Of a DNA stretch of 64,000 bases, positions 1-64,000 are shown piece after piece. Origin of the DNA: Pedobacter fastidiosus (GTDB lineage Bacteria > Bacteroidota > Bacteroidia > Sphingobacteriales > Sphingobacteriaceae); NCBI RefSeq assembly GCF_014306625.1, contig NZ_JACRYL010000018.1:1-64000 (forward strand), written 5' to 3'. Below the pieces are notes generated by a model that did not search any database, had not been told where the DNA came from, and worked only from the letters and a program-made list of their open reading frames with translations. The position numbers and the translations under genes are program-made. Position 1 is the first letter of the stretch. Each line of letters begins with the position of its first letter.

Positions 1-553
1 TCAGCTAGTAAACAAATTTCACTATTTTACTTAAGGATATGCAATCCATATAAAAAATGCTTGATTACAAATCCAGTGTTATCCATAGTACGAGATGCAC
101 TACGCTAACATCTCGAACAGCAAAAAACTACCCCACCTTGCAGGCACCCCTCAAGAGGGGAATAAAACCCATCGACTAAACCAAATTCGTCATTGCGAGG
201 CTGGAAACGAACGAGCCAAAGCAATCTCCCCTTTTCGGAGCGAAAAATCAGTTAATAAACAAATTTCAATACTTTACTGAAGGAAATGCAATCCCTGTAA
301 AAAATGCTCGATTACAAATCCAGTTCTATATATAGTACGAGATGCGCTATGCTAACATCGCGAACAGCAAAAAACGAACAGCAAAAAACCACCCCGCCTT
401 GCAGGCCATCCGCTCAAGAGGAATAAAACCCATCGACTAAACCAAATTCGTCATTGCGAGGCCGGAAATGAGCGAGCCAAAGCAATCTCCCCTTTTCGGA
501 GCGAAAGCCCGTTATGAAAACAAATTTCATGGCTATACTAAAGAAAAAGGCAA
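1..553. repeat. tandem ~250 bp repeat, cut by the left edge
   Basis: Copy 1 spans 1-247 and copy 2 spans 248-507; a third partial copy runs about 508-553. The copies share long stretches (the ATTACAAATCCAG, GTACGAGATGC and CCCATCGACTAAACC regions). Each ends with GTCATTGCGAGG...AGCAATCTCCCC, a motif recurring near 55.3 and 58.7 kb. Copy 2 is 13 bp longer, mainly because the 14-mer GAACAGCAAAAAAC is doubled inside it. The array probably continues to the left. Short reading frames here (for example 95-280) merely translate the repeat. Confidence 0.85.
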
Positions 554-870
554 CGTTTTGGTTGATTATTTAGTGGCAGAACTTGCAAAGCTTCCCTTAG
601 CTCTAAGCATTTGAGCCTTCTTAACTTGGATTGGCTTGCCCACCTAAACCGTATTGAAGCGACATCCCCCGATTTCAGTGTCACGCCTTCTACCACAGGC
701 TTTATCGGGGATACAGCGAAAAGACGGACCGAACCAAAGCCAAAACGTACCTCAGCACCTTTCCAAATTAGTATTCAATTTAATAACCTCCCAAATCATC
801 AATCAAAACATTACAACTTTCAAACATTCGAACATTGCAACATTTCAATCCTAATCCTTAACTTTGTGCT
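554..870. other. gene-free stretch before lipA with a dispersed-repeat copy
   Basis: No convincing gene is visible. Positions 656-718 hold a diverged copy of the GAAGCGGCATCCCCCGAT...ATCGGGGATACAGCG element also found at 21722-21799 and 51577-51654, here with a longer loop between the GC-rich arms. The last ~80 bases are an AACATT-rich low-complexity stretch running into the lipA promoter. Confidence 0.6.
834..866 (+). promoter_or_regulatory. predicted lipA promoter (Bacteroidota -33/-7 type)
   Basis: A TAACTTTG box at 859-866 fits the TAnnTTTG -7 consensus of Bacteroidota sigma-A. A TTG about 21-22 bases upstream can serve as the -33 part. Transcription should begin about 5-7 bases after the box, at or next to the lipA ATG at 871, so the message may be leaderless. 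Confidence 0.5.
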
Positions 871-1764
871 ATGATTGATTTACCGGTAGTACCTGCTGTA
901 ACTGAAGTTAAACGTAAACCAGATTGGTTGCGTGTGAAATTGCCTGTTGGAAAAGAATATGCGCAAGTTCGGAGCTTGGTTGATACCCATAAGCTTCATA
1001 CCATTTGCGAAAGTGGCAATTGCCCAAATATGGGTGAATGCTGGGGAGCGGGCACAGCAACATTTATGATTTTAGGTAATATTTGCACCAGAAGTTGTTC
1101 TTTTTGTGCGGTTGCAACTGGCAGACCTTTAGCTGTTGATGTTGATGAGCCCAATCGTGTTGCCAATTCGGTAAAATTAATGGGCGTTAAACACTGCGTA
1201 ATTACCTCGGTAGATCGTGATGACTTAAAAGATGGCGGTTCTATCATTTGGGCGGAAACACTTCAAGCCATCCGTAAAGAAAGTCCTATTACTACATTAG
1301 AAACCTTGATTCCTGATTTTAGAGGAATTTGGGATAATTTATATCGCGTTTTAGATGAAAGACCAGAAGTGGTTTCTCACAACATGGAAACGGTTAAGCG
1401 TTTAACAAAACAAGTTCGGATTCAAGCTAAATACGATAGAAGTTTAGAGGCTTTGAAGAGAATTTCTGAATTTGGTTTAAGAACTAAAACTGGCATTATG
1501 TTGGGTTTGGGTGAAACTGAAGAGGATATTTTTGAAGCGATGGATGATTTAGTGGCTAATGGCGTACATATTTTAACTTTAGGTCAATATTTACAACCCA
1601 CACGAAACCACCACCCTGTTGTAGATTGGATTCATCCAGATACTTTTGCAATGTATAAAGAAGTTGGAATGGCAAAAGGTTTAAAATATGTAGAAAGTGG
1701 ACCATTGGTTAGATCTTCATATCATGCTGAAAAACATCTATTTCCAATAGAGGGAATCGCGTAA
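871..1764 (+). CDS. lipA: lipoyl synthase
   Basis: Radical-SAM enzyme that inserts two sulfurs into protein-bound octanoyl groups to make lipoyl cofactor for the 2-oxoacid dehydrogenase and glycine cleavage complexes; cytoplasmic. All ligands for both iron-sulfur clusters are visible: Cys46, Cys51 and Cys57 for the auxiliary cluster, and the CTRSCSFC motif (Cys72, Cys76, Cys79) for the SAM cluster. At 297 residues the length is normal for the family. The ATG at 871 follows a -7 box by four bases. It stands alone, with repeats upstream and a separately promoted sigma gene downstream. Confidence 0.97.
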
Positions 1765-1830
1765 CTTTTGTTTTAAAATTTAATTTGTAAAATCGAACTC
1801 TAAAACGGAATACATTATCAAAACATTTTT

Positions 1831-1860
1831 TTGGTTTTGTTGTTCAGTATTGTATCTTAG
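1831..1860 (+). promoter_or_regulatory. predicted promoter of the sigma/anti-sigma pair
   Basis: TTG at 1831-1833, a 19-base spacer and TATCTTAG at 1853-1860 fit the Bacteroidota pattern with one -7 deviation. The start codon lies only ten bases further on, so the 5' leader would be very short. Confidence 0.45.
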
Positions 1861-1869
1861 TAACCAATA

Positions 1870-2421
1870 GTGAGTGCATTAAAAAAACTAACCCTAACCG
1901 AGCCTGAACTTGTTTCAGCATTGCAATCGAAAGATCCGGCGATACTAAAAACACTGTACAGCATGTATTCATCGTCGTTATTCGGTGTAATATCCCGCAT
2001 TATTACCCACACCGAACTTGCTGAAGATGTACTACAAGAAACTTTCGTAAAAATTTGGCAATCGGCTACACACTACGACAACACTAAAGGACGTTTATTT
2101 ACCTGGATGATGAATATCGCCCGGAATCTCTCTATAGACAAACTACGATCGAAAGATTTTAAGAACTCACTCAAAAACCAAGACATCGAAAATAACGTAA
2201 GTTTTGTTGATGAGCAAAACAAGGTAACTTTTAACCCGGATGTACTTGGGGTTAAACAACTTGTAGAGAACCTTAAACCTGATTTGCAGGCGGTTCTTGA
2301 TTTGGTTTATTATAAGGGCTTTACGCATGTAGAGGCTGCAGAAAAATTAGAGTTGCCTTTGGGTACGGTTAAAACCCGAATCCGATTGGCTATTATAGAA
2401 TTGAGAAGGAATTTTAATTGA
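1870..2421 (+). CDS. ECF RNA polymerase sigma factor
   Basis: A 183-residue group 4 sigma factor. Region 2 lies about residues 22-95, with the LAEDVLQETFVKIW helix typical of region 2.2. Region 4 lies about 128-180, with the helix-turn-helix around THVEAAEKLELPLGTVKTR. It starts at GTG 1870. The stop overlaps the start of the following anti-sigma gene (TTGA), so the two are translationally coupled. SigK/RskA-type organisation suggests a response to an envelope or redox signal, but the signal cannot be read from the sequence. Confidence 0.93.
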   Translation: MSALKKLTLTEPELVSALQSKDPAILKTLYSMYSSSLFGVISRIITHTELAEDVLQETFVKIWQSATHYDNTKGRLFTWMMNIARNLSIDKLRSKDFKNSLKNQDIENNVSFVDEQNKVTFNPDVLGVKQLVENLKPDLQAVLDLVYYKGFTHVEAAEKLELPLGTVKTRIRLAIIELRRNFN

Positions 2422-3290
2422 GCGTGGAAAATTTAAAAGCATATATAGAATCTGGAGTACTTGAGTTGTACGTTTTAGGTGATTTATCACCAGAAGAAAC
2501 TGTACAAGTTGAAGAAATGGCATCTCGCTACCCTGAGGTTAGAGATGAAATAGCTGCAATTGAGCAAGCTATGGAACAGTATGCGATGCAAAATGCAGTT
2601 GAACCATCGGCAGATGTGGAAACTAAATTGTTTGAGTTGTTGGGATTGAGTGAGGAAAAATTAACCGAAAAAAATATCCCAGTTGCTCCGGTAGCTTTTG
2701 TTGTAACTGAAGAACCAAAAGTAATTCAGTTTGATAATAACTATACCAAAGTAAGAACTTTACGTTATGCCTTAGTTGCTTGCGTAGCCTTATTGGTTAT
2801 GAGTGTTGCTGCACTGTTTATTACTTACAATAGGCTTAATGATGCACATGATCAAATTGCAAGCTTAAATTTCGATAAACAGAAATTTGCCGGAGTGGTA
2901 AGCAAACTGGAATTTGATAATCAAGGCCTGAGTAACATGGCGGAGATGAACGATAGTAAAGAATGGGCTACAATTAGATTAGAAGGTCAAAAATTTAGTC
3001 CTTCATCTAAAATGAAAGTTTACTGGAACAAGCAAAATAAAAATGTTCTAATAAATTATGTTGCCATGGATTTACCTAAAACTGATGCGGAACATGAATA
3101 TCAATTGTGGGCATTGGTAAATGGAAAACCAGTAAGTTTAGGTGTGTTTGGTGGAGATGATAAAGCAAAGGAAGCTTTACTTAAAATGCAAACTATAGAT
3201 CAAGCACAAGCTTTTGCGGTAACTGTAGAACCTGTGGGCGGAAGCGTTAATCCAACAATGGAAAAACTGACCGTAATGGGTGGAGTTTAA
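2418..3290 (+). CDS. anti-sigma factor, RskA type
   Basis: A membrane anti-sigma factor expected to hold the preceding ECF sigma at the inner membrane. The N-terminal ~70 residues form the cytoplasmic sigma-binding part (ESGVLELYVLGDLSPEE motif). A single membrane helix lies about residues 113-137. A coiled-coil-like stretch follows, then a periplasmic RskA C-terminal domain (HEYQLWALVNGKPVSLGVF). The start is TTG at 2418, overlapping the sigma stop; GTG at 2424 is an alternative. A strong terminator ends the operon. Confidence 0.88.
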   Translation: MSVENLKAYIESGVLELYVLGDLSPEETVQVEEMASRYPEVRDEIAAIEQAMEQYAMQNAVEPSADVETKLFELLGLSEEKLTEKNIPVAPVAFVVTEEPKVIQFDNNYTKVRTLRYALVACVALLVMSVAALFITYNRLNDAHDQIASLNFDKQKFAGVVSKLEFDNQGLSNMAEMNDSKEWATIRLEGQKFSPSSKMKVYWNKQNKNVLINYVAMDLPKTDAEHEYQLWALVNGKPVSLGVFGGDDKAKEALLKMQTIDQAQAFAVTVEPVGGSVNPTMEKLTVMGGV

Positions 3291-3314
3291 ATAAGAAATA
3301 TTTTAAAAATATAT

Positions 3315-3348
3315 AATCCCGACAAATTAAATTGTCGGGATTTTTTTT
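3315..3348 (+). terminator. rho-independent terminator of the sigma/anti-sigma operon
   Basis: The 11-bp perfect stem AATCCCGACAA / TTGTCGGGATT has a six-base loop and is followed by a run of T, 24 bases after the anti-sigma stop. Confidence 0.92.
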
Positions 3349-3404
3349 GTGCCAGTCGAGATTATAAATTTCAACCAACATAAATCTCAAAAAACTATAA
3401 GATC

Positions 3405-4109
3405 TTACGATTTTGCTGCATATTTAACTTCTTCGTAAGGCTGAACTAAAACCCATCCCTCACCAGAAAATTCCAACTGGAAAGATTCTCCACTTCCTCT
3501 GCCAATAAAGGAACCGAATGTTAGGTTGGTTTTAATGTTTGGTGATAAATTTTCCGACCAAGCTACAGTTGCATTAGGATCTGTATAAACAGGTTGGCTT
3601 GGAGTAACTCTTAACAAGATTGGCTCGCCGTGTGTGGTAATTGCAATATAACCACTTCCTGATAGTTTTACTTGAAACAACCCTCCACTCATCATTCCCG
3701 CTACACTCTTCAGCATTTTGATTTCATTTTTGATGCTATCTTCTAGTGCCAAAACATCATTTCCATTAACAAAAATAGATTCGTTTTGCAGTTTAATAAT
3801 TTTCACTTTCTTGCCTTCATCTGCCAAGTATAATTTACCTGTTCCAGATGCATGCATAAGAGAAGTGCCTTCACCAGAAATTGCCTTTTTTAGCAATCCA
3901 CCTAAACCTTTACTTAATAATCCTTCTCTCTTAAAATCTACCTGACCAATATAGGCAACCATAGATCCTGCCTTAGCCATTATTTTCTGGTTTTTTAGAT
4001 TAACCTCCAGCATGGCTGGTTTCTCTAATTCGAAAAAATCATTTTCGTTAGGGTTTTCAGCCGATTCATGAATAAGCTCCGTTAATGTGTATTCTTTGTT
4101 TGTACTCAT
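3405..4109 (-). CDS. AIM24 family (TIGR00266-like) protein
   Basis: 234 residues matching the AIM24/DUF124 family: a beta-rich protein with repeated glycine-rich strands and a cluster around GSMVAYIGQVDFKREG. In bacteria its function is unknown; the mitochondrial relative affects inner-membrane organisation. No signal peptide or membrane helix is visible, so it is probably cytoplasmic. It is monocistronic, convergent with the anti-sigma operon, with about 170 bases of AT-rich sequence upstream. Confidence 0.85.
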   Translation of the reverse strand: MSTNKEYTLTELIHESAENPNENDFFELEKPAMLEVNLKNQKIMAKAGSMVAYIGQVDFKREGLLSKGLGGLLKKAISGEGTSLMHASGTGKLYLADEGKKVKIIKLQNESIFVNGNDVLALEDSIKNEIKMLKSVAGMMSGGLFQVKLSGSGYIAITTHGEPILLRVTPSQPVYTDPNATVAWSENLSPNIKTNLTFGSFIGRGSGESFQLEFSGEGWVLVQPYEEVKYAAKS

Positions 4110-4279
4110 AATTTAGATTGCTAGTAATTTTCTGATTTTTTTTTGAACTCATATGGATTATCAAATGCTAAGCCCAAGCATTAAACAAAAGAAATTTATT
4201 AACTCACAACTACAAAGAAGTTATTTTATTGGAAGATTTATAAATTTTAAAATATAGAAATGGTTCGAATCTTAGTGTT

Positions 4280-5791
4280 TTATACTTGATCATGGGCTTG
4301 AAACATCAATTCTTTAATTTCCATAGAAATTCTTTTAGCAACCGCTGATGCCGTTACCACAAATCTTTCCATCGCCAAATAATCTCCTGCTCGCCCATGA
4401 ACAAAGCAGGCTAAAATTGCAGCATCGGCAGGTGTGTATTTTTGGGCAATAAATGCCACAATTATTCCAGTTAAAACATCCCCCATCCCACCTTGTGCCA
4501 TTGCTGGATTTCCCGTTGGATTAATATAGACTTTTCCATTTGGCAAACAAATGAACGTAAACTGATTTTTGAGAACAATTATAATCTTCAAATCCCTAGC
4601 CTTTTGTTTAGCGGTTTGTAACCGTTCCCACCATGTGATGTGATCACCAAATAAGCGATCAAATTCTTTTAAATGTGGTGTCAGAATAGTGTTTTCTGTT
4701 AGTTTTTGAAATAGATCTTGTCGTTCAGCCAACATATTTAGCGCATCTGCATCTATAACCAAAGGTTGTTCTGATGCAATTAATGTTTCTAAAAGTTTTT
4801 CATTTTCTGTGGAAACGCCTAAACCTGGCCCCACAGCAATTGCCTGATATTTAGCTGGGTTTTCAATTCTAGTATATTCATCTCTGGGCAAAGCCATTAC
4901 TTCTGGCAAGCTTGTATTTAATGCAATTAATCCACTTTGTGGGATACACGCTGTTGTTAAACCTGCACCAGAATGCAGGCATGCCATAGATGAAAGTAAT
5001 GCCGCACCCATTGTATTTGCACTGCCCGCAACAATTAAGGCATGACCATAAGTTCCCTTATGACTAAAAAGTTTACGTGGTTTTAAAAGCTTCTGAATAT
5101 CTTTTTTTTCTAACAAATAAAAATCAGCATCTTGCTTTTGGATAAAGCCCTCATCCAAACCTATTTCTACAACTTCATACTTATCCGTAGCCAAAGCCGA
5201 TTCTGGAAAGAAGAAATTAATTTTTGGTCGTTGAAAGCAAATGGTTTTGTAGGCTTTAATTCCATTATATTTTTCGGGTAGTTTTCCTTCAGCAAAAAAA
5301 CCGGTAGGCACATCTACAGAATAAACCCTTTTGTTTAATTGATTAATAAAACTTACTAAATCTGTGTAAGCACCTTCAAGTGGTTTATTTAATCCCGAAC
5401 CTAAAATGGCATCAATAATTAAATCAGTTTTGATGTTTTTAAGATCAGAAACTTGATTAATTTCAAACTTCTTACATCTGGTTTCCTCTATCCGCTGTAG
5501 GTTTATGGCAAAATCATCACTCTGTTTTGCACTAAAATTAACAACATAAACCTTAATATTTTCATATCCGTTAGCAATCAATAGATGTGCAATTGCCAGT
5601 CCATCGCCTCCATTATTCCCTTTCCCACAAAAAATAGCTACACTTTTACTCGTGTCAAATTCGTCTCTTAAAAAGCTTTGAACAAACGCTCTCGCAGCCT
5701 TTTCCATTAAATCTATTGAGGCAATGGGTTTATTAGCGATGGTAAATTCATCCGCCTCGCGCATCTGTTCTGAAGTAAGCAATGTTTGCAT
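4280..5791 (-). CDS. nnrDE: bifunctional NAD(P)H-hydrate epimerase / ADP-dependent NAD(P)H-hydrate dehydratase
   Basis: Repairs hydrated, inactive NADH/NADPH. The N-terminal YjeF_N epimerase domain (about residues 1-215) carries GKGNNGGDGLAIAHLL. The C-terminal ribokinase-like dehydratase (about 225-500) carries the nucleotide-binding motif NPAMAQGGMGDVLTG. 503 residues is normal for the fusion. I chose the ATG at 5791 because MQTLLTSEQMREAD is where family homology begins; an in-frame ATG at 5833 would add 14 unrelated residues, although an AAGGAG lies between the two. Confidence 0.95.
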   Translation of the reverse strand: MQTLLTSEQMREADEFTIANKPIASIDLMEKAARAFVQSFLRDEFDTSKSVAIFCGKGNNGGDGLAIAHLLIANGYENIKVYVVNFSAKQSDDFAINLQRIEETRCKKFEINQVSDLKNIKTDLIIDAILGSGLNKPLEGAYTDLVSFINQLNKRVYSVDVPTGFFAEGKLPEKYNGIKAYKTICFQRPKINFFFPESALATDKYEVVEIGLDEGFIQKQDADFYLLEKKDIQKLLKPRKLFSHKGTYGHALIVAGSANTMGAALLSSMACLHSGAGLTTACIPQSGLIALNTSLPEVMALPRDEYTRIENPAKYQAIAVGPGLGVSTENEKLLETLIASEQPLVIDADALNMLAERQDLFQKLTENTILTPHLKEFDRLFGDHITWWERLQTAKQKARDLKIIIVLKNQFTFICLPNGKVYINPTGNPAMAQGGMGDVLTGIIVAFIAQKYTPADAAILACFVHGRAGDYLAMERFVVTASAVAKRISMEIKELMFQAHDQV

Positions 5792-5979
5792 AAGCCAATA
5801 TAATGTTATCTCCTTAATAAATATAATGCACACTTATTGTTTTCTCTTCGATAGGCATTTTTAAAACTCCTAAATATTTAGTTTTATATAATCATGTCTT
5901 AAAGTAATTTATATATTAGGCAAAAATACCAGATTGCATTCTTTAACGTTTTCTATTGAATTAAATTAACTAATCAAAA

Positions 5980-6390
5980 ATGATGAATCAAAAACCATCG
6001 AATGCTTTTGTGGCAGCCGCCTGGATTGCATTAGGTATCGGGATGATAGGCTTTATTGTAGGCTTATGGCGTTCTGATATGCTTCTTAATGAAAAAGGAT
6101 ATTATTTTACCGTTTTGATGTTTGGCCTGTTCGCCGTAATTTCTCTACAAAAAGCCGTTCGGGATAAACTGGAAGGCATCCCTGTTACTGAAATTTACTA
6201 TGGAATTAGCTGGTTTTCTACTTTGTTAACCATTACATTATTGGTTATCGGCTTGTGGAATGCCACACTCTTGCCTAGCGAAAAAGGATTTTACGCCTTT
6301 GCATTTCTACTTTCTTTATTTGGCGCCATAACAGTGCAAAAGAATACTAGAGATAACCAGATTTTTAACAAAAACCAAGACCCCAATTAA
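5980..6390 (+). CDS. YiaA/YiaB family inner-membrane protein
   Basis: 136 residues made of two similar halves. Each half has two membrane helices with a short charged loop (LWRSDMLLNEKGYYF and LWNATLLPSEKGFYAF), which is the YiaAB two-helix domain in duplicate. Function is unknown. An ATGATG double start is present at 5980. It is monocistronic with a strong terminator directly downstream. Confidence 0.85.
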   Translation: MMNQKPSNAFVAAAWIALGIGMIGFIVGLWRSDMLLNEKGYYFTVLMFGLFAVISLQKAVRDKLEGIPVTEIYYGISWFSTLLTITLLVIGLWNATLLPSEKGFYAFAFLLSLFGAITVQKNTRDNQIFNKNQDPN

Positions 6391-6416
6391 ACTGAGGGTT
6401 TTGAGAAATTAATTTA

Positions 6417-6443
6417 AACCAGTGCGAAAGCACTGGTTTTTTT
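6417..6443 (+). terminator. rho-independent terminator after the YiaA/B gene
   Basis: The nine-bp perfect stem AACCAGTGC / GCACTGGTT is closed by a GAAA tetraloop and followed by T's. Confidence 0.93.
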
Positions 6444-6574
6444 GTTAGGATTTATTTTAACGGAGGATAAAAAATCACTAATTTAAACCCCAATTACCGC
6501 ATAAATAAATTGATAATCATTTCCGAGCAGAATTAATTATTTATCTATTCAAACTCTTGCTTAAACCATAAAGG

Positions 6575-7888
6575 ATGGCAAAAACAGACGGTTTAAAGAA
6601 AACGCTCAGTCCATTTATGCTCTGGGGGCTTGGCGTTGGCTATGTTATTTCGGGCATGTATTTCGGCTGGAACTTAGGCTTAGAAAAAGGTGGAACACTT
6701 GGCATGGCCATCGCTACGGTTGCCATTATGGTGATGTATGTAACTTTTAGCTTTAGCTATGCAGAGCTTGCCTGTGCCATACCAAAAGCCGGTGGTGTTT
6801 TCGATTACGCCAACAAAGCCTTAGGTAAAAACTTAGGGTTTATAGCTGGTATTGCTCAAATGGTCGAATTTATATTTGCACCACCAGCCATTGCTTTTGC
6901 AATCAGCGCTTATTTCAATGCCTTTTTCCCTCAGGTTCCAATTTTGGCCAGCGCAATAGCCATCTATTTTATTTTCACTGCCTTGAACATTTACGGCATA
7001 AAAGCGGCCGCATCTTTTGAAATGATTATAACTGTTTTGGCCGTTGGCGAATTGTTATTGTTTTCTGGAATTACTTTGCCAAAGTTCCATGTTGAAAACC
7101 TAGTGCATAATAATTTTCCTAATGGTTGGAGCGGAATGTTTGCTGCAATTCCTTTTGCCATATGGTTTTTCTTAGGTATAGAGGGCATTGCAAACGTGGC
7201 TGAGGAAACCAAAAACCCACAAAAAGACATTAGTAAAGGTTTTGGATGGGCAATTTTCACCCTTGTTATCTTATGCGTGTTAGTTTTCATTTCAACCATT
7301 GGCATTGCGGGTTGGGAAGCCATTGTTTATAAAAACGGCAAATCAGGAGAAACATCTGATTCACCTCTTCCATTAGCACTTTCGATCATCACTGGAGATA
7401 ACCATTTGATGTATCATTTACTCATCACGGTTGGTTTATTTGGATTGGTTGCATCTTTCCACGGATTGGTTTTGGCCGCTGGCAGATCGACCTACGAAAT
7501 GGGAAAATCCAAAAGTATTCCAAGTATTTTAGGAAAAATCTCGCCCAAATTTCAAACGCCTGCCAATGCATTAATCGGTAATATGATCATCGGAATTATT
7601 GCTTTGCTCTCTGGCAAAACATCAGAAATTATTATTATTTCTGTTTTTGGAGCACTAACATTGTACATTATTTCGATGATTTCGGTTATGGTTTTGCGAA
7701 AAACTGCACCCGAAATGCCAAGACCTTTTAAGGTTCCTGTTTATCCGCTCTTTCCAATCCTCGCATTAATTATTGCATCAATTTCTTTTATCGCAATGCT
7801 GATTTATAATCTTAAATTAGGTTTAATTTATTCGGGGATTATCTTAGGCATATTTCTTTTATACAAAATATTTAAAAAGGCAGATTAA
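6575..7888 (+). CDS. APC-superfamily permease, ethanolamine permease-like
   Basis: 437 residues with about 12 hydrophobic helices. The N-terminal segment (FMLWGLGVGYVISGMYFGWN) and AELACAIPKAGGVFDYA around residues 64-80 are characteristic of the ethanolamine permease branch of the amino acid/polyamine/organocation superfamily. The expected role is import of ethanolamine or a similar small amino alcohol across the inner membrane. Its stop overlaps the start of the glutamine-synthetase-like gene by one base (TAATG), so the two are translationally coupled. The ethanolamine assignment is from family resemblance plus context. Confidence 0.85.
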   Translation: MAKTDGLKKTLSPFMLWGLGVGYVISGMYFGWNLGLEKGGTLGMAIATVAIMVMYVTFSFSYAELACAIPKAGGVFDYANKALGKNLGFIAGIAQMVEFIFAPPAIAFAISAYFNAFFPQVPILASAIAIYFIFTALNIYGIKAAASFEMIITVLAVGELLLFSGITLPKFHVENLVHNNFPNGWSGMFAAIPFAIWFFLGIEGIANVAEETKNPQKDISKGFGWAIFTLVILCVLVFISTIGIAGWEAIVYKNGKSGETSDSPLPLALSIITGDNHLMYHLLITVGLFGLVASFHGLVLAAGRSTYEMGKSKSIPSILGKISPKFQTPANALIGNMIIGIIALLSGKTSEIIIISVFGALTLYIISMISVMVLRKTAPEMPRPFKVPVYPLFPILALIIASISFIAMLIYNLKLGLIYSGIILGIFLLYKIFKKAD

Positions 7889-9249
7889 TGATTAAGACAA
7901 AGGAAATTCTTGACTATGTAAAAAATCATCCTTCGGGAAAGGTTAAAATTGCCGTTGCAGATATTGATGGCGTTTTAAGAGGAAAATATATTGCTGCAGA
8001 AAAATTTGCTTCACTTATTGAAGGCAGACTTGGTTTTTGCGACGTAACTTTTGGCTGGGATGCTGGAGATGTAGCTTACGATAATGGAAAATATACGGGC
8101 TGGCATACGGGTTATCCCGATGCTCAAGTTAAAATTGACATCACCACTTTTAGAAAAATCCCCTGGGAAAACGATGTTCCTTTTTTTCTAGGCGATTTTA
8201 TTGATGATCAAGAAAAGCCAAATTATGTTTGTCCGAGGCAGTTACTTAAAAAACTAACGGCAGAATGTAAAAATGCAGGTTTTTCACCATTTTTTGCACA
8301 AGAATTTGAATGGTTTAATTTTGCCGAAACACCAGAATCCATTCAAGAAAAAGGCTTTGCAAATTTAAAGCCGTTAACCCCCGGAATGTTTGGTTACTCC
8401 ATTTTAAGGAGTTCTCTAAAAAACGAATTCATGACCGATTTATTCGATCTGCTCAATAAATTCGACATTCCAATAGAAGGTTTACATACCGAAACTGGTC
8501 CCGGTGTTTATGAAGCCGCTATTATGTACGCCCCAATTTTAAAAGCTGCAGACCAAGCTATTCTGTTTAAAACCTCTGTTAAGGAAATCGCCTATAAACA
8601 TGGCATCTTAGCTACTTTCATGGCGAAGTTTAACGAGAATTTACCTGGTTGCAGCGGTCACGTTCATCAAAGCTTATGGGATTTGGATAATAAAACTAAC
8701 TTATTTTATGATGAACAAGATCAGGATAAAATGAGTGAAACTATGAAAAGCTATATTGCTGGTCAGCTGTATTGTTTGCCACATATTTTGCCCATGATTG
8801 CGCCAACAATAAATAGCTACAAACGATTGGTTGAAGGTGCTTGGGCACCAACAACGGTAACTTGGGGCATTGATAATCGAACTACTGCATTACGAGCATT
8901 ACCTGGAAGCAAGAAGGCTACTCGACTCGAAACCAGAATTGTTGGTTCGGATACGAATCCTTATCTAGCACTTTCTGCTTGTTTGGCATCGGGTTTATAC
9001 GGTGTAAAAAACAAAATGAAATTAGAACAGCCTCCTACAAATGGTAATGGTTATATAGATTTATCTAACGGAACTTTATCCCGCAACTTATTTGAAGCAA
9101 CCCAAAAAATGAAAAATTCTGATTTAGCGAAAGCGCTTTTGGGTGCAAATTTTGTGGAGCATTTTACCATGACGCGTGAATGGGAATGTAAGCAATATGC
9201 AAAAGCAGTAACCGATTGGGAACTGAAAAGATATTTGGAGACAATATAG
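7888..9249 (+). CDS. glutamine-synthetase-family gamma-glutamyl-amine ligase
   Basis: 453 residues with the GS fold: N-terminal beta-grasp (about 15-105) and C-terminal catalytic domain. Visible motifs are EFEWF (about 139-143), HTETGPGVYE (about 200-209), GCSGHVHQSL (about 254-263, nucleotide/glutamate site) and the ATRLETRIVGSDTNPYLAL block. It resembles the GlnA4/PuuA/IpuC branch, whose members ligate glutamate to organic amines with ATP, rather than housekeeping GlnA. Between an ethanolamine-type permease and two dehydrogenases, its likely product is gamma-glutamylethanolamide. The exact amine is inferred. Confidence 0.85.
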   Translation: MIKTKEILDYVKNHPSGKVKIAVADIDGVLRGKYIAAEKFASLIEGRLGFCDVTFGWDAGDVAYDNGKYTGWHTGYPDAQVKIDITTFRKIPWENDVPFFLGDFIDDQEKPNYVCPRQLLKKLTAECKNAGFSPFFAQEFEWFNFAETPESIQEKGFANLKPLTPGMFGYSILRSSLKNEFMTDLFDLLNKFDIPIEGLHTETGPGVYEAAIMYAPILKAADQAILFKTSVKEIAYKHGILATFMAKFNENLPGCSGHVHQSLWDLDNKTNLFYDEQDQDKMSETMKSYIAGQLYCLPHILPMIAPTINSYKRLVEGAWAPTTVTWGIDNRTTALRALPGSKKATRLETRIVGSDTNPYLALSACLASGLYGVKNKMKLEQPPTNGNGYIDLSNGTLSRNLFEATQKMKNSDLAKALLGANFVEHFTMTREWECKQYAKAVTDWELKRYLETI

Positions 9250-9439
9250 TTCATTTGTTTTACCACCCAAGATACCTTAGTTAACCTTAGCTGGAAGTTA
9301 AATATAATTCCAAAAGCACAACATCCCTTAGATGTTCTTAGGTGTCTGAGGTGGTGAAAAACTAAACTCGATGACCAAAAACAAATCTCTAAGAACATCT
9401 AAGAACGTTTAATGTGATAGAAAATTAAAATACCATCAA
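9250..9439. repeat. intergenic element with perfect 15-bp inverted repeat
   Basis: CTTAGATGTTCTTAG at 9327-9341 is exactly complementary to CTAAGAACATCTAAG at 9389-9403, with 47 bases between. It separates the ligase from the alcohol dehydrogenase in an otherwise compact gene set. No T-run follows, so it is not a classical terminator; it looks like a dispersed intergenic repeat. Confidence 0.7.
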
Positions 9440-10588
9440 ATGATATTCGATAAAATTCATCAATTTAATTTCCCAACAACCATTCGTTTTGGTGCAGGTG
9501 CAGTAAAAGAATTACCAGCATATTTACAGCAATACAGCATTAAAGCACCATTAGTTGTTACCGACCCTACGATTGCACAACTTCCGTTCTTCAAAAAAAT
9601 CATTGCGGATTTGAAAGCGAAAAACATTTCGGTCGAAGTTTTTAGCGACATTCATAAAAACCCCGTTAAAAGTGATGTTTATAAAGGGAGCGATGCTTGG
9701 GATGCCACACAAAGAGATAGCATTATTGGCATTGGTGGCGGTGCTGCATTAGATGTTGCAAGAGCAATCGTTTTACGCATCAATCATAGAGAAGATTTAT
9801 TTAAATACGACGATTTAATTGGCGGAGATATTTATGTCACCAACGATGTTCCGCATTTTATAACCATTCCAACCACATCAGGCACAGGGAGCGAAGTTGG
9901 TCGCAGTGCGATTATAGCCGACGATGAAACGCATCAGAAAAAAATCTTGTTCTCGCCAAAATTAATGGCCCAAATCGTTTTCGCCGACCCAGAATTAACA
10001 ATGGATTTGCCCCCATTTATTACCGCTGCGACAGGCATGGATGCCTTAACGCACAATATGGAGGCTTATCTGGCTAAAAATTTTCATCCCATGTGCGATG
10101 GGATAGCATTGGAAGGAATTTCTTTAATTAAAGATTCCTTAGAAAAAGCGACCAACAGTCCTGATTTAGAAAGCAGAAGCAAAATGTTAATGGCTTCTAT
10201 GATGGGTGCAATTGCTTTCCAAAAAGGATTGGGCGTTGTCCATTCGCTTGCTCATCCCCTATCTTCGCTTTTAGATACACACCATGGTTTGGCGAATGCT
10301 GTAAATATCCCATACGGAATGCAGTTTAATATTTCTGGTTTCGAAGATCGGTTTCGTAAAATTGCCCGAACACTAGAGTTGAAAGATGAAACTGGAGAAG
10401 CGGTTGTAAAATATTTGTTCGATTTAAATTCAAAGATTAATATTCCACATAAATTGAGCGATATTGGTGTTAAGAATGAACATATAGAGACGCTTGCCGA
10501 TTTGGCTTTTGCCGACTTTGCTCATCCCAACAATCCGAAACCAGTGAGCAGAGAAAATTTTAAACAACTGTATTTAACCGCTCTGTAG
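9440..10588 (+). CDS. iron-containing alcohol dehydrogenase
   Basis: 382 residues, group III alcohol dehydrogenase. The NAD-binding GIGGGAALD motif is at about 97-105. Metal ligands fit Asp201, His205 (GMDALTHNMEAY), His268 and His282 (VHSLAHPLSS...HHGLAN). By context it would oxidise the alcohol of gamma-glutamylethanolamide to the aldehyde. Iron ADHs are broad in specificity, so the substrate is inferred from neighbours alone. Confidence 0.9.
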   Translation: MIFDKIHQFNFPTTIRFGAGAVKELPAYLQQYSIKAPLVVTDPTIAQLPFFKKIIADLKAKNISVEVFSDIHKNPVKSDVYKGSDAWDATQRDSIIGIGGGAALDVARAIVLRINHREDLFKYDDLIGGDIYVTNDVPHFITIPTTSGTGSEVGRSAIIADDETHQKKILFSPKLMAQIVFADPELTMDLPPFITAATGMDALTHNMEAYLAKNFHPMCDGIALEGISLIKDSLEKATNSPDLESRSKMLMASMMGAIAFQKGLGVVHSLAHPLSSLLDTHHGLANAVNIPYGMQFNISGFEDRFRKIARTLELKDETGEAVVKYLFDLNSKINIPHKLSDIGVKNEHIETLADLAFADFAHPNNPKPVSRENFKQLYLTAL

Positions 10589-10706
10589 AAACATTAACCA
10601 CAGATAAGAAGGATAAACATATATAACAGATCAAAAAAATAATTGTCAGGTTTTGAATATTTACCAAATCTGTGTTCATCTGTGAAAATCCATGGTAAAA
10701 AATATT
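10589..10706. repeat. intergenic CACAGAT / ATCTGTG repeat
   Basis: CACAGAT at 10599-10605 faces two ATCTGTG copies at 10668-10674 and 10678-10684. The CCACAGAT...ATCTGTGTTCATCTGTG wording is a low-complexity dispersed type. The ATG at 10692 lies in its tail, which is why I prefer the next ATG as the hydrolase start. Confidence 0.55.
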
Positions 10707-11411
10707 ATGAATAATAAAATAACTATAGGTGTAACCGACTGCAGCAAATTCGAAATTTACAGCAACTGGGTTTTATCATACAATGAAAACATAGAAGTTA
10801 TTCAGTTGGGCTACAAACTCAACAATTTTGATTTAATAAAAAAGTGTCACGGCATAGTGCTAACAGGTGGTGAAGATGTACATCCGAAATTTTATAATCA
10901 GCCGAAATATTACGAATACTGCTACGAAGATGACATTGATGAGCAACGCGATGAATTTGAATTTAAAGTATTGGAGTATACAGAAAAGAACAAAATCCCA
11001 GTTTTGGGAATCTGCCGAGGAATGCAGGTTGGTAATGTTTATTTCGGAGGAACTTTGATTCCAGATATTCCTGCTTGGGGAAAATTTAACCATGCAAAAA
11101 TGCCAGATCATTCAGATCGTTATCACGAAATAATTGTAAATCCTTCTTCATGGCTAAATCAAATTGTAAATACTGATAAAGGATTGGTGAATAGCAATCA
11201 CCACCAGAGCACAGATAAAACAGGAAAAGGCCTAGTTGTGAGTGCCCTTTCGCCAGATGGAATTACCGAAGCAATGGAACGAATGTACCCAGAAGGAAAA
11301 TCCTTTTTATGTTTTGTGCAATGGCATCCTGAAAGGTTAAAAGATCAAAAAAGTCCTTTCAGCAAAAATTTACATGAGGCATTTATTAGTGCGATTACCA
11401 ATAATTTATAA
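10707..11411 (+). CDS. gamma-glutamyl hydrolase, class I glutamine amidotransferase-like (peptidase C26)
   Basis: 234 residues from the ATG at 10707 (239 from ATG 10692, which lies in repeat DNA). The Cys-His-Glu triad is complete: nucleophile in VLGICRGMQ (Cys103), with His207 and Glu209 in QWHPERL. The family includes PuuD, which releases GABA from gamma-glutamyl-GABA. Here it would hydrolyse gamma-glutamylglycine to glycine and glutamate, closing the cycle that begins with the GS-like ligase. Substrate is inferred from context. Confidence 0.88.
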   Translation: MNNKITIGVTDCSKFEIYSNWVLSYNENIEVIQLGYKLNNFDLIKKCHGIVLTGGEDVHPKFYNQPKYYEYCYEDDIDEQRDEFEFKVLEYTEKNKIPVLGICRGMQVGNVYFGGTLIPDIPAWGKFNHAKMPDHSDRYHEIIVNPSSWLNQIVNTDKGLVNSNHHQSTDKTGKGLVVSALSPDGITEAMERMYPEGKSFLCFVQWHPERLKDQKSPFSKNLHEAFISAITNNL

Positions 11412-11494
11412 CTACAATCCACGAAAACTAAGGTTAATTTGGGAGCTGATTTATTCCGTGAATCCCGTGTTTCCGTGGCAAAATTAACTACATC
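11412..11494. repeat. short intergenic element with CCACG / CGTGG ends
   Basis: CCACGAAAAC from 11419 is nearly complementary to GTTTCCGTGG ending at 11478. It is a third, different palindromic spacer within the same gene cluster and contains no terminator. Confidence 0.4.
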
Positions 11495-12862
11495 ATGCAA
11501 ATTATCAATCCAGCTACCGAAGAAATTATTGCCACCTTAGAAGAAGACAATCAAGCTTCCTTGCAAACCAAATTTGAAACCTTAAAACAAGCCCAACTAA
11601 GCTGGAAGCTGCAATCACTCCAAGAAAGAATATCTATTCTCTCAACTTTTAGTGATTTACTGGAAACTGAAATTGAGGATTTAGCATTAACCTTAACCAG
11701 CGAAGTTGGCAAACCTTTACAGCAATCCCGAAATGAAATTAATGGTGCAAGAGCCCGTATAAAATGGATGCTTTCTAATGCAGAAAAGTATTTATCGGAT
11801 GAAGTTATGGTCGACGAACCTGGTTTAAAGGAAATTATCAAATACGAGCCTCTTGGCGTAATCTGCAACATTTCAGCATGGAATTATCCTTACCTAGTTG
11901 CTGTTAATGTATTTATTCCAGCTTTACTTAGCGGAAATTCTGTAATGTACAAACCTTCAGAATATGCCACGCTAACGGGTTTAAAAATTGAAAAATTACT
12001 TAAAAAAGCAGGCCTTCCTGAAGAAGTCTTTCAGGTCGCTATTGGCGCAAAGGAAACAGGCTCAGCTTTGCTAGATCTAAATTTTGATGGTTACTTTTTT
12101 ACTGGTTCATACAAAACTGGTAAATTTATCTATGAAAAAGTGGCATCCAAAATGGTTCCTTGCCAATTAGAATTGGGCGGAAAAGACCCTTTATATGTAG
12201 CTGAAGATGTTTCAGATATAAAAAATGTGGCTATTGGAACTGCTGATGGTGTATTTTACAACAACGGACAAAGCTGTTGCTCGGTTGAGCGGATTTACGT
12301 GCACGAGAAAAATTATGAGGAATATTTAAATGCGTTTGTAGAGGAAGTGAGCAGTTGGAAAAGTGGTTCTCCAACCGAAGATGGTGTATATCTTGGGGCA
12401 CTTACTCGAAAAGATCAAATTATCGTTCTGGAAAACCAGATTGAAGATGCATTAGCTAAAGGTGCAAGAATTTTAACAGGTGGTAAAAAAGACGAAAATA
12501 GCAAAGGTTACTTTTTTGAGCCCACCGTTTTAACCAATGTTACAAATGAAATGTTGGTGATGCAAGAAGAAAGCTTCGGGCCGATAATCGGAATTATGAA
12601 AGTAAAAGACGATGATGAAGCTTTGAAAATGATGCAGGACACGGAGTATGGTTTAACGGCGTCTGTGTATTCGGCAAATCAATCCAGAGCGGAAAAAATT
12701 CTTAGTCAATTAGATTCTGGCTCAGGCTACTGGAACTGTTGCGATCGCGTGAGTGCAGCCCTGCCTTGGAGCGGAAGAAAACATTCAGGAATCGGAGCCA
12801 CACTTTCCCATCAAGGTTTACGAGCTTTTACCAAACCTAAAGGCTATCATTTAAGAGGATAA
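11495..12862 (+). CDS. NAD(P)-dependent aldehyde dehydrogenase
   Basis: 455 residues, ALDH superfamily near the succinate-semialdehyde dehydrogenase group. General base Glu226 lies in LELGGKDP and nucleophile Cys261 in NNGQSCCSVER. The substrate-side ISAWNYPY and the C-terminal LPWSGRKHSG motif are present. In this cluster it would oxidise gamma-glutamyl-aminoacetaldehyde to gamma-glutamylglycine. Other semialdehydes remain possible, since the fold alone does not fix specificity. Confidence 0.92.
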   Translation: MQIINPATEEIIATLEEDNQASLQTKFETLKQAQLSWKLQSLQERISILSTFSDLLETEIEDLALTLTSEVGKPLQQSRNEINGARARIKWMLSNAEKYLSDEVMVDEPGLKEIIKYEPLGVICNISAWNYPYLVAVNVFIPALLSGNSVMYKPSEYATLTGLKIEKLLKKAGLPEEVFQVAIGAKETGSALLDLNFDGYFFTGSYKTGKFIYEKVASKMVPCQLELGGKDPLYVAEDVSDIKNVAIGTADGVFYNNGQSCCSVERIYVHEKNYEEYLNAFVEEVSSWKSGSPTEDGVYLGALTRKDQIIVLENQIEDALAKGARILTGGKKDENSKGYFFEPTVLTNVTNEMLVMQEESFGPIIGIMKVKDDDEALKMMQDTEYGLTASVYSANQSRAEKILSQLDSGSGYWNCCDRVSAALPWSGRKHSGIGATLSHQGLRAFTKPKGYHLRG

Positions 12863-12883
12863 TTACCTACAAGAATAAAAAAC

Positions 12884-13498
12884 ATGATCCCGATTGAAGA
12901 TATAATTAAAAATTATAGAACTTTTGATGATGCAACAATTCAAAAGATTGCACTAAATCCCAAAGGTTTAAGGAAGGAAATTGTTGATGTTCTGAATGAT
13001 GAGATCGCTAGAAGAAACCTAGATTTAGGCTTAATAGAATGGGTAAAAGTCGAAACAGATTTTTACGAAGGGTCAGAAATAGAAAGATTAACTGTTGATA
13101 TAAAAAGTACAATCTGCACCAATTGCAATCTAGAAACCGAACTAAACGGCTATCGATTCAATACAATTTATTCTTTTATATTTGGCGCTTCAACAGAGGT
13201 AAAACATCAAATAATATGCGCCAAATGTGCTCATGAAAAAAGATTGAGAAGTATGTTCTTAACTTCAATTTGTGGTTGGTGGTCAGTTCATGGACTTTTC
13301 GCGACTCCTATTTCATTAATTTCAGACCTATTTCTATTGAACAAGCCAGAGAAGCATAGTGAAGAAGTAATCAATGCTTTTATAGAACATAATACTGGGA
13401 TGCTGAGAAGAATTGAAAAACGGAACGGAAAATTAGATTCTTTAATCAGAAGATTTAACGGAATACAACAAACTGACTCAGAAGAATTATTCAATTAA
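12884..13498 (+). CDS. unknown protein with a paired CxxC (zinc-ribbon-like) site
   Basis: 204 residues; I do not recognise a family. The N-terminal ~55 residues look helical. Two CxxC pairs (Cys78/Cys81 in ICTNC and Cys112/Cys115 in ICAKC) could bind one zinc. A moderately hydrophobic segment follows (about 124-152), then a charged helical tail. It lies 21 bases after the aldehyde dehydrogenase on the same strand, so it may be co-transcribed with the ethanolamine-type cluster, but nothing in its sequence ties it to that pathway. Confidence 0.75.
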   Translation: MIPIEDIIKNYRTFDDATIQKIALNPKGLRKEIVDVLNDEIARRNLDLGLIEWVKVETDFYEGSEIERLTVDIKSTICTNCNLETELNGYRFNTIYSFIFGASTEVKHQIICAKCAHEKRLRSMFLTSICGWWSVHGLFATPISLISDLFLLNKPEKHSEEVINAFIEHNTGMLRRIEKRNGKLDSLIRRFNGIQQTDSEELFN

Positions 13499-13558
13499 AG
13501 CTTTTTTTAATAAATTGCGGATTATACTTATTCGGTTAATCCGTAGTTAATTATATTG

Positions 13559-15508
13559 ATGAAGAAATTATTCCTAATTATCTCTTGCTGCATACTTACA
13601 GCCAACACATTTGCACAGAACATTGTAACCGAAACTGAGGCCGGTGATTCTGAAACTGCCATGTCGCAAACGCCAATAGCCATAATTCCAGAACCAGTTT
13701 CATTAATGAAAAAAGCTGGATCGTTCACACTACCAGAAAACGTGATCATTCAAGCCTTAAAAGGAGCGGATTTAAAGCAGTCGATAGATTTCTTGTCAAA
13801 CAGAATTACTGTTGCGACCGGAAAATTTGTGAGCACACTAAACAATGCCACACACCCAACAATAAAATTAATTTTAAACAGTCAGGTAGACCCACAATTA
13901 GGAACAGAGGGTTATAAATTAAATGTTAATCCTACTCAAATCGTAATCACGGCGAATAAACCAGCAGGCATTTTTTATGGCGCACAATCGTTAATCCAAT
14001 TATTCCCTGCAGAAATTGAAAGCAAAGAATTGGTTAACAATGTGAAATGGAAACTTCCATGTGTAGATGTTGTCGATTACCCGAAACTGGGTTGGCGAGG
14101 TTTAATGTTCGATGTTGCGCGTCACTTTTTTACCAAAGAGGAAGTAAAACATTTCATTGATGATATGGTTCGCTATAAATTTAACCTTCTGCACCTGCAT
14201 TTAGCAGATGATGAAGGTTGGAGAATCGAAATTAAAGGTCTCCCAAAACTTACAGAAGTTGGTGCTTGGAGTGTTAAAAAAACTGGAACTTTTGGCGATT
14301 TTGTTCCGCCATCAGCCGATGAACCTAGAACTTATGGTGGTTTTTATACTCAAGAAGATATCAAGGAACTTGTTCAATATGCACAAGAACGTTTTGTTAA
14401 TATACTACCGGAGATTGATGTTCCTGGACATAGTTTAGCCGTAATTGCTTCTTATCCAGAGTTATCCTGCACCCCAGAAGCGGTAAATTACAAAGTTCGT
14501 TCAGGAGAAAAAATCATGGATTGGAGTCGTGGTGCACCACCAATTGCACTTGTTGATAATACACTCTGCCCAGCAAATGAAAAAGTTTACAGCTTTTTAG
14601 ATACCGTAATTACGCAAATAGCCCAACTTTTCCCGTTCGAATACATCCACATGGGTGGCGATGAAGCTTCTCATAATTTTTGGGAAAAGAACGAACAGGT
14701 TAAACAATTAATGCTTCGCGAAGGCTTAAAAACAATCCCTCAGGTTCAGGCCTATTTTGAAAAACGTGTAGAGCAGATTGTGGTTGCCAAAGGCAAAAAG
14801 TTTATGGGCTGGGATGAAATTTTGGATGGCGGAATTTCTCCAACGGCAGCAGTTATGAGCTGGAGGGGAATGAAATACGGCATTCAAGCGGCTAATGACA
14901 AACATAATGTGGTAATGAGCCCTACTGAATTTGCTTATTTAGATTATATGCAAGCTGATGTAAGTACGGAGCCGAAAGTTTATGCTTCGCTCAGATTAAA
15001 CAAGGTTTATCAGTTTAATCCTGTACCAGCTGGAGTTAATGCTCAATATATTATCGGCGGACAAGCAAATTTATGGACCGAACAGGTTTATAACTTCCGC
15101 CAGGTAGAATATATGGTTTGGCCAAGAGCTTTCGCAATTTCGGAATCGATTTGGAGCCCGATAGAAAAGAAAAACTGGACAAACTTTGTTGATCGAACAG
15201 AGCAACATTTTAAGCGTTTAGATTTAGCTGAGGTAAAATATAGTCCTGCAATTTACGATCCTATTATCACCGTAAAACGCAGCGCAGATAAACAATTATT
15301 AATTGAATTAACGCCAGAAGTTGATAATTTAGAGATTTATTACAGCTTTGATAATTCGATACCCGACCGTTTCTATCCAAAATATACTTCAGCTTTACAA
15401 GTTCCAAAAGACGCAAGTCTTTTAAAGATTATCACTTATAGAGGCAAACAACCAATTGGAAGATTAATTAGTGTATCGGTTGCAGATTTACAGAAAAGAT
15501 CGAGATAA
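13559..15508 (+). CDS. secreted beta-N-acetylhexosaminidase (GH20)
   Basis: 649 residues. A Sec signal peptide is clear (MKKLFLIISCCILTANTFAQ). The GH20b N-terminal domain follows (about 35-170), then the catalytic barrel with HMGGDEASHNFW carrying the catalytic Asp-Glu pair, MGWDEIL and LWTEQV. The C-terminal ~70 residues form a small beta domain. It releases terminal GlcNAc/GalNAc from chitin or glycoprotein fragments, probably in the periplasm. I start at ATG 13559; a TTG lies directly before it. Confidence 0.95.
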   Translation: MKKLFLIISCCILTANTFAQNIVTETEAGDSETAMSQTPIAIIPEPVSLMKKAGSFTLPENVIIQALKGADLKQSIDFLSNRITVATGKFVSTLNNATHPTIKLILNSQVDPQLGTEGYKLNVNPTQIVITANKPAGIFYGAQSLIQLFPAEIESKELVNNVKWKLPCVDVVDYPKLGWRGLMFDVARHFFTKEEVKHFIDDMVRYKFNLLHLHLADDEGWRIEIKGLPKLTEVGAWSVKKTGTFGDFVPPSADEPRTYGGFYTQEDIKELVQYAQERFVNILPEIDVPGHSLAVIASYPELSCTPEAVNYKVRSGEKIMDWSRGAPPIALVDNTLCPANEKVYSFLDTVITQIAQLFPFEYIHMGGDEASHNFWEKNEQVKQLMLREGLKTIPQVQAYFEKRVEQIVVAKGKKFMGWDEILDGGISPTAAVMSWRGMKYGIQAANDKHNVVMSPTEFAYLDYMQADVSTEPKVYASLRLNKVYQFNPVPAGVNAQYIIGGQANLWTEQVYNFRQVEYMVWPRAFAISESIWSPIEKKNWTNFVDRTEQHFKRLDLAEVKYSPAIYDPIITVKRSADKQLLIELTPEVDNLEIYYSFDNSIPDRFYPKYTSALQVPKDASLLKIITYRGKQPIGRLISVSVADLQKRSR

Positions 15509-15519
15509 TAGAGAGGCAT

Positions 15520-15993
15520 ATGGGAAAAGAGATAGAAAGAAAGTTTTTGCTTGATCGAGATAAATGGCTGGAGGTAGATAAACCTACGGGTCAACATTTT
15601 AGGCAGGGATATATTTTAACCGATCCGAATAAAACGATTAGGGTAAGAACCACCGAAACCAAAGGTTTTTTAACCATTAAAGGCATTTCTGTAGGTGCAT
15701 CTAGATTGGAATATGAATACGAAATCCCTTTAGTTGAAGCTTCTGAATTACTGGATAACTTCGCAACCTCTGAACTGGAAAAAATTAGATATGTTGTTAC
15801 CTATAGAGAGAAAGTTTGGGAAGTGGATGAATTTTTAGGCGATAACTTTGGTTTGATGGTCGCCGAAATCGAGTTGACTAGCGAGGATGAGGAATTTGAA
15901 CTTCCAGAATGGATTGATCAAGAAGTAACCGAAGATCAGAAATATTACAATTCCAACTTAACTTTAAATCCCTACAAACTCTGGGCCCGATAA
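15520..15993 (+). CDS. CYTH domain protein
   Basis: 157 residues covering a whole CYTH domain: the N-terminal EIERK signature (residues 4-8) and alternating charged strands forming the tunnel fold (VRTTETKGFLTIKG, EYEIPL, EVDEFLG, AEIELTSEDE). The family contains triphosphatases acting on inorganic triphosphate or thiamine triphosphate, so a phosphohydrolase role is likely but not specific. It lies 11 bases after the hexosaminidase and could be read through from it. Confidence 0.9.
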   Translation: MGKEIERKFLLDRDKWLEVDKPTGQHFRQGYILTDPNKTIRVRTTETKGFLTIKGISVGASRLEYEYEIPLVEASELLDNFATSELEKIRYVVTYREKVWEVDEFLGDNFGLMVAEIELTSEDEEFELPEWIDQEVTEDQKYYNSNLTLNPYKLWAR

Positions 15994-16169
15994 TCTCTTA
16001 AATTTACCACGATTTATTAATGTGTATAAATAAAAGCACATTTTCAATTTCATTTAAACCCCTATTCATATATTAGCCTTACCAAAATCATCCCAACGAT
16101 TAGTGAAATGAAATTATTTAACCAATAATTCTATTCTCTGCATTTTTTAATTAAAATAAATATAAAAGG

Positions 16170-16634
16170 ATGAAAACAACTAATTTATTAATGAGTATGG
16201 TAATTGCCACTACGTTATTTTTCGTAGGGTGTAAACCAAAGGATGCAGCTATCCAAGCTGCAGTTCAGGCCAAGGAAGCCACAGGAATCACTGTTGCAGT
16301 AACTAAAGGCGATGTAACCTTAACTGGCGAAGTTGCGGATGAGGCAGCTAAAGCCAAAGCTGAAGAGGTTGCAAAAGCAGAAAAAGGTGTCAAAACGGTT
16401 ATAAACAGTCTAACCGTTAAGCCGGCACCGCTACCTGTTGTCATTTCAGAGGACCCAACCTTATCCAAAAATGTGATTGATGCCGTAAAAGACTTTCCAA
16501 TGGTTAAGGCAACAGTTAAAGATGGTGTAGTAACCTTAACAGGAGAAATTAAAAAACCAGCTCTAATTACTTTAATGCAACATTTAAATGCCTTAAAGCC
16601 TAAGAAAATCGAAAACAAGTTAACTGTTAAATAA
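16170..16634 (+). CDS. lipoprotein with two BON domains
   Basis: 154 residues. The signal peptide ends in a lipobox (TTLFFVGC), so the mature protein begins at Cys21 and is membrane-anchored. Two BON domains follow (about 30-85 and 95-154), each with the GVVTLTGE-type strand turn (DVTLTGEV and GVVTLTGEI). BON domains bind phospholipid or stabilise the envelope, as in OsmY. It is eight bases before the next gene, which also appears to carry a BON-like domain, so the two form an operon. Confidence 0.9.
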   Translation: MKTTNLLMSMVIATTLFFVGCKPKDAAIQAAVQAKEATGITVAVTKGDVTLTGEVADEAAKAKAEEVAKAEKGVKTVINSLTVKPAPLPVVISEDPTLSKNVIDAVKDFPMVKATVKDGVVTLTGEIKKPALITLMQHLNALKPKKIENKLTVK

Positions 16635-16642
16635 TCTTGATC

Positions 16643-17065
16643 ATGGCATTAGAAGATAAATATAAAGCATTAACCGATGCTGCAACTGCAGCTGGTATAA
16701 CAGATTTAGCCGTAAGAGAACAAGATGGTGTTCTATATATTGATGGAACGGCATCAGATGGTGCAACCAAAGATAATTTGTGGGCCATTTACGATCAAAT
16801 TGATCCTAATTTTACTTCCGGAGATTTAGTATTAAATGTAAATGTAGCGATTGATGTTGCAGTTACACATGCAAAAGTAGTTACTCAGAATAGCAACCTA
16901 AACATTCGCAAGGGACCAGGAACAGATCAACCTATTGTTGGCAAAGCAGCCCACGGAGAGGTGATTACCCTAGTAAACAGAAGCAATGATTTATGGTGGT
17001 TGGTGCGAACTAACGATGGTGAAGAAGGTTATTGCTACGCACAATACTTAGAAGCACAAGCTTAA
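16643..17065 (+). CDS. BON-like / SH3b two-domain protein
   Basis: 140 residues from ATG 16643 (a TTG six bases upstream also opens the frame). The first ~65 residues look like a BON domain (DLAVREQDGVLYIDGTA). The remainder is a bacterial SH3 domain (NLNIRKGPGTDQPIVGKAAHGEVITLV...WWLVRTNDGEEGYCYAQYL). No signal peptide is visible, so it is probably cytoplasmic. The arrangement resembles E. coli Kbp/YgaU (BON plus LysM) with SH3b in place of LysM. A strong terminator follows. Confidence 0.82.
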   Translation: MALEDKYKALTDAATAAGITDLAVREQDGVLYIDGTASDGATKDNLWAIYDQIDPNFTSGDLVLNVNVAIDVAVTHAKVVTQNSNLNIRKGPGTDQPIVGKAAHGEVITLVNRSNDLWWLVRTNDGEEGYCYAQYLEAQA

Positions 17066-17099
17066 TATTGAGCTTTATTAAGCTACAGTATTCCATTCA

Positions 17100-17135
17100 A
17101 GAGATTCATGGTCTTTCACCATGAATCTCTTTTTT
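17100..17135 (+). terminator. rho-independent terminator of the BON/SH3b operon
   Basis: A 13-bp perfect stem AGAGATTCATGGT / ACCATGAATCTCT with loop CTTTC is followed by T's. Confidence 0.94.
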
Positions 17136-17159
17136 ATAAATAGAAAATAGGTAAAAAAG

Positions 17160-17195
17160 CAAAAGGCTTAAGATTTTAAAATCTTAAGCCTTTTG
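17160..17195 (-). terminator. 36-bp perfect palindrome, terminator for the FKBP lipoprotein gene
   Basis: CAAAAGGCTTAAGATTTT followed immediately by its reverse complement. It lies 24 bases beyond the stop of the minus-strand FKBP gene and ends in T's on either strand, so it may work in both directions. Confidence 0.8.
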
Positions 17196-17218
17196 TTTAA
17201 TGTATTGATTTACCGCTA

Positions 17219-18220
17219 TTATTTTGTAGCCGGCGCTGGAGCCATTGTTGGAGGAGGCAATTGAGTAACTGCTGAACCTTTTTTAATGCCTTTTAATTCA
17301 ATATCAAAAACTAATGGAGTGAATGGGTTAATTGGACCACCACCGTTTTCACCATAACCTAATTTAGAAGGGATAACGATTTTGATTTTACCACCAACAC
17401 CAATTAACTGAACACCTTCGATAAATCCTGGAGCCAATTGACCAAGAACTAAAGGACGAGCAGCATATTGAGCCATTGGAGAGAAAATTCCAGCTTCTTT
17501 AGCCGTTTTAGAATTTGATGTATCAAATACATTGATTTTGCCATCGCCTTTTTTGTTTGTGAACTGACCAGTATAATCAACCATAACTGTATCTGTTAAA
17601 GCTGCTCTTTCTGAATTACCAGCTGCTTCGATTACATATTGTAAACCAGATGCAGAAGCTGTAGTTTTAAGACTGTTATCAGCAATATATTTTTTGATTT
17701 TAGCATCTTCAGAAGCTTTGTTTTTAGCTATTAAAGCTTTGTATTCTGTTTCGAAGAATTCTCTTTTCTTTTTCTCGAAAGTAGAATCAGCTTCGTTAGC
17801 TATTTTATGCAATACTTTTTCAATTTTAACTGTAAAAGTAGCGTAATTGTCTTTTGTACCAACTGGTTTTGGTTGACCAGAATATTTAGCCATCGAGTCT
17901 AAGTTCAATTTAAAAGTTGCACTATCGCCTTCGCCTAATAATTTTAAAGCTGCAACCATATCGCCTTTAAACATCGATTTGCTGATTGGGAAAAACGCTG
18001 GACGTTCGTTATCATAAGTGTTAACCAATGTCGAATCGCCATTAGATTTAGTTTCGATAACTTGAATACCGTTCAACTTTACAAAATCACCTTCTTGGAT
18101 TTTAGCTTTTCCTTCGCTTTTGTAAATCTTGTAGGTCATATCACCCTCACCTTTTTCAAACTTGTTACAAGCAGCTAAACCTAAAGTTGCTGCTGCCAGA
18201 ATAATAATTCCTCTTTTCAT
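17219..18220 (-). CDS. FKBP-type peptidyl-prolyl isomerase lipoprotein
   Basis: 333 residues. Lipobox LGLAAC with Cys18 marks a lipoprotein. A first, degenerate FKBP-like domain (about 30-140) is followed by a charged helical linker. A recognisable FKBP domain then runs about 190-320 (TVMVDYTGQF...APGFIEGVQLIGVGGKIKIVIPSKLGYGENG...PLVFDIELKGI). It probably folds envelope proteins. A proline-rich tail ends the protein. It lies 43 bases after the DHH phosphoesterase gene on the same strand. Confidence 0.92.
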   Translation of the reverse strand: MKRGIIILAAATLGLAACNKFEKGEGDMTYKIYKSEGKAKIQEGDFVKLNGIQVIETKSNGDSTLVNTYDNERPAFFPISKSMFKGDMVAALKLLGEGDSATFKLNLDSMAKYSGQPKPVGTKDNYATFTVKIEKVLHKIANEADSTFEKKKREFFETEYKALIAKNKASEDAKIKKYIADNSLKTTASASGLQYVIEAAGNSERAALTDTVMVDYTGQFTNKKGDGKINVFDTSNSKTAKEAGIFSPMAQYAARPLVLGQLAPGFIEGVQLIGVGGKIKIVIPSKLGYGENGGGPINPFTPLVFDIELKGIKKGSAVTQLPPPTMAPAPATK

Positions 18221-18263
18221 TTTATTGTTTTAAACTTTTTTTGATTTTTATTTGCTTATTGCT

Positions 18264-19274
18264 TTATGCAATTAATTGATTCTTATATTCTTCCAAGATC
18301 GATTTAAACTCATCTACCACAACATTCAGTGGCTTTTCTGCTGCTCCACCTGCTGCGTTTCTATGTCCGCCACCATTGAAATATTTTTTACAAATTTCGT
18401 TCGCCGGAAAATCTCCCGTAGAGCGAACCGATAATTTAACCTTATCAGATCTTTCTACAATTAAAGCTGCCAAGCGAATTCCATTAATTGAAAGTGCGTA
18501 ATTAACTACGCCTTCGGTATCGCCAGTTGCGCTGTGGTATTTCGCCAGTTCATCTTTCGTTACCGAAATTATAGCGGTATTGTATTCTCTTAAAACTTCT
18601 AATTTGTTTGATAAGCAGTAGCCTAAGAAACGTAAACGATCTTCGCTTGCATTATCATATACCAATTGATGAATTTTCCAGTGTTCTGCTCCTAAATCGA
18701 TTAGGTTAGCCGCAATGCGATAAACTTCTGAAGTTGCGGAAGGGAATCGGAAAGATCCAGAATCCGTCATGATTCCTGTATATAAACAGGCCGCAACATC
18801 TTTATTTATTCCAGCTTCATCCTCTAATTGATTAACAATAAAATCGTAAACCAACTGAGCGGCTGCACAAGCATTAATATCCCAATGGCGATAATCATCA
18901 AAATCTTCAGGCTCCAAATGATGGTCGATCATTATTTTCTTAGCGCCTGAAGCTCTAACCAATTCGCCTAGTTCGTTAATGCGACTTAAAGTATTAAAAT
19001 CTAAACAGAAAATAATCGATGCTTCATCCACCAATTTAGCAGCTTCTTCTTGTGCTTCAGTGAAGATAATTACATCAGAATTGTTGGGCATCCAATGCAA
19101 AAAATTTGGATAATCTGTTGGCGTGATCACCCTAACATGATGGCCTTTCTGAATTAGATATCCATATAAACCCAATGATGAACCTAATGCATCGCCATCT
19201 GGTTTATGATGCGTTGTGATCACAATTCGTTGTGGCGTAGCCAATAGGGATTTTAACTCTGTTAATGTAAGCAT
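18264..19274 (-). CDS. nrnA: DHH/DHHA1 phosphoesterase (NrnA-like oligoribonuclease / pAp phosphatase)
   Basis: 336 residues. The DHH domain has the metal motifs HHKPDGDALGSSLG, FCLDFN and MIDHHLEPEDF. The DHHA1 domain ends with GGGHRNAAGG. The family degrades nano-RNA and dephosphorylates pAp; cytoplasmic. I use ATG 19274; an upstream in-frame TTG at 19292 adds six basic residues not expected in the family. Probably co-transcribed with the downstream FKBP gene. Confidence 0.93.
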   Translation of the reverse strand: MLTLTELKSLLATPQRIVITTHHKPDGDALGSSLGLYGYLIQKGHHVRVITPTDYPNFLHWMPNNSDVIIFTEAQEEAAKLVDEASIIFCLDFNTLSRINELGELVRASGAKKIMIDHHLEPEDFDDYRHWDINACAAAQLVYDFIVNQLEDEAGINKDVAACLYTGIMTDSGSFRFPSATSEVYRIAANLIDLGAEHWKIHQLVYDNASEDRLRFLGYCLSNKLEVLREYNTAIISVTKDELAKYHSATGDTEGVVNYALSINGIRLAALIVERSDKVKLSVRSTGDFPANEICKKYFNGGGHRNAAGGAAEKPLNVVVDEFKSILEEYKNQLIA

Positions 19275-19462
19275 ATATTTTTTGCGTTGCAAAGCTAAGG
19301 ATTTTTAGGCTAGGATTAAAGGATTTTAAGTTTAGTATAAATAAGCCTAAAAAATAAAACCAACCTATTGAAAAACAATTAATTAAAAAATAGATTTACA
19401 CATAATACATCAGCTTTACGAACAATGTTTTTATCAAAAGCCATTGCCAAATATTTAGACTG

Positions 19463-19493
19463 TTGATTATTCCTCAATTAAAACGTATTTTTG
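19463..19493 (+). promoter_or_regulatory. predicted ndk promoter
   Basis: TTG at 19463-19465, a 20-base spacer and TATTTTTG at 19486-19493 match the Bacteroidota sigma-A consensus. The leader to the ATG would be about 18 bases. Confidence 0.65.
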
Positions 19494-19517
19494 CACAAAA
19501 TTTGATATTAAAACACA

Positions 19518-19937
19518 ATGAGTACTAACAGAACATTTACCATGATTAAGCCTGATGCAGTAGCAAACGGCCATATTGGATCAATCTTAAACGACATTAC
19601 CAATGCAGGTTTCAAAATCGTTGCATTAAAATATACTAAACTAACGGATGAAACTGCTGGTCAGTTTTATGCAGTTCATGCTGAACGTCCTTTCTACAAA
19701 GATTTGGTTAGCTTTATGTCTTCTGGACCAATCGTTGCAGCAATCTTAGAAAAAGATAATGCAATTGAAGACTTCAGAAAATTAATCGGAGCAACTAATC
19801 CTGCTGAAGCAGCAGAAGGTACGATCCGTCAGAAATATGCTAAATCAATCGATGCTAACGCTGTTCACGGTTCAGATTCTGATGAAAATGCAGAAATTGA
19901 AGGTAACTTCTTCTTCAAAGCAGACGAACGTTTCTAA
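19518..19937 (+). CDS. ndk: nucleoside diphosphate kinase
   Basis: Transfers the gamma phosphate of ATP to other NDPs through a phosphohistidine. 139 residues, normal length. N-terminal [10 protein letters not shown] and the catalytic NAVHGSDS motif (His117) are intact. It is monocistronic with its own promoter and terminator. Confidence 0.98.
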
Positions 19938-19952
19938 GTAAAATATAACCTT

Positions 19953-19990
19953 AACAATAAAACCTCGATCATTTCGGGGTTTTATTGTTT
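19953..19990 (+). terminator. rho-independent terminator after ndk
   Basis: AACAATAAAACC pairs with GGTTTTATTGTT around an inner CGA/TCG stem and is followed by T's, 16 bases after the ndk stop. Confidence 0.88.
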
Positions 19991-20060
19991 TATAAGTTTT
20001 GTATCTTTCGAACTTAAAAAAATCCAATCGCAATGCGATGGACAAACACAAATTACAAGA

Positions 20061-20834
20061 ATGAAAAAAGTTTTCTTAACGATATTGGTTTCAGGTATCG
20101 CAGTTGCATCTTTTGCACAAACAAAAAAAACAGTTGCTAAAAAGCCTGTAGCTAAAAAAACCACAGTTGCAAGCAAAACATCTATTGCAAGCATAGGATT
20201 AAAGTCTTCTTTGGATTCTACGAGTTATGCTTTCGGAACCTCAATAGGCAGTGGCTTAAAATCTACTGGCTTAACAACATTAAATTACGATGTTTTACTA
20301 AAAGGACTAAAAGATGCTTTTCAAGGTGGCAAAACAACCTTAAACCAAGAACAAGCACAACAATGTATTAACGAAGCTTTATCAAAAGCATCAGCAGTTA
20401 AAAATAAGGCTGAAAACGAAGCCAATAAAATTAAATTTGCACCCATGATTAAAGAAGGACAGACTTTTCTAGAAGAAAACAAAAAACGTGCAGGCGTTCA
20501 TACAACTGCGAGTGGTTTACAGTACGAGGTGATAACAGCCGGAACAGGCGTTAAACCTACTGCAACAGACTCAGTTCTAGTTCACTACAAAGGAACATTA
20601 TTAAATGGTAAACAGTTTGATAGTTCTTATGATAGAGGCGAACCACTTAGCTTTCCATTAAACCGTGTAATTACAGGTTGGACAGAAGGTGTACAATTGA
20701 TGCCTGCAGGTTCTAAATACAAATTTTTTATTCCGTACAACTTAGCTTACGGCGAACGTGGTGCTGGTCAGGATATTCCGCCTTATAGCGCATTAATTTT
20801 CGAAATCGAATTGTTAAAAGTGAACGGAAAATAA
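20061..20834 (+). CDS. secreted FKBP-type peptidyl-prolyl isomerase
   Basis: 257 residues. A Sec signal peptide (MKKVFLTILVSGIAVASFAQ) is followed by a lysine-rich linker with VAKK repeats. An FkpA-like N-terminal dimerisation domain lies about 50-145 (LDSTSYAFGTSIGSGL). A complete FKBP domain follows about 150-257 (SVLVHYKGTLLNGKQFDSSY, GWTEGVQLMPAGSKYKFFIP, LAYGERGAG). It should be a periplasmic folding catalyst. The active-site pattern is better kept than in the FKBP lipoprotein at 17.2 kb. Confidence 0.95.
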   Translation: MKKVFLTILVSGIAVASFAQTKKTVAKKPVAKKTTVASKTSIASIGLKSSLDSTSYAFGTSIGSGLKSTGLTTLNYDVLLKGLKDAFQGGKTTLNQEQAQQCINEALSKASAVKNKAENEANKIKFAPMIKEGQTFLEENKKRAGVHTTASGLQYEVITAGTGVKPTATDSVLVHYKGTLLNGKQFDSSYDRGEPLSFPLNRVITGWTEGVQLMPAGSKYKFFIPYNLAYGERGAGQDIPPYSALIFEIELLKVNGK

Positions 20835-20893
20835 CGGTTTGCTAAAACTTTATTTAAGTATCGAATGTTAGCTATAACAAAATTAACAACGAT

Positions 20894-21070
20894 ATGAAAA
20901 GAGCATTCCCTTTAGTACTGATCGCATTTTTATGCAGCACCCTAAGCAGTTGTGAACTGATTGGTGGTATATTTAAAGCCGGCGTTTGGTCGGGTATTAT
21001 TGTAGTGGTAATAGTGGTTGCCCTGCTAATATGGATTTTAGCAAAAATCTTTGGCGGAGGTAGAAGTTAA
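20894..21070 (+). CDS. small lipoprotein with one membrane helix
   Basis: 58 residues. The signal sequence ends in LSSC (Cys20 after MKRAFPLVLIAFLCSTLSSC), followed by ELIGGIFKAGVW. A hydrophobic helix of about 19 residues (GIIVVVIVVALLIWILAKI) and a short GGGRS tail complete it. I recall similar ~55-residue proteins in Sphingobacteriaceae, often mislabelled phosphatidate cytidylyltransferase; no enzyme domain could fit in this length. It lies 59 bases after the FKBP gene, ahead of a terminator, so it is a real expressed unit. Function unknown. Confidence 0.75.
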   Translation: MKRAFPLVLIAFLCSTLSSCELIGGIFKAGVWSGIIVVVIVVALLIWILAKIFGGGRS

Positions 21071-21103
21071 ATTTTCGTAGTATTACTTTTATAGAGTCAT
21101 AAT

Positions 21104-21147
21104 AAAAAAATGGGTTGGTAATTAATATTTATCAGCCCATTTTTTTA
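21104..21147 (+). terminator. rho-independent terminator after the small lipoprotein
   Basis: The AATGGGTTG / CAGCCCATT stem has A-runs before it and T-runs after it. The symmetry allows termination in both directions. Confidence 0.8.
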
Positions 21148-21157
21148 TATTGTAAAT

Positions 21158-21661
21158 ATGAAAATCTTCAATATACAGCCAATTCAATTAAATGAATATA
21201 TTTTTAATGAGGAACATTTAGAAGAGAGCCGTAAGGAAAATAGTTATGAATCTGGATTTGGGTTTGAATGTATGGTAGTCGATTCATTAAAGACTATGAT
21301 TATTACATTTGAAATCCTAAATACAGTTGGAGGAATAGAATGGACCGAGACCATAATTCCTACAGATGATCCAAATAAGTGGAGCGTACAGGTTAATGGC
21401 ATGGAAACAGATGATGGTGAAATTTTAATGTCTTACAAAAGTTCTTGCCAGTTTAACCTTGAAAATGAGGGCTTTGAAACTGATGTCTTGTCGTTAACAG
21501 ATTTTTTAAGCGAGTATAATATCCACACACAAACATTTCTCGATCAATATGGCTTTAAGTCTGCAAAAATGGAAAGAGAACCGCTTAGTCGCCATGCTTT
21601 GAAGGAGAATGCAATTATTGCCATTGAAAACTTGAGGGGAAATAATATGTATGAGTTCTAG
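21158..21661 (+). CDS. unknown acidic protein
   Basis: 167 residues, strongly acidic, no signal peptide or membrane helix. I recognise no family. The composition (many E/D and N) and mixed strand/helix pattern suggest a soluble cytoplasmic protein. The ATG at 21158 lies immediately after a terminator, so it needs its own promoter, which I cannot identify. A dispersed repeat follows the stop. Confidence 0.65.
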   Translation: MKIFNIQPIQLNEYIFNEEHLEESRKENSYESGFGFECMVVDSLKTMIITFEILNTVGGIEWTETIIPTDDPNKWSVQVNGMETDDGEILMSYKSSCQFNLENEGFETDVLSLTDFLSEYNIHTQTFLDQYGFKSAKMEREPLSRHALKENAIIAIENLRGNNMYEF

Positions 21662-21721
21662 ATTTTTAATACGTGAGCTATACAAATGATGGTTATTGAT
21701 AATATTTTTTAAGATTTGCTA

Positions 21722-21799
21722 GCGTTAACGATGGAAGCGGCATCCCCCGATTTTTCATCGGGGATACAGCGGACAGCGTGTAAAAACGCCCAAATAATT
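21722..21799. repeat. 78-bp dispersed repeat, forward copy
   Basis: It is nearly identical (about three mismatches) to the reverse complement of 51577-51654. The core hairpin CCCCGATTTTTCATCGGGG is flanked by GCGTTAACGAT and a tail CGCCCAAATAATT. A diverged relative is at 656-718. Confidence 0.85.
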
Positions 21800-21845
21800 A
21801 ATTTGCAAAAGTTTATAGCCGAATTTAGATTAAAAGGTAAAATCT

Positions 21846-22136
21846 TTACAAAAACACCATTTCAACAATTACTTCACTCCCTGCGTGTTCGTTCAGTTTC
21901 TGAATAATCCCCTGACGAACCATAACCAATTCATTTTTAATTACTGAAGATTCTATTCTGATAAAAAGCTTTTTATCTTTAATATAAATCTGAGTGGTGC
22001 GATTTGCAATTGCGGTACCCATAATTTCTGGCCAAATGGCAAGAATGGAAGTTTCGTCGAACTTACGGCGTAAACGATACACATCCAGCATTTTGCCGAA
22101 AGCATCTTTTAAAGTAACATCATTAGGTTTACGCAT
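21846..22136 (-). CDS. DUF721 (DciA-like) protein
   Basis: 96 residues of the DUF721 family, whose proteobacterial member DciA helps load the replicative helicase DnaB. The core WPEIMGTAIANRTTQIYIKDKKLFIRI-type strand pattern is present. It overlaps the 3' end of recF by eight bases, so translation is coupled. Its pairing with recF supports a replication role. Confidence 0.85.
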   Translation of the reverse strand: MRKPNDVTLKDAFGKMLDVYRLRRKFDETSILAIWPEIMGTAIANRTTQIYIKDKKLFIRIESSVIKNELVMVRQGIIQKLNEHAGSEVIVEMVFL

Positions 22137-23232
22137 TTTTTATATTTCCGTTTTCAACGTCGAACAAAGTTACTTCGACTTCTATCTTTTTAAAAATCGA
22201 TTTTACTCTTTCTATTCCAGTATCTGTAATAAATATTTGGCCAAAATCGTGATGAGAAACCATCTGCATCAGCTTCTGAACTCGATTATCATCCAATTTA
22301 TCAAAAATATCATCTAACAAAAGCAGCGGTTTAAACCCTTTGTTTTTAGCTAAATAGGCATATTGAGCAAGTTTTAAAGCAATTAAAAAAGATTTCTGTT
22401 GTCCTTGCGAACCAAATTTTTTGAGTGGCATTTCTGTAATTACAAAAGCCAGTTCATCTTTATGGATTCCAGTAGTTGTTCTTTCTAAAACCCGATCCTT
22501 TTCAACCGATTTTCGCAAAAGCTCTTCGAAAGTAGAATCGTTTAACTGCGACTGATAGTTTAACTCGACAGTTTCTTTGTTATCGGTAAGGTAGGTATAA
22601 TATTGGTTAAAGAGCGGAATAAACTCATCCATAAAAGCCTTGCGGATTATAAAGATCTTATTTCCAGCCATAACCAACTGTTCATCCAATATTTGCAACA
22701 ATGTGGCGTCATAACGTTTTGTTACTGCAATCTGTTTCAACAGGGCGTTTCTGTTGGCTAAAATCCGATTATAGGTAATCAGCTGATCCAAATAATGAGC
22801 ATCCGTTTGGGAAATTACGTTGTCGATAAATTTTCTACGTTCCTCACTCCCTTCCATAATCAGATTTACATCGTATGGAGAAACCATCACTACAGGAAAC
22901 AAACCAATATGATCTGCCAGTTTATCGTATTCTTTTTTATTGCGCTTAAACTGCTTTTTCTGATTCCGTTTTACACCACAACTAATTTTCTCATTCTTCT
23001 CGTTCCGGTCGAAATCGCCCTGAATCATAAAAACCTCTTCGGCAGTTTTTATTTGCTGACTATCAATCGGATTAAAATAGCTTTTGCAGAGACATAAATA
23101 GTGAATTGCATCGAGCATATTCGTTTTGCCCGAGCCATTATTACCTGTAAAAACGTTTACAGTATCCGAAAAATGGAGATCTGCATCGGTATAGTTTTTA
23201 AAATTTAGAAGCGTAATATTCTTTAACCACAT
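22129..23232 (-). CDS. recF: DNA replication and repair protein RecF
   Basis: SMC-like ATPase that binds gapped DNA and helps load RecA with RecO and RecR. 367 residues, normal length. Walker A GNNGSGKT at about 30-37; ABC signature region KFGSQGQQKSFLIALK near 270; Walker B LLLLDDIFDKLD near 300. It is the first gene of a two-gene operon with the DUF721 gene. Confidence 0.97.
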   Translation of the reverse strand: MWLKNITLLNFKNYTDADLHFSDTVNVFTGNNGSGKTNMLDAIHYLCLCKSYFNPIDSQQIKTAEEVFMIQGDFDRNEKNEKISCGVKRNQKKQFKRNKKEYDKLADHIGLFPVVMVSPYDVNLIMEGSEERRKFIDNVISQTDAHYLDQLITYNRILANRNALLKQIAVTKRYDATLLQILDEQLVMAGNKIFIIRKAFMDEFIPLFNQYYTYLTDNKETVELNYQSQLNDSTFEELLRKSVEKDRVLERTTTGIHKDELAFVITEMPLKKFGSQGQQKSFLIALKLAQYAYLAKNKGFKPLLLLDDIFDKLDDNRVQKLMQMVSHHDFGQIFITDTGIERVKSIFKKIEVEVTLFDVENGNIKNA

Positions 23233-23303
23233 AAATAGAGCGCAATTTACCGATTTTTAGCCTCTAAATAACTACTGTTTAATTAAATAGTTCAAAATAA
23301 AGA

Positions 23304-23333
23304 TTGATACTTTGACTGAAAAATGTATTTTTG
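23304..23333 (+). promoter_or_regulatory. predicted promoter of the TPR gene
   Basis: TTG at 23304-23306, a 19-base spacer and TATTTTTG at 23326-23333. The leader is about 18-20 bases, the same layout as at ndk. Confidence 0.65.
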
Positions 23334-23357
23334 CAATCTTAAATTTTTTAATCAAAC

Positions 23358-24023
23358 ATGTCTACAACAGATAACCAGACGATTCAACCTACTAAAAAAG
23401 GTTCATTTTTACAGGAAAACAATAAAAGCTTGCTATTTATAGCAGGTGCAATAGTTTTATTAATCGCAGTGTATCTTTGGTACCAAGGCGTATATTTAAA
23501 AGGCCGTGCTGAAGAAGCTGCAAGCAAAATGTTCAGATCTGAGCAATTTATCGGTGTAGATTCTTTATCAAACAAAGCAATTAAAGGCGAAGGTGGTTAC
23601 CCCGGTTTAGAAAAAATTGCTGAAGAGTACGACAATACAAAATCGGCAAACTTAGCTAACTTATACTTAGGTGGAATTTATCTTCGTAAAGGCGAATACA
23701 AACAAGCGATAGAAGCTTTAAGTAAATACAGTGCTACTGGTAGCCCAGTTGCAGATCCATTAGCTTTAGGTTTGCTAGGCGATGCTTATAGCGAACTAAA
23801 AGACTATAAACAAGCTGCTACTTATTACAAAAAAGCATCAGATAAGGCGAGCAAATTTACTTCGCCAATGTTTTTGAAAAAATTAGGTTTGGTTAACGAA
23901 AACTTAAAAGATTTTAAAGGTGCTGTAGAAGCATATAACAAAATCAAATCTCAATACCCTGAAAGCGCAGAAGCACAATTAGTTGATGCTTATATTGCTA
24001 GAGCTGAAGGTCAAGTTAAATAA
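23358..24023 (+). CDS. membrane-anchored TPR protein
   Basis: 221 residues. A short basic N-terminus, one membrane helix (about 26-46) and a large domain with three to four tetratricopeptide repeats (ANLYLGGIYLRKGEYKQAIEAL, GLLGDAYSELKDYKQAATYY, GLVNENLKDFKGAVEAY). The layout matches YfgM-like proteins, which sit on the periplasmic face and take part in envelope protein folding. The partner cannot be told from the sequence. Confidence 0.85.
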   Translation: MSTTDNQTIQPTKKGSFLQENNKSLLFIAGAIVLLIAVYLWYQGVYLKGRAEEAASKMFRSEQFIGVDSLSNKAIKGEGGYPGLEKIAEEYDNTKSANLANLYLGGIYLRKGEYKQAIEALSKYSATGSPVADPLALGLLGDAYSELKDYKQAATYYKKASDKASKFTSPMFLKKLGLVNENLKDFKGAVEAYNKIKSQYPESAEAQLVDAYIARAEGQVK

Positions 24024-24045
24024 TCATTAAATAACTATATTAGGA

Positions 24046-24077
24046 AAAAGGCTATCGTAAGATGGTCTTTTTTTTTC
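24046..24077 (+). terminator. terminator after the TPR gene
   Basis: AAAGGCTATC pairs with GATGGTCTTT (two G-T pairs) around loop GTAA, followed by a long T-run. Confidence 0.82.
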
Positions 24078-24171
24078 TTTAAAATTTTAAGAGAATTAAT
24101 TCTGGCATTTTTATGTCTTTTAATGTTTTACTTATATTTAGAAAAGCAAAGACAATATTTCATTTTAAAGA

Positions 24172-24397
24172 CAGTCCTGCTAACCGTTATAGCCCAGCAG
24201 AAAAGCTGGGGCTGTCACTATTGTCAGGTTTATTAACTTTGGCATCTCCACAAAATAGACTTTTATAGATGTAAATTTTACTTACTACTAGTAAAATAAT
24301 CCGAAGCAAAAACTTACCAATATTTACTGGCTTTGTTAAATAAACCTGATTGAACGAATGCCGATTTTTTCAATCGGCAGCAGAGAAAGCAGGACTG
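24172..24397. repeat. nested inverted-repeat element between the TPR gene and pth
   Basis: The ~450 bases between the terminator and pth hold no reading frame but are strongly structured. The outer arms CAGTCCTGCT (24172-24181) and AGCAGGACTG (24388-24397) are perfect complements. Inner arms TCAGGTTTATT (24224-24234) and AATAAACCTGA (24339-24349) nest inside. Two local hairpins (CCCAGC...GCTGGG at 24193-24210; TGCCGATT...AATCGGCA at 24359-24379) add to it. It could be a non-autonomous palindromic element or a structured RNA. Confidence 0.6.
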
Positions 24398-24528
24398 ATT
24401 TTGCCAAGAGAAACTTTACCGCTCGTTTTCAAAAAAAAATCTTAACGGAATAAAGCCTCGTTGTAGAATTGTCCCAGAGGGATTGCTATGTAACTTATTG
24501 CTGGTTATGACTATTATTGAATTAGGAT

Positions 24529-25089
24529 TTATTTATTAAAGGCTGTCATGGTATGTGCTGGGCCAATGGTAACGTAACTCTTAATCAATTCTACACTTTT
24601 ATCAATTAGGGCTGGCAACTCCAGTTGTTCATTTTTATCGAATAAGCCTAAAACAAAATCAATTTGGCGACCTTTAGGATAATCGCTCCCTATGCCAAAG
24701 CGCAATCGAGCATAATTCTGTCCGCCACAAACCTCTTCAATACTTTTTAAGCCATTATGACCTGCGCTAGAGCCTTGAAGCTTTAAACGAAGCTTACCAA
24801 GTGGTAAAGCCAAATCATCAACAATGACCAAAACGTTTTCTGGAGCAATTTTTAATTCCTTCATCCAATAGTTAACGGCTTTGCCACTTAGGTTCATAAA
24901 AGTGGTTGGTTTTATTACATGAAGCTTTTTGCCTTTAAAACCAACTTCGGCGTAATAAGCCAAACGGATATTTTGAAAGCTTCCATCTAAATTTTTTACC
25001 AGTTCATCAGCAATATCAAAACCTATGTTATGCCTTGTATGTGCATAATCTGGTCCGATATTTCCTAAGCCAACTATAAGATATTTCAT
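24529..25089 (-). CDS. pth: peptidyl-tRNA hydrolase
   Basis: Recycles peptidyl-tRNA dropped by ribosomes. 186 residues from ATG 25089, where family homology begins (MKYLIVGLGNIGPDY). Catalytic His20 lies in HTRHNIGF; Asn and Asp of the active site lie in FMNLSGKAV and VDDLALPLG. A 35-residue upstream frame extension comes from a purine/pyrimidine-biased tract and is not part of the gene. Confidence 0.97.
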   Translation of the reverse strand: MKYLIVGLGNIGPDYAHTRHNIGFDIADELVKNLDGSFQNIRLAYYAEVGFKGKKLHVIKPTTFMNLSGKAVNYWMKELKIAPENVLVIVDDLALPLGKLRLKLQGSSAGHNGLKSIEEVCGGQNYARLRFGIGSDYPKGRQIDFVLGLFDKNEQLELPALIDKSVELIKSYVTIGPAHTMTAFNK

Positions 25090-25245
25090 GGTTGCAAATG
25101 TAGAAAAAAAGGTCGAGGGTAGAAAGGTGGAAGGTAAAAGGCTTAAGAGAAAAGCTGAAAGACTAAAGCGAAAAGAAGAAAAGGCAAAGACCAAAATTTT
25201 AACCGAAAGGAAAAAGATTTTTGCTCATGGCTATTTCAGCTTGAC

Positions 25246-25276
25246 CTTGAAAATCCTTAAATCCTAAAAAATCCTG
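25246..25276. repeat. short dispersed repeat CTTGAAAATCCTTAAATCC...
   Basis: The same wording recurs at 35626-35658 directly after the S10 peptidase stop, and more loosely (inverted) near 19301-19333. Confidence 0.6.
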
Positions 25277-25280
25277 CTCA

Positions 25281-25311
25281 AAAAAAAAGCGACACAAAAT
25301 TTGTGTCGCTT
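25281..25311 (-). terminator. rho-independent terminator of rplY
   Basis: On the minus strand AAGCGACACAAA pairs with TTTGTGTCGCTT and runs into T's (A-run 25281-25288 on the plus strand). Confidence 0.92.
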
Positions 25312-25335
25312 ACTCTTAAAATCAAAGAATCTTGA

Positions 25336-25920
25336 TTATTTTTTACCTTTAGCAGCTTCAGTTTCTGCTTGTTTTAATGCTCTACTCATACCTACAGAAA
25401 CGATTGTATCTTCTGGAGTATTTGTAATTACGAATTTGTCTGCTTTAAGATCACGAACGCGAACTAAACCACCAACTTCTAATTTCTCGATGCTTACTTC
25501 TACTGATTGAGGCATTGCAGCTGGCAAAGATTTAACACGAAGTTTACGTAATTTTTGAACCATTTTACCACCCATTTTAACACCTGGAGAAGTTCCTGTT
25601 AATTTTACAGGGATTTCCATAACGATTTCTTTATCATCAAATAATTGAAGAAAATCGATGTGCATTAAAATATCAGTTAATGGGTGAAATTGAGTGTCTT
25701 TAACGATTGCTTTAGTTTTTGCACCGTTTACTTCGATTTCTACAAAGTTTGCTTCTGGAGTATAAATTACATCTTTTAAGTCTGCAATTACAACAGCTAA
25801 ATGTTGTTGTGATGTACCACCATACAATACCGCAGGAACTTTACCTTCGTAACGAAGCTCTTTGGCATCGCGTTTCCCTACGTTCTCTCTTGGAGAACCG
25901 CTAATTGCGATTGTTTTCAT
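25336..25920 (-). CDS. rplY: 50S ribosomal protein L25 (Ctc type)
   Basis: 194 residues: an N-terminal 5S-rRNA-binding L25 domain (about 1-92, ISGSPRENVGKRDAKELR) plus the C-terminal TL5/Ctc domain (about 100-185). This long form is usual outside gamma-proteobacteria. It lies between prs and pth on the same strand, an arrangement common in Bacteroidota. It has its own terminator. Confidence 0.96.
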   Translation of the reverse strand: MKTIAISGSPRENVGKRDAKELRYEGKVPAVLYGGTSQQHLAVVIADLKDVIYTPEANFVEIEVNGAKTKAIVKDTQFHPLTDILMHIDFLQLFDDKEIVMEIPVKLTGTSPGVKMGGKMVQKLRKLRVKSLPAAMPQSVEVSIEKLEVGGLVRVRDLKADKFVITNTPEDTIVSVGMSRALKQAETEAAKGKK

Positions 25921-26027
25921 TTTATATTTATTTAATTATTGTTTAACTGGTTAAATGTTTAACTGATTAACTGATTGCATAATTACAATTAACCGATTAA
26001 TCAATTTCTACAATTAACCTTATTTTA
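25921..26027. other. low-complexity TTAACTGATTAA spacer between prs and rplY
   Basis: About 100 bases of imperfectly repeated GTTTAACTG / GATTAACTG / AATTAACCG words. No hairpin with a T-run and no promoter consensus are visible. Confidence 0.4.
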
Positions 26028-26969
26028 TTATACTTTAAAAAGATCACTAATCGAACCGTGTTCATTTACATTGGCAATTGCTCTTGCAAATAAACTAGCA
26101 GTGCTTAGCTGTCTAATTTTTGGGCTTTTCATTTTCAATGGAATCGTATCGGTAACGATCAGCTCTGTTAAAACAGAATTTTCTATTGTTTCAATTGCTT
26201 TGCCCGATAAAACTGCATGCGTACATACTGCTCTAACACTTGCCGCACCGTTTTCCATAATCAAAGCTGCTGCTTTAGATAATGTTCCAGCAGTATCGCA
26301 AATATCATCGATCAATACAACATCCTGTCCGGTTACATCTCCAATAATCGACATCGATTCGATTTCATTGGCACGTTTACGGCGTTTATCACAAATAATA
26401 ACTTCAGCATTAAAAAACTTAGCAAAGGTACGTGCCCTGTACGAACCGCCCATATCAGGCGATGCGATTGTTAAATTCTTTAAGCCTAAGCTTTTGATAT
26501 AAGGCACAAAAATAACCGATCCATCTAAGTGATCTACCGGAATATCGAAGAAACCCTGTATCTGTGCCGCATGCAAATCCATAGTCATAATGCGGTGGAT
26601 ACCTGCAGACTTTAATAAGTTTGCCACCAATTTGGCTCCGATTGCTACACGTGGTTTGTCTTTTCTATCTTGGCGGGCTAAACCATAATAAGGAACAACT
26701 GCTGTAATGTAATGTGCCGATGCTCTTTTAGCTGCATCTACCATTAACAAAAGTTCCATTAAGTTATCGCTTGGCTGATAAGTAGATTGGATTAAGAAAA
26801 CATCGCAACCACGAATTGATTCATCAAAAGAAGGTTGAAATTCGCCATCACTAAATTTATGAATGGTTACTTCGCCCAATGGCTTGCCGTAACTTTCAGC
26901 TATCTTAAGTGATAATTCTCTAGAACCTGTTCCAGAAAAAAGCTTTACCTGGTTAAACTGCAATGGCAT
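26028..26969 (-). CDS. prs: ribose-phosphate pyrophosphokinase
   Basis: Makes PRPP from ribose 5-phosphate and ATP for nucleotide, His and Trp synthesis. 313 residues from ATG 26969 (MPLQFNQVKLFSGTGS). The Mg-binding MDLHAAQIQGFFDIPVDHL motif and the PRPP loop VVLIDDICDTAGTL are intact. A frame extension to 27068 would run into the upstream tRNA gene and is rejected. Confidence 0.97.
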   Translation of the reverse strand: MPLQFNQVKLFSGTGSRELSLKIAESYGKPLGEVTIHKFSDGEFQPSFDESIRGCDVFLIQSTYQPSDNLMELLLMVDAAKRASAHYITAVVPYYGLARQDRKDKPRVAIGAKLVANLLKSAGIHRIMTMDLHAAQIQGFFDIPVDHLDGSVIFVPYIKSLGLKNLTIASPDMGGSYRARTFAKFFNAEVIICDKRRKRANEIESMSIIGDVTGQDVVLIDDICDTAGTLSKAAALIMENGAASVRAVCTHAVLSGKAIETIENSVLTELIVTDTIPLKMKSPKIRQLSTASLFARAIANVNEHGSISDLFKV

Positions 26970-27039
26970 GATTCCGTGTAGTTTACGGGTTAAAAAAAAT
27001 CGGATCATGTATTTTACACGACCCGATGTTAAACTTAAG

Positions 27040-27110
27040 TTGTCCGACCTGGATTCGAACCAAGACAAACAGTACCAAAAACTGTCGTACTACCCTTATA
27101 CTATCGGACA
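27040..27110 (-). tRNA. tRNA-Gln (anticodon TTG)
   Basis: A 71-base cloverleaf reads cleanly on the minus strand: acceptor TGTCCGA/TCGGACA plus discriminator A, D arm GTAT...GTAC, anticodon stem ACAGT/ACTGT with loop TTTTGGT (anticodon TTG), and T arm with TTCGAAT. CCA is not encoded. It lies 70 bases upstream of prs on the same strand and may share its transcript. Confidence 0.96.
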
Positions 27111-27320
27111 AAAACAATTCGAGGATATATCCCTCGATTGGGAATGCAAATGTAGGCAGGTTATTTTAAATATGCAAGTGCGATTTAAAAAAAATTAAAA
27201 ATTATTTCGCTTCCAATTTTGTTTGAAAAAATTTGATCACCACGTGCAACATTTCCATTTTATAACCGACTTTATAGGTTAAACCTATAAACCTTTTACT
27301 ATCAATCACTAACCTAAACT

Positions 27321-30300
27321 ATGAACTATTCAAAAATCAACACGATTGCCGACTGGTTATGTTTTTTAATTGCCGCATTAACTTACATTTTAACTTTAGA
27401 TCAATCCGTAAGTTTTTGGGATTGTGGTGAATTTATTGCATCCGCTTTCCGTTTAGAAGTAGTTCACCAACCTGGCGCACCAATAGTTTCTATGATTCAG
27501 CGATTATTTTCTGCATTTGCTCTGGGCGATGTAACCAAAGTTGCTTATTTCATGAATCTTGCTTCAGCTTTAGCAAGCGCCGGAACCATTCTATTTCTAT
27601 TTTGGACGATTACAGCTCTTGCCAAAAAAACAATAATAAAGAACGAAGCTGAAATGGACACTTCAAAAATCATTAGCATTATTGGCGCAGGTATCGTTGG
27701 TTCTTTAGCTTATGCGTTTTCAGATAGTTTTTGGTTTTCTGCGGTAGAAGCCGAAGTTTATGCCATGTCGTCGCTTTGCACTGCAGTGGTATTTTGGGGG
27801 ATTTTAAAATGGGAATCTCAGGCAAATGATCCAAAATCTGATCGATGGTTGTTATTTGTTGCCTACATGATTGGTATTTCTATTGGCGTTCACTTACTAA
27901 ACTTGCTGGCAATTCCTGCCTTAATATTTGTTTATTATTTCAAAAAATATCCATCTCCTAATTGGAAAAGTGTTTTAAAGGTTTTCATTATTTCCATCGC
28001 TGTGCTTGCATTTGTTCAATTTGGAATTATTCAATACCTAGTTTCTTTTGCTGCAAATTTTGATTACTTCTTTGTAAATAAATTAGGTTTAGGATTTAAC
28101 ACTGGGGTTTTATTTTTTGCCATTTTGGTTATCGGTGGCTTAATTTATGGCATTAGATATTCAATTATTCATCAGAAAAGAGCATTAAACTTAGCTATGC
28201 TGTTTACCGTTTTACTCATTTTCGGATACAGTTCTTTTGCCTTGTTAATTATTAGAGCACATGCCAAACCAAACTTAAACAATACCGATCCGGAAAATGC
28301 CTTCAACTTTTTGAGCTATGTAAATCGCTCCCAATATGGAGATCGGCCTTTGGTTTATGGAGAAAATTACAACTCGGATAAAATCGGGATTAAAGAAACG
28401 GGAACACTTTACAGAAAAGGTGATCACAAATATGAAACTGCCGGCACCAAATCAGATTATATTTTCGATCAGAAAACTTTAGCGCCTAGAATGTATAGCG
28501 ACAAACCTGAGCACAGTTCTTTCTATAAAAAATGGATGGGTTTTGATGATGAGCATAAACCAACAATGGTCGAAAATTTATCATATATGTCTACATTTCA
28601 AGTTGGGCAAATGTACATGCGTTACTTTATGTGGAATTTTGTTGGCAGACAGGATAATCAAGATGGCCAGCACGGAGGTAGTGATGGCGCTTGGTTAAGT
28701 GGCATTAAACCTATTGATGCCATCAGGTTGGGCGATCAAAAAAATCTTCCACCCTCCATAACAGAAAACAAAGCTTACAATCGTTTTTTCTTTTTGCCCC
28801 TTATTATTGGACTAATCGGAGCCATTTGGCACTTTAAACGCAATCAGAAAGATGCTGGGGTAATTGGCTTGCTCTTTGTATTTACCGGAGTGGCGATTGT
28901 GATTTATTTAAATTCTGTACCCATGGAGCCTCGCGAGCGTGATTATGCTTATGTAGGCTCATTTTATGCCTTTGCAATTTGGATAGGTCTTGGCGTTTTC
29001 GGCTTGAAAGATTGGGTATTTCAAAAATTGACACCAGCAAAGGCGGGAATTTTTGCTTCTATGATCGCTTTATTTGCCGCTCCTATTATTATGGCAAGCC
29101 AGGGTTGGGATGATCATGACCGCTCTGATAGTCATGTTGCTAGAGATGTTTCCATCAATTATTTAAAGGCCTGTGCTCCGAACGCTATCTTATTCACCTA
29201 TGGCGATAACGATACTTTCCCTGTTTGGTACGCACAAGAGGTCGAAAATATTCGTCCGGATGTACGTGTGGTAAACCTAAGTTTGTTTACTGCAGATTGG
29301 TATATTGATGGAATGAAACGGAAACAAAACCAGTCAGAGCCGCTTCCAATTTCAATGAAACCCAATCAATATGTTGCGGGCACTAGAGATGTGATGTATT
29401 ACCAGGATTATAAAATTGCCCAACACATTGAGCTTAAAGAAATTTTGGACGTTTTATTATCGGATCATGATGAAGATAAGGTTGCCATGCAAGATGGCTC
29501 AAAAAGCAATGTTCTACCTACAAAAAACCTAAAAATTAAAGTTAACCCGAAAGAAGTTATTGATACAGGAACCGTTCCACTGGAAGACGCCGGTAAAATT
29601 GCTAACAGTATGGAATGGACTTACAATTCGGACTACGTAACTAAAGGCACTTTGGCCTTGTTCGATATTCTTACGCATAACCAATGGAAAAGGCCGATTT
29701 ATTTTACCACAACCATGCCAACAGAACAATACATCGGTTTAGATAAATACTTATATTCTGAAGGGTTAAATATGAGGTTGCTCCCACTAAAGCCCGATAC
29801 GGCAACCAATACAGGCTATGGCTTGGTAAACACAAAACCAATGTACCACAATGTGATGGAAGTTTTTAATTACGGGAACATTAAAAATGCAAATCATTTA
29901 GATCGACAATCTGCCGATGATGTGACCATGTTTTCGAATATTTTTAATGGTCTTTTAAATGGATTAATTGAGGAAGGTAAAATCGCTGAGAGCAAAAAAG
30001 TTGCTGATCGTTATTTTCAGGTTATCCCAGAAAAACTTTATGGTTTCCGTCAGGTTGCCAGTACATTCTACTTTACAGAAAGCCTTTATAGGCTAAATGA
30101 TTCAAAAAGAGCAAATGCACTAATAAACAAGACTGCCGATTACATGGACAAGGAATTAACATATTTAGCTGATGTTTCAATTAGTAAAAACTACTTGGCA
30201 TCTGAAAATGAAATTCGTTTTTACATGACATATCTAGGTCAGATGATTAAATTAACGGAAACATTTAAACAAGATGATTTGAGCAAAAAATTGGAAAAAC

Positions 30301-30347
30301 AATATTCAGCATTGTTATCTAGACTTTCTCCTTTTGTTAGTGGCTAA
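27321..30347 (+). CDS. DUF2723 (TMEM260-like) membrane protein, copy 1
   Basis: 1008 residues. The N-terminal ~600 contain about a dozen membrane helices; a large soluble C-terminal part follows. The first loop has FWDCGEFIASAF, an acidic motif placed as in GT-C glycosyltransferases. DUF2723 is related to TMEM260, a protein O-mannosyltransferase, so a lipid-linked-sugar transferase acting on periplasmic proteins is plausible but unproven here. It is paralogous to the next gene along its whole length (MNYSK start, HQPGAP, PRERDYAY, APNAILFTYGDNDT all shared). Confidence 0.88.
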   Translation: MNYSKINTIADWLCFLIAALTYILTLDQSVSFWDCGEFIASAFRLEVVHQPGAPIVSMIQRLFSAFALGDVTKVAYFMNLASALASAGTILFLFWTITALAKKTIIKNEAEMDTSKIISIIGAGIVGSLAYAFSDSFWFSAVEAEVYAMSSLCTAVVFWGILKWESQANDPKSDRWLLFVAYMIGISIGVHLLNLLAIPALIFVYYFKKYPSPNWKSVLKVFIISIAVLAFVQFGIIQYLVSFAANFDYFFVNKLGLGFNTGVLFFAILVIGGLIYGIRYSIIHQKRALNLAMLFTVLLIFGYSSFALLIIRAHAKPNLNNTDPENAFNFLSYVNRSQYGDRPLVYGENYNSDKIGIKETGTLYRKGDHKYETAGTKSDYIFDQKTLAPRMYSDKPEHSSFYKKWMGFDDEHKPTMVENLSYMSTFQVGQMYMRYFMWNFVGRQDNQDGQHGGSDGAWLSGIKPIDAIRLGDQKNLPPSITENKAYNRFFFLPLIIGLIGAIWHFKRNQKDAGVIGLLFVFTGVAIVIYLNSVPMEPRERDYAYVGSFYAFAIWIGLGVFGLKDWVFQKLTPAKAGIFASMIALFAAPIIMASQGWDDHDRSDSHVARDVSINYLKACAPNAILFTYGDNDTFPVWYAQEVENIRPDVRVVNLSLFTADWYIDGMKRKQNQSEPLPISMKPNQYVAGTRDVMYYQDYKIAQHIELKEILDVLLSDHDEDKVAMQDGSKSNVLPTKNLKIKVNPKEVIDTGTVPLEDAGKIANSMEWTYNSDYVTKGTLALFDILTHNQWKRPIYFTTTMPTEQYIGLDKYLYSEGLNMRLLPLKPDTATNTGYGLVNTKPMYHNVMEVFNYGNIKNANHLDRQSADDVTMFSNIFNGLLNGLIEEGKIAESKKVADRYFQVIPEKLYGFRQVASTFYFTESLYRLNDSKRANALINKTADYMDKELTYLADVSISKNYLASENEIRFYMTYLGQMIKLTETFKQDDLSKKLEKQYSALLSRLSPFVSG

Positions 30348-30911
30348 GGTCTAGGTTGAAATAAATATTGATAAGTGTAACTAGGTTGTAAAAGAAATAG
30401 ATGGTTATGTTTGTTAAGGTTCGTGGAGACACGAACCTTTGTATGATAGAAATGAACCCTGGCATCAGAGATGCGAACTTTGGCATCGGAGTAATGTTTC
30501 GCAAAGCTGTGGTACGTGTCTCCACGTACCGCTCAAGTTGGCATTAGATCGTAAAATCTAATCTATTTTTATTTGAAAATTTATGGTGCTATAACCCCGT
30601 TAAAAGGTTCGTGGAGACACGAACCTTGGCGCTTGAGAAGCAAATCTTGGCGCTTGAGAAACGAACCTTGGAATCAGATACGTACTAAAGCCGTGGTGCG
30701 TTTCTCCACGTACCACACAAAGCATAAGATCATAATTCATTTCACCATTAAATTTTTAAAACCTACAAATCATTTTGAAGCAGTTATTAAGCTTGTCACG
30801 TTAAAAATTGTTAAATCAATCTAAAATTTTACCTGTTTTATCGACTAGAATAGTTAATTTCGGCAGCATTTTTATGTCAATACAAATTTTAAATATCATT
30901 ATAATAAACCA
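30348..30911. repeat. intergenic region with two copies of a hairpin-bounded repeat
   Basis: Unit 1 (30416-30530) begins with hairpin AAGGTTCGTG-GAGA-CACGAACCTT and ends with GGTACGTG-TCTC-CACGTACC. Unit 2 (30604-30714) begins with the identical hairpin and ends with a decayed version of the second. The GTGGAGACAC and GTGTCTCCAC centres are complements, so each unit is an inverted repeat of hairpins. Between them lie degenerate ~21-base tandem words (TTGGCGCTTGAGAA twice at 30626-30661). No gene is supported; the frame at 30573-30824 is repeat translation. Confidence 0.75.
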
Positions 30912-33900
30912 ATGAATTATTCAAAAGTCAATAATATAGTAGGCTGGATCTGCTTTTTAATTGCTACAATAACTTACGTTTTAACCTTAGAACCTTCAGC
31001 TAGTTTCTGGGATTGTGGCGAATTTATCGCGTCGGCATTTAAAATGCAAGTTGTTCACCAGCCGGGTGCACCATTATTTTTAATGATTCAGCGTTTCTTC
31101 TCCATTTTCGCGATAGGAGATAAAACTCAAATTGCTTACTGGATGAATATCGGTTCTGCAATTTCGAGCGCCGCAACTATACTATTCTTATTCTGGACCA
31201 TCACAGCATTAGCTAAGAAAACCTTGATTAAAGTTGGCGAAGAACTAACAACAGGCAAATTAATTAGCATTATGGGCGCCGGAGCAGTTGGTGCTTTAGC
31301 TTATACATTTTCGGATAGTTTCTGGTTTTCAGCTGTGGAATCTGAAGTTTACGCACAATCTTCTTTATTTACAGCAATCGTTTTTTGGGGTATTTTAAAA
31401 TGGGAAGCACATGCCGATGAGCCTAAAGGCGACCGTTGGTTACTATTCATCGCTTACATTATGGGTTTATCAATCGGTATTCACCTTTTAAACTTACTTA
31501 CCATTCCGGCAATGGCTTTTGTTTATTATTTCAAAAAAACAGATAAGCCAACAACTTCAGGAATTTTCAAAACATTAATTGTTGGAGTTTTAATTTTAGC
31601 AGTTATTCAATATGGTATTATCCAATATCTAGTTTCATTCGGCGCTTACTTCGATTTATTCTTTGTAAATACCTTAGGCTTAGGCTTCGGAACTGGCGTA
31701 TTATTTTTCGCAGTATTATTAATTGGTGCATTCGTTTGGGCCATTCGCTATTCAATTGCGCATCAAAAGAAATTATTAAACTTAGGCTTAATCTCTACGG
31801 TACTCATCATATTCGGTTATACTTCATTCTCGATGATCGTAATTAGGGCTAAAGCTGATCCAAACTTAAATAACAGTGCTCCGAAAGATGCATTTTCATT
31901 TTTAAGTTACTTAAACCGCGAGCAATACGGAGATAGGCCGTTGTTATTTGGACCGAATTACAACTCAGAAAGATCTGGTGTAACCGAAGGAAAAACCATT
32001 TGGAGAAAAGGTGATACTAAATATGAAGCCGCTGGCAAAAAAAGTGATTACGAATATAGCAACAACACTTTATTGCCGCGGATGTATAGTGATGACCCTA
32101 AACATGCCGCTTTTTACAAAGAGTGGATGCATATGGACGATAGCAAAAAACCAAATGTAGTTGATAATGTTGGCTTCTTGTTTAGCTACCAAATCGGCTA
32201 TATGTACATGCGTTATTTCATGTGGAATTTTGTTGGTCGCCAAAATGATGAGCAAGGTCAGGGAAGTGGTTTTGAAGGCGAATGGATTAGCGGAATTAAA
32301 GGCTTTGATAAAATGCGTTTGGGCGATCAAAGTCATTTACCACCATCAACAGTTGATAATAAAGCCTATAACCGTTTCTTCTTTTTACCCTTAATCATCG
32401 GCTTGTTGGGTGCAATTTGGCACTTTAAACGCAATCAAAAAGATGCTGGAATTGTTGCCATGTTATTCTTTTTTACGGGTATAGCAATTGTATTATATCT
32501 AAACCAGAAACCTTTAGAACCAAGGGAGCGAGATTACGCTTACACAGGTTCCTTCTATGCCTTTGCGATTTGGATTGGCCTAGGCGTTTTAGCAATTAAA
32601 GAGTGGCTGTTTAAAAAATTAACGCCGACTAATGGGGCAATTGGTGCCACCGTAATCGGTTTACTTGCTGCACCAACTATTATGGCAGAGCAAGGTTGGG
32701 ATGATCACAATCGTTCTACGAAATTGGTTCCTCATGATATTGCTCTGGATTATCTACAATCTTGTGCGCCTAATGCCATATTATTCACCTATGGCGATAA
32801 CGATACCTACCCACTCTGGTACATTCAAGAAGTGGAAAACGTGCGTCCAGATGTGCGAATTGTAAATTTAAGTTTGTTTGATACAGACTGGTATATAAAT
32901 GGAATGAGACAGAAACAAAATGAATCTGCTCCGCTTCCAATTAGCATGGTTCCTTCTCAATACGTTCAAGGAGAAAGAGATGTAATGCCATACGATGATT
33001 ACAAACTTGCTGGCGATGTTGAACTTAAAAAAGTTGTCGATTTGTTGTTATCGAACGATGATGGTGATAAAGTTCCAATGCAGGATGGTACAAAATCTAA
33101 TTTTTTACCCACCAAAAATTTAATGATTACGGTTGATCCTCAACAAGTAATTAGCACTGGAACTGTTTCAGCTGCAGATGCTTCGAAGATTACAACCAAA
33201 ATGGATTGGAAATTTAACAAGGGTTATGTAACTAAAGGAACATTAGCCATGTTCGATATTTTAGCGCACAATAATTGGAAACGTCCAATTTACTTCGCTT
33301 CTACTGTTCCTTCTGAGCAATATAACGGCTTAGATAAATATTTATACAATGAAGGATTAGCCTTACGCTTATTGCCTTTAAAAGCGGATACAACTTCATC
33401 TGATGAGAGAGCAGAATTAACAAACACACCTGCTTTGTACAATAATGTGATGAACAAATTTAAATGGGGCAATATGAAAACGGCTACCTATTTAGATCCA
33501 CAGTCATCAGACGATACATTTATCTTCACAAACATTTTTAGTAATTTGAGCAGTAACCTAATTAAAGAAGGTAAAACTGCTGAAGCTAAACAAGTAATGG
33601 ATAAATATTTTGCGGTAATGCCTCAGAAATTCTATGGCATCCGTACGGTTGTGGTTAAATTCTACATTGCAGAAAACCTGTATAAACTTGGCGAAACGGC
33701 TAGGGCTAATGAAATCCTGACCACTTCTGGCGATTACATCAATAAAGAATTGACCTATTTGGCTGATATTTCACAATCAAAAGGAAGCATTACGGGTTCG
33801 CAAAATGTTCAGACTGGATTATATTATTTAGATAGAATGATTAAAACGAGTAAAGCAGCCGGACAAGATAAACTGAGCACTCAATTAGAGAAAATATTTT

Positions 33901-33953
33901 CTGGATTAGAAAGTAGATTTTCTATGTACTACCAGCAAGGCCCACAACAATAA
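30912..33953 (+). CDS. DUF2723 (TMEM260-like) membrane protein, copy 2
   Basis: 1013 residues, colinear with the preceding paralogue; by eye the membrane half is more alike than the C-terminal ~250 residues. The acidic FWDCGEFIASAF loop and PRERDYAYTGSFYAFAIW are conserved. The expected role is glycosyl transfer from a lipid donor on the periplasmic side of the inner membrane. The tandem copies are separated by repeat DNA. A terminator follows 22 bases downstream. Confidence 0.88.
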   Translation: MNYSKVNNIVGWICFLIATITYVLTLEPSASFWDCGEFIASAFKMQVVHQPGAPLFLMIQRFFSIFAIGDKTQIAYWMNIGSAISSAATILFLFWTITALAKKTLIKVGEELTTGKLISIMGAGAVGALAYTFSDSFWFSAVESEVYAQSSLFTAIVFWGILKWEAHADEPKGDRWLLFIAYIMGLSIGIHLLNLLTIPAMAFVYYFKKTDKPTTSGIFKTLIVGVLILAVIQYGIIQYLVSFGAYFDLFFVNTLGLGFGTGVLFFAVLLIGAFVWAIRYSIAHQKKLLNLGLISTVLIIFGYTSFSMIVIRAKADPNLNNSAPKDAFSFLSYLNREQYGDRPLLFGPNYNSERSGVTEGKTIWRKGDTKYEAAGKKSDYEYSNNTLLPRMYSDDPKHAAFYKEWMHMDDSKKPNVVDNVGFLFSYQIGYMYMRYFMWNFVGRQNDEQGQGSGFEGEWISGIKGFDKMRLGDQSHLPPSTVDNKAYNRFFFLPLIIGLLGAIWHFKRNQKDAGIVAMLFFFTGIAIVLYLNQKPLEPRERDYAYTGSFYAFAIWIGLGVLAIKEWLFKKLTPTNGAIGATVIGLLAAPTIMAEQGWDDHNRSTKLVPHDIALDYLQSCAPNAILFTYGDNDTYPLWYIQEVENVRPDVRIVNLSLFDTDWYINGMRQKQNESAPLPISMVPSQYVQGERDVMPYDDYKLAGDVELKKVVDLLLSNDDGDKVPMQDGTKSNFLPTKNLMITVDPQQVISTGTVSAADASKITTKMDWKFNKGYVTKGTLAMFDILAHNNWKRPIYFASTVPSEQYNGLDKYLYNEGLALRLLPLKADTTSSDERAELTNTPALYNNVMNKFKWGNMKTATYLDPQSSDDTFIFTNIFSNLSSNLIKEGKTAEAKQVMDKYFAVMPQKFYGIRTVVVKFYIAENLYKLGETARANEILTTSGDYINKELTYLADISQSKGSITGSQNVQTGLYYLDRMIKTSKAAGQDKLSTQLEKIFSGLESRFSMYYQQGPQQ

Positions 33954-33975
33954 GCCAAAGCGAAAAGAACATTAT

Positions 33976-34007
33976 AAAGCTTCACATTAATTTGTGAAGC
34001 TTTTTTT
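33976..34007 (+). terminator. rho-independent terminator after DUF2723 copy 2
   Basis: An 11-bp perfect stem AAAGCTTCACA / TGTGAAGCTTT with loop TTAATT and seven T's. Confidence 0.95.
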
Positions 34008-34185
34008 GTTTTAAACCGATTATAAATCCCAAAAAATTTAAAACAAAAAAAGGGCAGTCAAGAATGACTACCCTTCGAATTTGTCTGTTTCCAGCCAAAT
34101 AAATTAACGCTCTCATTTATACAAACAGGTTAAAATCTAAATAGTTTTAGAAAAATACAAAAAAATTTAAATGCGTAGGCTTATG

Positions 34186-34379
34186 GAAGTTTAGTGGGCT
34201 TAATGATTGGGGCATCAGAAGATTTGACAACTTTCTTTCCATCTGTCTATTAAAAGCTGTCAAATCTAAACAGGAAAGGTTCAGGTTTAAACTTGCGAAG
34301 TTTGGTGGCCTTATTGATTGGGGCATCAGAAGATTTGACTACTTTCTTTCCATCTGGCTATTAAAAGTTGTCAAATCTA
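34186..34379. repeat. two direct 83-bp repeats, each containing a stem-loop
   Basis: Copies at 34186-34268 and 34297-34379 agree at most positions (GATTGGGGCATCAGAAGATT and CTTTCTTTCCATCTG are identical). In each, AGATTTGAC(A) at the middle pairs with (T)GTCAAATCT at the end. The rest of the 33954-34445 gap holds one terminator on each side and an imperfect GGGCAGTC...GACTACCC hairpin at about 34048-34073. No reading frame is convincing. Confidence 0.75.
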
Positions 34380-34386
34380 TAGAGGC

Positions 34387-34423
34387 AAAAAAAATCCCGT
34401 TTCACCGAAGCGAAACAGGATTT
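34387..34423 (-). terminator. rho-independent terminator of accA
   Basis: On the minus strand AAATCCTGTTTC pairs with GAAACGGGATTT around an eight-base loop, followed by T's, 23 bases after the accA stop. Confidence 0.92.
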
Positions 34424-34445
34424 CAAATTTATTTTAGTTAATGAT

Positions 34446-35408
34446 TTATTCGTTAACAACACCCATTGCACAGAATTTATCAATTCGTTGTTCAATAAGT
34501 TTATCCGTTTTAATTTTACCCAAAGCGGTCAAATCTTTAATAATGTAATCTTTTAATGTTTGCCCCATCAATTCTGGATTTTGATGCGCTCCACCAAGAG
34601 GTTCTGGAATTATTCCGTCGATTAGTTTGTTTCCAAACATATCATCAGAAGTTAGCTTTAAGCATTCTGCGGCTTTCTCTTTAAAATCCCAGCTTCTCCA
34701 TAAAATTGAAGAGCAAGATTCTGGTGAAATAACAGAATACCAAGTATGCTCCAGCATGTAAACTTTATCGCCAATACCAATCCCTAAAGCACCACCAGAA
34801 GCACCCTCGCCTACTACAACACAAATAATTGGAACTCTAAGAATAGACATTTCCAATAAGTTTCTTGCAATAGCTTCTCCTTGTCCACGTTCTTCTGCTT
34901 CCAAACCTGGGTAAGCACCCATTGTATCGATGAAAGAAACAACAGGTTTGTTAAATTTTTCTGCTAAACGCATTAAACGCAGGGCTTTACGGTAACCCTC
35001 TGGATTTGCCATTCCGAAATTACGGAATTGACGCTCTTTGGTATTTTTACCTTTCTGGTGACCAATAACCATAACTGTTTGCCCATTGATTGTTGCAAAA
35101 CCACCGATGATTGCTTTATCATCTTTAACGGTTCTATCGCCATGTAATTCGATAAAATCATCGCAGATCATGCTAATATAATCCAGTGTTTGCGGTCTGT
35201 CCGGGTGACGGCTCATTTGAACCTTTTGCCATCCGGTAAGGTTGTTATATAAGTTTTGAGTGGTTTCTTCTAACTTGCCATCCAGTTCATCTAAAGTAGC
35301 AGACATATCTACTTTAGTTTTTTCGGCAACTTGCTTAACCTTTTCCATTTGCTGAACTAAATCTGCAATAGGCTTTTCAAAATCGAATGATGTTTTTATT
35401 TGTTGCAT
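34446..35408 (-). CDS. accA: acetyl-CoA carboxylase carboxyltransferase subunit alpha
   Basis: Transfers CO2 from carboxybiotin to acetyl-CoA in the first step of fatty acid synthesis, together with AccD. 320 residues, normal length. The helical N-terminus is followed by the crotonase-like domain with [24 protein letters not shown] and [15 protein letters not shown]. It is monocistronic. Confidence 0.97.
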
Positions 35409-35418
35409 AATTGAACCA

Positions 35419-35426
35419 CAAAAATA
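35419..35426 (-). promoter_or_regulatory. possible accA -7 box
   Basis: TATTTTTG read on the minus strand, ten bases before the accA ATG. No good TTG is found at the -33 position, so the call is weak. Confidence 0.35.
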
Positions 35427-35625
35427 AGTAAATATTTTTAGTTTGCAGTTACCGTTTTTTGTTTCCCATTTGCAAAAACAAATCGTTAATACTTAAAGGA
35501 GTATTTATTTAAATAATTTGGAAAGCTCCAATAGAATGCGTTGGGCACAGGACGAACATTAATTATTGTACTGTCTTTGCGCTTCTATTAAATCTAATTT
35601 TCTTGATTTGATTATAAAAATCAAT

Positions 35626-35658
35626 CTTGAAAATCCTTAAATCCCTAAAAAAATCCTG
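35626..35658. repeat. short dispersed repeat, second copy
   Basis: CTTGAAAATCCTTAAATCCC... matches 25246-25276 and ends two bases before the stop codon of the S10 peptidase gene. Confidence 0.6.
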
Positions 35659-35660
35659 AT

Positions 35661-37220
35661 TTAGAATTTGGCAGCTTCCCCTTCTTTTGGCAGTGCTTTT
35701 TTAATAAACTCGCGAATGTGATTATTGGCTGTTTTAAGATCATCCTTACGGAGATACATCATGTGCCCACTGCGATAACCTTCCCAACTCATTCGATCTG
35801 CTAATTTTCCCGCAGCATCTAATTGCCACATGCTGTATTTTGCATTAAAATAATCGCAGGCACCATCGTAATAACCAGATTGAACTAAAAGATGCAGGTA
35901 AGGATTTTGCGCCATTGCCTGACGAAGATTATCGCCGGTTTTGTCGCCAGTATTATCCCAAGGGTAAACTGAGCCGAACATATTATACTTCAAATCTGTT
36001 TTATAATTCAGTTCATTTCTAATGTACATATTGATGGCTGGCGTAAAAGAATGTAACCAAGAGGTAAGCTCTGCGTTATAATCTGGTCCTTCGCCGGCGC
36101 TCATTTTATCGATACCACGGTAGCGAGAATCTAAACGGCCAACGGTAAAACCTTTATCTCGCAAAAGTTCTTTCCAGAAAAAATCTGTCGGAACGTTTAA
36201 GTTATAATCCAAAATTACCTTTTCTGATAGGCCAGAATAGCGAGCCATTTTAGTGGCAATGGCTTTCTTTTTATCGATACTTAGCATGCCACCTTGTGCA
36301 ATTGCAGGAATCAGTTCGTTAATGGTAAAGCTTTCCACTTCTGGCAACATTGCCGTTAAATCTTTGCTCTGCAAATCGGCAGGTAAAACTTTATGATACC
36401 ATGCGGTTGCAGCGAAATAAGGCAAACGTAAAGCTGCATCAACTGGGCCACTTCTTTCTATTCCCAATTCTGTTGGAGAGACCAAAACTACCCCGTTCAA
36501 ATACATCCATTGGCTGTTTTGTAACTCTAAAGCCAACCCGGAAACCCGGGTGGTTCCATAACTTTCGCCAATTAAGAATTTCGGCGATGCCCAGCGATTG
36601 TTTCTGGTAACGAAAGTATTAATCCATTCAGCCAAATATTTAATATCCGCACGAACGCCAAAAAATTTATTCGTTGGAATGTCTTTACTTACCGCTCTAG
36701 AATAACCTGTATTTACTGGATCGATGTACACGATATCGGCAACATCTAAAATAGAATAAGGGTTTTCTTTGTATCCATAAGGTTGAACAGGATAACCTTC
36801 ATCATCGATATTTAAAACTACTGGACCAGTATAGGCAATGTGCATCCAAACAGATGCCGAACCCGGACCACCGTTAAAAGAAATGACCAATGGCCTTTTT
36901 GCCTTATTTTGACCATCGCTACGCTCATAATAGGTGTAAAATAAACCCGCTATTGGTTTTCCATCTTCATCCCAAACAGGCAATGTTCCGGTAGTGGCTT
37001 TGTAGGGAATGGTTTTTCCATCAACCGTTACCGTATGGTTGGTAATTACCGAGCTTTCTACTTTAATGGCTCTTTCATTCCCTGTTGGTTTTGGTTCTTC
37101 TTTAACCGTTACTTCAGTTTTGGTTACGGTTTCTTTTGATGGATTTTTTCTTGGCCCTTGTTGTGCATGCGCAAAGAAACTTGCACACAAAAATGTGGTG
37201 AGTATAAGTTTAAATTTCAT
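35661..37220 (-). CDS. secreted S10-family serine carboxypeptidase
   Basis: 519 residues. Sec signal peptide (MKFKLILTTFLCASFFAHAQ), then a charged linker. The alpha/beta-hydrolase core has the oxyanion region FNGGPGSAS (about 115-123), nucleophile Ser220 in IGESYGTTR, an Asp in GYYDGACDY and His in SGHMMYLR near the C-terminus. It would trim peptides from the C-terminus in the periplasm or outside. It follows the DUF3472 gene but is separated by a terminator. Confidence 0.92.
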   Translation of the reverse strand: MKFKLILTTFLCASFFAHAQQGPRKNPSKETVTKTEVTVKEEPKPTGNERAIKVESSVITNHTVTVDGKTIPYKATTGTLPVWDEDGKPIAGLFYTYYERSDGQNKAKRPLVISFNGGPGSASVWMHIAYTGPVVLNIDDEGYPVQPYGYKENPYSILDVADIVYIDPVNTGYSRAVSKDIPTNKFFGVRADIKYLAEWINTFVTRNNRWASPKFLIGESYGTTRVSGLALELQNSQWMYLNGVVLVSPTELGIERSGPVDAALRLPYFAATAWYHKVLPADLQSKDLTAMLPEVESFTINELIPAIAQGGMLSIDKKKAIATKMARYSGLSEKVILDYNLNVPTDFFWKELLRDKGFTVGRLDSRYRGIDKMSAGEGPDYNAELTSWLHSFTPAINMYIRNELNYKTDLKYNMFGSVYPWDNTGDKTGDNLRQAMAQNPYLHLLVQSGYYDGACDYFNAKYSMWQLDAAGKLADRMSWEGYRSGHMMYLRKDDLKTANNHIREFIKKALPKEGEAAKF

Positions 37221-37292
37221 GAATGTTGGTTTGGTTCCTAAATATCAAATTAAAGGACGGCTAATCAAAAAACCGATTAAAATTGTTACCAT

Positions 37293-37319
37293 AAAAAAGC
37301 CTCAAATTTCTTTGAGGCT
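37293..37319 (-). terminator. terminator overlapping the DUF3472 stop codon
   Basis: On the minus strand AGCCTCAAA-GAAA-TTTGAGGCT-TTTTTT. The stop codon TGA at 37304-37302 lies inside the 3' arm, so the last six sense codons form the 5' half of the hairpin. Confidence 0.88.
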
Positions 37320-38432
37320 CGGTTTCATTAGGGTTTTAATTCCCTGAGGATAGTCGTTTTTATTGGAGTTGTTTGTCCAAAAATATCGGTAAGCTGTAAT
37401 GTAGTAATCTTGACTTTTGAGATGAAGGTTACTTACTGCAATTCCGACCATGTTTAAATCGGGATCTGTACCGTTTAGCGTTGCAATGGGTTTGCCAGAT
37501 TTTTGCTTGTTATCGTAAATATTTACCGCATAACTTAACTGTGGCGTAGCGGTATTAAGGATGCTCCAGTTTACAAATATCTTCTTTTGCGTATGATCAT
37601 AATAACTGGATAAATCGTAAATGGATGGTGCCTGAACAATTTCTGGTTGATTTGATTTTTCTTTAACAGGAAAAGAATAACGTGATGGACCAATCTCTGT
37701 TCCGCAAGAAGTAAGCTTAACGCCCCCCTCTTGAGCTTCGGCTTTCCAGGAACCAACTCCAGCTTCGGCAATTAAGGTATCTGGATGGAGCCAATTATTT
37801 TGATCGCCCAACATCCAATAAGATTTATAAACTGCCGTTCTTGATTTTTTAGAATCATCCGCAAAGTTTTCCAAAAAGCTTCCTAAATCTCCATGCAACA
37901 TGGCTTTAGCTTCAGGCACAACAAAAGTTACATAATGCTTATAGGTTTTTGCGGTATGGTCGTAAATCCAGTATCCCACATTCGTGGTAGAATCATTTAC
38001 AGACCAACGGCGAATAATATTGGTGTACCATTGATCTGGTTTCCAGTTAAAATCGGCATGAGAATGTAAACCAGTTCCTTCACCACCAAAACCACCAACA
38101 AAGGTTAAGGGATCTTTATAGGTTGCGGTAATCTGAATCTTGTTCGGGAAATCCCAGATGGAAAATATATTATTGGTAAAGCGTTTTTCGTTATCACCGG
38201 CTTTTTGAATACCACAATAACCACCACTTTTACCTATCCCAAATTGAACGCTACAAGCATAAGTATAGGGTGCTAGTCCGGCTGTTGGAAACATAACATC
38301 GGCCATCATAAGTTCTGCGTTTTGCTTAGCCAAACCTTTGGTTTTAACATATGGCCCCCATTTCGGACAACTTTGCTGAGCAAATGAAATAGTGGTTAAC
38401 AGGATGAATAAAGAAGTTAGGAATGATTTCAT
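37302..38432 (-). CDS. secreted DUF3472 protein
   Basis: 376 residues from ATG 38432. Signal peptide MKSFLTSLFILLTTISFAQ; beta-rich DUF3472 domain about 25-240 (YCGIQKAG, IFSIWDFP, GEGTGLHSHADFNWKPDQWY). This domain is thought to bind or act on glycans, but no reaction is established. A further beta domain follows to the C-terminus (about 260-376). The frame extends to 38474, but that stretch is the terminator of the upstream operon, so the later start is favoured. Confidence 0.82.
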   Translation of the reverse strand: MKSFLTSLFILLTTISFAQQSCPKWGPYVKTKGLAKQNAELMMADVMFPTAGLAPYTYACSVQFGIGKSGGYCGIQKAGDNEKRFTNNIFSIWDFPNKIQITATYKDPLTFVGGFGGEGTGLHSHADFNWKPDQWYTNIIRRWSVNDSTTNVGYWIYDHTAKTYKHYVTFVVPEAKAMLHGDLGSFLENFADDSKKSRTAVYKSYWMLGDQNNWLHPDTLIAEAGVGSWKAEAQEGGVKLTSCGTEIGPSRYSFPVKEKSNQPEIVQAPSIYDLSSYYDHTQKKIFVNWSILNTATPQLSYAVNIYDNKQKSGKPIATLNGTDPDLNMVGIAVSNLHLKSQDYYITAYRYFWTNNSNKNDYPQGIKTLMKPSLKEI

Positions 38433-38446
38433 TTGGATGTTTATTA

Positions 38447-38480
38447 AAAAAGATGGCTTGTCTCGACAAGCCATCTTTTT
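38447..38480 (-). terminator. terminator of the susC-susD-fasciclin-DUF5007 operon
   Basis: A 16-bp stem AAAAAGATGGCTTGTC / GACAAGCCATCTTTTT begins two bases past the stop at 38483 and ends in T's on the minus strand. Confidence 0.93.
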
Positions 38481-38482
38481 GG

Positions 38483-39544
38483 TTATTTTTTGGTGGCTGC
38501 TAAAATAATCTCGTAGATGTATTTTCCTGGCCTATTTATCCTGGTGTTAAACCTAACATTCAGTTTTACTGGTCTTTTGTTCCAAGTACCATAAGGCAAT
38601 TGGCTTGGTGGATTCCAGTTTGTAGCGCTAGCCGTATCAATAGAAGCAATGTTGTTGGCATTTATTCTATAATAGCAGTTTATACCGTTACTCTGACTAT
38701 CCCAGTAAAGCGCCGGAAAAGGACTTGTCGCGTAATCGTATAAAACAGCTGTATCGGTAACGGTAGTTTTGTACGCAAATGTGCCTAAGGTTTTTAAGTA
38801 GGTATTTCCACTTGGTCTTTGTTTGTATTCAGATGGTGCAAATAAAGCGCCGTTTTTATCTTTGAATTTCAGCACAACCTGATTTGGTGAATCTGCAACA
38901 CGTCTAATTTTTAACCAGGCCGTTGTTGATCTTCCCACTGCTGCATTAATCCAATCTGCATCGTAAGCAAATCGGATTGCGGTTTCGCTATTGGCTTCAA
39001 CAGCCAAAGAATATGGCGCATTAATATATTCGTATTCTACTTGCGGTGCTAAAATAATAGTACAAATTCCATTATAAGTTTTTGTTCCGTTGGGGTTTTT
39101 AACCTGAATATCGAGTAAATACTCCCCTGGAGGAATGTTATTACTTCCTTCGTTAAACACCATTTGACCGCTTACTGGAGTAACCTCAAAAGGTGTTTTT
39201 TTAACTCGCGTTCTTTTGGCGTTAATAAGTGCCAAAGTTGTATCGGTACGTGGATCGAAGGGCAACTTCCAAATGTCCAGTTCATATTCCTTAAAAAACT
39301 CTTCAGCTCTTTTTCCAGTATCCTTATGCCTAACATTAAGCAGGGTTACCTCAAAAGGCGGTGTCGATGCATCAGGAATTAATCCCTGAGAAAGATAAAA
39401 TGATCCTGCATTTACCCTTAAAGGGTTTGATGAATAACGTAAGTAATCACTTAAAAAACCTTCTTTTACTTTTTTACAAGCATTAAAGGTTATTGCTGCA
39501 ATAATTAGGCAAAGTATGCCTCCGAATAAATATATCTTTTTCAT
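38483..39544 (-). CDS. surface lipoprotein, DUF5007-like
   Basis: 353 residues. Lipobox FNAC (Cys22) followed by KK marks a lipoprotein. Beta-rich throughout, with an N-terminal segment YLRYSSNPLRVNAGSFYLSQG that I associate with DUF5007 proteins of Bacteroidota glycan loci; I am only moderately sure of the family name. As last gene of a susCD operon it is probably a surface glycan-binding or accessory protein. Confidence 0.7.
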   Translation of the reverse strand: MKKIYLFGGILCLIIAAITFNACKKVKEGFLSDYLRYSSNPLRVNAGSFYLSQGLIPDASTPPFEVTLLNVRHKDTGKRAEEFFKEYELDIWKLPFDPRTDTTLALINAKRTRVKKTPFEVTPVSGQMVFNEGSNNIPPGEYLLDIQVKNPNGTKTYNGICTIILAPQVEYEYINAPYSLAVEANSETAIRFAYDADWINAAVGRSTTAWLKIRRVADSPNQVVLKFKDKNGALFAPSEYKQRPSGNTYLKTLGTFAYKTTVTDTAVLYDYATSPFPALYWDSQSNGINCYYRINANNIASIDTASATNWNPPSQLPYGTWNKRPVKLNVRFNTRINRPGKYIYEIILAATKK

Positions 39545-39555
39545 AAAATATTGCT

Positions 39556-40257
39556 TTAAAAATCTTTTACTTTAAATGTCCATGGATGTGAATTGCTCAA
39601 AACATGCACAATTCCGTTTGTTGTTTCAATGCCTGAGGTTTGGCAAACTGCACTTCTATCGAGCAAACTTTCATCGCCGCTAGGATCTTCCATCTGTCCG
39701 TTTACCAAAACATCTCTCTGGCCAATTACTCTTGTAAAATAAACCAATCGGGCGTCGGATGTAATAATTCCATCAACCAAATAGCCTGAAGTTTTTGTAT
39801 AAGAAATTACAAAGCTCTCTGTTGGAGATACCACAGGGTGATAAATCTGCCCTTCTTCGGTAAGCTGATTATAAGATATTTTTCCTTTGAAAACATAGAT
39901 GCCCAACGAATCTCTAAGCTTTGCCGGACTGAAATATTTGAACAAAGAATCTAATGTATATTTTTTGTTCTCATCAATTTGGCGAGCTTCATCGCGTTTA
40001 ATGTTTAAAAAGTTATTAATAGAATAATTATTGGGAACAAAGAAAGTTACATCACCATTGATGATGTCTTTTAAACCCGCTTTATCTATAACCATTAAAG
40101 TGGTATCAAAAACCTTTCTTGGGTGCGATTTTAAAAAATCGTAGGTATTGAAATTAACCTTCGGGTTGCTTAAACCTCCATCAATAATTCCGTTTCCTTT
40201 TTTACAGCTGATGAACACAATCATGGCTGCAAAAACTATAAATATATATTTTTTCAT
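39556..40257 (-). CDS. fasciclin-domain lipoprotein
   Basis: 233 residues. Lipobox FISC (Cys18) then KK. One fasciclin (FAS1)-like domain, about 35-225: DVTFFVPNNYSINNF near the start and GIVHVLSNSHPW near the end, matching the F-A-P-N and NG-x-x-H-x-x elements of FAS1. Such domains mediate adhesion or protein interaction at the surface. Eleven bases separate it from each neighbour. Confidence 0.85.
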   Translation of the reverse strand: MKKYIFIVFAAMIVFISCKKGNGIIDGGLSNPKVNFNTYDFLKSHPRKVFDTTLMVIDKAGLKDIINGDVTFFVPNNYSINNFLNIKRDEARQIDENKKYTLDSLFKYFSPAKLRDSLGIYVFKGKISYNQLTEEGQIYHPVVSPTESFVISYTKTSGYLVDGIITSDARLVYFTRVIGQRDVLVNGQMEDPSGDESLLDRSAVCQTSGIETTNGIVHVLSNSHPWTFKVKDF

Positions 40258-40268
40258 GTGATGTCTTT

Positions 40269-41723
40269 TTAGTATTTACCTTTCCAGAATTCTGTTTGAT
40301 TGATGAGGTTGTTATTCTGAAGAATGCTGTTTGCAATTGGCCATCTCCAACCTTTCAGCGTTTTACGCGCATCCGTCATCCAAACAGGACTTCGGTTCAT
40401 CCTCACGCCATCGAAGAAATTCTGACCCTCACCTGCAAGTTCTCTAATCCGCTCATTCATAATTTCTACTTTAAGCAAATTTCCAACTAAAGCAGTTCCT
40501 GTTGTATTTGCTCTCCCCCTTACTACATTAATTGCTGTTTGTGCTTCTGGATCTCGAGTTAATGCATTAAGTGCTTCTGCTTTTAACAAGTACATATCTG
40601 CTAACCTGTAGATGATTAAGTTGCTTTCTATATAAGGCTCAGTAGCCGTTTTATATCCAACATCGCTATATTTAATTAAGAGATCAATATCTGCGCTACT
40701 GCTATATCCATAAAATTTATCCAATCTAACATCTGCCTTATTAGGATAAATATTAAACAGATAATCAGAGTTTACATAGAACAAAGGTTTACTAAAGCGA
40801 TCTGTAATATAAGGTTCCATCAAAGTTTGAAACCCGATTCCGTCACTGAAATATGCTTCTTTATTGGCATTAGAAGATGGAATTACAAAGATGTTTTCTT
40901 TTGAGTTGGTATTTTTAAATGGCATTCTGATGTTATCAGCCGTTTCTAAACCGTAAGTATCAACTTTATTAATAATAGAATCCGTATAAACCAAAGTTTT
41001 CGCATAATCATGGCGCCAAGCCGTAACGTGTGCAAGTAAACCTAGTGCTGCTCCTTTGTTCGCTCTGGTTCTTTGATATTGAGCTGTGCCCTCAAATGTC
41101 ATTAATGCTGATGCCTTTGTGGCATCACTAATCACCTGACTTGTAACCGTTTCTTCTGGAGATTGAGCCAAAAGTTTAATTTGTTCTGCCGTATATATTG
41201 GGTCGTTTTGTACAGGAACTTCTCCCCAAACGCGAGCCATGTAGAAATAGCAAAGTCCGCGTAAAAAGTAAGCCTCTCCAATTAGGTAGTTTTTAGCTTT
41301 AATCCCTCCCGAAAAAGAGGCAGTAGGAATTGCCGGAACTTTATCAATTACCAAATTACATACATTGATAACTTTATACCAGTTTGTCCAAGTGTGTGCT
41401 CCTCCCTCACGATAGTAAACGGCGTTTAATCCTCCATTTACGTAAGGACCCTGCATGTTTGTATCATCAGTTTGAAATTCTCCTTGAGGCAAATCACCCC
41501 AAATAAAGAAAGTATTATCGGTGTACAAACTGGTTCTTAATAATCCGTATGCACCACTTATTGCACCTTGGGCATCCGCTTCAGTTTTCCAAAACTTATC
41601 ATCGTAAGTTGCATTGTCCAATTCGTTATCTAATGCCTTTTTGCAAGATGGAGCTATTAATATAATTAGAAGTGTTGCAATCATTAGCAAACTACTTCTT
41701 GTTTTTTTGTTATTCGTTTTCAT
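40269..41723 (-). CDS. SusD/RagB family outer-membrane lipoprotein
   Basis: 484 residues. Lipobox APSC with KK after the Cys. TPR-rich SusD fold: AYFLRGLCYFYMARVWGEVP is the diagnostic helix, with RLADMYLLKAEALNAL and a C-terminal GEGQNFFDGVRMNR region. It caps the barrel of the SusC partner encoded directly upstream and delivers a glycan or peptide ligand. The ligand cannot be named. Confidence 0.95.
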   Translation of the reverse strand: MKTNNKKTRSSLLMIATLLIILIAPSCKKALDNELDNATYDDKFWKTEADAQGAISGAYGLLRTSLYTDNTFFIWGDLPQGEFQTDDTNMQGPYVNGGLNAVYYREGGAHTWTNWYKVINVCNLVIDKVPAIPTASFSGGIKAKNYLIGEAYFLRGLCYFYMARVWGEVPVQNDPIYTAEQIKLLAQSPEETVTSQVISDATKASALMTFEGTAQYQRTRANKGAALGLLAHVTAWRHDYAKTLVYTDSIINKVDTYGLETADNIRMPFKNTNSKENIFVIPSSNANKEAYFSDGIGFQTLMEPYITDRFSKPLFYVNSDYLFNIYPNKADVRLDKFYGYSSSADIDLLIKYSDVGYKTATEPYIESNLIIYRLADMYLLKAEALNALTRDPEAQTAINVVRGRANTTGTALVGNLLKVEIMNERIRELAGEGQNFFDGVRMNRSPVWMTDARKTLKGWRWPIANSILQNNNLINQTEFWKGKY

Positions 41724-41734
41724 CTGCTTAATTT

Positions 41735-44700
41735 TTAAAATTCTACCTGAAGACCAAATGTGTATTTCTTAGGAATTGGGTATCCATCACCGAAATCGTA
41801 ACCTTGAGCATTTACCGCCTCAGCATCTATGCCCGAAAACTTTTGGAACATTACAAGGTTATCTGCCATGGCATAAAGTTTAATCCTGTTAAGCTTCATT
41901 TTTTTCATGAAAGAGAAATTTTGCGGTGTAAAATCGTAGCCTAAGTTTACATTCTTGATTCTTACATACCATCCTGGTTCTACATAGAAAGTTTGCTCTG
42001 CCCTAAACACATACAAACCAGCGAAAGGATTTAAAGCCGGAAAAGTTGCATTATCTCCTGCCTGTCTCCAATAATTATATTGTTCGTAATCTCCGATTGA
42101 TGCTCTTGCCAAATCTTCTGGGTTACCGTAAAATAATCCATTTGATAATCGCTGTGCCAATGTGCTGTTTACAATTGTTCTACCCAATGTAAACGTGGTG
42201 AAAACTGATAACGAGAAGTTTTTATATCTGAAAGCATTGTTGATACCACCTGTTGCTTTTGGGTTTGGATTACCATAAAAGGTAACATCGTTTTCGCCAT
42301 TGTTATCCGATATTTTATAATCACCTGTAATGTCTCTCCATTTCGGCATTCCCAAAATTAAAGTTCCCCATTTGGTAGCCCCAACCTGACCGGTATATGG
42401 ATTGACCAATAAATCGCTAATCGAATTGATTACGCCATCGGTAATGTACATTTGATACATATTTAAGGGTTTGCCTACCACATAAATAGTTCCGTTACTG
42501 TATAAATCTCGGTTTCCGTTGGGAAGTGCCGTTACCATATTTTTATTGAACGAAATATTGATTGATGGACTCCATTGAAAAGCCGATTCTGGTTTGAAAA
42601 CACGACCAGTAAGCTGAAGTTCTAATCCAGAGTTTCTAACCCCCGCAGCGTTACTTAAGGATGCACTATAACCTGATGTTTCTGGAACCAATACTTTAAG
42701 CATTTGGCCAGTCGTATTTCTTACATAAGCATCGGCGGTTAAAGTTAAGCGACGTTTAAAAAACTCTAAATCCAAACCGATATTGGTTTGAGCCGATTCT
42801 TCCCAAGTTAGATTGTTGTTGGTTAATTTATTAAAGTTTGGATAAATAACCGGAACGCCATTATATGTTCCTGCGCTACTTCCTGCATATCCGGCTGCGC
42901 CTAGAGAAAAGCTGTTGTACCGATCATTATCACCGATACTTGCTTCATCTCCACTTAAGCCCCAACTAAATCTAACTTTAGCTAAATCTATCCATGAAAT
43001 ATTTTTCATGAAGTTTTCTTCCGTTGCAATCCACGCTGCAGAGAAAGATGGAAATACTGCCCATCTGTTATCACGACCAAATCTCGAAGATGCATCAGCT
43101 CTGATGTACGAATCGAAAAGGTATTTCTCTTTATAATCGTAATGTGCACTTCCAAAAAATGAAAGTTTTGCATAAGTAGAATGATCAGATCCGCCAGATA
43201 AATCGCCTTGCGCCACACCGGATACAACCTTAATATTATCATTCGGAATACCTTCGCCAGCAACAGATAAGGATTGATTATCTCGTTTTTCGAAAGCTTG
43301 TCCAGCTAAGAAATTTAAATTGTGTGTTTCATTTATGCTGAAATTATACAGCACCGTATTGGTGAGTAAATATTTTAAGCCTTCGCTAAAACCAGAATAG
43401 GCATAAGCTCTGCCGTTATATTCGCTCCGTGCCGGACTAAAGAAATCTCTTTTGGATGAACTGTAATTAATTGCACCTTCCGTATTAAAAGAAAGATTTT
43501 TAAGAATATTGTATGTTAATTTAGTTACTGCGCTTACGTTATTATCTGCGTTATTATTTCGAACAGATTCATACGGTGCTTCGATGTCTGCTCTATCCTG
43601 ATCGGATAAATAGAATAATGAAGAGGGCATACTAATCGGACTAATTTTAAAAGCATTTCGATAACCTTGCTCCTCGGGTCTAACTCTACCCACCAATCTA
43701 ATTCCTCTACTTAATCTTAAGGAAGTTTGCATCTGGAATTTTTCGCTAAAGTTTGCACCTAAATTCGCATTAATGGAGTAGCGCTCATATCCTGTTGCCT
43801 TAATGATACCCTTTTCATCGTAATGGCCAACACCCACTCTGTAATTGAATTTTTCACTTCCTCCAGAAACGGCTAAATCTTGGTTAGAAACTGCCCCGCT
43901 CTGATAAAATAAATCTTGCCAATTGTTATTGTTATTGAATGATGGATTCAAACTATCCGTTAACATAATTGGAACGTTATTTCTAATCTGAGTTCCATTT
44001 CCATAATGGTAAATCAGATCTAATTTTCTTCTCCGTTCCTCAGCACCGATTACGGTTTCCAAATAGTTTGGCTGGTTAACCATTCCGTAGTAAGTATTGA
44101 AACTTACTTTTGGAACGCCAGAAATACCTCTTTTAGTTCTGATTAAAATTACGCCATTTGCACCTCTAGAACCGTAAATAGCGGCTGCCGATGCATCTTT
44201 TAATACATCGATAGATTCTACATCATTCGGATTTAAAGAAGTTAGAAAGTTAGTTCCTGTTTGGGTAAAAGCCTGTACCTCATCTTCAGAAACTGGCAAA
44301 CCATCAATAACATACAATGGATTACTAAAAGCTCTATCGCCATCAAACTCTCCGGCCGACATGATTCTGGTGTTTCCACGAACCATTAATGAGGTACTTA
44401 CCCCAGGCTGACCTGTAAAATTTTGAACATTTACCCCGGGAAGCTTTCCTTGCAAAAGAACATCAACACTTGCTGCCGGAAGGTTTTCTATATCCTTACT
44501 GGTTATAGATGCTAATGCTGCAGTTGAGTTTCTTCGCTTAACCTGTTGGTAACCCACAACAACAACATCAGTTAAAGATTGTTGATCAGGATTAAGGTTA
44601 ACATTAATATTTGTACGGCCATTTACCTGAACTTCCTTTAGCTTATAACCTACATAGCTAAAAGTTAAAGTAGCATCGGTAGCGGCGGTAATGCTGTAAC

Positions 44701-44884
44701 GCCCATTTGCATCGGTACTTACCGCTGTGGTAGCATTTTTAATTTTTACCGATACGCCGGGTAACGATTGGCCATCGTCTGCGCCTTTTACCACCCCGGT
44801 AATTTTTAACTGCGCCGATACCGAAGTAACAACGAGTAGAAAAACGGCGAGTAAACCAATTTTTCTTGTGTAAAATTTAATCAT
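41735..44884 (-). CDS. SusC/RagA TonB-dependent outer-membrane transporter
   Basis: 1049 residues. Signal peptide (ending SVSAQ), carboxypeptidase-regulatory-like beta domain about 28-105 (GVVKGADDGQSLPGVSVKI), plug domain about 115-240 with DVVVVGYQQVKRR, NPLYVIDGLPV and ASAAAIYGSRGANGVILIRTKRG, then the 22-strand barrel to the C-terminal FGLQVEF. There is no STN domain, so it is not the FecR type. Two CAAACGTTTG palindromes upstream suggest LacI-family control. Confidence 0.96.
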   Translation of the reverse strand: MIKFYTRKIGLLAVFLLVVTSVSAQLKITGVVKGADDGQSLPGVSVKIKNATTAVSTDANGRYSITAATDATLTFSYVGYKLKEVQVNGRTNINVNLNPDQQSLTDVVVVGYQQVKRRNSTAALASITSKDIENLPAASVDVLLQGKLPGVNVQNFTGQPGVSTSLMVRGNTRIMSAGEFDGDRAFSNPLYVIDGLPVSEDEVQAFTQTGTNFLTSLNPNDVESIDVLKDASAAAIYGSRGANGVILIRTKRGISGVPKVSFNTYYGMVNQPNYLETVIGAEERRRKLDLIYHYGNGTQIRNNVPIMLTDSLNPSFNNNNNWQDLFYQSGAVSNQDLAVSGGSEKFNYRVGVGHYDEKGIIKATGYERYSINANLGANFSEKFQMQTSLRLSRGIRLVGRVRPEEQGYRNAFKISPISMPSSLFYLSDQDRADIEAPYESVRNNNADNNVSAVTKLTYNILKNLSFNTEGAINYSSSKRDFFSPARSEYNGRAYAYSGFSEGLKYLLTNTVLYNFSINETHNLNFLAGQAFEKRDNQSLSVAGEGIPNDNIKVVSGVAQGDLSGGSDHSTYAKLSFFGSAHYDYKEKYLFDSYIRADASSRFGRDNRWAVFPSFSAAWIATEENFMKNISWIDLAKVRFSWGLSGDEASIGDNDRYNSFSLGAAGYAGSSAGTYNGVPVIYPNFNKLTNNNLTWEESAQTNIGLDLEFFKRRLTLTADAYVRNTTGQMLKVLVPETSGYSASLSNAAGVRNSGLELQLTGRVFKPESAFQWSPSINISFNKNMVTALPNGNRDLYSNGTIYVVGKPLNMYQMYITDGVINSISDLLVNPYTGQVGATKWGTLILGMPKWRDITGDYKISDNNGENDVTFYGNPNPKATGGINNAFRYKNFSLSVFTTFTLGRTIVNSTLAQRLSNGLFYGNPEDLARASIGDYEQYNYWRQAGDNATFPALNPFAGLYVFRAEQTFYVEPGWYVRIKNVNLGYDFTPQNFSFMKKMKLNRIKLYAMADNLVMFQKFSGIDAEAVNAQGYDFGDGYPIPKKYTFGLQVEF

Positions 44885-45028
44885 AAAAATATTTATTTAG
44901 TTGAGATTAGGTTGCTTGTCTGAAATCGGTTATTAATGTTAGTTGTTCCAATCACTTAGGGATGATCGTGGTTGTTTGTCACCTAAAGGTAATGGTAACA
45001 GAAGCAGATTTTTCATCAAATCATTGCG

Positions 45029-45038
45029 CAAACGTTTG
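45029..45038. promoter_or_regulatory. LacI-family operator-like palindrome, proximal
   Basis: CAAACGTTTG with the central CG typical of LacI/GalR-family sites, 145 bases upstream of the susC ATG. An identical site is at 45187-45196. Confidence 0.55.
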
Positions 45039-45186
45039 ACTAAAGAGATTTCAAAAACCCTATTAAAACAAGGCAAACAACACATTAACAGCTAATTAAT
45101 ATTGAATTTTGAAAGATATTTAAGAGAAAGAAGCAACTGCCAAGTCAGTTTAAAGCTAAGGCTTGAAATAGCCATAAATTACAGCA

Positions 45187-45196
45187 CAAACGTTTG
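45187..45196. promoter_or_regulatory. LacI-family operator-like palindrome, distal
   Basis: CAAACGTTTG again, extended to ACAAACGTTTGT, 158 bases from the first copy (15 helical turns at 10.5 bp). The rest of the 44885-45291 gap shows no gene. Confidence 0.55.
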
Positions 45197-45231
45197 TTTA
45201 AATTGATAATGGCCACATCATATTTGCTGTA

Positions 45232-45267
45232 AAAGCAAAAAGCCGACATTGCTTTCGCAATGCCGGC
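45232..45267 (-). terminator. terminator of the sigma/FecR-controlled susCD pair
   Basis: On the minus strand GCCGGCATTGC pairs with GCAATGTCGGC (one mismatch) around GAAA and runs into T's, 24 bases after the SusD-like stop. Confidence 0.88.
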
Positions 45268-45291
45268 CTTACCTAATAATTTTTATTTTAT

Positions 45292-46887
45292 TTATTTGTC
45301 CCACCAAACTCTACCTGCAAGCGTATCGCCTCCAGGAGCAGCAGATGATGCTGCTTTATAATTTGTTCCATTTTTTGCTGCTTCCTCTACTGGATATGGA
45401 AAACGGCGTGGAATGGTTCCAACGGTGGCATTGCCAGGGTAAACAACTGGAGTTAAAACCGGAAAACCAGATCTACGCCAGTTAGACCATGTTTCGTAAA
45501 AATCGAGCATGGTATTGGCATGTAACCAATATTGGGTATTAATCATTTGCAAACCATTTGCTGCTACATAAGGATTCGCTGTTACATAAGCATCAGCCAC
45601 AGTACTTGTAATGGCCATTGTTGCATCATACTGACCTAAATAAGTAATCGCAGCAGAAACTCCACTCGCATAATGAGAAGCAGCAGTACCGCCAATATTC
45701 CATCGCTGTGCCGCTTCTGCAAGTAATAGTTCGCTTTCGGCATAAGTAAGGATAAAAGTTGCCCCATTTTTCTTTAACATTCCTGGATTTGGAGATGAAT
45801 AATCTGGAAAAGTGGTGTAGGTTGCATCCTGTCTAACATCACGGCCAGCTAAACCACTCAAATCTTTTCCATTAGGCATTCCTTTCTGAACTAAAGGATT
45901 CGCATCAAAAGCTGCATTTTGAGCTTTAGAATTTTCATCAATAAACAACTTAGTTACCGCAACTTTTCCCAAACGAGGATCATTGGTTGCTTTCAGTGCA
46001 TCGATAAAAGTTTTAGACCATTTAACATAATAATTTTCCTGACCACCATCGCCAGATAAAACTTGACTATTTCTATTTTGAGTTACTCTAGCGCCAGAAA
46101 CATCGTGCAAAAGAAATGCATTATCATCATTGTTAAGCATCGTTTTCCCGATTACTTTAGTTGCATAAGCTTTTGCTGTATTTTCATCGGCTTTGGTTAA
46201 ACGCATGGCAATTCTCAATAATAAAGTATTACCAAAACGCTTCCATTTATTAATATCGCCTTTGTAAATTACGTCTCCAGTTACTTTATCACCATTAACA
46301 TTTAGCGCATTTGTAGCTTCTTCAACTTCTTTTAAAAGATCGGTATAAATGGCTTGTTGCGCATCGTATTTTGGTGCAAAGTTGCTGGTGTAATAACCTT
46401 GTCCTGCTTGAGAATAAGGAACATCACCATACAAATCAGTAATACGTTCAAAAATTAATGCCTTCCAAATTCTGGCTATCTGCTGTACGTTGTTATACTT
46501 CTGCTGTCCTTTTGTAAATTCAACTACATCTACAATGGGTTTAACTTGTTCCGTATAAGCACCAACGCCGGCATTGCCCCAATATGCTGCGGTGTAACCT
46601 TCGTTTAATAAATATTTATCACCTGCCCAATAGCTAATTACGGTAGAAAGGCCTTGCATCATGGTAGAGGCATAAATTAAATTGCCTCTCCAAGTATCAT
46701 AAGCAAAATCGGTACTTCCGGTGTACGTTAATTGAGCGGTTGTTAAAGTATAATTTGGATCGAAACTCGCTGATCCGTAAGCTGATGGATTTGTATTAAT
46801 TTCATCGAAATCTTTAGTACAACCTGAGCTTAATAAAATGCCAACACACAATAGAAGGCTATATTTTTTTAATATGTTCGTTTTCAT
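45292..46887 (-). CDS. SusD-like (SusD_2 type) nutrient-binding lipoprotein
   Basis: 531 residues. Lipobox SSGC (Cys23) followed by TKDFDEINTNPS, the N-terminal signature of the SusD/RagB nutrient-binding lipoproteins of the SusD_2 type. Helical middle (VQQIARIWKALIFERITDLYGDVPYSQ) and TYAESELLLAEAAQRWNIGG are diagnostic. It pairs with the STN-type SusC encoded 18 bases upstream. Ligand unknown. Confidence 0.94.
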   Translation of the reverse strand: MKTNILKKYSLLLCVGILLSSGCTKDFDEINTNPSAYGSASFDPNYTLTTAQLTYTGSTDFAYDTWRGNLIYASTMMQGLSTVISYWAGDKYLLNEGYTAAYWGNAGVGAYTEQVKPIVDVVEFTKGQQKYNNVQQIARIWKALIFERITDLYGDVPYSQAGQGYYTSNFAPKYDAQQAIYTDLLKEVEEATNALNVNGDKVTGDVIYKGDINKWKRFGNTLLLRIAMRLTKADENTAKAYATKVIGKTMLNNDDNAFLLHDVSGARVTQNRNSQVLSGDGGQENYYVKWSKTFIDALKATNDPRLGKVAVTKLFIDENSKAQNAAFDANPLVQKGMPNGKDLSGLAGRDVRQDATYTTFPDYSSPNPGMLKKNGATFILTYAESELLLAEAAQRWNIGGTAASHYASGVSAAITYLGQYDATMAITSTVADAYVTANPYVAANGLQMINTQYWLHANTMLDFYETWSNWRRSGFPVLTPVVYPGNATVGTIPRRFPYPVEEAAKNGTNYKAASSAAPGGDTLAGRVWWDK

Positions 46888-46905
46888 TGTTCTGTCTTTT
46901 TAAAA

Positions 46906-49900
46906 TTAAAGCTTAACACTAAGATTTATACCAAAGGTTCTAACGGGTGGCACACCACCCAATTCCAATCCTGGGAAAGTAGCATTGTAGCTAGATTCTG
47001 GATCGATGTTGTCCGTTTTCTTCATTAGGATAAATAAATTTCGACCAACAAGACTTACGTTAAGTCCTTGGATCTTGTTGTTGAACAATTTTGCTGGGAA
47101 GTTATAACCCAAAGTCATTTGTCTGAATTTGATAAAACTCGCATCCTGAACAAATTGCTTAGAAACATTATTGGCAAAAGTGCTGTAGTAGGTTGCGGCA
47201 TTAACGCCTAGCGCATCTCTATTTTCTAATGTTGCTTGGTGCAAACCAAAAACATACCCATAATAATCAGTTGCAGAGAAAACTTTTCCGCCCCATTTAC
47301 CATCAAGCAAAACAGATAATGTTAAGCCTTTATAGTTAAATTCGTTGTTCCAACCCGCAAACCATTTATTGTAGGCCGAACCATAATCAACCAATTCTCC
47401 TCTTTGGGGAATCCCAGCAGCATCAAGCTTGATTTTTCCGGCAGCATCATATAAATAATCATAAGCAGAAACTTGAGCAGCTGCTTTACCCGGAATGTTC
47501 TGCAAGAAACCAACACCAGATCTTGAAGTAGCTAAAAGTTGAGAAGTTACGCCATCGGCTAATGATAGCACTGTGTTTTTATTGTATGAAGCGTTTAAAG
47601 AAGATGTCCATACAAAATCTTTATTCTTTAAAACCTGACCAGATAATAAAAGCTCGTAACCTTTGTTTTCTATTTCGCCAGAATTTAACACCGCACCAGC
47701 ATAACCTGTTGTACTCGATGTAGTAACGAAAGAAATTTCATCCTTCGATAACTTTTTGTAATACGTGAAATCTAGATTTAAACGATCACCGAAGAAGCGC
47801 ATTTCTGTTCCAATTTCGAACTCGCTTGCCTTAGAAGCTCTTAAACCCGAGTTAGGAATATTTACATTGGTTATGGTTCCAAGTGGCGCACCATTTAAAC
47901 TTTCGCTTCTAAAACTATAAGTTAATTGAGTTTGATAAGGATCAGTAGCCTGACCAACAACTGCATAACCCGCTCTTATTTTACCAAAACTTAAGAAACT
48001 TGGTTTCCAAAGCTCAGAGAATACAAATGATCCACTAACTGAAGGATAGAAAACACTTAGCTTATTGTCTTTACCTGGTGTTGCCAAAGTAGAGAACCAA
48101 TCGCTTCGACCGCTCCCTGTTAAGTAAAAAATATCTTTATAAGTAAGCTCTAAAGTTCCATAAACAGATTGTGTTTCAGATTCTGATTCTATATTTCCTA
48201 CTGATTTATTCTTGGCATTTAAGATGTTGTACACGCCAAATACTGCAAAATCAGATCCATTGTTGGTTGTTTGATTAATGTGCGTTCTTCTGTAACTCGC
48301 ACCAACGTTAGGTGTTATGGTAAAATCATCATCTACTTTAAAAGACTTACCAACTAATCCATCTACATTTATATCAGAAAATTTAGTTGCCTGTTCTGCT
48401 ATTTTACCTGCCGGAAAATATGCTGTACCCGATGGAACAACATTTTTGTACGAATCTGTGTAAGCATCGCGTCCTGCTCTACCTTGTAAAAATAAGCCAT
48501 TATCGAAAGTATATTTTGCATTAAACGAACTTATTAGGCGGTCGCGTTTAGTATCATTGGTAAATTCGTTTGCCGCAAACCATGGGTTAGTTGCGTAAAC
48601 ATTACCCGTGTTATACAAAATTTCATTACCGGTAGAATTCTTCCAGGGGATAAGATCGTTTACACTTACACTCGTAGGTAAAAAAGCAACGTTGTAATTG
48701 GCATTACCAGCACCATCTGATAGCATTGGTCTGTTTTTGGCCTGCTCTAAAATGTAATTCATTCGAGCATCAATCGTTAATCTTTTAATTGGATTAAAGG
48801 TTCCTGTTAAGTTGAAAGATTGTCTGTTCAACCCAGAATTCGGTACAACTGAAGTATTGTGAACATCATTTGCCGATAAGCGAATGGTTCCGCCATCGAA
48901 TGTTTTATTTAAGGCAAGTGTGTTCGACCAAGTTCCACCTGTTTTATAAAAATCTTCAATGTTATTTTTTTGTGCGGTGTAAGGTCGTGCAACGCCATCA
49001 AACTGAACCACATTAGATCCATCTAATTTTGCACCCCAGCTAGAACCACCTACTTGAGCGGCAGCTGCAGCATCAGTAGGTTTTACACCATTTGCTCCCT
49101 GACCATAAATATATTGCCAGTTTGTTCTATCCATTACCTGTTCGGCAACGTAATTGGTATTAAATTCTACACTATTTCCTTTTCCACTTTTAGTGGTGAT
49201 TAAAATTACTCCAGCTTTTGCACGATAACCATACAATGCTGAAGCAGCTGCACCTTTTAAAACTGAAATACTTTCGATATCATCGGGATTTAAATTTCCA
49301 ACGGCATCACCCAAATCTGGAGCATTATCATATTGGCTCCCAGCATTACCATTTGGATTTAAATTATTTAATCCGACAGGTTTATTTTCCATCGGTACGC
49401 CATTGATAACATATAAAGGTTGGTTGGTTTGGCTTAAACTGGAAACGCCACGGATAGTAACGCTTGATGCAGCACCTGCACCGCCAGAAGTAGAACTAAT
49501 ATCTAAACCTGCAACCTTACCAACTAAGGAATTAACAACGTTATTTTCTCTAGCCTGTGTTAAAGATTCGCCACTTACTTGTGTTACGGAATAACCTAAA
49601 GCCCTACGTTCTTTCTTAATTCCCAATGCAGTTACCACAACATCAGTTAACTGTTTGGTATCTTCTGTTAATAGAATAGATAAATTAATTTGAGTGCCAA
49701 TTGGAATTTCTCTAGTTTGAAAACCAGCGTATGAAACCACCAAAATTGCATTTTCAGGAGCGTTTAAAACAAACTTTCCATTAATATCTGTCGATGTTCC
49801 TGTTCCTGTTCCCTTAACACGAACACTTGCACCGGGCAATGCGCCTCCAAGCGCATCTTTAACCGTTCCACTTATGGGAATTTCTTTACTCCTGCTAATT

Positions 49901-50250
49901 ACGATCAAGCCTCCATCAGAAACGGAATACTTTAAGTTAGTTCTGTTAAGAATAGTGGCCAAAACATCGGTAACCAAAGTATTGGTCACGGTGATGCTTA
50001 CATCCTTGTTAACGGGAACGTAAGAAGAGCTGTACACAAAATGATAACTGCTTTGCTGCTCTATAATCTGTAAAACCCTGGCTAACTTTGTTTTCTTTAC
50101 ATCGAGAGAAATTTTTTCCTGAGAAAAAACCGATGCAGAAACATTCAGGCAGGTAATGAAAACCATAATACAGGTTAGTTTCATTAGCATAATGAATTTT
50201 AAAAACGCCCTATATTTAAAGCGCCCTTGCAGTAAGTAATAATAAATCAT
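46906..50250 (-). CDS. SusC/RagA TonB-dependent receptor with N-terminal STN domain
   Basis: 1114 residues from ATG 50250 (MIYYYLLQGRFKYR). A long signal region ends near VSASVFSQ; MLMKLTC inside it is a possible later start. An STN domain follows (about 48-110, LARVLQIIEQQSSYHFVY), which contacts FecR in the periplasm. Then come the carboxypeptidase-regulatory-like domain (about 115-195), plug (NQPLYVINGVPM, SALYGYRAKAGVILITTKSG) and barrel. With FecR and the ECF sigma it makes a cell-surface signalling unit: ligand uptake turns on its own operon. Confidence 0.95.
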   Translation of the reverse strand: MIYYYLLQGRFKYRAFLKFIMLMKLTCIMVFITCLNVSASVFSQEKISLDVKKTKLARVLQIIEQQSSYHFVYSSSYVPVNKDVSITVTNTLVTDVLATILNRTNLKYSVSDGGLIVISRSKEIPISGTVKDALGGALPGASVRVKGTGTGTSTDINGKFVLNAPENAILVVSYAGFQTREIPIGTQINLSILLTEDTKQLTDVVVTALGIKKERRALGYSVTQVSGESLTQARENNVVNSLVGKVAGLDISSTSGGAGAASSVTIRGVSSLSQTNQPLYVINGVPMENKPVGLNNLNPNGNAGSQYDNAPDLGDAVGNLNPDDIESISVLKGAAASALYGYRAKAGVILITTKSGKGNSVEFNTNYVAEQVMDRTNWQYIYGQGANGVKPTDAAAAAQVGGSSWGAKLDGSNVVQFDGVARPYTAQKNNIEDFYKTGGTWSNTLALNKTFDGGTIRLSANDVHNTSVVPNSGLNRQSFNLTGTFNPIKRLTIDARMNYILEQAKNRPMLSDGAGNANYNVAFLPTSVSVNDLIPWKNSTGNEILYNTGNVYATNPWFAANEFTNDTKRDRLISSFNAKYTFDNGLFLQGRAGRDAYTDSYKNVVPSGTAYFPAGKIAEQATKFSDINVDGLVGKSFKVDDDFTITPNVGASYRRTHINQTTNNGSDFAVFGVYNILNAKNKSVGNIESESETQSVYGTLELTYKDIFYLTGSGRSDWFSTLATPGKDNKLSVFYPSVSGSFVFSELWKPSFLSFGKIRAGYAVVGQATDPYQTQLTYSFRSESLNGAPLGTITNVNIPNSGLRASKASEFEIGTEMRFFGDRLNLDFTYYKKLSKDEISFVTTSSTTGYAGAVLNSGEIENKGYELLLSGQVLKNKDFVWTSSLNASYNKNTVLSLADGVTSQLLATSRSGVGFLQNIPGKAAAQVSAYDYLYDAAGKIKLDAAGIPQRGELVDYGSAYNKWFAGWNNEFNYKGLTLSVLLDGKWGGKVFSATDYYGYVFGLHQATLENRDALGVNAATYYSTFANNVSKQFVQDASFIKFRQMTLGYNFPAKLFNNKIQGLNVSLVGRNLFILMKKTDNIDPESSYNATFPGLELGGVPPVRTFGINLSVKL

Positions 50251-50335
50251 ATTTTTGTTTTTTTTGGTTGCATAAGTTCTTGGCAGCAATCTGTTTGCGC
50301 ATAAACTGCCATTAATAAATCAAGGAAGAAATGAT

Positions 50336-50367
50336 AAGGGCGGTGCTCCAACACCGTCCTTTTTTTA
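50336..50367 (+). terminator. hairpin between fecR and susC, best read as a plus-strand terminator
   Basis: AAGGGCGGTG pairs with CACCGTCCTT around CTCCAA and is followed by seven T's on the plus strand, opposite to the flanking genes. On the minus strand it is a stem with one mismatch and no T-run. Confidence 0.6.
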
Positions 50368-50369
50368 TC

Positions 50370-51434
50370 TTACTTTGATATGATCACTTGATTTCCTTTT
50401 ATCTCATATTTAAAGTATTCTACATCTTGTAAAGCTTTTAAAGCTTGGTCTATCGTTTCTCGGCTAAATGTTGCGGTAAAGCGGTATTTCTCTATTTCTG
50501 GACTGGTAAATTTGATTTCTACATTATACCATTTCTCCAAAACACCTTTAATTTCATCAAAATCTTGATCATAAATTTCGATGCGGTTTTGCGTCCACGC
50601 GGTTTCTACAATCGTGCTGTCTTTAATTAAAGTATAGTGGTTAATGGTAATTTCTGGATGGTTTGGAATTGGTCTTAAAATCTTTTGCTTCGCTTCTGGA
50701 GCAAGTTCTTTGTAAAACGTAACTTTCTGACTAGGCTTTAACGTAATCGTTCCGCCGTTGCCATTTACGGCTTCCATAGTAATTAAACCCCTAATTAAAG
50801 TTGCTTCAGAAGTAATTTCATCTGGATAGGCTTTAACATTGAAAGCAGTGCCTAAAACATTGATGTTGAAATCGTAGGTATGAACTTTAAATGGCTTGTT
50901 TTTATTATGAATTACATCAAAATAAGCTTCACCTTTTAGGGTAACCTCACGAAGTTTATCATTAAATTCTTTGCCAATAGATAAAGAGCTCTTCGCATTT
51001 AACAAAACCGTAGTCCCATCAGGAAGCATAATTTTTTTACGTTCTCCGCTTTTGGTTGTAAAGACTTTTGCTTGAAAATTCTCTCTTGCTGATTTCTGCA
51101 AACTATAATTTCGATAGAAAAAACCAGCACCAGCAATAACCAAGATTGCAGCAGCAATTTTTAACCAAGCAAAGTTTCTATTTAGCTTAAGCGTTGTAGG
51201 TGGCGAATCGAAATTCTCCTTAAATGTTTCCAGTTGATGATTAAGCGGTCGCTTGTTCCCACTTAAAATTACATACAGTCTTTTCGCCTCAGCGATTACT
51301 TCAGTCTGCTCTGGATGAGCTTTTATATATTTTTCCCAATACTCTGAGCACAGCTTATCGGTTCCAGCGCAATAAAGCTGGAAAGTGTTGTCAACAAGAA
51401 AATCTTCTGCATCAAACCGACTTCTATCAATCAT
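50370..51434 (-). CDS. FecR-family anti-sigma factor
   Basis: 354 residues. Cytoplasmic N-terminal sigma-binding part (about 1-80), a membrane helix about 86-106, FecR periplasmic domain about 120-225 (KSGERKKIMLPDGTTVLLNAKSSL, FDVIHNKNKPFKVHTYDFNINVLGTAFNV) and a C-terminal DUF4974-type domain about 280-354 that meets the STN domain. It should control the ECF sigma at 52.7-53.3 kb, from which it is separated by a repeat array. Confidence 0.95.
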   Translation of the reverse strand: MIDRSRFDAEDFLVDNTFQLYCAGTDKLCSEYWEKYIKAHPEQTEVIAEAKRLYVILSGNKRPLNHQLETFKENFDSPPTTLKLNRNFAWLKIAAAILVIAGAGFFYRNYSLQKSARENFQAKVFTTKSGERKKIMLPDGTTVLLNAKSSLSIGKEFNDKLREVTLKGEAYFDVIHNKNKPFKVHTYDFNINVLGTAFNVKAYPDEITSEATLIRGLITMEAVNGNGGTITLKPSQKVTFYKELAPEAKQKILRPIPNHPEITINHYTLIKDSTIVETAWTQNRIEIYDQDFDEIKGVLEKWYNVEIKFTSPEIEKYRFTATFSRETIDQALKALQDVEYFKYEIKGNQVIISK

Positions 51435-51576
51435 TACTATTTGTCTTTTATATATCAGTGCCCAAAAACTTTACTTTTTCCTAAGAAAAAATTAACTTTT
51501 TTTTAACATGACCAAATATGTGCCTTGTAGGTATAAAGAATAAAGAAATTTAATTTTAGAGAAAGACTTATAAAGA

Positions 51577-51654
51577 AATTATTTGGGCGTTTTAACACGC
51601 TATCCGCTGTATCCCCGATGAAAAATCGGGGGATGCCGCTTCTATCGTTAACGC
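51577..51654. repeat. 78-bp dispersed repeat, inverted copy
   Basis: Reverse complement of 21722-21799 with about three mismatches. It lies just before the 51.7-52.7 kb array. Confidence 0.85.
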
Positions 51655-51700
51655 AAAACCCAAACCACCTTGCGAAGTCGATTCATTACCCATCATTCTA

Positions 51701-52724
51701 ACCGAAGTGGAGAAATATTTGAAAAGAAAAAATTGCAAAGATCTCTCTATTCCGCTGCGCTTCAATCGAGAAGACAATTCCTGTAGCCGTCCTTTCGACC
51801 GAATTGGAGAAATTCTTTGAAAAGAAACAATTGCAAAGATCGCTCTATTCCGCTACGCTTCAATCGAGATGACGATTCCTGTAGCTATCCTTTCCACAGA
51901 AGTGGAGAAATCTTTGAAAATCGAATTAGTTTAACTTACAAAGGTCTCTCCGTTTCGCTGTGCTCCAGTCGAGATGACGATTCCTTTAGCCGTCCTTTCC
52001 ACCGAAGCGGAGAAATCTTTGAAAATAGAAGTAGGTTAATGTTCAAAGGTCTCTCTGTTCCGCTGTGCTTCAATCGAGAAGACAATTCCTGTAGCCGTCC
52101 TTTCGACCGAAGTGGAGAAATCTTTGAAAAAGAAACTACAAAGATCGCTCTATTCCGCTACGCTTCAATCGAGATGACGATTTCTGTGGCCGTCCTTTCC
52201 ACCGAAGTGGAGAAATCTTTGAAATTCGAAGTAGGTTAATGTTCAAAGGTCTCTCCGTTTCGCTATGCTCCAGTCGAGATGACGATGAACTTAAGATAGA
52301 AAATAAATCTCAAAACGCTTAACAAAACCGTCCTTTCGACCGTAGCGGAGAAATCTTTGAAGAGGGAAAATTGCAAGAATCGCTCTGTTCCGCTGCGCTC
52401 CAGTCGAGATGACGGAAAAGGTGGATACTGATCAAATCGTCCTTTCGACCGAAGTGGAAATCTTTGAAAATCGAAGTAGGTTAATGTTCAAAGGTCTCTC
52501 CGTTCCGCTGTGCTCCAGTCGAGATGACGGAAATAGAGCGGAGAAATCTTTGCAATTTGAATTTATTCATTGTTCAAAGGTCTCTCCGTTTCGCTATGCT
52601 CCAGTCGAGATGACGGAAAAGGTGGATACTGATCAAATCGTCCTTTCCACCGAAATGGAGAAATTTTTGAAAAGAAACAATTACAAAGATCGCTCTGTTC
52701 CGCTGCGCTTCAATCGAGATGACG
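51701..52724. repeat. array of ten ~90-bp repeat units between sigma and fecR genes
   Basis: Units start near 51701, 51790, 51887, 51991, 52097, 52191, 52329, 52439, 52531 and 52640. Each runs from (TTTCGACCGAAGTGGAGAAA) to (TCGAGATGACG). Two inner types occur: AAAGAAACAATTGCAAAGATCGCTC (units 1, 2, 5, 7, 10) and GAAGTAGGTTAATGTTCAAAGGTCTC (units 3, 4, 6, 8, 9, some diverged). GGAAAAGGTGGATACTGATCAAATCGTCC is repeated at about 52413 and 52614, showing a larger duplication. Frames at 51817-52239 and 52409-52765 are repeat translation, not genes. Confidence 0.9.
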
Positions 52725-52741
52725 AAACTTCGCAAGTCAGT

Positions 52742-53296
52742 CTACGCCTTAAGTTCTTTTCTTAAAATTTTAAGTGCGTCGTAAACTGTATTGTAAGCCG
52801 TTTTAATAGTCTGACTGGTTTGCTCAGCAATTTGTTCGTAGCTTAATCCATCAAAGAATTTTAAATGAATCAACTGCTTTTGGCGGAAGGTAAGTTTCTC
52901 TAAAGCATTCTTCAATTGGTATCGAACAAGTTCATCGCTCTGCACCTTAACAATAAACTCCTCATAACTCATCTCCATCCAATCGCCTTCTGCACCGGCA
53001 TTAAAAAGGGCATCGTTTATTTTACGTTTACGCTCTAAAATCCGAAGTAATTTACGTTTTAAAAATGTGCGGAGGTAAGCTTCAACATTATCTACACGAT
53101 TTAAAGTCTCGTGCTTTTCCCAAATGGTTGTAAAAACCAAATCGGTGGCCTCACTAGAAATATCAGCATCTGCACAAACGCGAATTCCGAAATTTACCAG
53201 CGGATAATATAGTGCTTTATATAAATCAAAAAAGGCATCTTTATCGCCAACGCGTAGTCGTTCCCATAATAAGTGATGCACTAATTTGTTATCCAT
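52742..53296 (-). CDS. ECF RNA polymerase sigma factor (FecI-like)
   Basis: 184 residues. Region 2 about 15-85 (ATDLVFTTIWEKHETL, NVEAYLRTFLKRKLLR) and region 4 about 120-180 (LTFRQKQLIHLKFFDGLSYEQIAEQT then a helix-turn-helix). This is the Bacteroidota sigma type that partners FecR and drives SusC/SusD operons. It would normally sit directly before fecR; here ~1.3 kb of repeats intervene. Confidence 0.94.
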   Translation of the reverse strand: MDNKLVHHLLWERLRVGDKDAFFDLYKALYYPLVNFGIRVCADADISSEATDLVFTTIWEKHETLNRVDNVEAYLRTFLKRKLLRILERKRKINDALFNAGAEGDWMEMSYEEFIVKVQSDELVRYQLKNALEKLTFRQKQLIHLKFFDGLSYEQIAEQTSQTIKTAYNTVYDALKILRKELKA

Positions 53297-53415
53297 AGGG
53301 TTTGTTAGTTAAAACAATATTAACTAAAAACATCAAGAATTTTACAAAATCTGTTAGAGATCGGCAGATTTCTTTTGGAAAGCCTCGCAGATTTTGAAAA
53401 CCTGCGAAGTTAAAA

Positions 53416-55302
53416 TTATTTTAAAGCCGTTTTACTGAAAATATGATATTCTCCAGGAGCCAGAACGCCAGCATAAGTATTAGATGATAAATTAATTGCA
53501 CTTCCTACAGCATCTACCCAAGTTCCAGATGAACCAAAATCAATATTTGCAGTTTGATTAACTACATCAAAATTGCCAACAACAACTACAGTATTTGCGC
53601 CTTCAACGAGTTTAATATATTTAACGCCACCAGATAAATTGTAAGTAGAGTTTGTACTGTTAAAAATGGTATTGTTCCTTTTAAGCTTGATAAATTTAGC
53701 ATAAGCATCATACAAAGCTTTGCGGTTTGGATCTGTATAGTAATCCCACTTAATTGGTTTCTGCCCAGTACGATCATTGAAATCAATGGAAATATCGTAG
53801 CCAACTTCTCCAAATTGCCAAACCATTTTCGGACCAGGAATGCTGAACAAAAATGCAGCTGCCAGCTCTTCTCTTTTTAAAGAAGTTGGCAAATTCCCTT
53901 TAATGGCATAAGTACCAGAGATATTTCCGAAAGAGATGTTTTTATAATTTAAACGTTCCTCATCATGACTTTCGCCATAAGTAACCAAGTTTTCTGATTT
54001 TGTAAAACCGTGTTTAGCGTAAAATCCCCAAGAAAAATCCGAGTTACCCAACCAGCCCATAGTAGCTTCATTCATGTTGTAATTTAAATTATTCCACATC
54101 ATCATACCCTCATCCGCTAAAACTTTCTCTTCAGATTCTTCTGCAAAATGTTCCAAAATCACATAGAAATTATTTGGATCTACACTTTTAATAAAGCTAT
54201 TATACTCTTTCCAAATCGCAATTCTACCCGCATCGTAAAGTCTAAATTGAGAATCGTCACTGGAAGTTTTTTGCGTAAATCCTTTGGACAAATCAAATCT
54301 GAAGCCATCGATTTTATATTGTTGCATCCAAAACTTCATTACATTTTTTGCAAAGTATTTTGTAGCAGCGCTTTCATGATTGAAATCATAACCTACATTA
54401 AATGGGTGTTTTGGATCTACATTAAACCAAGGACTTGCGCTTGTTGGTTTCGAGCCATCAAAATACAACTGAACCATGGGCGATTGGCCAAAAGAATGAT
54501 TTAGAACCATATCCATAATTACTGCAATACCCTTTCCATGGCATTCATCAATAAAGTTTTGCAAGGCAGTTTTGGTTCCGTAATATTTATCTGGGGCGAA
54601 GTAAAATGATGGATTATAACCCCAACTTAAATTTCCTTCAAACTCATTAACCGGCATTAATTCGATTGCATTAATTCCTAAACTCACCAAATAATCCAGC
54701 TTTGTTAAGGTAGAAGCGTAGCTATGATCAGTGGTAAAATCACGAATCAACAATTCATAAATAACTAGATTATTTTTATCAGGACGAACAAAGCCAGCAT
54801 TTTTCCAAGAATATACCGGCTGATTGGCCTGCATAACACTTACAATTCCAGTTGTTTTTCCTGTTGGATAAGCTTTTAAATTTGGATAAGTTACCGAAGT
54901 AATGAATTGATCATTCACAGGATCGAGCACTTTCTCACAATAAGGATCGGCCACTTTTAAAGTTCCATCTACCAAAAACTGATAGGCATACTCCGTATTA
55001 GGATTTAAATTATCAACCTGAATCCACCAAGTATTTCCATCAGAAGTCTTCTTCATTACCGAGGCGGAAGAAGACCAATCGTTAAATTCTCCAATTAACG
55101 AAACGGAAGTTTTGCCCGGAGCATATAAAGTTACAATTGCCGAAGTTCCGCCGTTTATAAAAGCAACACCATCTTTTGCGCCAGCTGGTAAATCCGTACT
55201 TGGTGTTGGTGTTGTCGGCAAAGTTCCTCCATCAGATGATGATTTTTTGCAGGCTGTATTAAATGCTGTTACCAATAGCAATAGGTAAATGAGTTTTTTC
55301 AT
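53416..55302 (-). CDS. GH13 alpha-amylase-family lipoprotein
   Basis: 628 residues. Lipobox NTAC (Cys18) with KKSSSDGG after it, typical of surface-exported lipoproteins. N-terminal CBM48/E-set domain about 45-135 (VSLIGEFNDW). GH13 barrel about 175-540 with VLNHSFG, nucleophile Asp337 (DGFRFD), acid/base Glu384 (VILEHF) and Asp447 (ESHDEE). It is probably the starch-cutting enzyme at the cell surface or periplasm, last in the maltodextrin locus. Confidence 0.92.
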   Translation of the reverse strand: MKKLIYLLLLVTAFNTACKKSSSDGGTLPTTPTPSTDLPAGAKDGVAFINGGTSAIVTLYAPGKTSVSLIGEFNDWSSSASVMKKTSDGNTWWIQVDNLNPNTEYAYQFLVDGTLKVADPYCEKVLDPVNDQFITSVTYPNLKAYPTGKTTGIVSVMQANQPVYSWKNAGFVRPDKNNLVIYELLIRDFTTDHSYASTLTKLDYLVSLGINAIELMPVNEFEGNLSWGYNPSFYFAPDKYYGTKTALQNFIDECHGKGIAVIMDMVLNHSFGQSPMVQLYFDGSKPTSASPWFNVDPKHPFNVGYDFNHESAATKYFAKNVMKFWMQQYKIDGFRFDLSKGFTQKTSSDDSQFRLYDAGRIAIWKEYNSFIKSVDPNNFYVILEHFAEESEEKVLADEGMMMWNNLNYNMNEATMGWLGNSDFSWGFYAKHGFTKSENLVTYGESHDEERLNYKNISFGNISGTYAIKGNLPTSLKREELAAAFLFSIPGPKMVWQFGEVGYDISIDFNDRTGQKPIKWDYYTDPNRKALYDAYAKFIKLKRNNTIFNSTNSTYNLSGGVKYIKLVEGANTVVVVGNFDVVNQTANIDFGSSGTWVDAVGSAINLSSNTYAGVLAPGEYHIFSKTALK

Positions 55303-55330
55303 TTGGTTAGAGATTTATTGTAAAAAAATC

Positions 55331-55407
55331 GTCATTGCGAGGTAAGAAGCAATCTCATTCACAAAATAGATTGCTTCTTACCTCGCATCCGATAGCTATC
55401 GGATGAC
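55331..55407. repeat. palindromic dispersed repeat (GTCATTGCGAGG family) with inserted palindrome
   Basis: TGCGAGGTAAGAAGCAATCT (55336-55355) and its exact complement (55368-55387) form a 20-bp stem. The second arm is followed by the 16-bp palindrome TCCGATAGCTATCGGA, then ATGAC pairing with GTCAT at 55331. It lies between the transporter and amylase genes. Confidence 0.85.
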
Positions 55408-55415
55408 AGAAAGGG

Positions 55416-56792
55416 CTAAACCGCTCTATTTTCTTCGACTTCTAATTTAGAGGTTAAAACAGCATCAACTTTTTTGGGTTCTTTAATAAAAACATAACAG
55501 ATTATTGCTGCTAAAACCATTAATCCACCACCGAGTTGTACGGCTAAAAGTCTATCGTTGTTTAAAACATTTTTCATCAACCATCCAAAACCTAGTGATG
55601 CAATAATTTCAGGCAGTACAATAAAGAAGTTAAAAATTCCCATGTAAATTCCGATTTTATCTTTAGGTAAAGAACCGCTTAACATGGCATAAGGCATAGA
55701 AAGAATACTTGCCCAGGCAATTCCAACACCCGTCATACATACATAAAGCATATTTTTATCGTGCACCCATGCCACGCTAATTAACCCGATTGCACCACAG
55801 ATTAAACATAGTGCATGGGTAGTTTTACGACCAAGGGCATCGGCAATTTTTGGCAAAACCAAAGCGAACAGAAAAGTAATAACGCTATAATAAGCTAAAG
55901 TTAAACTTCCAAAATCTGCGCCATGCGCATAAACTGGATCCGCTGCATCTTTACCACCAAATACGTTTACGGCAACTGCAGTTGTGTAATAAAACCACAT
56001 TAAAAATAATCCTGGCCAAGTAAAAAACTGAACCAAAGAAACAATTTGCATTCTTTTGGGCATATTCCTTAATGCGCTAAAAATCTCTCGAGCGCCTCCA
56101 CCAAAACCTTTATTGCTTTCAAGAACTTTTTCTTTGAAATCTACATCTTGTGGTGGATATTCTTTTGTGGTAACAACCGTCCACAATACCGCGGCGAAAA
56201 AGAAAAATGCGCCTATATAAAAAGAGAATTTAACATTTTCCGGAATACTGCCTTGTTCTGCCGTATTGGTTAAATGGAAAACGTTATTCATAAGCCAAGG
56301 TAAAGATGAAGCCACACTTCCACCCAAACCAATCATCATGCTTTGCATAATAAAACCACGATTAACCTGACTATCCGGTAATTTATCGGTAACAAAAGCT
56401 CGGAAGGGTTCCATGGCAATGTTGCCAAAAACGTCTAAAACCCAAAGCAATCCAGCAGCCATCCATAATGCACTACTATGTGGCATAAAAATTAAGGCAA
56501 TACTACTTACAATTGCGCCAACCATAAAATATGGTCTTCTTCTACCCCATTTCGGATGCCACGTACGATCACTTAAATAACCAATAATGGGCTGAACTAA
56601 AAGCCCTGTTAAGGGAGCGGCTAAAAACAATAATGGAACCTGATCTGGATTGGCACCTAAGTTTTCGTAGATCCGCCCCATATTGGCACGTTGCAAATCC
56701 CATCCAAACTGGATTCCGAAAAAACCCACACTCATATTAATAATTTGCGCTAAGGTTAATTTTGGATTTTCGAATATTGTTTTTAAGCTCAT
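55416..56792 (-). CDS. MFS sugar transporter (maltose type)
   Basis: 458 residues, 12 predicted helices. The N-terminal FFGIQFGWDLQRANMGRIYENLGA and GYLSDRTWHPKWGRRRPY are characteristic of the SLC45/GPH-like disaccharide transporters found in Bacteroidota maltose loci. It would bring maltose or maltodextrin into the cytoplasm for the GH65 phosphorylase. Position within the starch locus supports this; specificity is inferred. Confidence 0.88.
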   Translation of the reverse strand: MSLKTIFENPKLTLAQIINMSVGFFGIQFGWDLQRANMGRIYENLGANPDQVPLLFLAAPLTGLLVQPIIGYLSDRTWHPKWGRRRPYFMVGAIVSSIALIFMPHSSALWMAAGLLWVLDVFGNIAMEPFRAFVTDKLPDSQVNRGFIMQSMMIGLGGSVASSLPWLMNNVFHLTNTAEQGSIPENVKFSFYIGAFFFFAAVLWTVVTTKEYPPQDVDFKEKVLESNKGFGGGAREIFSALRNMPKRMQIVSLVQFFTWPGLFLMWFYYTTAVAVNVFGGKDAADPVYAHGADFGSLTLAYYSVITFLFALVLPKIADALGRKTTHALCLICGAIGLISVAWVHDKNMLYVCMTGVGIAWASILSMPYAMLSGSLPKDKIGIYMGIFNFFIVLPEIIASLGFGWLMKNVLNNDRLLAVQLGGGLMVLAAIICYVFIKEPKKVDAVLTSKLEVEENRAV

Positions 56793-56904
56793 TATATTTG
56801 GTTTAGTCTTTTACGCTGTGTTTGTTACCACAAAAGCACAGAGAATACAAAGTATTCAAAAATTCTTGTGTTTTCTTAGTGCTCTTTGTGTCTTGGTGGT
56901 TAAT

Positions 56905-58659
56905 CTAAAATTCTATCACCTGTGCCGAAACTGGTCCAAGTTTTACAGGGATGCTCGTTCCTGCTGGGATATTTAATTTCGTATCTGTAAGTAAATCTGT
57001 AACTGGTGATGAAGATTTAACTTTTAAAATATTATCTGGAATTTCGATGTTTGCTTCTAGCGTTTGCGAGCGATCAAAATTCACCACAACCAATAAACGC
57101 TGTTTATCTGTGTAACGAATAAAAGCATACATGCGATTATTCATGTTTCCTGAATGCGGAACTTCAAAAATATTTCCATGTAATACGGCATCGCTCTGCG
57201 TGGTAACTTTTAGCAATTGCTGATAATAAGATCGCAATTTTTGTTGCGCTCCGCTTAGTTTATGCCCATCGAACAAACCATTATTCATCCATTTTTGATG
57301 TGCTGGAACACCCCAATAATCAAATATTGTTGTGCGGTTATCATCTCCACCAAAACCTTCTATACCTTTCCCCTGCTCGCCAACTTCTTGTCCGAAATAA
57401 AGCATAACCGGACCAGCGCCCAACGTTGCAGAAACAACCATTGCAGGCAAAGCCAATTCGGGTTTTCCTGCAAATCCTGCCGAAGCAATTCGTTCTTCGT
57501 CGTGGTTTTCTAGAAAGCGTAACATATGATCGCCAAAACCAGCGCTTTCTTTTTGCCAAACGTAGTTGATTGAAGCTACATCTGCAGTTGGTTCATTTCT
57601 AATTAATTTTTTTAAGCCATCGTACAAACCCACTTTATCATATAAATAATCGAATTTTCCTTCATTCAAATATTGAAGGTAAACTTGAGGATTATAGGCT
57701 TCACCTATAAAAATGATTTTAGAATTTACCTTTTTAACTTGCGGAATTACCCAGTTCCAAAATGCTATTGGCACCATTTCGGCCATATCACATCTAAAAC
57801 CATCTATATCTTTTTTGGCCCAAAACACTAAAATATCACGCATTTTTGCCCATACAGGCGGAATCGGATCAAAATATTGTTTCTCTCCATTTTGATAATC
57901 TACTCCATAATTTAATTTTATGGTCTCAAACCAATCATCAAACTTAGGTTGAGCTACAAAAACATTATTACCAGTTGCCTTCGCCGGGTTTTCATTAAAC
58001 TGACCATCCTGCAAAGCAGAAATTGGAGTTTGCTTAGGTTCGTGCTGAGGTACTAAAAACTTCTGCCCCGGAATATAATAGAAATCATTTTGCGCACTGA
58101 AACCTTTTGTTAAATCATCCTTCTCACCAAAATCGATTACATTTTTAGGTTTCGCATAAGAATGATAACTTCTCGCAACGTGATTTGGAATGAAATCGAT
58201 AATTACTTTTAAATCCTTTTTATGAGTTCTTTTAATTAGCGCTTCAAACTCTTTCATTCTATTATTGACATTAAGAGCTAAATCGGGGTCAACGTCATAA
58301 TAATCACGAACAGCATAGGGAGAACCTGCTCTGCCTTTAACTACATCGGCATCATCAACCTTAATTCCGTACTTAGAATAATCGGTTAAACTAGCGTGTG
58401 CCAAAGCTCCTGTGTACCAAACATAATTTACATGGAGCTCTTTCAAACCATCTAAAGCCTTATCGGTAATATCGTTAAACTTGCCAGAACCATTTTGCTC
58501 AATGGTTCCGTATGGCGTATTTGTATTGTTTTTATTGCCGAATAAACGGGGTAATAACTGGTAAATAACGATTTTTTTATCGTTCATTTTTGTACTGTTT
58601 TTTTGTGCAAAGGATGATTGTGAAATTAGTAAAAGGAAAATTACTATCAAGGAAACCAT
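56905..58659 (-). CDS. GH13 alpha-amylase / cyclomaltodextrinase-like enzyme
   Basis: 584 residues from ATG 58659. A hydrophobic signal-like N-terminus (MVSLIVIFLLLISQSSFAQ) lacks the usual lysines. GH13 core with DFIPNHVAR, nucleophile Asp291 (DGFRCD), Glu320 (FIGEAY) and Asp387 (ENHDEE), then a C-terminal beta domain. The frame opens to 58749, but positions 58667-58700 are a dispersed repeat, so earlier starts (58749, 58725) would include repeat-coded residues. It probably cuts maltodextrins in the periplasm. Confidence 0.88.
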   Translation of the reverse strand: MVSLIVIFLLLISQSSFAQKNSTKMNDKKIVIYQLLPRLFGNKNNTNTPYGTIEQNGSGKFNDITDKALDGLKELHVNYVWYTGALAHASLTDYSKYGIKVDDADVVKGRAGSPYAVRDYYDVDPDLALNVNNRMKEFEALIKRTHKKDLKVIIDFIPNHVARSYHSYAKPKNVIDFGEKDDLTKGFSAQNDFYYIPGQKFLVPQHEPKQTPISALQDGQFNENPAKATGNNVFVAQPKFDDWFETIKLNYGVDYQNGEKQYFDPIPPVWAKMRDILVFWAKKDIDGFRCDMAEMVPIAFWNWVIPQVKKVNSKIIFIGEAYNPQVYLQYLNEGKFDYLYDKVGLYDGLKKLIRNEPTADVASINYVWQKESAGFGDHMLRFLENHDEERIASAGFAGKPELALPAMVVSATLGAGPVMLYFGQEVGEQGKGIEGFGGDDNRTTIFDYWGVPAHQKWMNNGLFDGHKLSGAQQKLRSYYQQLLKVTTQSDAVLHGNIFEVPHSGNMNNRMYAFIRYTDKQRLLVVVNFDRSQTLEANIEIPDNILKVKSSSPVTDLLTDTKLNIPAGTSIPVKLGPVSAQVIEF

Positions 58660-58666
58660 TGCAGTG

Positions 58667-58700
58667 AGATTGCTTTGTCGTTCCTTCTCGCAATAACGAC
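58667..58700. repeat. half copy of the GTCATTGCGAGG repeat at the GH13 start
   Basis: AGATTGCTTTGTCGTTCCTTCTCGCAATAACGAC matches one arm of the family seen at 192-245, 450-505 and 55331-55407. It begins eight bases upstream of the ATG at 58659. Confidence 0.7.
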
Positions 58701-58745
58701 TTATTGAGTAGTTGCCGTCTTCCATTTTACATTTAACCTCTACAA

Positions 58746-61064
58746 TCATACCAACTCTGCGTTATCTACTTCAATCTCTGCGTTTCCAGCTAGTTTGTAC
58801 TGTTGGTTTCTGATGCCGATTTCCAAATCTATAGTTGCATTATTTTTAATATTGATCCCGTTCTCCGTGATTCTGATTTTTAAAGTTGCACCTCTAAAAC
58901 CGATTGTAAAAGCGAACGATTTCCATTTTTCTGGCAAGAAAGGGTTGAACTGTAATTTGCCATCGCGAACACGCATTCCGGCGAAACCTTCTACAACACT
59001 CATCCAAGTACCAGCCATAGAAGTAATGTGAAGTCCATCTTCAGTATCGTTGTTGTAATCATCCAGATCTAAACGAGCGGTACGCAAATAGAATTCGTAA
59101 GCGCGGGCCTCATCGTTAAGTTTAGCAGCTAAAATGCTGTGTACACAAGGTGATAAAGAACTTTCGTGAACGGTACGTGGCTCATAGAAATCAAAATTTC
59201 TTCTGATGGTTTCCAAATCATAATCTTCTTCAAAGAAATACAATCCTTGCAGAACATCAGCTTGCTTGATAAACGGAGAACGCAAAATTCTATCCCAACT
59301 CCATTTTTGGTTAATTGGTCTGTCGCTTGTAGGCAAATCTTTAACTAAAGTTTGTTCTTTATCTAAATAACCATCCTGTTGTAAGAAAATTCCCCTTTCT
59401 GCATCTGCAGGATAATACATTTTCTCAATAATATCAGCCCAATCCGCAAATTCTTGTTGATCGAAATTTAAACTTTTTAATAAGTTCTTATATTTTTCAG
59501 GTTGTTGTTTTTTAACAATTTCTGAAGCTTCGGTTGCATATTTCATGCACCAAGTGGCCAAAATATTAGTGTACCAATTGTTGTTTACGTTATTCTCGTA
59601 CTCATTCGGACCAGTTACGCCAAGCATTACATATTGTTGCTTGTCACTACTCCAATTTACGCGTTGTTTCCAGAAACGGGCAATCCCGATTAACACCTCC
59701 AAACCAAAATCAGACAGATAACTTTCATCGCCCGTGTAACGGATATAATTGAAAATGGCGAAGGCAATTGCTCCATTACGATGGATCTCTTCAAATGTGA
59801 TTTCCCATTCGTTATGGCATTCTTCACCATTCATGGTTACCATTGGATACAAAGCAGCTCCATTTATGAAACCTAATTTCTCTGCATTTTCTATGGCTTT
59901 GCCCAATTGTTTGTGGCGATAAACCAACAGGTTTTTACTTACTTCTTGAGGTGCCGTTGCTAAATAAAAAGGAACACAGTAAGCTTCGGTATCCCAATAA
60001 GTAGAACCTCCGTATTTCTCGCCCGTAAATCCTTTCGGGCCAATATTTAAGCGGTCGTCTTTACCTGTATACGTTTGGAAAAGTTGAAATATATTAAAGC
60101 GAATAGCTTGTTGAGCTGAAACATCACCTTCGATAATGATATCGCTTTCTTCCCATTTCGTGGCCCAAGCTTTGGTTTGTTCATTTAATAAAGTGTCAAA
60201 ACCTTTGGCAGATGCTTTTGCGATTACTGATTTTGTTTCCTTTAAAAGTTGCTCTTTCGGGTAATTCTCTGAAGATAAATTAGCGGCGATTTTTATCAGG
60301 GTGATTTCTTCATTTGCTTTTGCCTCAATAGAAAAAACTTGACCAACAAATTTCTCTTTGCGAATGGCTTCAGCATCTAAAGCTATCTTTTCATTATTTT
60401 TATAAATTTCGATGTTGCTTCCTGTACAAACCTCAAACTCAGTTTTCTTGGTTCTTAGTTTAAGATAAGCTTCATTTCCGGTGATTTCATCTGAAACTTT
60501 ATCCCAGAATTTTTCATCGTAGTTGCTGTCTTGATTTTTAACATCGCCATCAATAAACGGCATTAAAGTTAATTTTCCATCAAAGTTTAAAGGTGTAATG
60601 CTGTAACGAATTGCACCAACCTCATCATCAGCTATGCTGCAAAAACGAGTAGATTTTACTTTAACTGTTTTGCCACTTTTTAGTTTAGCGGTGAAAGTAC
60701 GTTCCAAAATTCCGGCATGCATATTAAGTACACGTTTGAAATCGCTTACTTCAGCTGTGGCTAAATCTAAAACTTCTCCATCTAACTTAACTTCTATACC
60801 AACCCAATTTGCTGCATTTAATACTTTGGCAAAATATTCTGGATAACCGTTTTTCCACCATCCAACTCTGGTTTTATCAGGATAATAAACGCCTGCAACA
60901 TAGTTGCCCAGTAAAGTTTCGCCAGTATAAGTTTCTTCAAAATTGGCACGCTGACCCATACGGCCATTACCCAAGCTGAAAATACTTTCTGAAATTTTAT
61001 TCAAATGTGGATCAAAGCCTTCTTCGATAATATTCCACTCATCTGCTTTAATGTAATTCTTCAT
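58746..61064 (-). CDS. GH65 maltose phosphorylase
   Basis: 772 residues. Converts maltose and phosphate to beta-glucose 1-phosphate and glucose in the cytoplasm; no signal peptide. N-terminal beta-sandwich about 1-270, (alpha/alpha)6 barrel about 310-690 with GGSTYWDTEAYC near 352-363 and catalytic Glu488 in TGPNEYENN, then C-terminal beta domain. The neighbouring beta-phosphoglucomutase takes its product, which favours maltose over trehalose or kojibiose as substrate, though these relatives cannot be fully excluded. Confidence 0.92.
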   Translation of the reverse strand: MKNYIKADEWNIIEEGFDPHLNKISESIFSLGNGRMGQRANFEETYTGETLLGNYVAGVYYPDKTRVGWWKNGYPEYFAKVLNAANWVGIEVKLDGEVLDLATAEVSDFKRVLNMHAGILERTFTAKLKSGKTVKVKSTRFCSIADDEVGAIRYSITPLNFDGKLTLMPFIDGDVKNQDSNYDEKFWDKVSDEITGNEAYLKLRTKKTEFEVCTGSNIEIYKNNEKIALDAEAIRKEKFVGQVFSIEAKANEEITLIKIAANLSSENYPKEQLLKETKSVIAKASAKGFDTLLNEQTKAWATKWEESDIIIEGDVSAQQAIRFNIFQLFQTYTGKDDRLNIGPKGFTGEKYGGSTYWDTEAYCVPFYLATAPQEVSKNLLVYRHKQLGKAIENAEKLGFINGAALYPMVTMNGEECHNEWEITFEEIHRNGAIAFAIFNYIRYTGDESYLSDFGLEVLIGIARFWKQRVNWSSDKQQYVMLGVTGPNEYENNVNNNWYTNILATWCMKYATEASEIVKKQQPEKYKNLLKSLNFDQQEFADWADIIEKMYYPADAERGIFLQQDGYLDKEQTLVKDLPTSDRPINQKWSWDRILRSPFIKQADVLQGLYFFEEDYDLETIRRNFDFYEPRTVHESSLSPCVHSILAAKLNDEARAYEFYLRTARLDLDDYNNDTEDGLHITSMAGTWMSVVEGFAGMRVRDGKLQFNPFLPEKWKSFAFTIGFRGATLKIRITENGINIKNNATIDLEIGIRNQQYKLAGNAEIEVDNAELV

Positions 61065-61100
61065 TTTCTATACTTTCGTCATTGCGAGACAAGGGCAAAC

Positions 61101-61784
61101 CTATAACTCTTCTAAATCCTTAACTGTTAATTTATCTAATCCACTTACTACCACATCAGCTTCGGTAAGTACACTTTTCACCCCGATGCCGATGGCTTTC
61201 ATTCCACCACGTTTAGCTGCTTCAACTCCAGCTACTGCATCTTCAAAAACGACACATTCTGCTGGTTTGAAACCTAAAAGTTCGGCTCCTTTTAAAAATA
61301 CTTCAGGATCTGGTTTCGATTTTGTAACCATATTTCCATCCACAATTTCATCAAAAAAATGAGCCAGATTTGTTCTTTCTAAAATAATTCCAGAGTTTTT
61401 ACTAGCAGATCCTAAGGCCAATTTATAACCGACCTTATGTATCGCAGTTAAGAAATCGACAGTTCCGGGTAAAACTTCAGCAGGCGTCATTTTGGTAATC
61501 ATATCTACATACCAGCTATTTTTCAAAGTGGCAAGCTCTTCTTTTTCAGCTTCGGTTTTTTCTACTTTTCCCCAAGCCAAAATTTTATTCAAACTTTCTA
61601 CTCTACTTACGCCCTTTAATTGCTCGTTTTGTTCTTCAGTAAAATCAAAGCCCATTGTATTTGCCAAGCGTTTCCAAGCTTGATAATGATAAACTGCGGT
61701 ATCAACCAAAACGCCATCAAGATCGAAGAGACAAGCTTTGATGGTTGATGTATGATGTGATATGTTAGATGTATTTTCTTGCAT
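61101..61784 (-). CDS. pgmB: beta-phosphoglucomutase
   Basis: 227 residues from ATG 61784. HAD-superfamily fold: nucleophile Asp21 and Asp23 in FDLDGVLVD, cap domain with LKGVSRVESLNKIL, then LGSASKN and VFEDAVAGVEAAKRGG. Converts beta-glucose 1-phosphate from the GH65 enzyme to glucose 6-phosphate. The frame opens to 61823 but those 13 residues do not resemble the family. Confidence 0.95.
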   Translation of the reverse strand: MQENTSNISHHTSTIKACLFDLDGVLVDTAVYHYQAWKRLANTMGFDFTEEQNEQLKGVSRVESLNKILAWGKVEKTEAEKEELATLKNSWYVDMITKMTPAEVLPGTVDFLTAIHKVGYKLALGSASKNSGIILERTNLAHFFDEIVDGNMVTKSKPDPEVFLKGAELLGFKPAECVVFEDAVAGVEAAKRGGMKAIGIGVKSVLTEADVVVSGLDKLTVKDLEEL

Positions 61785-61830
61785 TGCTGTTATAAAAATC
61801 CGTTGACTGAAGCCGAACGGCAATGAATGT

Positions 61831-63774
61831 TTAATTTAATTCTAAAACTAAGGTTGTTTTTGCTGGCACATTAATTTCTTTGAATGATAATTGCGCTCCA
61901 GAAATTACATTTTTTGCGCTTGTAATACCTTCTGTTCTTTCCGCAAACCGATCTGTGGCTAAAGTTTTATCCTTTTCGGTATTATTTACCACAACCATTA
62001 CAGTGCCTTTTGCTTCAGTATTATAACGGAAGTAAACATAAATATCATCTTGAGGAACAAATTGCATTAACTTTCCAGTTTGCAAGGCTGGGCTATTTTT
62101 ACGGAAAGTTGCTAAGGCCTTTACGAAATTGAAGGCTTCATTTTCTTTGTTTGTTCTCCCATCTGCAACAAACTTATCTTTTTTATCACCATCCCATCCA
62201 CCCGGAAAATCAGAACGAATTAAACCATCTGGATTTGAAAAGTTTTTCATCAAAATTTCTGTTCCGTAATACATCTCGGGAATACCACGCATGGTTAATA
62301 AAATAGACATGCCCATTTTATATTTATCAAAGTCTTCGCCAACCATAGAGTAAAAGCGACTCATATCATGATTATCCAAAAAGATGCAATTGGTATTCGG
62401 GTTTTTATAAAGAAAATCGTGAGCCAAAGTTGCGTATAAACGGTTGATCCCATCTACCCAGCCATTTTTTCCGTTGATGCCTTCGTAAATTGCATCTTTC
62501 AAAGTTGCGTCTGTAATGCCTTGAAGATGGGTATTAAAGCCACGATTTACCGTATTTCCTCCAGTAAAGAAAGCTTGATTTGCAACCGCAGTTACCAATG
62601 TTTCGCCAAAAACAGATAAATGAGGAAATTCTGCCTGAACTTTCAAAGCCCAATCTGCCATGTAAACAGGATCGTTGTAACCATAAGTATCTAAACGAAG
62701 TCCATCGATACCTGCATATTCTATCCACCAGATATGGTTTTGGGTTAAATAATTTTGAACATATGGATTAGTCTGATTTAAATCGGGCATGGAAGGCACA
62801 AACCAACCATCCAACATTTGTTTACGATCTGCAGCAGACGCATGCGGATCCATAACGGTTTGATCGCGATAGCTCGTTTGGGTATATTTTGGCCATTGGT
62901 TAAGCCAGTTTTTCATTGGCAAATCTTTATAAAACCAATGTCCTGTACCTACATGATTATGTACAATATCTTTAATTACCTTCATACCCTTTGCATGAAC
63001 AGCTTCTACATATTTTTTGTAAAGTTCGTTTGTTCCATAACGAGGATCAATTTTATAATGATCAGTAACGGCATAACCATGATAAGATGCATGAGGCATA
63101 TCGTTTTCAACTTCAGGCGTCATCCAAACCGTGGTTACACCTAAATCTTTAAGGTAATCCAAATGATTAATAACACCTTGAATATCACCGCCGTGGCGAT
63201 AATACATACTATCGCGATTTAATTCAGTTTCAGCTAACCCTTTAACAACATCATTATTTTTATCACCATTGGAAAAGCGATCGGGCATTAAAAGGTAAAT
63301 AAAATCTTTTTGGGTTACCCCTTGAATTCTGCCTGCGCTTTTATCACGATTTTTTAATTGGTAAGTATAATTGAAGATCTTTTTCCCGTTGAGTAAAAAG
63401 TTAATTGGGAACGTTCCCGCTTTTGTCAATGGTGAGATTTCAAGATCTAAAAATAGGTAATTAGGATTTTCAACTTTGTTTACTTTAACAAGTTTTACCC
63501 CTGGATAAGTTAAGGCAATTGTAGCTTTAGAAATGTTTTCGCCATGAACCAACAATTGCAATTTAGGATTGTGCATACCCACAAACCAAAACATTGGTTC
63601 TACACGCTCTAGCTTTTGGGCAAAGAGATTTATACTCGTTAAAAGTATAGTTAGGGTAATGAAGATCTTTTTTATTCCGGTAACATCGAAAGATTTTACC
63701 TTGAATTGAGTTTGAGCATTAAACTTTGAAGGAGATACGAAAAACGATGGGATTTGATTAAGGGATTTGATCAT
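61831..63774 (-). CDS. SusA-like neopullulanase / alpha-amylase (GH13)
   Basis: 647 residues from ATG 63774. An unusual ~33-residue lead precedes the hydrophobic signal core (IFITLTILLTSINLFAQ). N-terminal Ig-like domain about 54-150 (EPMFWFVGMHNPKLQLLVHG), GH13 barrel with DIVHNHVG, nucleophile Asp362 (DGLRLD), Glu391 (FGETLV) and Asp470 (LDNHDMSR), and C-terminal domain. Periplasmic maltodextrin-cutting enzyme. An alternative start upstream would overlap the susE terminator. Confidence 0.93.
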   Translation of the reverse strand: MIKSLNQIPSFFVSPSKFNAQTQFKVKSFDVTGIKKIFITLTILLTSINLFAQKLERVEPMFWFVGMHNPKLQLLVHGENISKATIALTYPGVKLVKVNKVENPNYLFLDLEISPLTKAGTFPINFLLNGKKIFNYTYQLKNRDKSAGRIQGVTQKDFIYLLMPDRFSNGDKNNDVVKGLAETELNRDSMYYRHGGDIQGVINHLDYLKDLGVTTVWMTPEVENDMPHASYHGYAVTDHYKIDPRYGTNELYKKYVEAVHAKGMKVIKDIVHNHVGTGHWFYKDLPMKNWLNQWPKYTQTSYRDQTVMDPHASAADRKQMLDGWFVPSMPDLNQTNPYVQNYLTQNHIWWIEYAGIDGLRLDTYGYNDPVYMADWALKVQAEFPHLSVFGETLVTAVANQAFFTGGNTVNRGFNTHLQGITDATLKDAIYEGINGKNGWVDGINRLYATLAHDFLYKNPNTNCIFLDNHDMSRFYSMVGEDFDKYKMGMSILLTMRGIPEMYYGTEILMKNFSNPDGLIRSDFPGGWDGDKKDKFVADGRTNKENEAFNFVKALATFRKNSPALQTGKLMQFVPQDDIYVYFRYNTEAKGTVMVVVNNTEKDKTLATDRFAERTEGITSAKNVISGAQLSFKEINVPAKTTLVLELN

Positions 63775-63796
63775 GCTAAACCTTTGAAATGATTTT

Positions 63797-63833
63797 AAAA
63801 AACCCTGCAAAAATCTTATCGATTCTTACAGGG
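63797..63833 (-). terminator. terminator after the susE-like gene
   Basis: On the minus strand CCCTG...CAGGG encloses AAGAATC/GATTTTT pairing and is followed by TTTTTT, 17 bases after the stop at 63850. Confidence 0.8.
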
Positions 63834-63849
63834 CTATTTTAGTTAATGA

Positions 63850-64000
63850 TTATTGTTTAACTGCAGTGTATGTTCCTGTTTTACCGTCAGCGTTAACCGT
63901 TAAAGTTAGCTTATAAGTACCTGCTGTAGAAATTACGATATTTCCTGAACCCTCGCCAATACTTACGGCCCAATCGTGATTTAATCTGAATTTAAGTTCT
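63850..64000 (-). CDS. SusE/SusF-like outer-membrane starch-binding protein, C-terminal part only
   Basis: Only the last 49 codons are inside the window; the gene continues past the right edge. The fragment contains FRLNHDWAVSIGEG, GNIVISTAGTYKLTLTVN and an ending YTAVKQ. This FR-x-N-H/D-W...AGTY-x-x-x pattern is typical of the last domain of SusE/SusF lipoproteins that hold starch at the surface. Directly upstream of a SusA-like enzyme, it implies susC and susD lie further right. Confidence 0.75.
   Translation of the reverse strand, partial: ELKFRLNHDWAVSIGEGSGNIVISTAGTYKLTLTVNADGKTGTYTAVKQ

Follow-up and report, generated by a model that had tools for sequence, protein, structure and literature searches.

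Bertels and Rainey in 2011 and Nunvar in 2010 reportedly described BIMEs, or REPINs, together with RAYT transposases. In the passages of one account that concern such elements, two inverted REP arms form one large hairpin and the copies are clustered (PMC6006769). The CGTC-tagged REPs are characterized in passages of Di Nocera et al. (2013, PMC3733652) by a CGTC foot, an A-T first stem pair, a stem of 8-9 bp, a loop of 4-5 nt and a tail that is mostly, although not universally, CCA. As those passages present them, they occur mostly as head-to-head dimers without an associated transposase gene; they are present in Bacteroidetes, and clusters are reported in Neisseria and Wolbachia, large ones being rare (PMC3733652).

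The window analyzed here is a stretch of 64,000 nucleotides from Pedobacter fastidiosus, with positions counted from its first letter. It contains ten copies of an element of this kind between an ECF sigma factor gene and a FecR anti-sigma gene (Table 1). An initial annotation had named these two genes as the neighbors of the array, as Pfam matches on both confirm, and had taken the gap between them to be unusually wide, which it is. Among the 14 FecR loci in this genome (G000), the sigma-fecR gap is 24-159 bp at 12 and 613 bp at one, on contig C11; at the array locus it is 1,307 bp, and units account for most of that length. Within the 613-bp gap (L182 2191-2803) lie a Flavo-1 match and further palindromes. 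The sigma and fecR genes lie within a likely starch or glucan locus (window 46906-58749, minus strand) with a SusC-like STN transducer and an alpha-amylase-family protein, where two open reading frames (55416-56792 and 56905-58749) appear, by eye, to encode a sugar transporter and another amylase.

Table 1. Features of the array locus (positions in the window).
Feature	Position	Strand	Basis
STN-domain SusC-like TonB-dependent transducer, downstream of fecR	46906..50289	-	Pfam STN, Plug, CarbopepD_reg_2
FecR anti-sigma gene, 354 aa	50370..51434	-	Pfam FecR, FecR_C
Conserved block next to fecR, its inferred promoter/leader	51435..51510	-	Alignment, 10 orthologous gaps
Flavo-1 RNA (RF01705) match, between array and fecR	51589..51659	-	44.6 bits vs gathering 42
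CTTGCGAAGTC, outer left remnant of second palindromic family (arrayed in G007)	51669..51679		
Unit 1, type A, decayed 5' arm	51688..51778	+	
Unit 2, type A	51786..51876	+	
Unit 3, type B	51884..51981	+	
Unit 4, type B	51989..52086	+	
Unit 5, type A	52094..52181	+	
Unit 6, type B	52189..52286	+	
Private linker, common only to window array and contig C2 array	52284..52326	+	Core search and alignment
Unit 7, type A	52327..52416	+	
Unit 8, type B	52436..52531	+	
Unit 9, type B, 5'-truncated, junction as in C2 array	52532..52617	+	
Unit 10, type A, 15 bp between its end and sigma stop codon	52637..52726	+	
AACTTCGCAAGTC, outer right remnant of second palindromic family	52726..52738		
ECF sigma factor gene, 184 aa	52742..53296	-	Pfam Sigma70_r4_2, Sigma70_ECF

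The array is real, beyond chance. Ten imperfect direct copies of a ~90-bp unit lie at about 51688-52726, all in one orientation, with pairwise identities of 65-93% and conserved ends spaced 98, 105, 105, 95, 105, 130, 115, 86 and 109 bp apart. Tandem Repeats Finder scores it at 713 for a period of 200 and 570 for a period of 105, the only rows above 300 in the 64-kb window; a third row over the array scores 292. Linkers also recur: ATTCCTGTAG or a near copy follows each of units 1-5, and one 23-bp linker occurs twice, 201 bp apart. Thus, the ten-unit array of the initial annotation holds, as does its duplication of ~200 bp, which appears both in the period-200 row and in the paired 23-bp linkers. 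Its two alternating inner types stand as types, with a short loop in units 1, 2, 5, 7 and 10 (A) and a long loop in units 3, 4, 6, 8 and 9 (B), but not as a strict alternation (the order is AABBABABBA). Plus-strand open reading frames across the array were judged spurious, because unit spacing is no steady multiple of three.

Full units consist of two arms placed head to head, with CGTC on the outside. The consensus 5' arm has an unpaired CGTC at its foot, followed by a hairpin of seven pairs with an internal mismatch and a 5-nt loop, whose stem starts with complementary A-T residues (ATTTC..GAAAT); the 3' arm has no such fold, and the unit tail is CTTTG. Copies that stand alone at other places in this genome carry inverted ends that are nearly perfect, CGTCATTTCGACC...CAAAGATTTCTCC...GTCGAAATGACG, and they fold as long hairpins. 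The ten window units were made into a covariance model, which gave 90 matches genome-wide at E<=1e-3, some of them counted on both strands, and, with no more than 69 candidates scored in each genome, matches in at least 36 of 60 congeners; the CGTC tag was seen by eye in most units of 19 further congeners. An exact 30-base pattern, sought in 84,980 species genomes, occurs in 18 stretches, 17 from Pedobacter and one from a 'Bacteroidales' MAG. The elements are mostly intergenic, often 4-30 bp from the 3' end of a gene. The unit is therefore a dispersed intergenic palindrome of about 90 bp, a head-to-head dimer resembling CGTC-tagged REPs and so of a kind already known, and the earlier description of a dispersed Bacteroidota repeat that was amplified locally is borne out. 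We call it CGTC-REP-like and assign it to none of the four families of Di Nocera et al., because most but not all points match. The literature searches made here turned up no description of the element or of the array in Pedobacter.

Copy number was compared with the sister species G007, whose sigma protein is 99% identical and whose flanking DNA is about 87% identical. Of 13 further sites, 12 could be located in G007 by their flanks, and adding the window site gives 13 comparisons, each between one genome per species; the singleton L036 has no G007 counterpart and was left out of the counts. Units were counted with the covariance model at E<=0.01. The numbers in G000 and G007 are 10 and 0 at the window site, 16 and 1 at C22 (L026), 11 and 0 at C4 (L025), 10 and 2 at C63 (L014), 6 and 0 at C65 (L015), 3 and 1 at C2 (L013), and 1 and 6 at C33 (L019), so that copy number is unequal at all seven array-bearing sites. 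The six singleton-only sites are 1 and 1 at L031, L037 and L020, and 1 and 0 at L034, L038 and L032. At one convergent junction, a CGTC element in G000 (L032 2589-2683) corresponds to an unrelated palindrome, CCACAGATTAACAGATTAA.., in G007 (L154 1410-1499), a swap of families. G000 has a lone copy at the C33 site, where G007 carries a six-unit array on its contig C23. The DNA linking the G007 units is homologous to the right flank of that lone copy; therefore, the G007 array grew by tandem duplication of the element together with its flank. In another congener (G043, L201 384-1527), three identical CGTC units with identical 25-bp flanks occur at spacings of 633 and 411 bp, the product of a large and recent tandem duplication.

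We consider it likely that the array arose when an element of the CGTC-tagged REP type, lying close to the 3' end of sigma, was amplified in place, and that it mainly reflects repeat turnover and is not a dedicated regulator. A dispersed CGTC-REP-like palindrome would have been located immediately 3' of sigma, unequal recombination or replication slippage between units would have let the array grow and shrink, and multi-unit blocks may have been copied between loci through ectopic recombination.

Orthologues of the sigma gene in nine congeners encode proteins 79-99% identical to it, and the gap to fecR ranges across the ten orthologues from 103 to 1,310 bp (last to first sense codons). The window array is missing from all nine other congeners, two of which have one weak unit at most, as expected from the earlier claim that it is not conserved between species. 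Those two, G020 and G011, carry single CGTC-like elements about 10 bp past the sigma stop. The G020 element is type-A-like, with 44 of 50 3' bases as in unit 1, versus 35-37 against four unrelated singletons; the G011 element resembles all window units about equally (30-32 of 50). This comparison suggests that the window array grew from an element already in place. The G007 gap holds four copies of an unrelated palindrome with a unit of 119-123 bp (L041 1020-1493), a family with 22 matches in G007 and one partial match in G000; thus, the two gaps also differ by a whole second array. The family's outer ends, CTTGCGAAGTC and AACTTCGCAAGTC, lie on either side of the window array, which therefore seems to be lodged within an older family member.

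That palindromes of differing families adjoin the sigma stop in G000, G007, G011, G020, G001, G009 and G010 (by eye) might mean that the units serve as 3'-end hairpins of the sigma mRNA, for termination or for protection from decay. Any palindrome would then suffice, and families could be swapped between species. Many single elements also lie 4-30 bp from gene 3' ends. However, the first 125 nt after sigma clearly beat shuffles in only two of ten orthologues, G007 (z -3.4) and G010 (z -5.6), with z 0.3 in G000 itself; a conserved 3' hairpin was rejected as a candidate on this count. The sense strand of the array likewise has no terminator-like site, and we regard a role in mRNA ends as unlikely.

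At the other end of the gap, a block next to fecR (TTTTTCCTAAG..TTAACTTTTTTTTAAC) is present in all ten orthologues, including array-less gaps of 103, 173 and 286 bp. The alignment of the ten gaps has 37 invariant columns, nearly all within the first ~75 next to fecR. Because this adjoining DNA is conserved whatever the gap length, fecR probably has its own transcript start and promoter, array or not, and the gap would tolerate the array for that reason. The initial annotation had proposed that the array could uncouple sigma from FecR, acting as a regulatory spacer that would set differing levels of sigma and anti-sigma factor. In favor of such a spacer, the gap is eight times as long as the largest one among the 12 short pairs, and the whole array as RNA has more structure than shuffled sequences, whichever strand is taken (z -4.6 plus, -4.7 minus). 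The conserved block with or without an array, the nine other congeners without it and the unrelated array in the sister species all speak against it; the proposal is not supported, an uncoupling role is probably superfluous, and we hold a regulatory spacer to be quite improbable.

The presence of further palindromic families in the window gap, and the genome-wide dispersal of the elements, could also point to units inserted singly by transposition into a hot spot. The linkers common to several units, the single orientation of all ten and the flank co-duplicated in the G007 array make this very unlikely. Sites that are empty or altered in G007 (L034, L038, L032, L015 and L025) were inspected by eye for target-site duplications, and the G007 flanks there (about 87% identity) are too diverged for a call. 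Collapse or chimerism of repeats during assembly, conceivable for repeats in a draft genome of 65 contigs, is scarcely credible given units that differ by as much as their identities show, an array bordered on each side by unique sequence within a 98.9-kb contig, and comparable arrays in the independent genomes G003, G007, G067 and G069.

The private linker has a 24-base core with three occurrences in the genome (one on C9, two on C2) and none in G007, and the window and C2 arrays have in common both this linker and the junction of a 5'-truncated unit. Therefore, multi-unit blocks appear to have been copied between loci; independent insertions would not be expected to produce this pattern. The 5' arm reads GTCCTTTC in 28 of 38 G000 array units at six loci, in which units of one array are not independent, versus none of the 11 singletons, seven of which read GTCATTTC. 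Another 54 units, drawn from G007 and other congeners, were read by eye; only one of them has GTCCTTTC, and it belongs to the G007 site that corresponds to the C63 array. The tag therefore marks one array lineage of the G000/G007 pair and not arrays generally, because all six units of the G007 C23 array read GTCATTTC.

The singletons used for folding and for the tag were 11 from G000 and three from G007; they are those fetched, not all, and the set excludes half-elements (L028, L030), pairs (L029, L039) and covariance-model matches at places not fetched. Window units fold worse than these singletons (median z -1.9 versus -6.0, Mann-Whitney p=2e-4), and there is thus little sign of selection on each hairpin. 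Hairpin decay is no rule, because the C4 and C22 arrays still fold fairly well (median z -4.5 and -5.0). We tentatively raise the possibility, itself somewhat doubtful, that the arrays are a second, transposase-free repeat lineage, in which linker-bearing blocks would be copied from array to array by ectopic recombination, GTCCTTTC, as a diagnostic mutation, would break one pair in the mobile hairpin and no new singletons would arise. If true, such a lineage would offer one explanation of the continued spread of CGTC repeats, for which no transposase is known. The block-wise spread of arrays may be the new part of these observations.

The genome itself has four Pfam Y1_Tnp matches. One of these genes is RAYT-like (C5:126135-126680) and has the palindrome GCGCAAGCGTCCGCTTGTG on both sides, which is probably the gene's own REP family (L024 2481-3379). 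Among 30 RAYT-like loci of the genus, a CGTC element was found near the gene at one (covariance model, E<=0.001), with a second at E=0.04. The genome's own Y1 transposases were therefore rejected as the mover, given the different palindrome at the C5 gene and the scarcity of CGTC elements near such genes. RAYT-like genes occur in 22 of the 24 genomes with at least ten copies among the matches listed, versus 11 of 36 others, a comparison that ignores kinship.

The gap contains one other element of a described class. Flavo-1 RNA (RF01705) is treated in part of Weinberg 2010 (PMC2864571), and passages of a study of F. psychrophilum place Flavo-1 matches sense or antisense to transcribed regions, indistinctly (PMC9723704). 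The match between array and fecR exceeds the Rfam cut-off and is an element separate from the array; a second above the cut-off lies at window positions 21717-21787 (plus strand). Flavo-1 is a dispersed palindrome in this genome, and matches at or above the cut-off occur in the sigma-fecR gap of six of the ten orthologues (G000, G007, G011, G020, G001 and G009). There are two among the genome's 14 sigma-fecR pairs versus two in 121.5 kb of its other loci. An excess in sigma-fecR gaps was rejected, since the raw p of 0.001 becomes 0.07 with an assumed intergenic share of 12%.

If repeat turnover accounts for most of the array, then a puzzling gap in a sigma/anti-sigma operon is explained by a process that can be traced between sister species, and a wide sigma-fecR gap need not signal regulation. 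The paired filled and empty sites provide material on how CGTC-type REPs are amplified without a known transposase.

Set against described repeat systems, the array does not fit a CRISPR array, with its repeats of 24-48 bp and unique spacers, because the period here is 86-130 bp and linkers are repeated. Like BIMEs and REPINs, the window element has two inverted arms, forms one large hairpin and has clustered copies. Membership in the REPIN/RAYT system was rejected, because the tag is CGTC and not of the GTAG type, the element lies near only one of 30 RAYT-like loci in the genus, and the genome's own such gene is flanked by a different palindrome. The element differs from CGTC-tagged REPs in its arm stem (seven pairs with a mismatch, versus 8-9), its tail (CTTTG, versus CCA), its longer 3' arm and its large tandem clusters. 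It resembles them in the CGTC foot, the AT first stem bases, the 5-nt loop of the 5' arm, the head-to-head arrangement, the intergenic location near gene 3' ends and the absence of a link to a transposase gene.
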